A DNA stretch of 43,075 bases from an uncultured Aureimonas sp. (GTDB lineage Bacteria > Pseudomonadota > Alphaproteobacteria > Rhizobiales > Rhizobiaceae), in contig NZ_CAJYIU010000236.1 in the NCBI RefSeq assembly GCF_913775355.1, forward strand, positions 1 to 43,075, read 5' to 3'. Shown one piece after another: positions 1-43,075 of the stretch (position 1 is its first letter; each line of letters opens with the position of its first letter). The translations under genes were made by a program, and so were the position numbers. Under the pieces are notes generated by a model, which worked only from the letters and a program-made list of their open reading frames with translations, searched no databases and was not told the DNA's origin.

Positions 1-53
1 CGTTGCGACGCCGTTGCGGTGGAGGATGCTCCTGTCAGACGGAGCGCCGCACG

Positions 54-1097
54 ATGAAAGCCATGATCTTCGAGACCTTCGGGACCGAGCCGGACATCCG
101 GCAGGTTCCCGATCCGACCCCGGCCCCGGACGGCGTCGTGATCGAAGTCATGGCGACGGGTCTATGCCGCAGCGACTGGCACGGCTGGGTGGGGCACGAC
201 ACCGACATCCGCGTGCCGCATGTGCCGGGACATGAGTTCGCTGGCGTCATCGCCGCCGTCGGGCGGGATGTGCGGGGCTTCACGCCGGGCGAGCGTGTCA
301 CCGTCCCCTTCATCGCCGCGTGCGGGCATTGCCGCGAGTGCCACGCCGGGCACCAGCAGGTCTGCGAGGCGCAGTTCCAGCCCGGCTTCACGCATTGGGG
401 CTCGTTCGCCGAATTCGTGTCGATCGATCGGGCGGACAACAATCTGGTGCGCCTACCGGAGAGCATGGATTTCCGGACGGCGGCCAGTCTCGGCTGCCGC
501 TTCGCTACATCGTTCCGCGCCGTGGTCGACCAGGGACGCGTGCGAGGCGGCGAATGGGTCGCGGTGCATGGCGCCGGCGGCGTCGGCCTGTCCGCCGTCA
601 TGATCGCGGCAGCACTCGGCGCGCGCGTCGTTGCGATCGATGTTGCGGACACGAAGCTTGAACTGGCACGCAGGATGGGAGCGGCTGCGACCGTCAATTC
701 TCGCGAGGTTTCCTCCGTGGTCGAGGCGGTCCGCGAGATTACCGGAGGCGGGGCGCATGTCTCGCTGGATGCGCTGGGTCATCCCGAGACCTGCTTCAAC
801 TCCATCGCCAATCTCCGTCGCCGCGGCCGCCACGTGCAGGTGGGGCTGATGCTGGCGGACAACGCGAAGGCGTCGATCCCCATGGCGCAGGTCATCGCCC
901 ATGAACTGGAAATCTACGGCAGCCACGGCATGCAGTCGTGGCGGTACGACGCGATGCTGGAGATGATCCTCGCTGGCTCGCTGCGTCCCGATCGACTGAT
1001 CGGCGAGACGCTGTCGCTGGAAGCGGCGGTCCCCGCTCTCGTCGCCATGGGCCGCAGCGCGCCGGACGGCATCGCGATGATCGACCCGAAGATCTGA
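54..1097 (+). CDS. Zinc-dependent alcohol dehydrogenase family protein
   Basis: A 347-residue medium-chain dehydrogenase, expected to oxidise an alcohol or reduce an aldehyde in the cytoplasm with NAD(P). Visible landmarks are the catalytic zinc ligands C38, the GHE motif at H60-E61 and C148; the four structural-zinc cysteines C90, C93, C96 and C104; and the Rossmann motif GAGGVG at 173-178. The reading frame is open upstream to position 3, but the ATG at 54 gives the usual MKAMIFE-type N-terminus, so I start there; any upstream partner lies outside the window. A strong terminator separates it from convergent recA. The substrate cannot be read from the sequence. The family assignment is secure. 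Confidence 0.9.
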
Positions 1098-1118
1098 ACC
1101 GTTCCCGCAGCACAAACG

Positions 1119-1146
1119 AAAGAGGGCGCCTCGCGGCGCCCTCTTT
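1119..1146. terminator. Bidirectional intrinsic terminator between adh and recA
   Basis: A perfect 12-bp stem (1119-1130 with 1135-1146) with a TCGC loop. It starts with AAA and ends with TTT, so it can end transcription of the alcohol dehydrogenase gene on the plus strand and of recA on the minus strand. It lies 22 bases after the dehydrogenase stop and 9 bases after the recA stop. Confidence 0.85.
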
Positions 1147-1154
1147 CGTCATAA

Positions 1155-2228
<1,074 letters not shown>

Positions 2229-2286
2229 GGGTCAGGACCTTATTCCATGAGCGATGGTGGGGTGCAACGTCGTTACCGTGGCTCTT

Positions 2287-2315
2287 CATGTACCTCTTTT
2301 GTTCTCATTTTGCAA
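2287..2315 (-). promoter_or_regulatory. recA promoter with LexA (SOS) box
   Basis: Read on the minus strand: a -35 TTGCAA (2315-2310), a 17-base spacer, and a -10 TACATG (2292-2287). Within the spacer and touching the -10 lies GAAC-AAAAGAG-GTAC (2304-2290). This matches the alphaproteobacterial LexA consensus GAAC-N7-GAAC at seven of eight fixed bases. A repressor bound there would block the polymerase site, as expected for SOS control of recA. Only 133 bp separate recA and psuK, so the site also lies about 60 bp upstream of psuK. Confidence 0.65.
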
Positions 2316-2361
2316 GGCATGATCCCGATGTGTTCTCGTGTTTGCGGACTGATTCGTTCGC

Positions 2362-3345
2362 GTGAACGTCGTCGGAGTGGGTGAGCGAACGTTGACGGCC
2401 GACTTGGCGCTACGCCCGGCATCGATCGTGCTGGTGGGTGCCGCCCACGTCGACCAGATCGCGATATCCGACGCTCCGTTCCACCCCGGCTATTCCAATC
2501 CCGGGCGTGTCATCGAGCGTGTTGGCGGCGCGGCCTTCAACGCCGCGAAGGCGCTCCGCGTCTTTGGACACGAAACGGCTCTCGTCAGCGCGTGCGGCGG
2601 CGACGAGGCGGCGGAGCGGATCGGCGCGGAGTTCGACCGTCTCGGAATTTCCGACGCACGGATCGCGTGGCTCGATCGCCGCTCGGCCACCTATACCGCC
2701 CTCGTGGACGTCGGCGGCGATCTCGTCGGCGGCGTCGCCGACATGGAGATCTACGATCGACTGAACCCGCGCGTCCTGTCGCGGCGTCATGTCCTCGACC
2801 GCGTCGCGAACGCCGATGGCCTCATCGTCGATGCGAACCTGTCGTCGGCAGCGCTGGCCCATCTCGCTGCGCTGAAACCGGCCAGCCTTGCCGCTATCGC
2901 CGTCTCGCCCGCCAAGATCGTCCGCCTCGCCCCGGTTCTGCGAAGCCTGTCCGTCCTGTTCGCCTCGCGGATCGAAATCGCGGCGCTGCTCGAGTTGCCG
3001 ACCGAGGCGAGCGACGGCGAATTGGTCGCGGCCGTCCGGACGGCCGGGTTGGCGCGAGCGGTGGTGACGGACGGGGCGCGACCTATCCTCGTGGTCGAAC
3101 CGGCTTCAAGCTGGCGGCAAGCGCCGCCGACAGTCGACGCCGTCGTCGACGTCGTCGGCGCCGGGGATACCTTGGCCGGCACCGCGTTCGGCGCCTGGCT
3201 CGGCGGCTTCGCCTTCACGGACGCGGTGCGCCTCGGTCTCGCCGCAGCGTCGTTGCGGATCGGTTCCGGCCTCGACGAGGCCTCGGCCAGGCAAGCCCGT
3301 GCGATCGCTGCCGCCCTTCCAAACCCCGATTTCATTCTGACTTGA
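2362..3345 (+). CDS. psuK: PfkB-family carbohydrate kinase, probable pseudouridine kinase PsuK
   Basis: A 327-residue ribokinase-fold kinase. The second PfkB signature (VVGAGDTLAGTAF) lies near the C-terminus, with the catalytic aspartate of GAGD at about 269, and the N-terminal glycine motif RVGGAAFNAAKAL is present. The gene immediately downstream (11-base gap) is pseudouridine-5'-phosphate glycosidase, so the likely reaction is ATP-dependent phosphorylation of pseudouridine, the first step of its catabolism. The start is uncertain: GTG 2362 has no clear ribosome site, whereas TTG 2392 has GGGTGAG six bases upstream and gives a protein ten residues shorter. The specificity is inferred from the pair; PfkB sequences alone separate substrates poorly. 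Confidence 0.85.
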   Translation: MNVVGVGERTLTADLALRPASIVLVGAAHVDQIAISDAPFHPGYSNPGRVIERVGGAAFNAAKALRVFGHETALVSACGGDEAAERIGAEFDRLGISDARIAWLDRRSATYTALVDVGGDLVGGVADMEIYDRLNPRVLSRRHVLDRVANADGLIVDANLSSAALAHLAALKPASLAAIAVSPAKIVRLAPVLRSLSVLFASRIEIAALLELPTEASDGELVAAVRTAGLARAVVTDGARPILVVEPASSWRQAPPTVDAVVDVVGAGDTLAGTAFGAWLGGFAFTDAVRLGLAAASLRIGSGLDEASARQARAIAAALPNPDFILT

Positions 3346-3356
3346 CGGAGCGTCGC

Positions 3357-4268
3357 GTGTCCCAGCCCTTCCAATGTTCCCCTGCCGTTCAGGCCGCCCT
3401 CGACGCCGGGCGCCCGGTCGTCGCCCTCGAATCGACCATCATCACACACGGCATGCCGTGGCCGCAGAATATCGAGATGGCGCGCGGCGTCGAAGCCCTG
3501 ATCCGTGCGGAAGGCGCCGAGCCCGCGACGATCGCCGTCCTGGATGGCGTGTTGCGCATCGGGCTCTCCGACGACGATCTGGTGGCGCTCGCCCAGACGA
3601 CGGGTGCGATGAAACTGTCGCGTGCCGATCTCGCCTTCGCGATGGCGACCGGACGAACGGGTTCGACGACGGTCGCAGCGACCATGATCGCCGCGGCGCT
3701 CGCGGGCATCGCCACGTTCGCCACCGGCGGCATCGGCGGCGTGCATCGCGGCGCGGAATCGAGCTTCGACGTCTCGGCGGACCTCGACGAACTGGCGAGA
3801 ACCACGGTCATCGTCGTGTGCGCCGGGGCGAAGGCTATTCTCGACCTTCACAAGACCTTCGAGGTCCTGGAAACCAAGGGCGTACCGGTGATCGGCTACG
3901 CGACGGACGAACTGCCGTCGTTCTGGTCGCGTGGTTCCGGCATCGCCGCGCCGCTGCGTCTCGACAGTCCGCAGGAGATCGCAGCGTTCCAGCGCGCGCG
4001 TGAGGCGATCGGCCTGGAGGGCGGGATGCTCGTCACCAATCCGCTCGCGCCCGATCTCGAGATCGACCGCGAGACGGTCGGCGGCTGGATCGAGGCGGCG
4101 CTCGCCGACGCCGACGCGGCCGATGTGCGGGGTAAAGCGGTGACGCCGTTCCTCCTGAAGCGGATCTTCGAACTGAGCGGCGGTCGCTCGCTGGAGGCGA
4201 ACATCGTGCTCGTGCGCTCGAACGCGCGGCTAGCCGCTCAGATCGCCGTCGCCAGCGCTCGACGCTGA
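3357..4268 (+). CDS. psuG: Pseudouridine-5'-phosphate glycosidase
   Basis: A 303-residue PsuG, close to the usual 300-310. It cleaves the C-C glycosidic bond of pseudouridine 5'-phosphate to uracil and ribose 5-phosphate. The family signature ALESTIITHGMPWPQN is at 23-38 with the catalytic glutamate at E25, and CAGAKAILD carries the Schiff-base lysine at K159. I start at GTG 3357 because CGGAG ends six bases before it and the preceding kinase gene ends 11 bases upstream, so the two are translated from one mRNA. The frame is open far upstream, but that part overlaps psuK and has no family similarity. The stop is four bases from the convergent cckA stop. Confidence 0.95.
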   Translation: MSQPFQCSPAVQAALDAGRPVVALESTIITHGMPWPQNIEMARGVEALIRAEGAEPATIAVLDGVLRIGLSDDDLVALAQTTGAMKLSRADLAFAMATGRTGSTTVAATMIAAALAGIATFATGGIGGVHRGAESSFDVSADLDELARTTVIVVCAGAKAILDLHKTFEVLETKGVPVIGYATDELPSFWSRGSGIAAPLRLDSPQEIAAFQRAREAIGLEGGMLVTNPLAPDLEIDRETVGGWIEAALADADAADVRGKAVTPFLLKRIFELSGGRSLEANIVLVRSNARLAAQIAVASARR

Positions 4269-4272
4269 TCGC

Positions 4273-6789
4273 CTACTCTTCGAGCGCTTCCTTCACGGCC
4301 ACGGCCAACTCACGGAGCGAAAACGGCTTTGGCAGGAACCCGAACTTCTCGCCGTCGGGCAGGTTCTTGGCGAACGCGTCCTCGGCATAGCCGGAGACGA
4401 AGATGAACTTGAGGTCCGGCCGCTGCTTGCGCATCTCGCGCAGGAGGGTCGGGCCGTCCATCTCGGGCATGACGACGTCCGAGACGACGAGGTCGACCTT
4501 GCCGCCGATCTCCTCCATCACGTCCAGCGCCTCGAGACCGCTCGACGCCTCGTGGACCTCATAGCCCCGCATCTTGAGCGCGCGCACGTTGCCGGCTCGC
4601 ACGTTGTCCTCGTCCTCGACCAGAAGGATCGACGCGGTGCCGGACAGGTCCTGCTTGGCATTGGAGGCGGCCGGGGACGGCAGTTCCCCCTTGGCGGCGG
4701 GCACGTCGACCGGGATGTGCCGCGGCAGGAAGATGCGGAAAGTGGTACCCTCGCCCGGCTTCGTCTCGACGAAGATCGATCCGCCCGACTGCTTGACGAT
4801 GCCGTAGACCATCGACAGCCCGAGACCGGTGCCCTTGCCAATCTCCTTGGTGGTGAAGAACGGCTCGAAGATGCGCTCGGCGACGTCCGCCGGCATGCCG
4901 GAGCCGGTGTCGGAAACCTCCATCAGGACGTAGTCGCCCTCGCCCAGCTCGCTGTAGCCGAACTGGGCGGCCTCCTCCGCCGGCACGTTGCGGGTCGAGA
5001 TGATGACGCGGCCGTTCGTCGACATCGCGTCGCGCGCGTTCTGCACGAGGTTGGTGACCACCTGCTCGAACTGGCCGATGTCGGCCATCACGGGCCACAG
5101 GTCGCGCGCGTGCTGGCGTTCCAGCTTCACGAGGTCGCCGGAGATGCGCTTCAGGAGAAGGTGCATATCGGCGATCACGTCGGTCAGGTTGAGCATCTTG
5201 GGACGCATCGTCTGACGACGGGAATAGGCGAGAAGCTGGCGCACCAGCGAGGCGGCGCGGTTGGCGCTCTGCTTGATGAGAAGGAGATCCTGGAACGAGG
5301 GATCGCCCGTCCGGTGGTTCAGGAGCAGGAAGTCGACCGACGCGGTGATGATCGTCAGGACGTTGTTGAAGTCGTGCGCAATGCCGCCGGCGAGGTTGCC
5401 GATCGCCTGCATCCGCTGCGACTTCGCGAACTGGTCCTCCAGCGTCCGCTGCTGCGTGATGTCGACGCCGTAGAGGATCGCGACCTCGCCCGATCCGTCG
5501 CTGACGTCGGCGTTGGCGCTGAGGTAAAGGCGTGCCGAGCGGGTCGGCTCGCTGGTGAGGTCGACGTCGAGCGACGGAATGCCGGCCTGGCCGCGCATCG
5601 CAGCCGAGACGGCCTGACGCAGGGCTTCGCGATTTTCCTCCCGCAGGCAGTCCGAGACCGCCGCTCGCCCCATCGCCGCCTCGTCTCCGAAGAGGGTGGC
5701 AAAGGCGGCGTTGGCGCGGGTAACGCGGCCATTGGCATCCATCGCAGCGATCGCCATCGGCGAGGAATTAAAGAAGCGCGTGAAGCGGATTTCCGCGGCG
5801 CGCAGGGCATTCTCGTCGTCGCCGCGCGGCGCGCGGTCGAGGACGAGGGTCCGCGTCAAGCCGGGCGCACCGTCGGCGGTTCGGGTCGCATTGCGCAGGA
5901 GCCGCACCGGCAGACGCTGCCCGCCCGAGGTGACGAGATCGAGGTCGAAGCTCTCAACGGCGCCCGGCGCGCGCTGGTCGCCGGCGCGACGCAGGAAGCT
6001 CGACGCACCCTCGCCCAGATAGTCCTGGATCGAGCGCGAATAGGGTTTGAAGGTCGCCAGATCCAGCGACAGCCAGTCCGCCAGCGTCGCGTTGATGTAG
6101 GCGATGCGCCCCTGCTCGTCGGCGGCGAAGAAACCGGCGGGGGCGTGGTCGAGATAGTCGATGGCGTGCTGCAGGTTCTTGAAGAAGGACTCCTGCTCCT
6201 CGCGCTCGGGCGTGATGTCGGCGATCTGCCAGAGTTGCAGCCCTGCCGCAGCGTCGCCGAACGGTCCGACCGAGGCACGATACCAGTGCGGCGAGGACGG
6301 ACCGGCGCTGCCGAGACGACGCGTCAGGCGAAATTCCTCCTGCCCCGGCTTGTTCTCGCGCGCGATATTCGCGAGCCGGTAGATCGCCTCGGAGGCCTCG
6401 GCCTCGCGCGACAGGAGCCGTTCCAGCGTGCGGACGGACGACGCTCCCGCGGCGCCGGTTTTCTCGCCATAGGCATTGTTGGCGTAGATGATCCGACCCT
6501 TGCGGTCGGTCACGAGCATGCCGACCGGAAGCGAGTTGAGCGCTTCGCGGGCGATGTCGGCGTCGGCGATCCGCGGCCCGACATGGAGGAACCCGAGCGC
6601 GAGGCCGAAAACGGCCGCAATCCCGCACATCGCGAGGATCGCGAACATAACGAGCAGCGCCAGCGCGCCGTAGGAGTGGCCGAGAAGCGCCAGCGTCGCA
6701 GCGAACACGAAGACGAAACCGGCAAGGAACAGAAGACGGCGAACGCCGCTCGAATCGGACCGTCCGTCGATCAGCGGCTTATCGCTCAT
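4273..6789 (-). CDS. cckA: Hybrid sensor histidine kinase CckA
   Basis: An 838-residue membrane hybrid kinase at the head of the alphaproteobacterial phosphorelay that reaches CtrA and CpdR through ChpT. Order of parts: two transmembrane helices at about 18-70, PAS-like domains at about 80-200, 205-320 and 330-450, a HisKA domain with GGIAHDFNN (phosphoacceptor H472), an ATPase domain with N box, DTGSGM and [10 protein letters not shown] (about 560-690), and a receiver domain at 721-838 with phosphoacceptor D771. The stretch [20 protein letters not shown] and the absence of a response output domain are typical of CckA. I start at ATG 6789 (MSDKPL), because the 49 extra upstream codons have no domain. 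No partner phosphotransferase lies in the window. Confidence 0.95.
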
Positions 6790-7022
6790 GTGCGTGGCGG
6801 AAGCGGGCGTCTGGTCCACAGCAGATGTTCCATATGCGAACGATCGACCCTTCCGAGGCAAAGCCGAACAGATTAATGCGGGACGGCACGGGCATGAGAA
6901 TCTGTCGAATTTGCGCCATCCGCAATCTCTCGACATGATGGCACGGCACTATGTTCCGAAGCTGACGCGGCGCTGGAGCCTGATCGGCGGAACTCTAGAT
7001 GGCAGGCATGGCGTCGTCCGGC

Positions 7023-7039
7023 GGAACCGTCCCGGTTCC
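7023..7039. repeat. Short inverted repeat upstream of the FliO-like gene
   Basis: A perfect 7-bp inverted repeat GGAACCG / CGGTTCC with a TCC centre, 33 bases before the start codon of the FliO-domain gene and in the 282-bp intergenic region shared with cckA. It could be an operator or an mRNA hairpin. In the rest of 6790-7071 I recognise only the AGGAGG ribosome site at 7057-7062. Confidence 0.3.
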
Positions 7040-7071
7040 ATCGCATACGAAGGCCCAGGAGGATATGGTAA

Positions 7072-8814
7072 ATGCGTGAGTGGCTCGCGAGCATCGTCGG
7101 CGAAAGCCTCGCCCCGATCATGACGGTGATTCTGGCGGCCGCGCTGGTGGTGCTCTTGGCGCTCGTCCTGATCGGGCTGGCGAAGCGCGTGTTCGCCGGC
7201 AGCGGCGGCATCGGTGGCCGCTCGCGCGCCCCACGCCTCGCGGTGCTGGACATGGCGCCCGTCGACCCGAAGCGCAAGCTGGTGCTGGTTCGCCGTGACG
7301 ATGTGGAGCACCTCATTCTAATCGGCGGCCAGAACGATCTCGTCGTGGAGCCGGGGATCGTGCGCGGCCAACCTCGGCGGGCGCGCCAGGAGCCCGGTTT
7401 CGCCGAGCCCGAGCAGCGCACGGCACCGCAGCCCCAGCCTCAGCCCCAGCAATCGCTTCCCCACCGTCGCACGCCGCGCCCGACCGTCCAGCCCGTCCCG
7501 AACGACGGGCAGCAGACGGGCGAACACCCGTCGCTGGCGCCGATCGCCGAAACCCCGGTCATGCCTGTTCCGGAGCCACGCCAGCAGCCCGTTTCGCGCG
7601 CGCAGGCGTCAGCGCCGGAGCGCGTCGCTCCGATCGAACCTCGCGTCGTCCCGCCCGTTGCAACACAGCAGCCCCAGCCGCAAGCCGTGGAGCCCCACGT
7701 CGAGCCGGAGATTATTCCCCCGCTGATCGTCGCCCCGACCGTGCCCGTGGTGCCTGCACCGATGCCGGTCGCGGCTTCACCCGTTCGCGCGGTGGAGGAG
7801 CAGATCCCTGCCCGCCGCTCGGAGCCGGCTTTCCCCGTCGAGCCCGCAGTGCCGTCGCGCCGCGCGGGAGACGTGACGCCGCCGGTGTCCGCGCCGCCGT
7901 CGCGCAGTCTGCCGACGACGACCTTCGTCGAGCCGCCCGCGCGCCGGTCCGAGGCCCCCCCCGCCGTTCCCGTCGCCAGCGCCCAGACCTATGAGCCGCC
8001 GCGGCAGGCCATCATTCCGCCGGCACCAATCCAGCGTCCGCCCGCCATTCCGGTCTCTCCGGCGGCGGCCGGGCCTATATCGCCTGCGGCGCAGCCGCAG
8101 CAGCAGCCGAACGCAACGCGCCTCCCCGCAGCCCAGCCAACGCAGCCGCCTGCGACACCGCCGGTGTCCGCGCCGCCTCGCTCGATGGCGACACCGACAC
8201 TGCCTCAGCCCTCCCGCGCGACGCCCGTGGCGCCGCCCGTTCGCAACGAAGCCGACGTGACACCGGCGCGCTCGTTCTGGTCGACGACGCCCGCGGCGCC
8301 GGCCGTGGGGTCGTCGCCCGCGGGACGAGACGACGAGGCTCTGCGCTCCGAGCCCGAGGACGTGAGAAGCGCTCCGCCAAGCGTTCCGCCGTTGCCGGAG
8401 CGCATCCCGGTGCGCTGGCCGTCCGCCCCGGTTGCTCCGCGCGCCGATGCCGACGCGGACGCCGAAGTCGGGTTTGCCGGTCCCAAGGCGGATGCCGATA
8501 CCGCAAGCCCCGCGCCGCTCTCGGTCCGCAGCTTCGCGTCGACGATACAGGATCGTCGTGCGTCGCCGCCGGTCGAGGCCTCGCCCGTCGTAAACCCGCC
8601 CGCGCGCACGTCGCCCGTGACGCCTCCGCCGGCCCCGCCCGTCTACGCCGCCGCTCCGATCGCTCCAGCCGCGCCGGTCGCCGTGGCCTCGGATGTGCAA
8701 GGCTCGGATCCGCAGAGCCTGCCGCATGAGGAAGCGGAACGGACACTGACGCTCGAAGAGGAGATGGAGCGCCTGCTCCACGACTTTACGATCGACGTTT
8801 CCGAGCGGCGCTGA
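7072..8814 (+). CDS. FliO-domain membrane protein with long proline-rich tail
   Basis: A 580-residue protein. Residues about 12-37 are one transmembrane helix, followed by a short basic domain to about residue 100 (RLAVLDMAPVDPKRKLVLVRR, then HLILIGG), which matches the FliO/MopB family of flagellar export proteins. Residues about 105-545 are low-complexity Pro/Ala/Gln/Val, including a QP run near 7430-7450, and the protein ends in a charged segment (LTLEEEMERLLHDF). FliO is normally 100-200 residues, and no flagellar gene is nearby. The location between cckA and dksA suggests a general envelope or cell-cycle role, but that is inference. The start is set by AGGAGG nine bases upstream. A 15-bp-stem terminator follows. 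Confidence 0.7.
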   Translation: MREWLASIVGESLAPIMTVILAAALVVLLALVLIGLAKRVFAGSGGIGGRSRAPRLAVLDMAPVDPKRKLVLVRRDDVEHLILIGGQNDLVVEPGIVRGQPRRARQEPGFAEPEQRTAPQPQPQPQQSLPHRRTPRPTVQPVPNDGQQTGEHPSLAPIAETPVMPVPEPRQQPVSRAQASAPERVAPIEPRVVPPVATQQPQPQAVEPHVEPEIIPPLIVAPTVPVVPAPMPVAASPVRAVEEQIPARRSEPAFPVEPAVPSRRAGDVTPPVSAPPSRSLPTTTFVEPPARRSEAPPAVPVASAQTYEPPRQAIIPPAPIQRPPAIPVSPAAAGPISPAAQPQQQPNATRLPAAQPTQPPATPPVSAPPRSMATPTLPQPSRATPVAPPVRNEADVTPARSFWSTTPAAPAVGSSPAGRDDEALRSEPEDVRSAPPSVPPLPERIPVRWPSAPVAPRADADADAEVGFAGPKADADTASPAPLSVRSFASTIQDRRASPPVEASPVVNPPARTSPVTPPPAPPVYAAAPIAPAAPVAVASDVQGSDPQSLPHEEAERTLTLEEEMERLLHDFTIDVSERR

Positions 8815-8827
8815 ACCGTCGAAGCCA

Positions 8828-8861
8828 ACGAAAAAGGGCCGCGCGAGCGGCCCTTTTTCGT
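8828..8861. terminator. Bidirectional intrinsic terminator between FliO-like gene and dksA
   Basis: A perfect 15-bp stem (8828-8842 with 8847-8861) with a GCGA loop. It contains AAAAA on the left and TTTTT on the right, so it works in both directions. It lies 13 bases after the FliO-like stop and 25 bases after the dksA stop. Confidence 0.9.
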
Positions 8862-8886
8862 ATCCGATCCAAGTCCGCGAAACGGC

Positions 8887-9303
8887 CTACTCGTCGCGGT
8901 AGACCTTCTCGCGGCGCTCGTGGCGCTCCTGGGCTTCCAGCGAGAGCGTGGCGATCGGCCGGGCGTCGAGGCGACGCAGGCTGATCGGTTCTCCGGTCTC
9001 CTCGCAGTAGCCGTAGGTCCCGTCGTCGATACGCTCGATGGCGGCATCGATCTTGGCGATCAGCTTACGCTGCCGGTCGCGGGCGCGGAGCTCGATGGCC
9101 CGGTCGGTTTCGGACGAGGCCCGGTCGGCCGCGTCGGCCAGATTGGCGTTCTCGCTGGCGAGAGCCTCCAGCGTCTCACGGGACTCGCGAAGGATATCCG
9201 CCTTCCATCCGAGGAGCTTCTTGCGAAAGTACTCCTTCTGGCGGTCGTTCATGAAGGGCCCGTCTTCCGGCAAGCCGGTTCCCAACGGAAGGGTTTCACT
9301 CAT
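8887..9303 (-). CDS. dksA: RNA polymerase-binding transcription factor DksA
   Basis: A 138-residue DksA. It enters the secondary channel of RNA polymerase and, with ppGpp, adjusts rRNA and amino-acid promoters. The coiled-coil tip motif DAADRAS (D57 and A62, corresponding to D71 and A76 of E. coli) is intact. The zinc finger is degenerate: of the four cysteines of E. coli DksA only C100 remains (GYCEETGEPISLRRL), a pattern common in Alphaproteobacteria. The gene is monocistronic, with a near-consensus promoter, GGAGG six bases before ATG, and a bidirectional terminator behind it. Confidence 0.96.
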   Translation of the reverse strand: MSETLPLGTGLPEDGPFMNDRQKEYFRKKLLGWKADILRESRETLEALASENANLADAADRASSETDRAIELRARDRQRKLIAKIDAAIERIDDGTYGYCEETGEPISLRRLDARPIATLSLEAQERHERREKVYRDE

Positions 9304-9332
9304 GCGGATCCTCCATCTGCACCTTGCGCGGG

Positions 9333-9361
9333 CTTATAGCGACCGTTGGAGAACCGGACAA
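9333..9361 (-). promoter_or_regulatory. dksA promoter (sigma-70 type)
   Basis: On the minus strand: -35 TTGTCC (9361-9356), 17-base spacer, -10 TATAAG (9338-9333). Transcription would start near 9326, giving a short leader of about 23 bases that contains GGAGG at 9314-9310. In the remainder of the 282-bp gap to sixA I see no other clear element. Confidence 0.7.
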
Positions 9362-9585
9362 GTTGCCCGGCGGACCCTGCGGCTTTTGCTCTCGCCATCG
9401 CTAAACCGCGAAAATCGCAGCGAATTTGTGACATCCCGGTTCCGACCTCTTCGCTTCGTCAGCCCGGGTCCAGCCCCGACGGTCGCCGGGACAAGCGAAC
9501 CGACTTCGCGCTGCGGTTGCGGACCGCCTCAACCGACCGCCAGCCGATTCTCGACCTTCGGTGCGGCTTGTCCTAACGAGGAAAC

Positions 9586-10077
9586 ATGACGGCTGAACGC
9601 ACGATCCACATTCTCCGCCACGCCCATTCCTCGTGGGCCGTGCCCGGGCAGCGAGACCATCAGCGTATTCTCGACGATCGCGGGCGTGCTGATGCAGCGT
9701 CGCTCGCGGCCAAGCTGCGCGAGACGGAGGTCCCCGTCGGGTCCGTCGTCTGCTCGACCGCGGTGCGCGCGCGACAGACGCTCGATCTCGTCCGCAGCGC
9801 TCTGCCCGCTGAGGTGCCGGTGCGGTTCAGCGACGATCTCTACGCCTTGGGGGCCGAAGCTTATCGAGCGGAGATCACTGCATTCCAAGGGCCGGGTGAA
9901 CTGCTGCTGGTCGGCCACAATCCGACGATCGAGGACCTCGCCATGTCTCTGTGCGAGATGGATGCGGCATCACAGGGGCAACTGCGGGGCGGCGTCGGAA
10001 CGGCATATTGGCTGATCGTCGATCTTCACCGAGGACCGGATCTCGACGGTCGCCTGCGAGCCATCATCAAGCCTTGA
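9586..10077 (+). CDS. sixA: SixA-like histidine phosphatase
   Basis: A 163-residue protein of the histidine phosphatase superfamily, matching SixA, which removes phosphate from phosphohistidine in phosphorelay or phosphotransferase proteins. The active-site segment is ILRHAHSSW, with R11 and the nucleophile H12; the usual RHG is RHA here. The second arginine follows in STAVRARQT, and GHNP supplies the second histidine. It lies upstream of ycjX in the same direction, with an 81-base gap. GAGGAA precedes ATG 9586. The target is unknown; the CckA relay encoded nearby is a tempting but untested candidate. Confidence 0.82.
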   Translation: MTAERTIHILRHAHSSWAVPGQRDHQRILDDRGRADAASLAAKLRETEVPVGSVVCSTAVRARQTLDLVRSALPAEVPVRFSDDLYALGAEAYRAEITAFQGPGELLLVGHNPTIEDLAMSLCEMDAASQGQLRGGVGTAYWLIVDLHRGPDLDGRLRAIIKP

Positions 10078-10158
10078 GCCCGCCGGTCTGTCGAGAGCGT
10101 CGGACGCCGACTATATGAGCGCGACCAGGATGCCTCTCCAAGACCCGATCGGTTGCCC

Positions 10159-11616
10159 ATGCCATCCATTGCCGACGAAGCGCGGATCGTCTTCGACAAT
10201 CTCTCGGATCGAGGGTCCGGGCTGTTTCATCCGACGCTCCGGCTTGGTGTGGCCGGTCTGTCGCGGGCCGGCAAGACGGTCTTCATCACCGCGCTCGTCC
10301 ATAATCTCCTGCATGGCGGGCGACTGCCGATGTTCGAGGCCCAGAGCTCCGGGCGCATCTCGCGCACCTATCTCGAGGAGCAGCCCGACGACGCCGTACC
10401 GCGCTTCCAGTACGAGGATCACCTGCGCGCGATGCTTGAGGATCGCGTGTGGCCGCAGTCGACCCGCGCGATTTCGCAGCTCCGGCTGACGGTCGAGTAC
10501 GAAACGGCGTCCGGCTGGATGCGCTTTCTGTCGCCGGGCAAGCTGTCGATCGACATCGTCGATTACCCCGGCGAATGGCTCCTCGATCTGCCGCTGCTCG
10601 AAAAGGACTTCGCGACCTTCTCGGCGGAATCGCTCGAGCGTGCCCGCCTGCCGTCCCGCGATCGCATGGCGCGCCCCTTCCTCGATGCACTCGCCGCGAT
10701 CGATCCCGCAGCGACCGCCGACGAGACGACGAGCCAGCGGCTGAGTTCGACCTTTGCGGACTACCTGCGCGCCTGTCGCGAGGACCGGACGGCGCTTTCG
10801 ACCCTTCCACCGGGCCGGTTCCTGATGCCGGGAGACTTGGAAGGCTCGCCTGCCCTCACCTTCGCACCGCTGCCCGTCGAGACGGGCCGCACCTATCCGA
10901 AGGGGAGCTACGGTGCCGTGCACGCGCGGCGCTACGAGGCCTACAAGACCGTGGTCGTGCGCCCCTTCTTCCGCGACCACTTCGCCCGGCTCGACCGGCA
11001 GATCATCCTCATCGACGCGCTTCAGGCGATCAACGCCGGTCCCGAGGCGGTGCAGGATCTCGAGACGGCCCTCAGCGACATTCTGGCCTGCTTCCGCCCG
11101 GGTCGGGCGTCGTGGCTCGGCTCGATCCTGACGCCCCGCATCGATCGCATCCTCGTTGCCGCGACCAAGGCCGACCATCTGCATCGCACCAGCCACCAGC
11201 GCCTCGAGAACATCGTCCGCCGGCTCGTCGACGGCGCGGTGGATCGCGCTCGCCTGTCGGGCGCCCAGACCGACGTCGCCGCAATGGCCGCGGTCCGCGC
11301 CACGCACGAAGCGACCGTCACGGATCGCGGCGAGACGCTGCCGGTGATCGTCGGCACCCCGATAGAGGGCGAGGAGATCGGCGGTCAGCGCTTCGACGGC
11401 CGCACGGAAACGGCTGTATTTCCGGGCGACCTGCCGGACGACGCGTCCCGTATCCTGCGCGCCGGTCCGGACGGCACGGGGGCACTCGATCCGCTGACGT
11501 TCGTGCGGTTCCGCCCGCCCCGGCTGGAGCGATCCGCCGAAGGCGCGACCTTGTCGCTGCCGCAGATCCGTCTTGACCGCGCGCTCCAGTTCCTCATGGG
11601 AGATCGACTGGCATGA
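10159..11616 (+). CDS. ycjX: YcjX family P-loop GTPase-like protein (DUF463)
   Basis: A 485-residue protein of the YcjX family. The P loop GLSRAGKT is at 33-40, and family motifs such as DYPGEWLLDLPLL and ATKADHLH are visible. The family has GTPase-like folds and is linked to stress and envelope regulons in Gammaproteobacteria; its biochemical job is not settled. I choose ATG 10159 over TTG 10153 two codons upstream. Its stop overlaps the start of the next gene in an ATGA junction, so the two products are probably coupled and act together. Confidence 0.9.
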   Translation: MPSIADEARIVFDNLSDRGSGLFHPTLRLGVAGLSRAGKTVFITALVHNLLHGGRLPMFEAQSSGRISRTYLEEQPDDAVPRFQYEDHLRAMLEDRVWPQSTRAISQLRLTVEYETASGWMRFLSPGKLSIDIVDYPGEWLLDLPLLEKDFATFSAESLERARLPSRDRMARPFLDALAAIDPAATADETTSQRLSSTFADYLRACREDRTALSTLPPGRFLMPGDLEGSPALTFAPLPVETGRTYPKGSYGAVHARRYEAYKTVVVRPFFRDHFARLDRQIILIDALQAINAGPEAVQDLETALSDILACFRPGRASWLGSILTPRIDRILVAATKADHLHRTSHQRLENIVRRLVDGAVDRARLSGAQTDVAAMAAVRATHEATVTDRGETLPVIVGTPIEGEEIGGQRFDGRTETAVFPGDLPDDASRILRAGPDGTGALDPLTFVRFRPPRLERSAEGATLSLPQIRLDRALQFLMGDRLA

Positions 11617-12653
11617 GCGAAACGCCCCGTCGCCCGTCGGCCTTCCCGATCGATCCGCCGGCTGCCCCGCCGCCCATCCGGTCCGCGCGCGAGCCGCGCA
11701 GCATTTCCGATCTCGCACGCGTGACGATCGAGCCGGACGACGCGCTGGAGGCAGAAGCCGCAGCCCGTCTGGACGCCGACCCCGCGACCCGCCGCCGACG
11801 CGGCTTCTCGTTCGGGAAGCTGGCCATGGGCGCGCTCGGCGCCCTCGCCTCGCTTGCCTTCGGCCTCGCCCTCGACAGCCTCGTGCGCGACCTCTTCCAG
11901 CGCTCGGACTGGCTGGGCTGGGCGGCCCTCAGTCTCGCCGGGCTTCTCGTCGTGGGCCTCCTCGGCGTCGTCGGCCGCGAGGCGATCGGGATCATGCGGC
12001 TGAACGACGTGGAGCGCGAGCGGCGGGACGGCCGCCGTGCCTTCGAGACCGATTCCGCCGCCGAGGCGGAGGCCGTGGTGGCTCGGCTCTCGAAGATCGT
12101 GGCGTCGCGCCCCGAGACCGCGGCCGGTCGCGAGAGACTTCATGCTTCGCGCCACGACGTGATCGACGGACGCGACCTCGTCACCCTCGCCGAGCGCGAA
12201 CTCCTCCTGCCGCTCGATGCCCGGGCGCGCGCGTTGGTCGTCGCCTCGTCGAAGCGCGTGTCGGTGGTGACGGCCGTCAGCCCCCGGGCCTTCATGGATC
12301 TCGCCTTCGTCCTGTTCGAAACGGTGAGGCTGATCCGGGTGGTGTCGTCGCTCTACGGCGCCCGGCCGGGGGCGCTCGGCCTCGTGCGGCTGGTGCGCGA
12401 CGTTCTGGCGCATCTCGCGGTGACGGGTTCGATCGCCGTCGGCGACGGCATTGTCGGACAGGTCGTGGGCCATGGCCTGGCGGCCCGGCTATCCGCGAAA
12501 CTCGGCGAAGGCCTCGTCAACGGACTGCTGACGGCGCGCATCGGCATTGCCGCGATGGACCTCTGCCGGCCGCTGCCGTTTCTGAGCGTCCAGCGCCCAC
12601 GGATCGGCGACTTCCTCAACGAACTCAAGCCGATGGGTGGCGAGAAGCCCTGA
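11613..12653 (+). CDS. ycjF: YcjF family membrane protein (DUF697 / TIGR01620)
   Basis: A 346-residue inner-membrane protein. A proline-rich cytoplasmic N-terminus (about 1-65) is followed by two hydrophobic segments at about 70-92 and 102-126 and a conserved DUF697 region toward the C-terminus. It is translationally coupled to ycjX by ATGA overlap. The YcjX-YcjF pairing is widespread in Proteobacteria. I infer that YcjF anchors YcjX at the membrane. Confidence 0.88.
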   Translation: MSETPRRPSAFPIDPPAAPPPIRSAREPRSISDLARVTIEPDDALEAEAAARLDADPATRRRRGFSFGKLAMGALGALASLAFGLALDSLVRDLFQRSDWLGWAALSLAGLLVVGLLGVVGREAIGIMRLNDVERERRDGRRAFETDSAAEAEAVVARLSKIVASRPETAAGRERLHASRHDVIDGRDLVTLAERELLLPLDARARALVVASSKRVSVVTAVSPRAFMDLAFVLFETVRLIRVVSSLYGARPGALGLVRLVRDVLAHLAVTGSIAVGDGIVGQVVGHGLAARLSAKLGEGLVNGLLTARIGIAAMDLCRPLPFLSVQRPRIGDFLNELKPMGGEKP

Positions 12654-12719
12654 GCATTGCCAGGACGACGGGCAGCGTGCGAAAGGTTCGGTTAACCGTT
12701 CCGCGCGATAGATAGGCCC

Positions 12720-13280
12720 ATGTCCTTGCCGCTCCGAAGGCCCGCCATGTTCCGTCCCGCCGTCGCCGGATTGTCGCTTCTGTCGCTCGCCTGCGTCGGC
12801 TCCCTGCCGGCTCGCGCGGCCGATGTCGACCAAGCCTTCTTCAACTCCGTGTTCGGGCGCTGGTCGGGACCGGGCGAGATCGTGGCCGGCAAGTACAAGG
12901 GCACGAAGTTCGTCTGCGACCTGTCCGGGCTCCAGCCCGACAAGGCGGTCGGCATGTCGCTCGATGGCGCCTGCCGGGTCGGCATGTTCTCGCAGCCGAT
13001 GAACGCGACCTTCACGAAGGGCGGCTCGTCCTACAAGGGCACCTTCCTCGACGGATCGGGCGGCAAGGGTCTCGACATCGTTTCGGGCGACGTGTCGGGC
13101 AACAAGGTTGTCGTCGGGCTCGATCGCAAGCAGCTGAAAGGCGCGATGGTTGCCCGGCTCGAAGACAAGAACAAGCTGATGATCACCATCTCGGTGCAGG
13201 TCGCGGGCGAGCTCGTCCCGGTCATCGGGATGACGCTGAAGCGCGACGAGAGCGTAAAGCGCGCCGCCCTCGCCGACTGA
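12720..13280 (+). CDS. Conserved small secreted protein of unknown function
   Basis: A 186-residue protein beginning with a signal peptide (hydrophobic stretch FRPAVAGLSLLSLACVG, likely cleavage after ARA near residue 34). The mature part, about 150 residues, is rich in glycine and lysine (FGRWSGPGEIVAGKYKGTKF, GSSYKGTFLDGSGGKGLD) with two cysteines, which suggests a beta-rich periplasmic fold. I do not recognise a characterised family. An alternative start is ATG 12747, which still leaves a complete signal sequence. Its stop is four bases from the convergent folK stop. A GGTTAACC palindrome lies about 28 bases upstream. Confidence 0.75.
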   Translation: MSLPLRRPAMFRPAVAGLSLLSLACVGSLPARAADVDQAFFNSVFGRWSGPGEIVAGKYKGTKFVCDLSGLQPDKAVGMSLDGACRVGMFSQPMNATFTKGGSSYKGTFLDGSGGKGLDIVSGDVSGNKVVVGLDRKQLKGAMVARLEDKNKLMITISVQVAGELVPVIGMTLKRDESVKRAALAD

Positions 13281-13284
13281 CGGC

Positions 13285-13788
13285 TCAGGCCGTCCGCCAC
13301 CAATCCGCGGCCAGATCGCGCCGCTCGATGCCCGACGTGTCGAGCGAGCGCAGATGCTCGATGACGGACACGCCTTCGACCGAAAGTTGCGGGGCGATGT
13401 CGGCCAGGGGCACGAGCACGAAGGCGCGGTCCGCCATCCGCGGATGCGGCAGCGTCAGCCGATCGCTCGCAAGGCTCCTGCCGCCGAAATCGAGAAGGTC
13501 GAGGTCGACGGTTCGCGGACCCCAACGCACGCTCCGGTCGCGGTGCAGGCTCGCCTCCACCGAAAGGCAAAGCGCCAGAAGTTCCTCCGCCTCCAGGCTG
13601 GTCTCGACGCATGCGCAGGCATTGAGGAACGGCGGCTGCTCGACAGGTCCCCACGGCGGGGTCCGGTAGACCGGCGAAACGGCGGCGACGCGTGTCGCCG
13701 GGTCCGCGTCGAGCGCGCGAAGCGCCTCGGCCATCGCGTGGACGGGGTCGCCGATATTGCCGCCGAGCCCGAGATAGGCCGTGGTCAT
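13285..13788 (-). CDS. folK: 2-amino-4-hydroxy-6-hydroxymethyldihydropteridine diphosphokinase
   Basis: HPPK of 167 residues, the usual size. It transfers pyrophosphate from ATP to the pterin before DHPS acts in folate synthesis. Visible motifs: YLGLGGNIGDP at the N-terminus, VYRTPPWG, and the signature RWGPRTVDLDLLDFGG with the metal-binding DLDLLD aspartates. The start ATG at 13788 overlaps the folP stop (ATGA), so translation is coupled to folP. Confidence 0.95.
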   Translation of the reverse strand: MTTAYLGLGGNIGDPVHAMAEALRALDADPATRVAAVSPVYRTPPWGPVEQPPFLNACACVETSLEAEELLALCLSVEASLHRDRSVRWGPRTVDLDLLDFGGRSLASDRLTLPHPRMADRAFVLVPLADIAPQLSVEGVSVIEHLRSLDTSGIERRDLAADWWRTA

Positions 13789-14645
13789 CGCCGCCCCCTC
13801 GCGAGCGCTGCATCGACCACCGCCAGCGCGTCGCGTGTCGGGGCAATCGCGTGCACCCGGAAGATCGAGGCCCCGCGCTCGCGCATTAGGACGCTGGTCG
13901 CCGCGGTGGCGATGTCGAGATCGCCCTCGTCTCCGTCGAGAACCCCGCGCACGAAGCGCTTTCGCGAGGTACCGACGAGGATCGGAAAGCCGAGCGGGGC
14001 AAGTTCTCCAAGACGCATCATCAGTTCCAGGTTCTCGCCGGCATCCTTGGCGAAGCCGAATCCGGGATCGATGACGATCTGCTCGTCGGCGACGCCTGCT
14101 GCTCGCGCGATTTCGATCGAACGGGTGAGAAAGGCAATCTGATCCGCGATCACGTCCGTCCGCTTCTGCCGCTCGCGGCCCGTGTGCATCAGGCAGAGCC
14201 CAGCACCAGTACGCGCCGCCACGCGCGCAAGGTCGGGCTCGCGCTGGGCACCCCACACATCGTTGACGATCGATGCGCCGGCTTCGACGGCAAGCGAGGC
14301 TGTTTCGGCGCGATAGGTGTCGATCGAGATGGCGACCTTCGAGCGGGCGCGCAGCGCCTCGATCACAGGCAGCACCCGCCTTTGCTCTTCCGACGCCTCG
14401 ACCGGCTCGGCGCCCGGCCGTGTGGATTCGCCGCCGATGTCGATGATCTCCGCGCCGTCCTCCACCATCGCCAGCGCAGCATCGACCGCGCGTTCCACAT
14501 CGCCGTCGAAGCGTCCGCCATCGGAAAAACTGTCCGGCGTGACGTTCAGGATGCCCATGATCGTCGATTTCGGGCCGAGATGCAGCGTACGACTGTGCGC
14601 GAGGCGCCACGTGCGGTCGGTTGTCACGCAGGCTGGCGACATCAT
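13785..14645 (-). CDS. folP: Dihydropteroate synthase
   Basis: DHPS of 286 residues. It condenses the pterin pyrophosphate with p-aminobenzoate to dihydropteroate, the sulfonamide target. Both signatures are present: MGILNVTPDSFSDGG at about 30-44 and IDIGGESTRPGAEPV; the pterin-binding DPGFGFAKD and KRFVRG also appear. Two adjacent ATG codons (14645 and 14642) could serve as start. The gene overlaps folK directly. The folB gene, commonly between folP and folK in related bacteria, is not here. Confidence 0.95.
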   Translation of the reverse strand: MMSPACVTTDRTWRLAHSRTLHLGPKSTIMGILNVTPDSFSDGGRFDGDVERAVDAALAMVEDGAEIIDIGGESTRPGAEPVEASEEQRRVLPVIEALRARSKVAISIDTYRAETASLAVEAGASIVNDVWGAQREPDLARVAARTGAGLCLMHTGRERQKRTDVIADQIAFLTRSIEIARAAGVADEQIVIDPGFGFAKDAGENLELMMRLGELAPLGFPILVGTSRKRFVRGVLDGDEGDLDIATAATSVLMRERGASIFRVHAIAPTRDALAVVDAALARGRR

Positions 14646-14734
14646 CGGTAGTTCCCCTGCCCGTTACTGACGACCGCAATATTTCCGCAATCGTCTCTTG
14701 TAACTCTTGGGAACCCGCGTAGCGTAGGGGTCAG

Positions 14735-15358
14735 ATGTTTCAAGGGTCGAGGCCAGCGACGATGCGGCGACTTCTGATCTGCAGCCTTGCGGCTGGATGC
14801 ATGTCCACCGGCTTGGCCCACGCGGCCGAGATCACCGAGCGCACCACCTATTTCATGGTGCGTGGCGCGACCTTCGCCGAGCTGGACAAGGCGCTGGGGT
14901 CGAACGGTCCGCTTCTGGGTGGCGGCGAGCGCCATGCGGGATCGACCAAGGTCACCTTCAGCCGCGACCTGGAGTTCAAGACCGAGAAGACGGGCTGCCA
15001 CGTTTCGCGCACCAACCTCCGGCTCGACCTCGTGACGACGCTGCCCCGCTGGAATGCCCCGCGCGGGGCCGACGTGCATACGCGCACGATGTGGAAGGTG
15101 CTGCAGCACGATATTGCCGAGCACGAGGCGAAACACACGGCGATCGCCAAGTCCTGGCTCGACCGGATGAACCGCGAGCTTCTGGCGCTGCCCGCCGAAC
15201 CCACCTGCGCCCGCATGGAGATGACCGCATCGCGGCGCTCTCAGGACATGCAGCTCGCGCACGCCAAGGAGCAGAACGGCTTCGACCGCGCGGAGACGCG
15301 GGTGGTCGACTCCCGCCTGAACGCCAAGCTCAGCGCCGCCATCAAGTCCGTGCGCTAG
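14735..15358 (+). CDS. Secreted DUF922-type putative zinc metalloprotease
   Basis: A 207-residue exported protein. A signal peptide (RRLLICSLAAGCMSTGLAHA) is followed by a domain with the DUF922 pattern: TYFMVRGATFAEL at the start, then a helix with IAEHEAKHTAIAKSW that contains a HExxH motif (HEAKH) as in zinc peptidases. Length and export fit this family, which is seen in Rhizobiales. The substrate is unknown. ATG 14735 follows AGGGG; ATG 14762 directly before the signal peptide is an alternative. It is divergent from folP. Confidence 0.75.
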   Translation: MFQGSRPATMRRLLICSLAAGCMSTGLAHAAEITERTTYFMVRGATFAELDKALGSNGPLLGGGERHAGSTKVTFSRDLEFKTEKTGCHVSRTNLRLDLVTTLPRWNAPRGADVHTRTMWKVLQHDIAEHEAKHTAIAKSWLDRMNRELLALPAEPTCARMEMTASRRSQDMQLAHAKEQNGFDRAETRVVDSRLNAKLSAAIKSVR

Positions 15359-15375
15359 CACCGCAGGACGACCGG

Positions 15376-15696
15376 TCAGGCCTGCCGGGCAGGCACCGTC
15401 AGGGTCAGTCCCGCCAGTTCGGGCCTGACACGGATCTGGCAGGACAGTCGCGAGTTCGGCCGCACATCGAGCGCGAAATCCAACATGTCCTCCTCCATCG
15501 CCTCCATCGGCGGGAGTTCGGCGAGCCGGGCCTCGTCGACATAGACGTGGCAGGTCGCGCAGGCGCATGCCCCGCCGCAGTCGGCATCGATACCGGGAAC
15601 GTCGTTGCGGATCGCAGCCTGCATCACGCTCCCGCCGTCGGGGGCGTCGAGGTCGTAGCGGGTCCCGTCGGAAGTGATGAAGCTGATCGCGGTCAT
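15376..15696 (-). CDS. 2Fe-2S ferredoxin, adrenodoxin type
   Basis: A 106-residue ferredoxin, the usual size. The cluster ligands C40, C46, C49 (CGGACACATC) and C86 (LSCQI) follow the adrenodoxin-type C-x5-C-x2-C-xn-C spacing. It carries single electrons in the cytoplasm, typically to a P450, a Rieske oxygenase or Fe-S assembly; no partner is adjacent. ATG 15696 gives the family's standard N-terminus (MTAISFITSDG); the frame is open further upstream but without similarity. The GGAG just upstream is unusually close to this ATG. Confidence 0.92.
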   Translation of the reverse strand: MTAISFITSDGTRYDLDAPDGGSVMQAAIRNDVPGIDADCGGACACATCHVYVDEARLAELPPMEAMEEDMLDFALDVRPNSRLSCQIRVRPELAGLTLTVPARQA

Positions 15697-16190
15697 GCTC
15701 CGCGGGTAGAACGACGCCGGCCCCGGGTCAACCGTCTCGTAACCGCGCGATCCGCCGACAGGCCCGATGGTTATCAACAGGCGCGTGACCGCGCTGCCTC
15801 GCGGGACGTGATCGCGAGAATGCGACCCAATCGATTGACGCGTCCTCGTGCCGCAAGGGGCGCCCGATTTGATTCGGCCCCGCAAATGCAGGTCGACGCG
15901 ACGTCATGTCGGGGACCGGGTCGAACCCGCTTCCGCCGATCGCAGTCAAGAGAAGGCTATCGGCGAAACCGGCATTTCCAAATCGGCGTTAACCAAATGT
16001 TTAAACTTGTATCAAAGCCCGGAATTGCGGGTTTCCTTCCGCCGCGGGGGCCTCTAATTTGAGAGCATGTAAAAGGCCCGCCCTCCGTGTGTCCGAGGGT
16101 GAGCCGGTAATGGCCGGGTGTTTGTTGGCGCGCGACAGGGCGGCGGGTCAGCGATCATCCCGCGAGTAAACGAGTACGGGGCGGCGGGTC
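15697..16190. other. 494-bp intergenic region and leader upstream of gpr
   Basis: No gene that I can support. From about 15960 the sequence is AT-richer and holds a palindromic TTAA motif (listed separately), then an imperfect hairpin around 16014-16030 (AAGCCCG / CGGGTTT). The last 120 bases are GC-rich. They contain a 13-bp direct repeat GGGCGGCGGGTCA at 16138-16150 and 16179-16191, the second ending on the A of the gpr start codon. CCGCCCT at 16078-16084 can pair with either copy (7 bp with the first, 6 bp with the second). There is no AGGAG-like ribosome site before the gpr ATG. Confidence 0.6.
15988..16006. promoter_or_regulatory. Candidate CtrA-type binding site upstream of gpr
   Basis: The sequence GTTAACCAAATGTTTAAAC is a pseudo-palindrome. 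It contains a TTAACC half site (15989-15994) and a second TTAA at 16001-16004, giving TTAA-N8-TTAA, or TTAA-N7-TTTA at the consensus spacing. CtrA, the final target of the CckA relay, recognises TTAA-N7-TTAA and TTAACC-type half sites. It lies 185 bases upstream of the gpr start. This is a motif match only. Confidence 0.35.
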
Positions 16191-19100
16191 ATGTCGAAGA
16201 TCAAGACGGCTGAACAGCTATCGGACGAAGCAGTCACCGAGCTGGAGGCGGCGCTTCAGGACACGGATTTCCTGGGCTCCGACCCCGAGCAACCGCAGGT
16301 GAGCGGTACGGCCGAGGGGCATGTCGAGAACGACACGCTGGCCGCGTCCGAGATCAACATCGAATTCGCCCTGAACGAGTTCGACCGCTCCGTCGAGGAG
16401 GCGACCAGCGCCCTGCGCGAGGAAAGCGCCGTGATCCCGGCTGCGCCGTCCGAACCGCCTGCCACTGACGCAGACGTTCCGCCCGAGCCGGACTTCCAGA
16501 TCGCGGAGGAGGAACTCATCGCCTCTCTCGGCGAAATCGAGCGCGTCGATCCGCCCGCCGCCTCCGATCGCCTCGGAAGCGCCGTGCCGCCGGTCGCCGC
16601 GGCGATCGCTGCCGGGACCGCCAGCACCGCCGCTCAAGACGCCCCTTCCGCCCCGCCCGTCCGCCGAGAGGCAACCGCGAAGCGACCCGAGCCTGCCGCC
16701 GCTCCCGAGCCCGTGCGGCCGTCCCGAACGCGGGACTTCAAGGCGAGCGTCGCCAATGACGAGCAGCGTTCCGCAGCGGTTCGTGCCGACGCCCTTCTCA
16801 CCCGCCGTTCGTCCCGCCGCACGCTGGTCATCGGCGGTGTCGTCGCCGCAGCCTGGGCCCTTCTAGCCGGTGCGGCGTCCTTTGCCTTTATCAGCGCCGG
16901 CAGTTCGCCGGTTCCCGAGGGGCTGACGCTGTCGCTTGCCGCGTTGGCCGTGGTGCTCCCGGCCCTCCTGATCATGGCCTTCGCCGTGATGGTGCGCCGC
17001 TCGCAGGACCTCCGTCTGATGAGCCGGTCCCTCGCCGAGGTCGCGCTGCGACTGGCGGAACCGGAGAGCATCGCCGCCGAGAAGGTCGCCAGCGTCGGCA
17101 ACGCCATCCGCCGCGAGGTTGCGGCGCTCGGCGAGGGCGTCGAGCGCGCGCTGTCGCGAATGGGCGAACTCGAGGGCATCGTCCACAACGAGGTGTCCTC
17201 GCTCGAACGCGCCTACGCCGACAATGAGGTCAAGATCCGCTCGCTCGTGACGGACCTATCGTCCGAGCGTGAGGCGATGCTCAGCCATGCGGAAAAGCTC
17301 CGCTCGTCGGTGGTCGGCTCGCACGACCGGCTGATCGGTGACGTCGACACGGCTTCCACCCGCATCATCCAGCAGGTCGAAGAGGCGACGCAACGCTTCC
17401 ACTCGCTGCTCGACGAGCGCGGTGCCGCGCTGTCGCAGGCCTACGAGGATCGCAGCCAGGCGCTGACGGCCATGTTTGACGCTCGCAGCCGCGAGATCGA
17501 GAGCGAACTCACCGGCAGCAGCACCGCCGTCATCCAGCGCATCGGCGAGACCGCCGAAGAGACTACCCGGCGCCTGGCGCAGACCGGTGAAGAGCTCGCC
17601 CTCTCCCTGCGGGCCCAAGCCGAAGAGCTTCAGGCTCGCTCCGACGAGCTGGTTCAGCGCGTGTCCTCGATCAGCGAGGACGCGGGCGAGCGCCTGCGTC
17701 AGTCGAATGAGGTCGTCCTGCGCCAGCTGGCCGAGCGGACGGAGAACCTCGCGACCGGCTCGGAGACCTTCGACCGCCGCCTGACGGAAACCCTCGACGA
17801 ACGCTCCGCTCGCATGATCGGCGAGAACGAGGCTCTCATCGCTTCGCTGACCGCCGGTCTCGACCAGCGCCTGACACATCTGGCCACGGAGACCGAGCGC
17901 CTTCTCGGCCGTCTCGACGAAGCGTTCGACAGCCGCATCCAGAATGCCACAGCCCTCCTCGGCTCGCGCAACGACGACGTTCTCGGCCGCTTCGACGAAC
18001 GGCTGGCGCAGCTGGAAGCCGCGCTGTCCGGCAAGGGCGCCCAGCTCGTCCAGACCATCGAGGGTCAGGCGCAGGCGATCGATCGCACGGCCGATCGACT
18101 GGCTCTCACGCTCTCCGAAAGCTCCGGCAGCTTCGCACGTACCGTTGCCGAGCGTGCCGACGAGATCCGTCACGCCATCGACAGCGGTCGCGAGGGGCTG
18201 ACCGCAGCCGCCGAGAGCGCCCGGCAGGGGATCGACGCCAGCTTCGCCAATCATTCCGATCACGTGCGCTCGACCTTCGATGCCCAGATCGGCTCGCTCG
18301 GCGCCGTCCTCAGCGACCGCGCTGCCGATATCGACACGTCGCTCGCTTTCGCCCAGCAGACGCTCCTGGCCCAGTTCGAGGAGCGCGGAAGCGCCCTCAC
18401 CCAGTCAATTGAAAGCAATGTCGCCCGCATGGAGGCGATCATCGGCGGCGCGGAAGGTCGGATGGTCTCCGGCGTCGCAGAGCGCGCCGAGAAGCTCGAG
18501 GCGGCGCTAGCCGCCGCCGATACGCAGGCCGACGACCGGTTCCAGACGCGCCTCGATCGCATGAATGCCCTTCTGGCCGAGCGTGGATCGGCGATCGAGG
18601 TCGCGATCGACCAGCGCACGCAGCTCCTCTCGAATGAGTTCGAGACGCGTCTTGCGTCGCTTGACCGCCTGCTGGCCGACCGCACCGAGCGGTTCGTCGC
18701 CGACTTCGACGAGCGCAACGAGACGCTGACGACCGGCCTCTCGGATCGTATCGCAGCCAACGAAGCCTTCATGCGCGACAGCGGCGAGCGCCTGTCCATG
18801 TCGCTCGATCTCTACACCTCGCGCGTCGGTGACGACGTCATCGGGCGTTTGGAGGCGGCCCTGATGATGGGCGACGATCGTCGCCAGGAGTTCCTCGCCA
18901 ACCTCGAGACCCGCACGGCCGGGATCGAGGCAAGCTTCGAACAGTCCGTCGAGCGCGTGGTCAACGATCTTGCGCTGCGCGTCCGCGAACTGTCGGACAC
19001 GGTCGACGCGTCGCATCAGGGTCTGACCGCGAACCTCGACGAGCGCACCGCTCGCTTCGCCCGCGACATCGACCACAACGCGGGGACGGTCCTGTCCGCG

Positions 19101-22100
19101 GTCGAGAACGCCTTGTCGCTCCTGATCCAAGGGCTCGACAGCCGTGGCACCTCGCTGCGCGATGCCGTGGAGAACGCCCGTGGCGCCATCCTCGACGGAC
19201 TCGACGAGCGCATCCTCTCGATGCGCCAGATGGTCGACGCCTCGGAAAGCTCGCTGATCTCCGATCTCGACGAGCGCACGACCCGGCTCGCTGCCACCCT
19301 CGACGGCGGCAACGCAACCATCCTCTCGACGCTCGAGACCCGGATCACCGCGCTTCGCCAAGCGCTGGTCGAATCCGACGGCCTGCTGGCGACCGCGATG
19401 GACGAGCGTCGCGACAACCTCACCTCCGCGATCGAGGACGTCGCCGGCTCGTTGGCCGCCACCCTCGGTGACCGCGCCGATGACGTGCGCCGCGTGCTGG
19501 AACAGAGCGCCGGCAACGTCACGACGGCTCTCGAGACCAAGCGCGAAGAGATCGTCGCGGCCCTGGCTGCCGGCACGGTCAGCCTCGCCGCCGCCGTCGA
19601 CGAGCGGACCAACGCCATCACGGAAAGCCTCGAGCGTGGTCTCGGCAACGTCGAGCGCACGCTCTCCGGCCGTACGGCACTGATCGCCGACACGCTGCGC
19701 GAGTCGATCGTGGCAGCCTCTACCAAGATGGGCGAGGAAGCCGACCGTGCCCGCGCCGGGCTGGAAACCGAAACCCAGAAGATCGCCATCATCATCGGCG
19801 AACTCGGCTCCACGTTCCGCTCGTCGTCCGCCGAGGCCCAGGCCGAGTTCGTGGCCGAAGCCGGACGCTTCGAGGAGCGCATCAAGGCGGTCGTCCAGTC
19901 GGTGCAGGAGACGAGCCTGACGGCACGCGACGAACTGACGGGTCAGAGCGCGCAGATCGCCGAGGGCATCGTCCTGTCGGCGGAGTCGATCCGTCGCATC
20001 GGCCAGGAAGCGCAGGAGCGTTTCGCCGCCGAGGCGCAGCAGCTGGGCCGGCAGGTCACCGACGTCGCCGGGCGCATGCGCGCGGATGCCGAGGAACTGC
20101 GAGAAGCGCTGGCCCTCGAAGGCGACGCCTTCACCACGCAGATCGGCGGCGCTTCGCTGGCCATGCGCAGCGAGGCCGAGGCGGCCCGCGAGCGCCTGTC
20201 GGAGGTCGCAAACGAGTTCGCCGGCGGTCTCGAAGCCATGGCCGATCGCCTGCGCCAAGACGCCGAGGCGGCTCGCCAGATCGTTCAGGATCAGGCGCAG
20301 TCCCTCTCCGGTGACATCACCGACGCATCGGACAGGCTGCGCCTTATTGGCGACCGGACCCGCGAGCAGTTCGCGACCGACGCCGCGCAGATTCGCGAGG
20401 AAGTCGCGGCTGCCGCGTTGCAGGTGCGCGAGCAGTCCGATGCGCTCCGCCGCGAGGTCGCGGAACAGACCGCCGCGATCGGCGCCGAGTTCACGGACGC
20501 GAGCGGGCATCTGCGGGAAGCGGGTGAGCAGTCGCGCCGCAACCTCCTCGACGATGCAGGTCGCATCACCGGCGAGGTCGCCCGCGTCGTCGAGGCGATG
20601 CGCGGCGAGACGGACCGTGTCCGCGAGCGGATCGGCGAGACGGCCGGGCAGATCGTTGCCGAGCTTACCGGCGCGACCGATCGCTTCGAGGCGAGCTCCG
20701 GCGACGTTCGCGAGCGCTTTGCGGCCGATGCCGCGCGGGTCGTCGGCGAGATCGACGCCGTCGCGTCGTCGATGTCCGAGCAGGCCGAGGGCGCCCGTCA
20801 TCGCTTCCTGGCCGATGCCGAAAGCTTCGCCGAGCGCGTTCGCGGTGCATCGACGCTGATCCGCGACGAGACCGGCCGCAGCGTGTCGCTTCTCGGCGAG
20901 CGGGCCGATGGTTTCGTCGGGGAACTGGCGACCTTGTCCGATCGTCTGGCGACGCTTCTCTCCAACACGTCCGGTGGCCTCAACGAGAGCCTGTCGCGGT
21001 CGATCATGGACCTTCGCGCCGAGATCGATGGAACGTCGGAGAGCATCCGCAGCGACATCCTCTCCGTGGCGGCCAACATCCGCGACGAGACGGCCCATGT
21101 CTCCGGCGAAATCCTGCGCGAGGCCGAGCAGGCCCGCACGGCGCTGAGCGCCGAAGGCTCGCAGGTCGTGCTCGGCCTGTCGGCCGCCGCGACCGCGCTG
21201 CGGCTCGAGGCCGAACGGGCCCGCGACCAGATTGCCGAGATCACGACCGGTTTCGGTGCCGAGATCGCCGATCGTGTCGCCTCCTCCGAGCGCGACCTGT
21301 CGGACAGCTCGGACCGCGTCGCGGAGCGCTTGGCCGAGCGCACCCGCGCCCTGTCGCAGATCCTGGCCGACCGCAACGCTGAACTCGCCAACCTCATCGA
21401 AACGCGGACGCAGCCGATCGTCGACGCGCTGTCCCAAACCGGCACGGCTGCGATCGAGGCTTTGGAGGGAACGTCGGATCAGGTCGCCGAGCGCCTCCGT
21501 GCCGAGAACGCGGCTGTCGTTGCGGACTTCATCCAGCGCACGGAAGAGCGCGTCCAACGCCTCAGCCGCTCGTCGTCGGAACTGATCTCCGCCCTTGACC
21601 TTCGGTCCGAAGAAGCGGCGACCCGCGTATCGAGCATGCAGGGCCAGTTGGGCCAAGAAATCACTCAGCTCCTCGATCGTCTCGACAACAGCAACGAGAC
21701 CCTGCGCACGATGCTGGAGGATGCCAGCGGCTCGATCGGCCGCGTGGAGACTTCGCTCATCGACACCCGGGACCGCTTCCGCACCGAAGCGCTCCGCCTC
21801 GAAGACGAGATCACCTCGTCGTCCGACCGTCTCGAGCAGTCGATCGCCCGCATGGACGGCGTCACGTCGACGGCCTTCATGCAGATCGGCGGCATGACCG
21901 AGAAGTTCGCCGAGCATGGACGCCTCCTGTCCGATGCCGCGCGTCTTCTCGACGAAACGCAGACCAATCTGCAGGCGACGCTGGAAGAGCGCCATGAGGG
22001 GCTCACGCTCCTCGCCGGCACGCTGGCCGACCGCTCGCGGGACATCTCGACCACCCTCAATTCGTTCGAGGGTGTCGTGGATCGCCTGTTCTCCGAGGCC

Positions 22101-23210
22101 GAGGCTCGGGCTCGCGCCGTGGCCGCGACCGTCAACGGCGAGCTCGGCTCCAGCCTCGGCGAAGCCGAACAGCAGCTGGAGGAGACCGAGCGTCGCTCGC
22201 AGGCAGCTGCCGAGCAGATCCGCGAGGCTCTGCGCTCGGTGATTGAGGAAGCGTCCGAGAAATTCGCGGGGGCGACGGCCGATATGCGCCGCGCCGCCGG
22301 GGACATGCGACGCGAGTTGGAGACGGCCCGCACGGAAATCCGCCGCGGCGTCTTCGAACTACCGGAGGAAACCCGCGAGAGCACGCGTGCCATGCGTCGC
22401 GCGGTGTCTGACCAGATCCGCGCGCTGCGCGAACTGAGCGACATCGTCTCGACGTCGGGCCGCGCTCTCGATGTTCGCAAGCCGTCCACCGAGGATCGCG
22501 GCACCCGCGCTGCGCCTGCTGCCGAGGTGGAGCGCCGCGCTGCATCGCCGGCTGTCGGCGGAAACCTTGCCTACGACGTACGCGGCAATGCCGAAGGGTC
22601 GCGGATGCTTGCATCCCAGCCGACCGCCGCTCCGGTCCAGCCTGCCCGGTCCGGCGAGTTCTCGCCGCTTCGTCCGGCCGCTCCGGCTTCTGCATCTGCG
22701 ATCCCCGCGCCGACCAACCCGGCCGCTCATCAGGCGGCGGGTGATGGCGATGGCGGATGGGTGTCCGACCTCCTGCGTCGCGCTTCGCAGGATGAGGACG
22801 ATGCACCCGAGGCGCCGGTGACGACGTCGGCACCTGAGGCCGCCCGTGCGGAGCGCAGCCAGGCCCACGTCGTGGACTCGCTCAACTCGCTGTCGGTCGA
22901 TATCGCCCGCGCCATCGATCACAACGTCTCGGTGGAACTCTGGGACCGCTACCGCAACGGCGAGCGCAACGTCTTCACCCGTCGTCTCTACACGATGAAG
23001 GGCCAGCAGACGTTCGACGAGATCCGTCGCAAGTATCAACGGGATGCCGACTTCCGGCACGCCGTGGATCGCTACATCGCGGACTTCGAATCCCTGCTGC
23101 AGGACGCGTCCCGCCGCGATCCCGACAACACGCGGAGCAAGTCGTACCTGACCTCGGACACGGGGAAGGTCTACACGATGCTTGCGCATGCCTCCGGGCG
23201 CTTCGACTGA
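16191..23210 (+). CDS. gpr: Giant coiled-coil membrane protein, growth pole ring (GPR/RgsE)-like
   Basis: A 2339-residue protein, the largest gene here. An acidic N-terminus (1-200) with a motif INIEFALNEFDRSVEEAT is followed by two transmembrane helices at 211-235 and 246-268. Then comes about 1820 residues of heptad-like coiled coil of apolipoprotein A type (270-2095), a Pro/Ala linker (2096-2226) with WVSDLLRRAS at about 2190, and a compact C-terminal domain (2227-2339). The rod has degenerate repeats: LDERT..L..TL units in the first half, EAE.AR.RL..EA units with longer periods around 1190-1690, then LAERTRAL units again. This architecture matches GPR of Agrobacterium and RgsE of Sinorhizobium, essential for a ring at the growing pole. 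Codon use looks like that of its neighbours. Confidence 0.88.
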   Translation: MSKIKTAEQLSDEAVTELEAALQDTDFLGSDPEQPQVSGTAEGHVENDTLAASEINIEFALNEFDRSVEEATSALREESAVIPAAPSEPPATDADVPPEPDFQIAEEELIASLGEIERVDPPAASDRLGSAVPPVAAAIAAGTASTAAQDAPSAPPVRREATAKRPEPAAAPEPVRPSRTRDFKASVANDEQRSAAVRADALLTRRSSRRTLVIGGVVAAAWALLAGAASFAFISAGSSPVPEGLTLSLAALAVVLPALLIMAFAVMVRRSQDLRLMSRSLAEVALRLAEPESIAAEKVASVGNAIRREVAALGEGVERALSRMGELEGIVHNEVSSLERAYADNEVKIRSLVTDLSSEREAMLSHAEKLRSSVVGSHDRLIGDVDTASTRIIQQVEEATQRFHSLLDERGAALSQAYEDRSQALTAMFDARSREIESELTGSSTAVIQRIGETAEETTRRLAQTGEELALSLRAQAEELQARSDELVQRVSSISEDAGERLRQSNEVVLRQLAERTENLATGSETFDRRLTETLDERSARMIGENEALIASLTAGLDQRLTHLATETERLLGRLDEAFDSRIQNATALLGSRNDDVLGRFDERLAQLEAALSGKGAQLVQTIEGQAQAIDRTADRLALTLSESSGSFARTVAERADEIRHAIDSGREGLTAAAESARQGIDASFANHSDHVRSTFDAQIGSLGAVLSDRAADIDTSLAFAQQTLLAQFEERGSALTQSIESNVARMEAIIGGAEGRMVSGVAERAEKLEAALAAADTQADDRFQTRLDRMNALLAERGSAIEVAIDQRTQLLSNEFETRLASLDRLLADRTERFVADFDERNETLTTGLSDRIAANEAFMRDSGERLSMSLDLYTSRVGDDVIGRLEAALMMGDDRRQEFLANLETRTAGIEASFEQSVERVVNDLALRVRELSDTVDASHQGLTANLDERTARFARDIDHNAGTVLSAVENALSLLIQGLDSRGTSLRDAVENARGAILDGLDERILSMRQMVDASESSLISDLDERTTRLAATLDGGNATILSTLETRITALRQALVESDGLLATAMDERRDNLTSAIEDVAGSLAATLGDRADDVRRVLEQSAGNVTTALETKREEIVAALAAGTVSLAAAVDERTNAITESLERGLGNVERTLSGRTALIADTLRESIVAASTKMGEEADRARAGLETETQKIAIIIGELGSTFRSSSAEAQAEFVAEAGRFEERIKAVVQSVQETSLTARDELTGQSAQIAEGIVLSAESIRRIGQEAQERFAAEAQQLGRQVTDVAGRMRADAEELREALALEGDAFTTQIGGASLAMRSEAEAARERLSEVANEFAGGLEAMADRLRQDAEAARQIVQDQAQSLSGDITDASDRLRLIGDRTREQFATDAAQIREEVAAAALQVREQSDALRREVAEQTAAIGAEFTDASGHLREAGEQSRRNLLDDAGRITGEVARVVEAMRGETDRVRERIGETAGQIVAELTGATDRFEASSGDVRERFAADAARVVGEIDAVASSMSEQAEGARHRFLADAESFAERVRGASTLIRDETGRSVSLLGERADGFVGELATLSDRLATLLSNTSGGLNESLSRSIMDLRAEIDGTSESIRSDILSVAANIRDETAHVSGEILREAEQARTALSAEGSQVVLGLSAAATALRLEAERARDQIAEITTGFGAEIADRVASSERDLSDSSDRVAERLAERTRALSQILADRNAELANLIETRTQPIVDALSQTGTAAIEALEGTSDQVAERLRAENAAVVADFIQRTEERVQRLSRSSSELISALDLRSEEAATRVSSMQGQLGQEITQLLDRLDNSNETLRTMLEDASGSIGRVETSLIDTRDRFRTEALRLEDEITSSSDRLEQSIARMDGVTSTAFMQIGGMTEKFAEHGRLLSDAARLLDETQTNLQATLEERHEGLTLLAGTLADRSRDISTTLNSFEGVVDRLFSEAEARARAVAATVNGELGSSLGEAEQQLEETERRSQAAAEQIREALRSVIEEASEKFAGATADMRRAAGDMRRELETARTEIRRGVFELPEETRESTRAMRRAVSDQIRALRELSDIVSTSGRALDVRKPSTEDRGTRAAPAAEVERRAASPAVGGNLAYDVRGNAEGSRMLASQPTAAPVQPARSGEFSPLRPAAPASASAIPAPTNPAAHQAAGDGDGGWVSDLLRRASQDEDDAPEAPVTTSAPEAARAERSQAHVVDSLNSLSVDIARAIDHNVSVELWDRYRNGERNVFTRRLYTMKGQQTFDEIRRKYQRDADFRHAVDRYIADFESLLQDASRRDPDNTRSKSYLTSDTGKVYTMLAHASGRFD

Positions 23211-23232
23211 GCGAAACCGACGAGACATGCGA

Positions 23233-23274
23233 AACGAAAATGGGCGGAGCTGCGAGGCTCCGCCCATTTTCGTT
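23233..23274 (+). terminator. Strong intrinsic terminator of gpr
   Basis: A perfect 18-bp stem (23233-23250 with 23257-23274) and a six-base TGCGAG loop; the right arm contains TTTT followed by CGTT. It lies 22 bases after the gpr stop. The left arm contains AAAA, so it could also stop minus-strand transcription coming from the gene-poor region. Confidence 0.9.
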
Positions 23275-23953
23275 CAATGAAGCCGGCAGGCGGGAAGGAT
23301 CAGGCAGACTAACGCCGAAGGTCTGGATTCGGGTTGCTCGCACGCGATCGCTGGGACCCGTGCGTAACGGAGAACGGTACAACTCTTTTCACGCCGCACT
23401 GAGCTTCATAAGACCGATATCCCGCTCCTCGATCCCGACGCGAACGTTCTCACCGCTGCCGGATCTCGTCGATGGTGAGCGGTTCGGATCGGAATATTCC
23501 GACCAGCGTCGCATGCTCCTGATCGATCGTGATGACCTCGACGTCCAGGTCACGCAAACCCAAATCGGGAGACCACCCTTCGTCTCTGCAACTTCGCCGG
23601 ACAGCACTCGTCAGCCGTGAGGCTGACGGTTCACCTCAACTGACCAACGAGCGAGACCAAGGGCGAAGCCGATGCGGAAAGACTATCAGCCCAAAGCGTT
23701 TTCCGTCCGGGTGAGATGGTTGGCATGGCAGTGATTTCGGTTCGCGCCGAGGGGCGTGAAGAGAGCGACGCCGTCGCATCGTGGCCGACGAGCAACATCG
23801 ATGTGAAGCGAAGGCTAGTCGCACCGCGAAAGCCCCCACGGAGCAACGGGTGTCCGAAGGACGATATCGACCCTTCAACTCGATCAGAAAGCGCTCCAGG
23901 CCTCGATCGTTAATCGCATGCCTGAACGCGATTGCGATCAACCGACATCCGGC
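23275..23953. other. Gene-poor 0.7-kb segment with decayed coding-like sequence
   Basis: No intact gene that I can support. On the minus strand a stretch ending at a TGA at 23450-23452 reads like an old coding sequence: about 35 codons with G or C in most third positions (for example RDLDVEVITIDQEHATLVG). It has no start codon, ribosome site or continuation. An 8-bp hairpin (CGTCAGCC, GTGA loop) sits at 23609-23628. AGCGTTTTC (23695-23703) and GAAAGCGCT (23887-23895) form an inverted pair about 190 bases apart, reminiscent of degraded intergenic repeats of Rhizobiales. The rest is less GC-rich than the genes around it. Confidence 0.5.
23450..23560 (-). pseudogene. Possible gene remnant (PIN/VapC-like segment suspected)
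   Basis: Minus-strand frame ending at the TGA at 23450-23452. It contains DLDVEVITIDQEHATLVGIF followed by RSEPLTIDEIRQR. The first segment resembles the middle of VapC-type PIN-domain toxins, where a strand reading ..LDVEVVPFD is followed by an alanine-rich helix. Neither the catalytic N-terminal aspartate region nor the usual C-terminal GDR..LA motif is found in any frame nearby. The family suggestion rests on memory of pattern and is weak; the coding-like codon usage is what I see directly. Confidence 0.25.
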
Positions 23954-23956
23954 AAT

Positions 23957-23984
23957 AAAAAAGCCCGCCGAAGCGGACTTTTTT
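23957..23984. terminator. Intrinsic terminator of the MCE transport operon
   Basis: A 12-pair stem with one C/A mismatch (23957-23968 with 23973-23984), CGAA loop. Six A on the left and nine T on the right make it bidirectional. It lies 24 bases past the stop of the auxiliary lipoprotein gene on the minus strand. Confidence 0.85.
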
Positions 23985-24007
23985 TTTCGATCGCAGATCG
24001 CCCTCGG

Positions 24008-24610
24008 TCAGACGAGGCGGATCATCCACGTGACAATCTCATCGGCGACTTGCCCGAACGCCTGGTCAAGTGAGGTGACGTATCCCGAGGGTTGGCCGTT
24101 CGCCACCGGCACCTCGGCGCGGAAGATGCGGGTGCCGCGCACGACGCCGGTGCGGTCGTTCAGCGCCTTGACCGAAATCTCGACGACGGCGGTGGCACCG
24201 GGCTCGAAGGCGATCTCGAAGCGGCGCAACTCGGTGACGACTTGATAGTCGATCGCCAGCCCCTGCCCCGGCACACCGGCTGCGCCGATCCGGCCCGTGT
24301 TCTGAAAGGCCTGCAGCAGGCGCAGCTGGACTAGGCGCGGGAGGCGGTCGCTCCACTGGCTGTCCGCGAGGTTCTCGATGGTCTGCGGCGTGGGCTTGAC
24401 GATGATGCGCTGGCTGTCGAGCGTCTGCGTCGCGGTCGGCTCCGGCAGCAGGATCTGCGAGCGCGTCGATGCCAAGCCGACCGACGCCGGTCCCGGCGGC
24501 GAAAGCTCGAAGGTCGCCGGTGGCGTCTTCAAGGACGCACAGGCCGAAAGCGCGATCGCCGCCACCACGAGGCTCGACCATCTTGCCGCTGCGTATCGTG
24601 CCATCTTCAT
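24008..24610 (-). CDS. ABC transport auxiliary lipoprotein (PqiC/YmbA-like)
   Basis: A 200-residue outer-membrane or periplasmic lipoprotein. A signal peptide ends in the lipobox LSAC with lipidated cysteine C24. The mature part (TFELSPPGP, QILLPEPTATQTLDSQRI, DSQWSDRLPRLVQLRLLQAF) matches the ABC-type auxiliary lipoprotein domain found with MCE transporters. I start at ATG 24610 because it places the signal peptide at the N-terminus; ATG 24604 is two codons later, and the longer open frame to 24715 adds no signal. It is the last gene of the operon, 132 bases after the MCE gene, and presumably receives or passes lipid at the outer membrane side. Confidence 0.87.
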   Translation of the reverse strand: MKMARYAAARWSSLVVAAIALSACASLKTPPATFELSPPGPASVGLASTRSQILLPEPTATQTLDSQRIIVKPTPQTIENLADSQWSDRLPRLVQLRLLQAFQNTGRIGAAGVPGQGLAIDYQVVTELRRFEIAFEPGATAVVEISVKALNDRTGVVRGTRIFRAEVPVANGQPSGYVTSLDQAFGQVADEIVTWMIRLV

Positions 24611-24742
24611 CCTCGACGCATACAGGCGGAAAGCCGAAGCTGGATCGCTTCCCGCGGGTTTGAAGGAGGCGGGGCGTACCGGTCGGACGCCTCGCGCAGC
24701 ATGTTTTGCCGACAAGCCGCATGGCCTGCCGGCGCCTTGTTC

Positions 24743-26410
24743 CTAGCGGCGGACGCGACCATCGAACTGGCGAACCTCGCCGGCGCCATCGCCACCGTAG
24801 ATGACGCGGCTCGGGTTGTTCGCGAGGTCGAGGATCGCCCGTTCGATGCGCGAGACGGCCTGCGTCGTCTCGCGGATGAGGTTTCGGGCGTCCTGCAGGC
24901 CTTGGCCGGTGAAGTTCTGAAGATTCGCCGCGATCGGGCCGACCGACCGCTGGATCGTCTCCGCCGTCGTCCGGATGCTCTGAAGCGTCGCGCGTGCCTC
25001 AGCCGTCAGCCCCTTGCCGTCCGGGCTGTTGAAGAGACCGTTCGCGGAGTTGATCAGCGTCTGGACCTGCGTGGACGCCACCTTCAACGACGCGCTCGTG
25101 TCTTCGACATTCGTGATGATGTCGTTGATGTCCTGACGGCGCGAATTGATGTTGTCGGCAACACCGCGCACGGAGTCGGCCGCCGCGGCGATGTTGTTGG
25201 TCGCGGACGAGACGTCGTTGACGGCCTGGTTGATGGTCGAGGCGCTGACCGCCGAAAGCAGCGTATCGATCCGGGCGCGGGTTCCGTTCAGGCCCTCCAG
25301 CGCGCCGTTCAGCGTCTGCAGCATCGTGTCGGCGCCGGCGACGACGGAGCCGACGCGGCCGGACTGGGCGTTCAATGCGTCGGTGAAGCCGGACACGCTG
25401 TTGATGGTCGAGCGTACCTGATCCGGGTTCACCGCGGCGGTGATCTGGGAGACGTCGGCGAGCGTCGAGTCGAGGCGCGTCGCCACGCTCGTGGCGGTCT
25501 CGGAGATCGGGCCGAGCCGCTGCAGGAAGGTCTGAACGCTCGGGAGATTCTGGGTGATCGTGTCGCCCACGGAGCCGAAACCGGCGACCGCCGAGGACAC
25601 GGACTCGATCGCGCGTGTGACGTTGCCGGTCTGGTCGCGCAGCGATTGCGAGATAGCAGCGACGTTCTGGATCGACTGGTTGACGGCCGCGACGTCGAGA
25701 GCGCCGATGAAGGTGCTCGCACGGTTCATGAGGTCGGGAAGCTGAACGGCGACGTTGTTGGCGCTGCGCGAGAGATCGGCGAGGCTTGCGAGGAAGTCGT
25801 CGATCTGGTCGGCGTTGGCGGCGAGGCTGTCTGTGAAGGTTCGAACGTTGGTCGAAGTCTGCGCGACGTTGTCGGCAGTCGTGCGCACGGCCGGTCCGAT
25901 CGCCTGCACAATCTGCTCGAACTCGCCGAGGATGTTGTTGGCCCGATCGGCGATGTCGCGGGCGGTGGCCAAGATGTCGGTGACGTCGGACGGATTGGCT
26001 GTGATGACCGGCGTCGCGCCCTGTTCCAGAGCCGACTGGATGATGTTGCGATCGTTGACGTTGCCGCCCGTCAGGCCGATGAAGCCGATGCCCGTGAGGC
26101 CCTGAAAGCCGATCGTGGCGGTGGTCGAGGTGGTGACCGGCGTCGCACGGTCGATCTGCGTGGTCGCGATCACGACCCGCGGATTGTTCGGGTCGATCCG
26201 CAGGTTGGTGACTGAACCGACGGCAAGACCGTTGAACAGCACCTGGCTGCCCTGGCTGAGGCCGGAGACGGAGCCTTCGATGCGCACGAGCAGCGGCACG
26301 CGCGAGTCGCGATCGGACACGTTTGCGGACCAGTAGACGAAGCCGAAGCTTGCCAGGAGCACCGCGACGGTGAACACACCGACGAGGATGTAGTTGGCTC
26401 TGGTTTCCAT
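24743..26410 (-). CDS. mlaD: MlaD/MCE family substrate-binding protein
   Basis: A 555-residue protein with an N-terminal membrane anchor (about 8-29), one MCE domain (about 38-115, with GSQVLFNGLAVGSV and GLTGIGFIGL), and a very long helical tail (about 130-530) rich in Asn, Ser, Thr and Ala. MCE proteins form hexameric rings that move lipids between inner and outer membrane. E. coli MlaD is under 200 residues, so the tail is the notable part and could form a needle-like tube as proposed for long MCE proteins. ATG 26410 (METRANY) overlaps the ATPase stop (ATGA); a GTG one codon earlier is less likely. Confidence 0.9.
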   Translation of the reverse strand: METRANYILVGVFTVAVLLASFGFVYWSANVSDRDSRVPLLVRIEGSVSGLSQGSQVLFNGLAVGSVTNLRIDPNNPRVVIATTQIDRATPVTTSTTATIGFQGLTGIGFIGLTGGNVNDRNIIQSALEQGATPVITANPSDVTDILATARDIADRANNILGEFEQIVQAIGPAVRTTADNVAQTSTNVRTFTDSLAANADQIDDFLASLADLSRSANNVAVQLPDLMNRASTFIGALDVAAVNQSIQNVAAISQSLRDQTGNVTRAIESVSSAVAGFGSVGDTITQNLPSVQTFLQRLGPISETATSVATRLDSTLADVSQITAAVNPDQVRSTINSVSGFTDALNAQSGRVGSVVAGADTMLQTLNGALEGLNGTRARIDTLLSAVSASTINQAVNDVSSATNNIAAAADSVRGVADNINSRRQDINDIITNVEDTSASLKVASTQVQTLINSANGLFNSPDGKGLTAEARATLQSIRTTAETIQRSVGPIAANLQNFTGQGLQDARNLIRETTQAVSRIERAILDLANNPSRVIYGGDGAGEVRQFDGRVRR

Positions 26411-27240
26411 CACTCGTTCCCGCTGAAGTACGGATTCTCGTCCTTGGGCACGACGTACCGCGCCCGCTTTCCGTGGAAGTACGACTTCACCCAGTCGTCG
26501 TCGAAATCCAGCATGGTCTGAAGCGGCCCTTCCACGAGGACCTTCCTCTTGCCGAGCACCGCGATGCGATCGCAGGCCTGGAACAGGCTGTCGAGGTCGT
26601 GCGTCACCATGTAGACGGTCAGCCCGAGCGTGTCGCGCAGCGTCATGATAAGTTCGTCGAAGTCGGCGGCGCCGATCGGATCGAGGCCCGAGGTTGGCTC
26701 GTCGAGGAAGACGATGTCGGGATCGAGGGCGAGAGCGCGAGCCAGCGCCGCGCGCTTGATCATGCCGCCGGAAAGCTCCGAGGGGTATTTGTCGGCAGCG
26801 TCGGCGGCCAGCCCCACGAGGTCAATCTTCAGCCGCGCCAGTTCGTCCATGAGCTTGGGCGAGATGTCGAGATACTCGCGCATCGGAACCTGGATGTTTT
26901 CCAGCACCGTCAGCGACGAGAACAGAGCGCCCTGTTGGAACAGAACGCCCCAGCGCTGCTCGACGCTCAGGCGCGCGGCTTCATCGGCGCGCTCGTAGTC
27001 GACACCGAACACCTCGATCGTGCCCGACTGCTTGGCGTTGAGGCCAAGGATCGTGCGCAGGAGGACGGACTTACCGGTGCCGGAGGCGCCGACGAAGCCG
27101 AGGATCTCGCCGCGACGCACGTCGAGCGACAAGCCGTCGAGAATCGTCTTCGAGCCGAAGCGGACCGTCACATCCTTGGCGCGGATGATTACGTCGTCGT
27201 CCCGGTTGTGAGGCGTGGTGTCAGTATCCGATGGCGGCAT
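26410..27240 (-). CDS. mlaF: ABC transporter ATP-binding protein (MlaF type)
   Basis: A 276-residue ATPase that powers the MCE lipid transporter. Walker A GASGTGKS, the Q loop LFQQGALF, the signature ELSGGMIKRAALARAL and Walker B IVFLDEPTSGLDP are all present; the GGMIKR form of the signature is typical of the MlaF branch. ATG 27240 overlaps the permease gene by 20 bases; ATG 27261 is an alternative with 41 bases overlap. Neither has a clear ribosome site, so translation is probably coupled to the upstream gene. Confidence 0.93.
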   Translation of the reverse strand: MPPSDTDTTPHNRDDDVIIRAKDVTVRFGSKTILDGLSLDVRRGEILGFVGASGTGKSVLLRTILGLNAKQSGTIEVFGVDYERADEAARLSVEQRWGVLFQQGALFSSLTVLENIQVPMREYLDISPKLMDELARLKIDLVGLAADAADKYPSELSGGMIKRAALARALALDPDIVFLDEPTSGLDPIGAADFDELIMTLRDTLGLTVYMVTHDLDSLFQACDRIAVLGKRKVLVEGPLQTMLDFDDDWVKSYFHGKRARYVVPKDENPYFSGNE

Positions 27241-28411
27241 AGAAGATCGCGAATACGGCATCCAGAAGGATGACCAGGAAGATGGATTTCACGACCGAAG
27301 CCGTGACGTGGCGGCCGAGGCTTTCGGCGCTGCCGCCGACCTTCAGCCCTTCGAGCGAAGCGACGACGCCGATCAGGATCGCCATGAACGGCGCCTTGAT
27401 CAGGCCGGCGAAGACAGTACCGATGTCGATCGCGCTGCGCATGCGCGTGATGAAGGCATCGGGCGTGATGCCGGAATAGATCCAGGTGACGACGATGGCG
27501 CCGAGGAGACCGGCGATATCGGCGATGAAAGCGAGGAGCGGAAGGACGATCGTCAGCGCCACGAGGCGCGGAAAGACGAGGACGCCGATCGGGTTGAGGC
27601 CGATGACCTGCAGCGCGTCGACCTCCTCGCGCATGCGCATCGAGCCGATCTCGGCGGTGATGGCGCTGCCCGAACGACCGGCGATCATGATGGCGGTCAG
27701 GAGGACGCCGATCTCTCGCAGCTGGAGAATGCCGACGAGATCGACGACGAAAATTTCCGCACCGAAGTTGCGAAGCTGAAAGGCGCCTTGCTGCGCGATC
27801 ACAGCGCCGATCAGGAAGCTCATCAGGGCGATGATTGGCACGGCGCGCACGCCCATGCGGTCCATCTGGCTGACGATGGCGGCGGGCCGCCAGCTCTGCT
27901 TGCCGGTGATGCGCCGCCCGGCGCCGTAGAGCGAGGCGCCGACGATGTTGAGGCCCATCATCGTCTCGCGGCCGACCGCGAAGACATTGGCGCCGATCGC
28001 CGCGAAGAAATCCGCGACGGCCGAGGTCTTCTTGGTCTTGGTCTCGGGGCGCGGCGTGTCCATCGCCTTGCGGACCGCGCCGAAGAGCTTGGTCTCCGCG
28101 TCCCCGAGCCCTTCTGAGCGCACTTCGGCGCCCTTCTCGGCGAGGGCGCGCTGCAGCCGCTCCATCAGGAGCGCGCCCGAGGTGTCGAGGCGTCCGACCG
28201 AGGAGAGGTCGAAGGTGACGGACTTGCCGAGGTCCGCCTTACGCGTCTCTTCGACGACGCTCTCGACATGCCCGATGGTGCGGGCCAGCCAGTCGCCGGA
28301 GAAATGCAGCACTACGCCGCCCTTGCCCTTCTCCGCTTCGAGCGAAGGCGAGGCGCCGTCGGGGCGACCTTCCTTCTTCGGTGCCCCTTCGGGGTGCGGA
28401 GTATCCAGCAT
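27221..28411 (-). CDS. mlaE: MlaE family ABC permease with N-terminal STAS domain
   Basis: A 396-residue inner-membrane permease. Residues about 30-120 form a STAS domain (VTFDLSSVGRLDTSGALLME), in E. coli a separate protein (MlaB). The MlaE permease domain follows (about 135-396) with the coupling region GRSGSAITAEIGSMRMREEVDAL and several membrane helices. The fusion explains why no mlaB gene is in the operon. ATG 28411 (MLDTPHPEG) is chosen; 16 open codons precede it without similarity. It is the first gene of the operon. I could not fix a promoter in the 132-bp gap to the divergent epimerase gene. Confidence 0.92.
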   Translation of the reverse strand: MLDTPHPEGAPKKEGRPDGASPSLEAEKGKGGVVLHFSGDWLARTIGHVESVVEETRKADLGKSVTFDLSSVGRLDTSGALLMERLQRALAEKGAEVRSEGLGDAETKLFGAVRKAMDTPRPETKTKKTSAVADFFAAIGANVFAVGRETMMGLNIVGASLYGAGRRITGKQSWRPAAIVSQMDRMGVRAVPIIALMSFLIGAVIAQQGAFQLRNFGAEIFVVDLVGILQLREIGVLLTAIMIAGRSGSAITAEIGSMRMREEVDALQVIGLNPIGVLVFPRLVALTIVLPLLAFIADIAGLLGAIVVTWIYSGITPDAFITRMRSAIDIGTVFAGLIKAPFMAILIGVVASLEGLKVGGSAESLGRHVTASVVKSIFLVILLDAVFAIFYAAIGY

Positions 28412-28543
28412 GCGATCGCTCGGGTCGTAGGATGGCGGTATAGGAAAAAGCCGGAACACCGCTCGGGCCGGCTCAAGGTCGTGGTGCCAGAGTTAGCTTG
28501 CGTCGTGTGCGATGCAATGCCCGTTAAGTTTTGCGAAGGAAAT

Positions 28544-29533
28544 ATGCCGATGCGTCGTCTTTCGGTCACAGTGGACCGCTTCCCGCTGGCACGGCGCTTC
28601 ACCATCGCGCGCGGCTCGAAAACGGAGGCCGCGGTGGTCACCTGCACGATCGAGGACGGCAGCCTTCGCGGGCGCGGCGAGTGCGTTCCTTATGCGCGGT
28701 ATGGCGAGAGCGTCGAGACGGTCTGTGCCGCGATCGAGGGCGTGCGCGCGACGCTGGAAGCAGGTGCCGACCGCGCGGCGCTCCAGTCGCTCCTGCCGGC
28801 GGGTGCCGCCCGCAACGCGGTCGATTGCGCGCTTTGGGACCTCGAAGCCAAGTCCGCAGGGACCAGCGTCGCCCGCCTCCTCGGCATCGGGACGCCGCAT
28901 CCGATCGACACCGCCTTCACCATCTCGCTCGACACGCCCGAGGAAATGAACCGGGCCACCGCGGCCGTCGCGAACCGGACCGTCCTCAAGGTGAAGGTCG
29001 GCGGGCCGGAGGGCGACGCCGAGCGAATGCGCGCCGTCCGCGCGGCGGCGCCGTCGGCGCGTCTCATCATCGACGCGAACGAAGGCTGGCGCCCCGAGAC
29101 CATCCGCGACCACATGCTGGTCGCCGCCTCGATCGGAGCCTTCGTCGTGGAGCAGCCGCTGCCGGCCGGTCAGGACGAGATCCTCGCGCGGATGCCGCGC
29201 CCGGTGCCGGTGTGCGCCGACGAGTCGGTGCACGGAAGCGACGACCTCGCCGCGCTCGTCGGACGATATGACTACGTCAACCTGAAGCTCGACAAGACCG
29301 GCGGCCTGACCGAAGGACTGCGGTTCCTGGCGGAGGCGCGGCGGCTCGGGTTCGGCGTGATGGCCGGTTGCATGGTCGGCTCGTCGCTCGGCATGGCGCC
29401 CGCGGTCCTCCTGGCGCAGGATGCGGAACTCTGCGACCTCGACGGACCGCTGCTTCTGGCCGAGGATCGGCCGGATGGCCTGCGTTACGACGGCTCGACC
29501 GTCGGCGTCCCGCAGGCTGCGCTCTGGGGCTAG
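28544..29533 (+). CDS. Dipeptide epimerase (L-Ala-D/L-Glu epimerase type)
   Basis: A 329-residue enolase-superfamily enzyme that epimerises dipeptides, most likely L-Ala-D-Glu released from peptidoglycan. The catalytic lysine pair is seen in LKVKVGG and NLKLDKTGG; metal ligands are in LIIDANEGW, VEQPLP and CADESVHG. The C-terminal CDLDGP is the DxD motif that binds the substrate amino group and separates dipeptide epimerases from other members. ATG 28544 has GAAGGA four bases upstream; ATG 28550 is an alternative. Its stop is seven bases from the convergent LpxH-like gene. Confidence 0.9.
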   Translation: MPMRRLSVTVDRFPLARRFTIARGSKTEAAVVTCTIEDGSLRGRGECVPYARYGESVETVCAAIEGVRATLEAGADRAALQSLLPAGAARNAVDCALWDLEAKSAGTSVARLLGIGTPHPIDTAFTISLDTPEEMNRATAAVANRTVLKVKVGGPEGDAERMRAVRAAAPSARLIIDANEGWRPETIRDHMLVAASIGAFVVEQPLPAGQDEILARMPRPVPVCADESVHGSDDLAALVGRYDYVNLKLDKTGGLTEGLRFLAEARRLGFGVMAGCMVGSSLGMAPAVLLAQDAELCDLDGPLLLAEDRPDGLRYDGSTVGVPQAALWG

Positions 29534-29540
29534 TGGCGCG

Positions 29541-30377
29541 TCAGGCGGCGCGGGCGGGCTCGAGCGTGCGGGCATCCTCCAACAACGGCTTCTCCACGAT
29601 CTGGGGCATCGGCATCTGCATGCCGGTCCAGGTCAGGAGTTCCAGCGTCCCGTCGTTACGCTCGGCGATGGCGGAGCAGCTTTCGACCCAATCACCACTG
29701 TTGACGTAGAGGATACCCGAGCGCTCCGCGATCTGCGGGTGGTGAATATGCCCGCACACGACACCCTCGCAGCCCATCCGGTCGGCTTCCGCCGCGAGCA
29801 ACGTCTCGAAGGCGCCGATGAAGGACACCGCGTTCTTCACCTTTAGCTTCGCCCAGGACGAGAAGGACCAGTAGCCGAAGCCGAAGCGGCGGCGGAATCG
29901 GTTGAACACGAGGTTGATCGCGATCGCCGCGTCGTAGGCCCAGTCGCCGAGGTAGGCGATGAGACGCGCATTACGGACCACGACGTCGAACTCGTCGCCG
30001 TGCATGACGAGGAGCTTGCGGCCGTCGGCCGTCTCGTGAACGTCGGTGAGGCGCACCTCGATGCCGCCGAAGTGCTGGCCGGGAAACCCGCGCAGGAATT
30101 CGTCGTGGTTGCCGGGAATGTAGACGATCTGCGTGCCCTTGCGTGCCTTGCGCAGGAACGCCTGAACCACATCGTTGTGCGACTGCGGCCAGTGCCACGC
30201 GCGCTTCAGCCGCCAGCCGTCGACGATGTCGCCGACGAGATAGATCTTCTCCGCGTCGTGGACCGCCAGGAAGGCGAGAAGCTGCTCGGCCTGCGCCGCC
30301 TTGGATCCGAGGTGGACGTCGGAGATGAAGAGGGTGCGAAAGTGCCGGTGCGTGCCCGGCTGACTCGTCGGCGTCAT
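29541..30377 (-). CDS. UDP-2,3-diacylglucosamine diphosphatase-like metallophosphoesterase (LpxH family)
   Basis: A 278-residue calcineurin-like hydrolase. The metal motifs run in order: FISDVHLG, GDIVDGW, GNHDE, HGDEFD and GHIHHP. The insert between HGDEFD and GHIHHP (RLIAYLGDWAYDAAI) matches the LpxH-type family, which cleaves UDP-2,3-diacylglucosamine to lipid X at the membrane. Many Alphaproteobacteria use the unrelated LpxI for that step, so this may be a paralogue acting on another pyrophosphate. ATG 30377 is chosen; the frame is open to 30518 without similarity. It is divergent from the malic enzyme gene. Confidence 0.85.
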   Translation of the reverse strand: MTPTSQPGTHRHFRTLFISDVHLGSKAAQAEQLLAFLAVHDAEKIYLVGDIVDGWRLKRAWHWPQSHNDVVQAFLRKARKGTQIVYIPGNHDEFLRGFPGQHFGGIEVRLTDVHETADGRKLLVMHGDEFDVVVRNARLIAYLGDWAYDAAIAINLVFNRFRRRFGFGYWSFSSWAKLKVKNAVSFIGAFETLLAAEADRMGCEGVVCGHIHHPQIAERSGILYVNSGDWVESCSAIAERNDGTLELLTWTGMQMPMPQIVEKPLLEDARTLEPARAA

Positions 30378-30561
30378 GGGCTTCGGCCCCTTCGATTGCC
30401 AATGCGGGCAAAATCGCCGGTTTGCATTGCATCCATGTGACGGCAGGGCGTCCGGTCGAAGGTTGTTTACCACCTGCCCGGCTGGCATTAGTCGATCGAA
30501 GCCCATCGTTGCCGACATGCCTCAGCGCGTCGGCGCGATTCGAACGACTGGAGAGCCAAGC

Positions 30562-32880
30562 ATGTCGAGCGCCGACGAAACCAGAAACACCTCCGCCAAG
30601 CGGGATCTGGACGAGCAGGCGCTCTTCTACCACCGCCATCCCAAGCCCGGTAAGCTCGGCGTCCACGCCACCAAGCCGCTCGGCAACCAACGCGATCTCG
30701 CGCTCGCCTACTCGCCGGGCGTCGCCGCGCCCTGCCTTGCGATCGCGGACGATCCGTCGGTGGCTGCCGACTACACCAGCCGTTCCAATCTCGTGGCCGT
30801 GGTGTCCAACGGCTCGGCGGTGCTAGGCCTCGGCAATATCGGCCCCCTCGCCTCCAAGCCGGTGATGGAGGGCAAGGCCGTCCTCTTCAAGAAGTTTGCC
30901 GACATCGACGTCTTCGACATCGAGATCGACGCGACCAGCATCGATCGCATGGTCGACGTGGTCTCGGCGCTGGAGCCGACGTTCGGCGGCATCAACCTCG
31001 AGGACATTAAGGCGCCGGAGTGCTTCGAGGTCGAGGAGCAGCTTCGCGCCAAGATGGGCATCCCCGTCTTCCACGACGACCAGCACGGCACGGCGATCAT
31101 CGTCTCGGCGGCGGTGCGCAATGCGCTGCTTCTGGCGGGCAAGCGCATCGAGGACGTGCGGATCGTAACCTCGGGCGCGGGAGCCGCCGCGCTCGCCTGC
31201 CTCAACCTCCTCGTGTCGCTCGGCGCCAAGGTCGAGAACATCATCTGCACCGACAAGGAAGGCGTCGTCTACGAAGGCCGCGAGAAAGGCATGGACCGTT
31301 GGATGGCGGTCTATGCGAAGAAGACCGAGGCGCGGACGCTGGCCGACGTCATCGCGGGCGCCGATATCTTCCTCGGCCTGTCGGCCGGCGGCGTCCTCAA
31401 GCCCGAGCTTCTCGAATCGATGGCCGAGAAGCCGCTGATCATGGCGCTGGCCAATCCGACGCCCGAGATCATGCCCGACCTCGCGCGGGCCGTGCGCAAG
31501 GACGCGATGATCTGCACCGGGCGCTCGGACTTCCCGAACCAGGTCAACAACGTCCTCTGCTTCCCCTACATCTTCCGCGGCGCCCTCGACTGCGGCGCGA
31601 CATCGATCAACGAGGAGATGAAGATCGCCGCGGTCGATGCGATCGCGGCGCTCGCGCGCGAGGAAGTGTCGGAAGTCGCGGCCAAGGCCTACGGCTCGGA
31701 AACTCCGGTCTTCGGCCCGGAATACCTGATCCCCTCGCCCTTCGATCCGCGGCTAATTCTCAAGATCGCCCCGGCGGTCGCCCGTGCGGCCGAGGCGACC
31801 GGCGTCGCGCTGCGCCCCGTTGCGGACTGGGACGCCTATCTCGATCGCCTCAACCGCTTCGTCTACCGCTCCGGCCTCGTGATGAAGCCGATCTTCGCCT
31901 TCGCCCGCAATTCCGAAAAGCGGGTGATCTTCTCCGATGGCGAGGACGAGCGGGTCCTGCGGGCAGCGCAGGTGCTTCTCGAAGACAAGGTCTGCCGTCC
32001 GATCCTGATCGGACGCCCGAGCGTCATCGAGACCCGCCTGCAGCGGTTCGGTCTTCGCATTCGTCCGCATCAGGACTTCGAGGTCGTGAACCCCGAGGAC
32101 GATCCGCGTTACCGCGACTATGTCGATCACTACTTCTCGAAGGTCGGCCGCCGAGGCGTCAACCCGGACACGGCGCGTGCGCTGGTGCGCACCAATACGA
32201 CGGTGATCGGCGCAGTCTCGGTCTCGCGCGGCGACGCCGACATCCTGATCTGCGGTCTCGCCGGTCGGTTCTCGCGGCAGATCCGCGACATCCGGCAGAT
32301 CATCGGCGTGGCGCCGGGCGTCGGTCGTCTGTCGGGGCTGAGCCTTCTGATCTCGCAGAACGCCACGACCTTCTTCGCCGACACCTACGTGCAGGACAGC
32401 CCATCGGCCGAAAATCTCGCCGAGATCGCGCAGCTTTCGGCGCGCATGATCGAGCACTTCCGCATCAGGCCGCGCGCGGCGCTCCTCTCGCACTCGAACT
32501 TCGGCACGGCCGACACGGCGGACGCCCGCAAGCTGCGTGCAGCACTGGCTCTGGTGCGCGAGCAGATGCCCGACCTCGAGATCGACGGCGAGATGCACGG
32601 CGACACGGCGCTCTCGCGCGAGCTGCGCCAGCGCGTCATGCCGAATTCGACGCTGACTGAGGACGCCAATCTCCTCCTGTTCCCGACGCTCGATGCCGCC
32701 AACATCACGATGAACGTCGTGAAGACGATGACCGACGCGCTGCATGTCGGGCCGATTCTCCTTGGCACCGCCAAGCCGGCTCACATCCTGACGCCGTCCG
32801 TCACCTCGCGCGGCGTCGTCAACATGGCGGCGATCGCCGTCGCGGAAGCGTTGCAGCGCGACGAGGAAGCGAGGGGCTGA
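30562..32880 (+). CDS. maeB: NADP-dependent malic enzyme with phosphotransacetylase-like domain
   Basis: A 772-residue enzyme that decarboxylates malate to pyruvate with reduction of NADP. The malic N-terminal domain (about 25-165; [29 protein letters not shown]) and the NAD(P)-binding domain (about 170-430; [32 protein letters not shown]) are followed by a phosphotransacetylase-like domain (about 440-765). That domain has lost PTA activity in studied MaeB enzymes and serves in oligomerisation and acetyl-CoA control. ATG 30562 has GGAGAG six bases upstream; the frame is open earlier to 30376 but without similarity. Confidence 0.96.
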
Positions 32881-32887
32881 CTCTCTC

Positions 32888-32920
32888 GTCAGCCGGCGCC
32901 CATCAAGGGCGCCGGCTGAC
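32888..32920. terminator. GC-rich hairpin between maeB and gltX
   Basis: A perfect 14-bp stem (32888-32901 with 32907-32920) with a five-base ATCAA loop, eight bases after the maeB stop. It has no T run on either side, so it is not a canonical intrinsic terminator; it may halt or stabilise both convergent mRNAs. The gltX stop codon (32903-32905) sits exactly in its loop. Confidence 0.6.
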
Positions 32921-34276
32921 CGCCCGCTCCGGGCCGATCAGCGGCTGGAGGTCCGCCAGCTCCGGCCCGTGTTCCAGACCGGTGAGCGCAAGGCGCAACG
33001 GCATGAACAGGGTGCGTCCCTTGCGGCCGGTCGCCGCTTTCACGCGCTCCGTCCACAGCTTCCACGTTCCGGCGTCCCACGGGCCGTCGGGCAGGAGATC
33101 GAAGGCCTGTCGCACGAAGGCGAGATCGTCCGCCGACCAGTCCGGCGCGCCAATCGCTTCCCCGAACACGATGTCCCGCCAGATGGCCGCGTCGCGCACT
33201 CGGCCGCAGTTGCGGCGAACGGCAATCCAGAACGCTTCGGCAGCATCGTCCGGCACACCGAGCGCGTGGAGGCGATCCGCCGCGGTCGCGAAGGGCATGG
33301 CGTGAACGAGTTCGGCGTTCAGGCGCTCGAGTTCAGCTGGGTCGAACTTCGAGCTGGACGCCGAGACGTGGTCGAAGTCGAGGCGCGCCTCCAGAGCCTT
33401 GAGGTCCGGCATCGCCTCGATCGAGCCAGATAGGCCGGTCAGCACCGCGAGGGATGCGACGGCCATCGGCTCTAGCCCGTCCTCGCGAAGCGAGCGAAGC
33501 GAGAGGGCTCCCGTACGCTTGGAAAGCCCCTCGCCGTCGATCGTCGTCAGAAGGTTGAAGTGGCCGAAGGCGGGCACGGCATGGCCCAGCGCCTCGAAGA
33601 TCGCGATCTGGACGCCGGTGTTGGTGACGTGATCGTCCCCGCGCAGGACATGGGTGATCCCCATCTCGCCGTCGTCCACGACCGAGCAGAAGGTGTAGAG
33701 GTAGGTCCCATCCTCGCGGATTAACACGGGATCGGACAGCGACGCGAGGTCGACGGTCTGGCGGCCGCGCACCACGTCGTCCCAATGGACGTCCGTTCGC
33801 TGAGGGTTCAGCGGGTCGCTGGCGAAATTCGGGAGGCGGAAGCGCCAGTGCGGCCGGGCGCCGTCCGCTTCCAGCCGTGCCCGGTCCTCCGCGCTCAACC
33901 GCAGGGCGTCGCGGCCATAGACCGGCGGCAGGCCGCGCCCCATGCGGCGCTTGCGCATCCGCTCCAGCTCGTCGGCCGTCTCGTAGCAGGGGTAGAGGAC
34001 GCCGCTGTCGCGCAGGAGATCAGCGGCTGCATCGTAGTGCGACAGCCGGTCGGACTGCCGAGCCACGGCATCCGGCCGAATGCCGATCCAGGCGAGGTCT
34101 TCCGCGATCGCCTCGGCGTATTCAGCCTTCGAGCGATCACGATCCGTGTCGTCGTATCGCAGCAGGAAGTGGCCGCCGTGACGCTGGGCGAACAGCCAGT
34201 TGAACAGCGCCGGTCGCAGATTGCCGATATGAAGGTAGCCCGTCGGGGACGGGGCGAAACGGACGAAAACGGTCAT
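32903..34276 (-). CDS. gltX: Glutamate--tRNA ligase
   Basis: A 457-residue class I synthetase charging tRNA with glutamate. The first signature is [20 protein letters not shown], with HIGN in place of HIGH; the KMSKS loop reads EGLSKRTG. The length is that of the usual bacterial enzyme. Many Alphaproteobacteria carry two gltX genes, one of which charges tRNA-Gln for the amidotransferase route; I cannot tell which this one is. ATG 34276 gives the correct N-terminus; 12 further codons are open upstream. A small membrane-protein gene ends 36 bases upstream in the same direction. Confidence 0.95.
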
Positions 34277-34312
34277 GCCATCCGCGATAGACGGCGAGCG
34301 TTCCCGTGGCAA

Positions 34313-34621
34313 TCATGCCGTCGCGAACGGAACCGGCCAACCGAAGAGCGCGGCGCCGCCGAGCCATAGGCCGAGGATCGCCGCCAAAGCGAGACAGAAT
34401 AGCCCGACGCCGAGCTGTCGCACCGCATGGCGCCGGTTCGGCTCCATCGCTTCGCCGAACGCGTGAGGACGTGTGACGCCCCGCCAAGCCTGCGGCTCGC
34501 TCGGCCATCGGTCGCCGATTTCGCTGCGGATGCGACGCAGCGACAGCGCGAATCGGAGGAGAAACAGGACGCCGACCGCAAAGGCGGCCGCCAGCAGATC
34601 GGTGGGGGCCGGTGTATCCAT
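34313..34621 (-). CDS. Small membrane protein of unknown function
   Basis: A 102-residue protein with two predicted membrane helices (about 9-25 and 75-98) and a basic loop between them (SLRRIRSEIGDRWP, EPNRRHAVRQL). I recognise no family. ATG 34621 has GAGGAA eight bases upstream, which decides it over an ATG ten codons earlier (34651). It precedes gltX by 36 bases and is likely co-transcribed with it. Confidence 0.6.
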   Translation of the reverse strand: MDTPAPTDLLAAAFAVGVLFLLRFALSLRRIRSEIGDRWPSEPQAWRGVTRPHAFGEAMEPNRRHAVRQLGVGLFCLALAAILGLWLGGAALFGWPVPFATA

Positions 34622-34837
34622 CGCGCGGCTTCCTCGTCCTATTCCGCCCATAACCCAGAATGATGCCTGCGAGGTGTCGAAGACGGGCAACGGAGGCCAG
34701 CGAGAGCACGTCACAACGCCTCACGCAACGGAGAGATGCGCCTCCGACGCTTGCCTCCCAATTGCAAATCGCGCATTCCGCCCGACATAGGACGCGAGGG
34801 AGAAGCCTCGCACGACGATGACGCCTGCGGAGACCGT

Positions 34838-35506
34838 GTGTACGAAATCCTCTCTCTGATCGACCGGTTCGGTCCCGGCATCGTCTTCGCCGGGACGTTC
34901 TTCGAAGGTGAGGTCTTCGCCATTATCGGCGGTTTCCTCGCCTATCGCGGGTCGTACCCGATCGAACTGATGGCCGGGCTCGCCTTCGTCGGATCGTTCT
35001 GCGGCGACCTCGCGGTGTTCCTGTTCTCGCGCTACTTCTCGGACAGCCGATGGGTGGTGCGCTGGAAGAAGAAGCCGAAGTTCGCCAAGGCCCTGCGCCT
35101 CGTGGACCGGTTCCAGGCCTACTTCGTGATCGTCAACCGATACGTCTACGGGCTCAGAATGCCCGGTTTGATCGCGCTCGGCCTGTCCTCGATCACGGTG
35201 CCGCGTTTTCTCGCGCTCAACTTCATCGGCGCCGCCATCTGGGCCGGCCTGTTTACGACGATCGGCTACGTCTTCGGCTACTCGATCACGTCCGTGTTCC
35301 AGTGGCTCGAGCAGATGGAGCACGGCGTGATGATCGGGCTGGCGGTGCTCTTCGTCCTGCTGGCGCTGTTCTTCGCTTGGCAGCAGGGCGGCTCCGTGAT
35401 CCGGGACAAGATCCTCTCGCGCGGCCGCGACGACGAGGATGGCGAGGGTCTGAAGCCCGTCGCCTCGCATGCGTCCGGGCGGCGAGACCGTAAGTCGAAG
35501 GATTGA
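34838..35506 (+). CDS. DedA family membrane protein
   Basis: A 222-residue polytopic inner-membrane protein of the DedA/VTT superfamily, implicated in undecaprenyl phosphate or phospholipid flipping. Conserved features are the early GTFFEGE acidic motif, GSFCGDLAVFLFSRYFS, and the second arginine region NRYVYGLRMPGLIALG. The C-terminal tail is charged. The frame is open from 34736, but GTG 34838 is preceded by GGAG at five bases and gives the standard N-terminus (YEILSLIDRFG), so I use it. Confidence 0.9.
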   Translation: MYEILSLIDRFGPGIVFAGTFFEGEVFAIIGGFLAYRGSYPIELMAGLAFVGSFCGDLAVFLFSRYFSDSRWVVRWKKKPKFAKALRLVDRFQAYFVIVNRYVYGLRMPGLIALGLSSITVPRFLALNFIGAAIWAGLFTTIGYVFGYSITSVFQWLEQMEHGVMIGLAVLFVLLALFFAWQQGGSVIRDKILSRGRDDEDGEGLKPVASHASGRRDRKSKD

Positions 35507-35528
35507 TCGCAGACCCGAGGCGGGATTT

Positions 35529-35564
35529 GAAAAAGGCCGGGTGCTGTCGCACCCGGCCTTTTTC
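35529..35564. terminator. Bidirectional intrinsic terminator between dedA-type gene and DAHP synthase
   Basis: A perfect 16-bp stem (35529-35544 with 35549-35564) with a TGTC loop; AAAAA on the left, TTTTT on the right. It lies 22 bases after the DedA stop and 23 bases after the stop of the convergent DAHP synthase gene. Confidence 0.92.
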
Positions 35565-35587
35565 GTATGGAGACGATCGGTCTCGGC

Positions 35588-36967
35588 TCAGAAGCCCACG
35601 GCCTGCGGCGGCCGATAGGCTTCCTGCTCCTTCTTGATCCGCTCGGCGGTCAGGAAGGCGAGCTCCAGCGCCTGATTGGCGTTGAGGCGCGGGTCGCAGT
35701 GGGTGTGGTAGCGATCCGACAGATCCTCGGCCAGAACCGGACGCGCGCCGCCCGTGCATTCCGTGACGTCCTTGCCGGTCATCTCGATATGGATGCCGCC
35801 GGCATGGGTGCCCTCGGCGCGGTGGACGTCGAAGAAGGCCTCGACCTCCGAAAGGATGCGGTCGAACGGGCGCGTCTTGTAGTCGTTCACCGTGATCGTG
35901 TTGCCGTGCATCGGATCGCACGACCAGACGACCTTCCGGCCTTCCTTCTGCACGGCGCGGATCAGGCGCGGCAGGTGGTCGGCGACCTTGTCGTGCCCGA
36001 AGCGCGTGATGAGCGTCAGACGCCCGGCCTCGTTCTGCGGGTTCAGGATGTCGATCAGGCGGATGAGTTCGTCCGCCGAAAGCGACGGGCCGCACTTGAG
36101 GCCGATCGGGTTCTTGATGCCGCGGCAGTACTCGACATGGGCGTTGTCCGGCTGGCGCGTGCGATCGCCGATCCAGATCATGTGGCCCGAGGTCGCGTAC
36201 CACTCGCCGCTCGTCGAATCGACGCGCGTCAGCGCCTCTTCGTAGCCGAGAAGCAGGGCCTCGTGGCTAGTGAAGAAATCGGTCTCGCGCAGCGACGGAT
36301 GGCTCTCGGAATTGATGCCGATCGCCCGCATGAAGTTCATGGTCTCGGAGATGCGGTCGGCGAGCTGGCCGTAACGCTCCGCCTGCGGGCTGCCGGACAC
36401 GAAGCCGAGCATCCACTGGTGGACGTTGTCGAGATTGGCGTAGCCGCCCTGCGCGAAGGCGCGCAGGAGGTTGAGCGTCGCCGCCGACTGGCGGTACGCC
36501 ATCTCCTGACGCTCGGGCGCGGGGATGCGCTGGCCTTCCTCGAACTCGATGCCGTTGATGATGTCGCCCCGGTAGGACGGCAGCGTCACGCCGTTCTTCG
36601 TCTCGTTGCCGGACGAGCGCGGCTTGGCGAACTGGCCGGCGATGCGGCCGACCTTCACCACGGGCGAGGACGCCGCGAACGTTAGGACGACGGCCATCTG
36701 CAGGACCGCGCGGAAGAAGTCGCGGATGTTGTCCGCGCCATGCTCGGCGAAGCTCTCGGCACAGTCGCCGCCCTGAAGCAGGAAGGAGCGCCCTTCGGCC
36801 ACCTCGGCCAGCGCCTTCTTCAGCTTGCGCGCCTCACCTGCAAAAACGAGCGGCGGAAAGGAGGCCAGACGCTTCTCGGTTTCGGCCAGCGCAGCGAGGT
36901 CGGGATACGCCGGCACCTGCTCGATGGGCTTTGCGCGCCAGCTCGACGGGGTCCAATCCTTGGCCAT
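35588..36967 (-). CDS. aroG: 3-deoxy-7-phosphoheptulonate synthase class II
   Basis: A class II (plant-like) DAHP synthase of 459 residues. It condenses phosphoenolpyruvate and erythrose 4-phosphate at the entry of the shikimate pathway. Recognisable motifs are [12 protein letters not shown] near the N-terminus, the metal-binding cysteine within that motif, [33 protein letters not shown] and TECTGGARP. The ATG has AGGAG eight bases upstream. The gene is monocistronic. Confidence 0.96.
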
Positions 36968-37096
36968 GACATCTCCTCACCCGATCGTGTGCCCGGTTCC
37001 TGTTTCTCGTTCGGGCGGAATGGCTCACGGACGCGGGGGCGCCCGGAGCGATCGGTGGCGGCTTACTGACACGAACCCGGCCGTTTGTCACCAAAG

Positions 37097-37118
37097 GGTT
37101 GACGCACACCGTTCAACC
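37097..37118 (-). terminator. Weak hairpin at the end of the gamma-glutamylcyclotransferase-like gene
   Basis: A 6-bp inverted repeat GGTTGA / TCAACC with a 10-base loop, overlapping the stop codon of the minus-strand gene and followed on that strand by CTTT. It is a marginal terminator. In the 145 bases between here and the DAHP synthase start I see no other clear signal. Confidence 0.3.
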
Positions 37119-37766
37119 GGGGTCGACGATCCGTGCACCTCGTTCGGACACGAGACGATCGAACAGATCCGCTTCGCCGGCCGAGAGGACGACCGAACGT
37201 GGATACCGCGGCGCGGCGCGATCGCCGAGGATCGTCGTCTCGAACCCTTCCGTCTCGGCGACGAAGCGCCGGACGCCCGCCTCGCCATAAAGCGATAGGA
37301 AGCCCTGCAGCACCGCATCGAGATAGGACTGGAGGATGAAGGCGTCGACGTCGGCAGCATCCGGCGTGGTCGGCGAGGCCTCGTAGATGAAGAGCGGAAC
37401 GTCGCTCGCCGGCGCGTTCTCGATCGCGACATGGCCGGGCATGACGACACGCCTAATATAGCCGGCTTCGCGCTCGTCGACGGCGGGAAGATGGTCGGCA
37501 AGGTCGTAGACGACGACGCCTTGCGTCGTGAACCCCTCCTCCGGTCGAACGGAGAGGAGCGCTGCCTCGGGCGCGAGCCGCGGCATCCAGAACCGCCGCC
37601 AGCCCGTCACGCTCGCCCGGCGAATGCCGAGAAACTTCGTGCGCAGGGTCGCGCGGTTCACCAGCGAACCGTAGCCGAAATAGGCGACGATCCGCCCCTC
37701 CAAGGCCAGCGCGGCAAGGTCGGGATCGTCGGGGTGGACGTTGCCGCCGAGCGGCCGCTCAGCCAT
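37113..37766 (-). CDS. Gamma-glutamylcyclotransferase-fold protein
   Basis: A 217-residue protein of the gamma-glutamylcyclotransferase-like (BtrG-fold) family. The substrate-binding motif FGYGSLVNRATL is near the N-terminus, and a plausible catalytic glutamate lies in DEREAGYIRRVV. Such enzymes release 5-oxoproline from gamma-glutamyl peptides, including glutathione. ATG 37766 overlaps the gor stop by eight bases, so this gene is translated together with glutathione reductase; that pairing supports a glutathione-related substrate. The C-terminal half (residues about 120-217) is not one I can match in detail. Confidence 0.78.
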   Translation of the reverse strand: MAERPLGGNVHPDDPDLAALALEGRIVAYFGYGSLVNRATLRTKFLGIRRASVTGWRRFWMPRLAPEAALLSVRPEEGFTTQGVVVYDLADHLPAVDEREAGYIRRVVMPGHVAIENAPASDVPLFIYEASPTTPDAADVDAFILQSYLDAVLQGFLSLYGEAGVRRFVAETEGFETTILGDRAAPRYPRSVVLSAGEADLFDRLVSERGARIVDPG

Positions 37767-39159
37767 CGACGCGCTGGCCATTTTGGACGCGATAGCTCGG
37801 CTCATAGAGCGTGACGAGTTCCTCCGCCGCGCTTGGATGCAAAGCCATGGTCCGGTCGAAGACATCCTTGGTCAGGCGTCCCTTCACACAGACGCCGAGA
37901 ATCTGCACGACCTCCGCCGCGTCCGGCCCGAAGATGTGCGCTCCGACGACACGTCGCGACGCCCCGTCGACGAGAAGCTTCATCAGCGTCCGGTCCTGGC
38001 GCCCCGACACGGTGTTGCGCATCGGACGGAACGTCGTGCGATAGACCTCCACGTCGTCGAACGCCTTGGCGGCCTCCGCTTCGGTCATGCCGACCGTGCC
38101 GATCTCGGGCTGCGAGAACACGGCGGTCGGAATGTCGTTGAGGTCGGGCTTCGTCGGACGATCGCGGTAGACGGTGTCGACGAAGCACATCGCTTCGTGG
38201 ATCGCGACCGGGGTCAGCTGGACGCGGTTGGTGATATCGCCGAGCGCCCAGATGTTCTCGGCCGTCGTTCGCGAATAATCGTCGACCTTGACCGCACCTT
38301 TCTCGTCGAGCTCGACACCCGCCTTCTCGCAACCGAGGTGAAGCGTGTTCGGCATGCGCCCTACTGCCAGCATCACCTCGTCCGCATCCAGCAGCGCGCC
38401 GCTCTTCAGGTGCGCCTGGAAGCGGCCGTCGGCCTTCTGGGCGACCTGGACGATCGTGTCCTCGGTCAGGACGCGGATGCCCTTGGCCACCATCGACGCC
38501 TGCAGCGCGTCGCGCAGGTCCTCGTCGAAGCCCTGCAGGACCTTCTTGCCGCGGTAGATAAGCGTAACCTCGGAGCCGAGACCATTGAAGATGTGGGCGA
38601 ACTCGATCGCGATATAGCCGCCGCCGAGGATCACGATCTTTTGCGGCAGGCGCTTGAGATGGAATGCCTCGTTCGACGTGATGCAGTGCTCAGCGCCGGG
38701 CAGATCGGTGAACGGGTTGGCGCGGCCGCCGGCGGCCAGCACGATGCGCTCGGCCGTCACCACCTTGTCCGTCGACAGAAGTCGGATCTCGTGCGGGCTT
38801 TCGAGCACCGCGCGGGATTTCAGGATTTCGGCGCCGGCGTTCTCGACATTGCGGGCGTAGATCGCCTCGAGACGTTCGATCTCACGGTCCTTGGCGGCGA
38901 TGAGTTCGGCCCAGTCGAATCTCGTCTCGCCGACCGTCCACCCGAAGCCCTTGGCGTCCTCGAAGTCCTCGGCGAAGTGCGAGGCGTAGACCATCAGCTT
39001 CTTGGGGACGCAGCCGCGGATGACGCAGGTGCCGCCGAAACGGTATTCCTCGGCGATCGCCACCTTGTGGCCGAGCGCTGCGGTCCTCCGGGCAGCCCGG
39101 ACGCCTCCCGATCCTCCACCGATCACGAAGAGATCGAAATCGTAAGCGCCCGATGCCAT
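37759..39159 (-). CDS. gor: Glutathione-disulfide reductase
   Basis: A 466-residue flavoprotein disulfide reductase that regenerates glutathione with NADPH. The FAD motif LFVIGGGSGGVRAAR is followed by the redox-active disulfide GTCVIRGCVPKK, the NADPH motif ILGGGYIAIEFA and the interface histidine motif MALHPSAAEELV, which identifies it as Gor rather than lipoamide dehydrogenase. ATG 39159 has AGGAG five bases upstream (39169-39165); ATG 39177 six codons earlier lies inside the trailing T run of the preceding hairpin and lacks a site. Confidence 0.95.
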   Translation of the reverse strand: MASGAYDFDLFVIGGGSGGVRAARRTAALGHKVAIAEEYRFGGTCVIRGCVPKKLMVYASHFAEDFEDAKGFGWTVGETRFDWAELIAAKDREIERLEAIYARNVENAGAEILKSRAVLESPHEIRLLSTDKVVTAERIVLAAGGRANPFTDLPGAEHCITSNEAFHLKRLPQKIVILGGGYIAIEFAHIFNGLGSEVTLIYRGKKVLQGFDEDLRDALQASMVAKGIRVLTEDTIVQVAQKADGRFQAHLKSGALLDADEVMLAVGRMPNTLHLGCEKAGVELDEKGAVKVDDYSRTTAENIWALGDITNRVQLTPVAIHEAMCFVDTVYRDRPTKPDLNDIPTAVFSQPEIGTVGMTEAEAAKAFDDVEVYRTTFRPMRNTVSGRQDRTLMKLLVDGASRRVVGAHIFGPDAAEVVQILGVCVKGRLTKDVFDRTMALHPSAAEELVTLYEPSYRVQNGQRVDG

Positions 39160-39164
39160 GACCA

Positions 39165-39169
39165 CTCCT
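39165..39169 (-). promoter_or_regulatory. Ribosome binding site deciding the gor start
   Basis: AGGAG on the minus strand, five bases before ATG 39159. It lies downstream of the alternative ATG 39177 and therefore favours the shorter N-terminus (MASGAYDFDLFV). Confidence 0.7.
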
Positions 39170-39179
39170 GCCTTCATGA

Positions 39180-39204
39180 AAAAGGGCGGCTCGAGGCCGC
39201 CCCT
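39180..39204 (-). terminator. Intrinsic terminator between DUF2059 gene and gor
   Basis: On the minus strand a 7-bp GC stem GGGCGGC / GCCGCCC (39202-39196 with 39190-39184) with a five-base loop, followed by TTTTT. It lies 35 bases after the DUF2059 stop. gor would then need its own promoter or depend on read-through. Confidence 0.7.
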
Positions 39205-39236
39205 TGCATCCGATTATAGAGCCCCGGTCGGAGGCG

Positions 39237-39764
39237 TCACTGCGTCGAGGTGGCTTGTGCCGGCGGAGCGAGCTTCGCCGCGCCGTTGATCGAGGCGTTG
39301 CGCAGGTCGCGCACGATGCCGCTCGCCCAGACGTCGGCGGCCGACATCATCTCGCGCGAGGCCGTGGGGCCCTGCGCGAGAAGCTTCTTGCCGGCTTCGC
39401 CCTGATAGAACTCGGCGATCTCGCGCAGTTCCTGCTCGGTGAAGAGCTTGGCGTAGATGCGGGCGATCTCGTTCTCGAGGTCGCCGCGGCGCGGGGCGAG
39501 CTTGAGCGCCTCGTCGTCGACCATGTTCGAGATTTCGGACTGCAGATTCGGATTGTTGACGATCAGCTCCGCCTTGATCTGCGTCGCTGCGTTCAGGAGA
39601 ATCTGATCGAACTGCTCGGTGGTGTCGAGAGCGTCCACGGCCTGACGCGCCGCCGCGATGTGCGACGGGCTGGCGTCCTGCGCGAAGGCCGGAGCCACGG
39701 ACAGGCCGAGCAGCGCGACGGACACGCACAGTCCGCGACGCAGTGTTTCGCTAGGAAGCTTCAA
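39237..39764 (-). CDS. Secreted DUF2059 domain protein
   Basis: A 175-residue exported protein. A signal peptide with cleavage after AFA (about residue 28) is followed by an all-helical domain with the DUF2059 pattern (FTEQELREIAEFYQGEAGKKLL). Function is unknown; family members are periplasmic and common in Alphaproteobacteria. It lies 94 bases downstream of rpiA in the same direction. ATG 39764 has GGAG about nine bases upstream. Confidence 0.87.
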   Translation of the reverse strand: MKLPSETLRRGLCVSVALLGLSVAPAFAQDASPSHIAAARQAVDALDTTEQFDQILLNAATQIKAELIVNNPNLQSEISNMVDDEALKLAPRRGDLENEIARIYAKLFTEQELREIAEFYQGEAGKKLLAQGPTASREMMSAADVWASGIVRDLRNASINGAAKLAPPAQATSTQ

Positions 39765-39858
39765 GTTCCCACTCCATTGATCTCGATGGGGCTATTGCGG
39801 CCCAAGTGCCAAACTCTGAATTGCGCCGCAAGCCCCGCCGAGCATTCGCGAGGGTCCG

Positions 39859-40554
39859 TCAGCGCGGCGCGACGTGTTCGATCCCGTCCGGTCCCGCCAG
39901 GAGTGCCGCGCTTGCCAGCCCCAGGAACAGCCCATGCTCAACCACGCCCGGAATCGCATGAAGGGCGGCCGAAAGCGCTTCTGGATCGGGAATACGGCCA
40001 AAAGATGCGTCCACGATCAGGTGGCCTCCATCGGTGACGAAGGGGCTCTCGCCGATCTTGCGCAAAGCGAGGTCGCCGGTGAGCCCGAGGAGGTGGCCCG
40101 CCTTTTCGATGGCGATCAGCGAGGCGACGATGCCGAAGCCGTTGACCTCGATCGGCAGGGGAAAGGCGCCGAGCATCTCCACCTTCTTCGACACGTCGGC
40201 GATCACCAGCATACGCGCGGAGGCGCCAGCGACGATCTTCTCGCGCAGGAGCGCGCCGCCGCCGCCCTTCACGAGGCGGAGCGCGCCGTCCATCTCGTCC
40301 GCACCGTCGATGGTGAGGTCGAGTTCGGGCACCTCCTCCAGCGTCGCCAGCGGCACGCCGAGGTCGCGGCACAGCGCCGCGGTCCGTTCGGACGTCGGCA
40401 CCCCGACGATACGAAGTCCCTCACCCACGCGAACGGCGAGCGCGCGCACGAAGGCTTCCGCGGTGGAGCCCGTGCCGATGCCGAGGCGCATCCCGGTCTC
40501 GACCTCGGCCGCGGCCGCCTGTCCGACCTTTTCCTTCAACGATGCCGCGTCCAT
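39859..40554 (-). CDS. rpiA: Ribose-5-phosphate isomerase A
   Basis: RpiA of 231 residues, the usual size. It interconverts ribose 5-phosphate and ribulose 5-phosphate in the pentose phosphate pathway. Motifs: [12 protein letters not shown] at the phosphate site, [20 protein letters not shown] with the catalytic aspartate, and [11 protein letters not shown] with the catalytic glutamate and lysine. ATG 40554 follows AGGGG; the frame is open upstream to 40944 without similarity. It is divergent from the HAD phosphatase gene. Confidence 0.96.
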
Positions 40555-40601
40555 TGCCGCCCCTTCGCGCAAAATTCTACCGTCGGCCTTATCCGATCGA
40601 G

Positions 40602-40632
40602 CCGCGAGGGCAAAGCCGAAGCCGCGAGGGCC
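40602..40632. repeat. Short direct repeat between rpiA and gph
   Basis: An 11-bp repeat GCCGCGAGGGC occurs at about 40602 and again about 20 bases on, in the 225-bp divergent gap. It may affect expression of either gene, but the length is small and chance cannot be excluded. I see no convincing promoter pair in this gap. Confidence 0.3.
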
Positions 40633-40779
40633 GGTGCAACTCTTTGTTGGTGAATCGCGGCTTAACCTGTGACCCGAATGTTCCAGCGTAGCGGCAAACC
40701 GGCGCTTTCGCGGGCTCGACGCCGTTCTCTGCCCTCGCCTTGCTTGACCCGAAACCGAAGGTCCCCAAAGTCCGCGTCG

Positions 40780-41535
40780 ATGAGTGTCGCCCGATCCATT
40801 CCCTTCGCCTGCCCAGCCGTCGTTTCCCTGCCAGAGCAGTCTCCGGCGATACGAGATCGGCCGCTCGAGGGTGCGACCGTCGTGTTCGATCTGGACGGGA
40901 CGTTGGTCGATACTGCACCCGACCTGACCGGCGCGCTCAACCATTGCCTCGTGTCCGTCGGTCTACCCGAGACCTCGCTCGACAGCGTGCGGCCGGATGC
41001 GGGCCATGGGGCGAAGGCGATGCTGGCGGCCGCCTATCGGCGCGCCGAGCGCCGCCTCGGCGATCCCGAACTGGCCGACCAGACGGCGCGCTTCCTCGCC
41101 TTCTACAGCGATCACATCGCCGTCGCCTCGACGCTCTATCCCGGCGCGCTGGAGACGCTTCAGCGCATGGCCGACGCCGGTGCGACACTGGCGGTCTGCA
41201 CCAACAAGACCGAAGCGCTCGCGATCCGGCTCCTGCGCGAACTCGGTCTCGCCGAACGGTTCGCCGCAATCTGCGGCGCGGACACGTTCATCGGCCGCAA
41301 GCCCGACCCGATCCACCTGTCGGGAACGATCGCGCTGGCAGGCGGGCGGACAGACAGCGCCGTGATGATCGGCGACACCGACACCGACGTCGAAGCGGCC
41401 AGACGCCTCGGGCTTCCATCGATCCTCCTCGGTTTCGGCTACGATGCCGACCGTACGGCGCGTGAGAAGGCGACCGCCGTCGTCTCGCATTTCGACGAGA
41501 TCGATGTCGCGCTGGTCGAACGGCTGATCCGCTGA
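40780..41535 (+). CDS. gph: HAD-family hydrolase, probable phosphoglycolate phosphatase
   Basis: A HAD hydrolase of up to 251 residues. Motif I is [10 protein letters not shown] (nucleophile D37, acid D39 from ATG 40780), motif II AVCTNK, motif III RKPDP and motif [12 protein letters not shown]. This is the Gph pattern, removing phosphate from 2-phosphoglycolate produced by DNA repair or oxygenation. The start is uncertain: ATG 40780 lacks a ribosome site; GTG 40882, preceded by GAGGG, would begin directly before the first motif (VFDLDGT). The first 30 residues are poorly conserved in composition. Confidence 0.85.
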
Positions 41536-41553
41536 CGCCGGCCAGCTAGCGGA

Positions 41554-41582
41554 TTGACGAGCCCGGCGCGGGCGACTATAGG
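41554..41582 (+). promoter_or_regulatory. Promoter of tRNA-Val
   Basis: -35 TTGACG (41554-41559), 17-base GC-rich spacer, -10 TATAGG (41577-41582). The tRNA begins 35 bases after the -10. A GC-rich discriminator fits stringent control, but I infer that only from the general pattern. Confidence 0.7.
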
Positions 41583-41617
41583 CAGTCTCGTTCGCAGCTG
41601 GAAACGCCCGGCGCGAC

Positions 41618-41692
41618 GGGCGATTAGCTCAGCGGGAGAGCACTGCATTCACACTGCAGGGGTCACTGGTTCAATCCCAGTATCGCCCACCA
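41618..41692 (+). tRNA. tRNA-Val (anticodon CAC)
   Basis: A complete cloverleaf. Acceptor stem GGGCGAT (41618-41624) pairs with ATCGCCC (41682-41688); D stem GCTC/GAGC; anticodon stem CTGCA/TGCAG with loop TTCACAC and anticodon CAC at 41650-41652; T stem ACTGG/CCAGT with loop TTCAATC. Discriminator A and CCA (41690-41692) are encoded. It reads GUG valine codons. Every stem is perfectly paired. Confidence 0.97.
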
Positions 41693-41726
41693 TTTCCAAA
41701 TCACCATGACGCGCCGATGACACGAC

Positions 41727-41751
41727 GGGCCGGGTTCGAACCGGCCCTTTT
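41727..41751 (+). terminator. Intrinsic terminator after tRNA-Val
   Basis: A 7-bp stem GGGCCGG / CCGGCCC (41727-41733 with 41741-41747) with a seven-base GTTCGAA loop, followed by TTTT. It lies 35 bases after the tRNA and ends just before the nadE stop codon on the other strand. Confidence 0.8.
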
Positions 41752-41756
41752 CGCGT

Positions 41757-43075
41757 TCAAGGCTTCCAGACGGGTTCCTCGGCCGGAACGGCCGCGAGGT
41801 CCGCCGTCCAGGCGTGCGGCACCGCGTCGGACGGCGCGCGCCAGTCGCCGCGGGGCGACAGACTGCCGCCGGCCGAGACCTTCGGGCCATTGGGCATCGC
41901 CGTCCGCTTGAACTGGGCGGTCTGGAAGAACCGGACGAGAAACCGTTCCAGCCAATGCCGAATCGTGGCGAGGTCGTATTGGTTCTTGCCGCCGTCCGGA
42001 AAGTTCGCCGGCCACCGTCGGGCGGCCGCGTCGCGCCACGCATGCCAAGCGAGGAACGCGACCTTGGCGGGCGGCTGGCCGTAGCGCATCGTGTGGAAGA
42101 GGAAGAAGTCGTTGAGCTCGTAGGGCCCGATCTTGGCCTGTGTGCTCTGGATCGCGCCCGACGCATCGGCAGGCACGAGTTCCGGCGAAATCTCGGTCGC
42201 AAGGATCGCCGTCAGCACCCGGCCCGTCGCCTCGTCGAACTGGCCGCTCGCAACCGTCCAGCGGATGAGATACTGGATCAGCGTCTTCGGTACCCCGGAA
42301 TTTACGTTGTAGTGACTCATCTGGTCGCCGACACCGTAGGTGCACCAGCCGAGCGCCAGCTCCGACAGGTCGCCGGTGCCGATGACGAAGCCGTTGCGCT
42401 GGTTGGCGAGGCGAAATAGGAAGTCGGTCCGAAGCCCCGCCTGCACATTCTCGAACGTGATGTCGTAGACGGGCTCGCCTTTCGAAAAGGCATGCCCCAT
42501 GTCGCCGAGCATCTGCCGGGCGGTCGGCTTGATGTCGATCTCGGCCGCCTCGATGCCGAGCGCGCGCATCAGCGTCCAGGCGTTGGCCTTCGTGTCGTCG
42601 CCCGTCGCGAAACCCGGCATGGTGAAGCCGAGGATCGTGGTGCGCGGCAGACCGAGCCAGTCGCAGGCCTTGGCGGCCACGATCAGCGCATGGGTGGAAT
42701 CGAGACCGCCCGAAACGCCGATGACCATTCGGTCGCCCGGCGTCGATTCGAAGCGCTTCACCAGCCCATGAACCTGAATGTTGAACGCCTCGTAGCAATC
42801 CGCGTCGAGCCGATCCTGGGCGTTCGGTACATAGGGAAAACGGCGCAGCGGGCGACGGAGGCCGAGATCCCGGAAGCTCGGTCGATGCTCGAACCGGATG
42901 CGACGAAACTCCTGTTCGGGATGCCCTTCGAACGCGGCCGCATCGTTAAAGGTCGGCGTGCGCATGCGCTCGAGCCGCAAGCGCTGAAGATCGACGTCCG
43001 CGACCGTTAGTTGCGGCTCGCGGGCGAATCGCTCGGATTCGACGAGAAGGTCGCCCATCTCGTAGATCACCGCCT
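41757..43075 (-). CDS. nadE: Glutamine-dependent NAD+ synthetase (3' part, cut by the window end)
   Basis: The C-terminal 438 or so residues of a two-domain NAD synthetase, which amidates deamido-NAD using ammonia from glutamine. The visible part begins at the end of the glutaminase domain and covers the synthetase domain: PP-loop GVSGGLDSTHAL for ATP, GTGDLSELALGWCTYGVGD, and NVNSGVPKTLIQYLI. The full enzyme is about 680 residues, so about 240 N-terminal residues lie beyond 43075. The frame is still open at the window edge. Confidence 0.95.
   Translation of the reverse strand, partial: AVIYEMGDLLVESERFAREPQLTVADVDLQRLRLERMRTPTFNDAAAFEGHPEQEFRRIRFEHRPSFRDLGLRRPLRRFPYVPNAQDRLDADCYEAFNIQVHGLVKRFESTPGDRMVIGVSGGLDSTHALIVAAKACDWLGLPRTTILGFTMPGFATGDDTKANAWTLMRALGIEAAEIDIKPTARQMLGDMGHAFSKGEPVYDITFENVQAGLRTDFLFRLANQRNGFVIGTGDLSELALGWCTYGVGDQMSHYNVNSGVPKTLIQYLIRWTVASGQFDEATGRVLTAILATEISPELVPADASGAIQSTQAKIGPYELNDFFLFHTMRYGQPPAKVAFLAWHAWRDAAARRWPANFPDGGKNQYDLATIRHWLERFLVRFFQTAQFKRTAMPNGPKVSAGGSLSPRGDWRAPSDAVPHAWTADLAAVPAEEPVWKP

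Follow-up and report, generated by a model that had tools for sequence, protein, structure and literature searches.

The analyzed stretch of DNA from an uncultured Aureimonas (43,075 nucleotides, hereafter the window) contains a gene for a very long protein, the parts of which are listed in Table 1. The reading frame, the length of the product, the two membrane helices, the rod of about 1820 residues and the separate C-terminal domain had all been described from the letters of the sequence without database searches (the sequence-only reading), and all were confirmed. The rod spans residues ~273 to 2093, has a net charge of -119 and contains 0.6% lysine, and P1742 is its sole proline from residue 292 to 2057. 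Searches of the whole protein against Pfam returned Apolipoprotein (PF01442), plus two weak matches under the cut-off, and NCBIfam provided no family for it; six relatives from outside the order (Rhizobiales) had weak NCBIfam hits far below the cut-off. A single short tandem array was detected in the DNA of the gene, which indicates that the units of the rod have diverged at the DNA level. Antisense to the rod lies an open frame of 1162 codons (window positions 18507-21995, minus strand) that is probably a by-product of high GC content and repeats.

Table 1. Features of the gene and of its product in the window.
Feature	Window position	Strand	Evidence or remark
GPR/RgsE orthologue gene	16191..23210	+	2339 aa from an ATG start, uninterrupted by stops
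Two membrane helices, within residues 210-272	16818..17006	+	Hydropathy
Conserved N-terminal rod collar, residues 286-385	17046..17345	+	Conservation over 117 sequences; collar profile
Zone 1, 11-residue lattice, residues ~386-1165, period 3.66 = 11/3	17346..19685	+	Periodicity
Zone 2, thirteen contiguous 29-residue units, residues 1166-1542, period 3.625 = 29/8	19686..20816	+	
Zone 3, mixed spacing, residues ~1543-1780	20817..21530	+	
Stray 29-residue unit in zone 3, residues 1656-1684	21156..21242	+	
P1742, mid-rod proline	21414..21416	+	In 78% of 117 aligned relatives
Rod-end collar, conserved, residues 2015-2095, contains P2058	22233..22475	+	P2058 in 99% of 117
Proline-rich linker, residues 2096-2222	22476..22856	+	
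C-terminal domain, residues 2223-2339 (117 residues)	22857..23207	+	Seven predicted helices, no solved relative found

The N-terminal and C-terminal parts of the protein both matched RgsE of Sinorhizobium meliloti. Specifically, RgsE shared 41% identity with the N-terminal collar of the window protein (E 1e-47), 52% with the rod-end collar (E 3e-26), and 75% with the C-terminal domain (E 2e-58). The S. meliloti gene used for this comparison (locus L264) was taken as rgsE because its product has exactly 2089 aa, the published length of RgsE (PMC7327166). In that record it is annotated as "kinesin", and the record itself (CP090106.1), labelled as plasmid pSymB of S. meliloti Ak57, has apparently chromosomal gene content (the folP region, rgsE, and petA). 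The order of the genes in S. meliloti (response regulator, FliO, phosphatase, YcjX, YcjF, folK, folP, DUF922, 2Fe-2S protein, and rgsE) is also that of the window, except that a hybrid kinase stands in place of the response regulator, the FliO-like match sits just under its cut-off, and the Hpt gene of the S. meliloti neighbourhood is missing. The sequence-only reading had recognized a protein of the GPR/RgsE type, and the identity to all three parts of RgsE together with the common gene order bore this out: sequence similarity and gene order show the gene to be the orthologue, in Aureimonas, of GPR/RgsE, the scaffold of the growth pole. Two N-terminal membrane helices ahead of a ~1700-residue helical rod are the architecture by which GPR/RgsE proteins are recognized, and hydropathy revealed such helices in the window protein, ahead of its rod at residues 273-2093. 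RgsE and the window protein also have in common the great length of the helical rod, its PF01442 matches, a proline-rich stretch and a conserved C-terminal domain. On the other hand, the window protein exceeds RgsE by 250 residues and has the block of 13 units of 29 residues. Its likeness to GPR of Agrobacterium tumefaciens was drawn through the literature alone.

A small gene with an Hpt domain lies divergently upstream of the GPR gene at many loci (e.g., L264:11102-11470 and L265:5685-5978). Among loci whose upstream sequence covers 700 bases or more, with certain genomes present twice, it was found at 99 of 133 loci within the order and at 6 of 34 outside it, and its phosphorylatable histidine was retained in 91 of the 101 rows from the order. 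No divergent Hpt gene was found in the window or in its nearest relatives. The Hpt protein is a possible signalling partner of these scaffolds.

The hydrophobic residues of the rod follow a strong periodicity, with a power of 73.5 at 3.66 residues per turn over the whole rod (95% level of shuffled sequences, 6.8). None of 17 overlapping windows of 200 rod residues peaked at the heptad period of 3.5; their peaks lay between 3.57 and 3.67. The leading repeat lags were 11, 22, 33 and so on up to 121 at residues 273-1190, and 29, 58, 87, and 116 at residues 1190-1690. Across 60 units of the zone 1 lattice (residues 521-1180), two of the eleven positions were hydrophobic in 95% and 82% of units and two more in 33% and 28%; the strongly hydrophobic core stripe is narrow (2/11 positions). 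The 11/3 period of zone 1 would leave the supercoil very slight. Zone 2 resolved into 13 contiguous units of 29 residues plus one stray unit, and all 14 exceeded the 95% level of block-shuffled controls in a scan with a profile that was built from those same units. Among nine zone 2 units counted from residue 1195, four positions were hydrophobic in all nine, and arginine occupied two others in eight and seven. An undistorted helix has a period of 3.63 (PMC9858780), which the 29/8 (3.625) of zone 2 equals, and zone 2 should therefore be almost without supercoil.

The zoning that had been proposed for the rod was thus upheld, with 11-residue lags in its first part, 29-residue lags in the long-unit zone, and the exact units resolved, although the literal motifs by which the zones had been described are rare (LDER occurs 5 times, LAER 3 times, and EAE.AR 3 times). 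Two further details had to be corrected: the long-unit zone ends near residue 1542 instead of 1690, and zone 3 is not a return of the zone 1 units, its spacing being mixed and its periodicity peaks lying at 3.57-3.65.

Most of 40 relatives had periods near 3.66 in the middle of the rod, 3.61-3.62 behind the membrane helices, and 3.57-3.60 ahead of the linker. Lower periods were observed in three of them (L057, L058, and L059, 3.60-3.65) and in some short rods (L063, L079, and L080, 3.59-3.65). A clear 29-residue zone was present in all eight same-genus relatives and in four others (L053, L057, L067, and L074), at differing places, and was not seen in many others of the 40 relatives scanned. 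The 11-residue lattice is therefore common while the zoning is not, and the 29-residue zone is lineage-specific. Collars are conserved at both ends of the rod. A profile of the N-terminal collar (residues 205-385) matched 83 of 83 proteins from the order and 21 of 37 from outside it (E < 1e-3). At the other end, P2058 breaks the rod-end helix in an AlphaFold2 prediction (pLDDT 84.8, pTM 0.57), and the highly conserved C-terminal domain is predicted to form seven helices (pLDDT 84.7). Foldseek found no match to this fold in the PDB at E 0.001 or better (best 0.31), and the best E value in a sequence search for solved relatives was 0.084. In published work on Agrobacterium, GPR lacking its last 221 or 332 residues failed to complement (PMC8262873). 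In one same-genus genome the final 21 residues of the domain occur once more, ~220 bases downstream of the gene (G007:C23:230414-230476, 86% identity, E 8.7e-5).

The zones had been suggested to set the distances between the membrane and partner proteins at the pole. Such a molecular ruler would agree with the rod's length of ~270 nm if fully extended, which is comparable in order of magnitude to the ring of 200 nm described in print (PMC8262873), with the conserved collars at both rod ends, and with the persistence of the 29-residue zone in 8/8 same-genus relatives scanned. However, rod length ranges from 449 to 2380 residues across 83 proteins of the order and differs by tens of residues between close species, and the positions of the zones vary among lineages. 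As originally stated the suggestion found no support, the 29-residue zone being clear only in the genus and, at differing places, in a few other lineages, and a ruler with fixed zones was dropped. We regard a ruler as unlikely.

When the window protein was aligned with 20 same-genus relatives, five alignments were gap-free in the rod and gaps of 11, 22, 29, 44, 55, and 58 residues recurred in the others; gaps of other sizes exist too (e.g., 6, 12, 13, and 83 residues), some of them in neighbouring pairs. For a broader set we used 80 named loci minus seven (L105, L112, L119, L136, L139, L148, and L155) that were fragments, had an open 5' end or lacked a membrane helix. In three of those (L105, L112, and L136) the GPR frame is short (712, 72, and 705 aa from the chosen start) with the DNA continuing upstream, which reflects either a broken gene or a sequencing error. 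The 126 proteins were reduced to 117 distinct ones, and 81 of 116 tree-adjacent pairs were kept (at least 50% identity). These pairs yielded 204 rod indels, counted along the similarity tree and hence as events that are not fully independent, among which sizes of 11 (23 indels), 29 (23), 58 (10), 36 (10), 22 (9), and 18 (9) were found along with others. Indels shorter than seven residues made up 9 of the 204 in the rod, whereas the N-terminal region had 100 of 149 and the linker 112 of 144 in this size class. Per 1000 aa this amounts to 0.07, 7.15, and 9.23 small indels, respectively, i.e., the rod is depleted of them ~100-fold relative to its flanks.

Measured against a helical period of 3.635, the sizes of the rod indels were strongly coherent in phase (R 0.81, n=165), compared with R 0.31 (n=49) in the N-terminal region and 0.30 (n=32) in the linker. 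Restricting the analysis to pairs of at least 80% identity raised the rod value to 0.92 (n=41), with 32 of 33 sizes between 7 and 60 residues falling in the phase-preserving set. After repeated events were merged, 62 of 75 rod indels still belonged to this set (R 0.75), as did 10 of 28 in the N-terminal region and 6 of 18 in the linker, against 24% expected if sizes were spread evenly. The rod stayed at R 0.78-0.86 when four gap-cost settings were tried and in each of two clade sets. Phase coherence was also raised in the N-terminal region at 50-70% identity (R 0.48, n=28). An aligner artefact was ruled out as the source of the sizes, given that simulated random indels passed through the identical aligner came back unquantised (R 0.05-0.06). 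Inserted blocks resembled their neighbours with a mean identity of 0.62 versus 0.25, and 32 of 56 insertions, some counted from more than one neighbour, exceeded the 95% control level. Rod length thus evolves mostly as complete units of 11, 18, or 29 residues are gained or lost in tandem.

That many insertions copy their neighbours in tandem could also mean that the unit-sized indels are a mere mutational by-product of recombination between internal repeats, with no selection on register. This seems distinctly unlikely to us, since the 1-6-residue indels that predominate in the regions flanking the rod in these genes are nearly absent from the rod itself, and 24 of the 56 insertions did not rise above the tandem control. 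While duplication and deletion of units supply the changes in the rod, the near-absence of small indels points to purifying selection.

In the published account of GPR the rod is read as a series of amphipathic helices of apolipoprotein type, with a role in binding or sorting polar lipids, and deletions of these regions disturb cell shape (PMC8262873). The PF01442 match of the whole window protein is strong (E 2.7e-46, 158 bits against a cut-off of 90). Helices that lie on lipid surfaces can also show an 11-residue periodicity. However, when residues 851-1180 were shuffled within the eleven columns of the lattice, PF01442 still matched with E values of 1.5e-15, 1.5e-14, and 1.5e-11 (native, 1.4e-12), whereas none of three full shuffles of the same residues did. 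The match therefore reflects periodic composition and is no evidence of lipid function. Below its cut-off PF01442 also produced matches in 7 of 14 control genomes, and the hydrophobic stripe of the rod is narrow, its lysine nearly absent and its charge strongly acidic. Apolipoprotein homology was rejected by the lattice-shuffle control for the rod of the window protein, on which the control was run, and a lipid-sorting string of helices is in our judgement very unlikely.

The range of the family extends well beyond the genus. The C-terminal domain was detected in 61 of 61 genomes up to the level of order (own genome included) and in 244 of the 249 that represented the order in a sample, and its profile matched 112 of 289 genomes from a sample of the class, most of them (108) outside the order; distant RgsE homologues in two other orders had already been reported (PMC7327166). 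At least two N-terminal hydrophobic segments, by our own cut-off, were present in 31 of 37 proteins from outside the order. Two genomes of 0.9 Mb (L196 and L197) retain a short family member (642 and 670 aa) together with MreB. The rods from outside the order were mostly near a period of 3.57, with mean repeat lags of 25, 50, and 75 (34 rods), while those from within it (80 rods) had lags of 11, 22, 33, 44, and 29. Across the 83 rods of the order, the part with a period below 3.605 measured 209 +/- 47 residues at any rod length (slope 0.02). In contrast, stretches with a period of at least 3.64 scaled with rod length (slope 0.81), and the intermediate class rose little (slope 0.17). Windows at 3.64 or above made up at least 20% of every one of the 83 rods within the order, and more than 15% in only 3 of 36 outside it. 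These patterns suggest that the family began with a rod of 25-residue units, which the order then enlarged by adding units of 11 and 29 residues.

The sequence-only reading had named an occurrence of the protein outside polar-growing bacteria as evidence against it, and the data point partly in that direction. True MreB was present in 53 of the 54 genomes that were tested among the 108 out-of-order genomes with a match to the C-terminal domain; as the family is also class-wide, it is no marker of polar growth. Within the order, 28 of 249 genomes matched PF06723 with E values no higher than 1e-60. No true MreB was found in the own genome (98.72% complete), where the three PF06723 hits corresponded to Hsp70, FtsA, and a weak partial match of 28.8 bits; the frame scanned for this third hit (L011) gave no family. 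Elongation of the rod as compensation for the loss of the MreB cytoskeleton is in our judgement very unlikely. Rods of at least 1000 residues do occur in 0 of 18 MreB-bearing versus 46 of 60 MreB-less genomes of the order on the tree (from which five further Aureimonas rows were left out), but independent tree pairs lend no support: with the cut-off set at 1000, an average of 0.4 of 4 pairs followed the expected direction, and with 800 the trend was opposite in 1.6 of 4. Moreover, one clade contains seven members that lack MreB and yet have short rods (566-733 residues), and long rods coexist with MreB outside the order. The counts are suggestive and no causal link is claimed.

From the sequence of the rod, we infer a nearly straight, homo-oligomeric coiled coil. 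Taken as a whole, it is probable that the protein is a GPR/RgsE orthologue whose rod forms such a coil, locked in register between its chains, with a length that evolves by whole units. RgsE has been verified to be membrane-anchored with its rod reaching into the cytoplasm (PMC7327166), and the two N-terminal helices of the window protein would likewise anchor it in the inner membrane. The rod extending from them would consist of a long middle on the 11-residue lattice, a 29-residue block with the period of an unsupercoiled helix, and a segment of period 3.57-3.61 at the far end. Its length would change in units since other changes would break the phase between chains, and the conserved collars and the C-terminal domain may provide specific binding at the two ends. 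The rod may thus be an expandable spacer and assembly core rather than a lipid-binding apolipoprotein.

The register-locked coil can be compared with published deletions in GPR. Two deletions of 20 residues in the rod interfered when mixed with wild-type protein, one of them being the severest construct in the assay, while alone both formed paired foci and complemented partially or significantly (PMC8262873; the deleted regions are given as 21 residues in its abstract and as 20 in its results). At 3.635 residues per turn, a value taken from the helix period and not from the Agrobacterium sequence, 20 residues equal 5.5 turns and 21 equal 5.78, so that a deletion of 21 is likewise out of phase, by less. 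Because 20 residues add half a turn, mixed chains would meet by opposite faces and uniform chains would still pair, and interference in mixture with function alone appears to be what the register model predicts. Since one of the 20-residue deletions complements well alone, exact phase is not absolutely required.

TipN of Caulobacter crescentus (882 aa) has been called similar or analogous to GPR (PMC8546619, PMC13170164), i.e., its likeness to GPR is already in print (PMC8546619), and most out-of-order relatives found here have the plan of TipN; L193 (833 aa) is a candidate only. FilP and Scy of Streptomyces have heptad rods expanded by hendecads, and the rod of Scy, of more than 1000 residues, is almost all hendecads (PMC9858780). 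They resemble the window protein in being scaffolds of cell division or the pole with hendecad-expanded rods. They are, however, DivIVA-like proteins of another phylum, and the window protein has no Pfam DivIVA match; we propose convergence, not homology. By a term search, neither "hendecad" nor "11-mer" occurs in the main text of PMC8262873, the paper on GPR, and nothing on GPR/RgsE periodicity or unit-sized indels was found among the papers that searches of the open PMC library returned, a library outside of which most subscription papers lie.

About evenly poised, in our estimation, is the wider reading that GPR, RgsE, and perhaps TipN belong to one family of membrane-anchored polar rods throughout the Alphaproteobacteria. 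Its ancestral rods would have had 25-residue units, to which the Rhizobium-like order would have added 11- and 29-residue units, and its length would change almost only in register-preserving quanta as the chains form a straight in-register bundle, in a parallel to FilP and Scy that arose independently. If true, polar scaffolds of two phyla would be linked by a common structural solution. The rod of GPR has so far been read as apolipoprotein-like, and a register-locked coil is a different and testable account. It would explain the surprisingly strong effects of 20-residue deletions mixed with wild-type GPR, and deletions of 22 or 29 residues at those same places should be mild.
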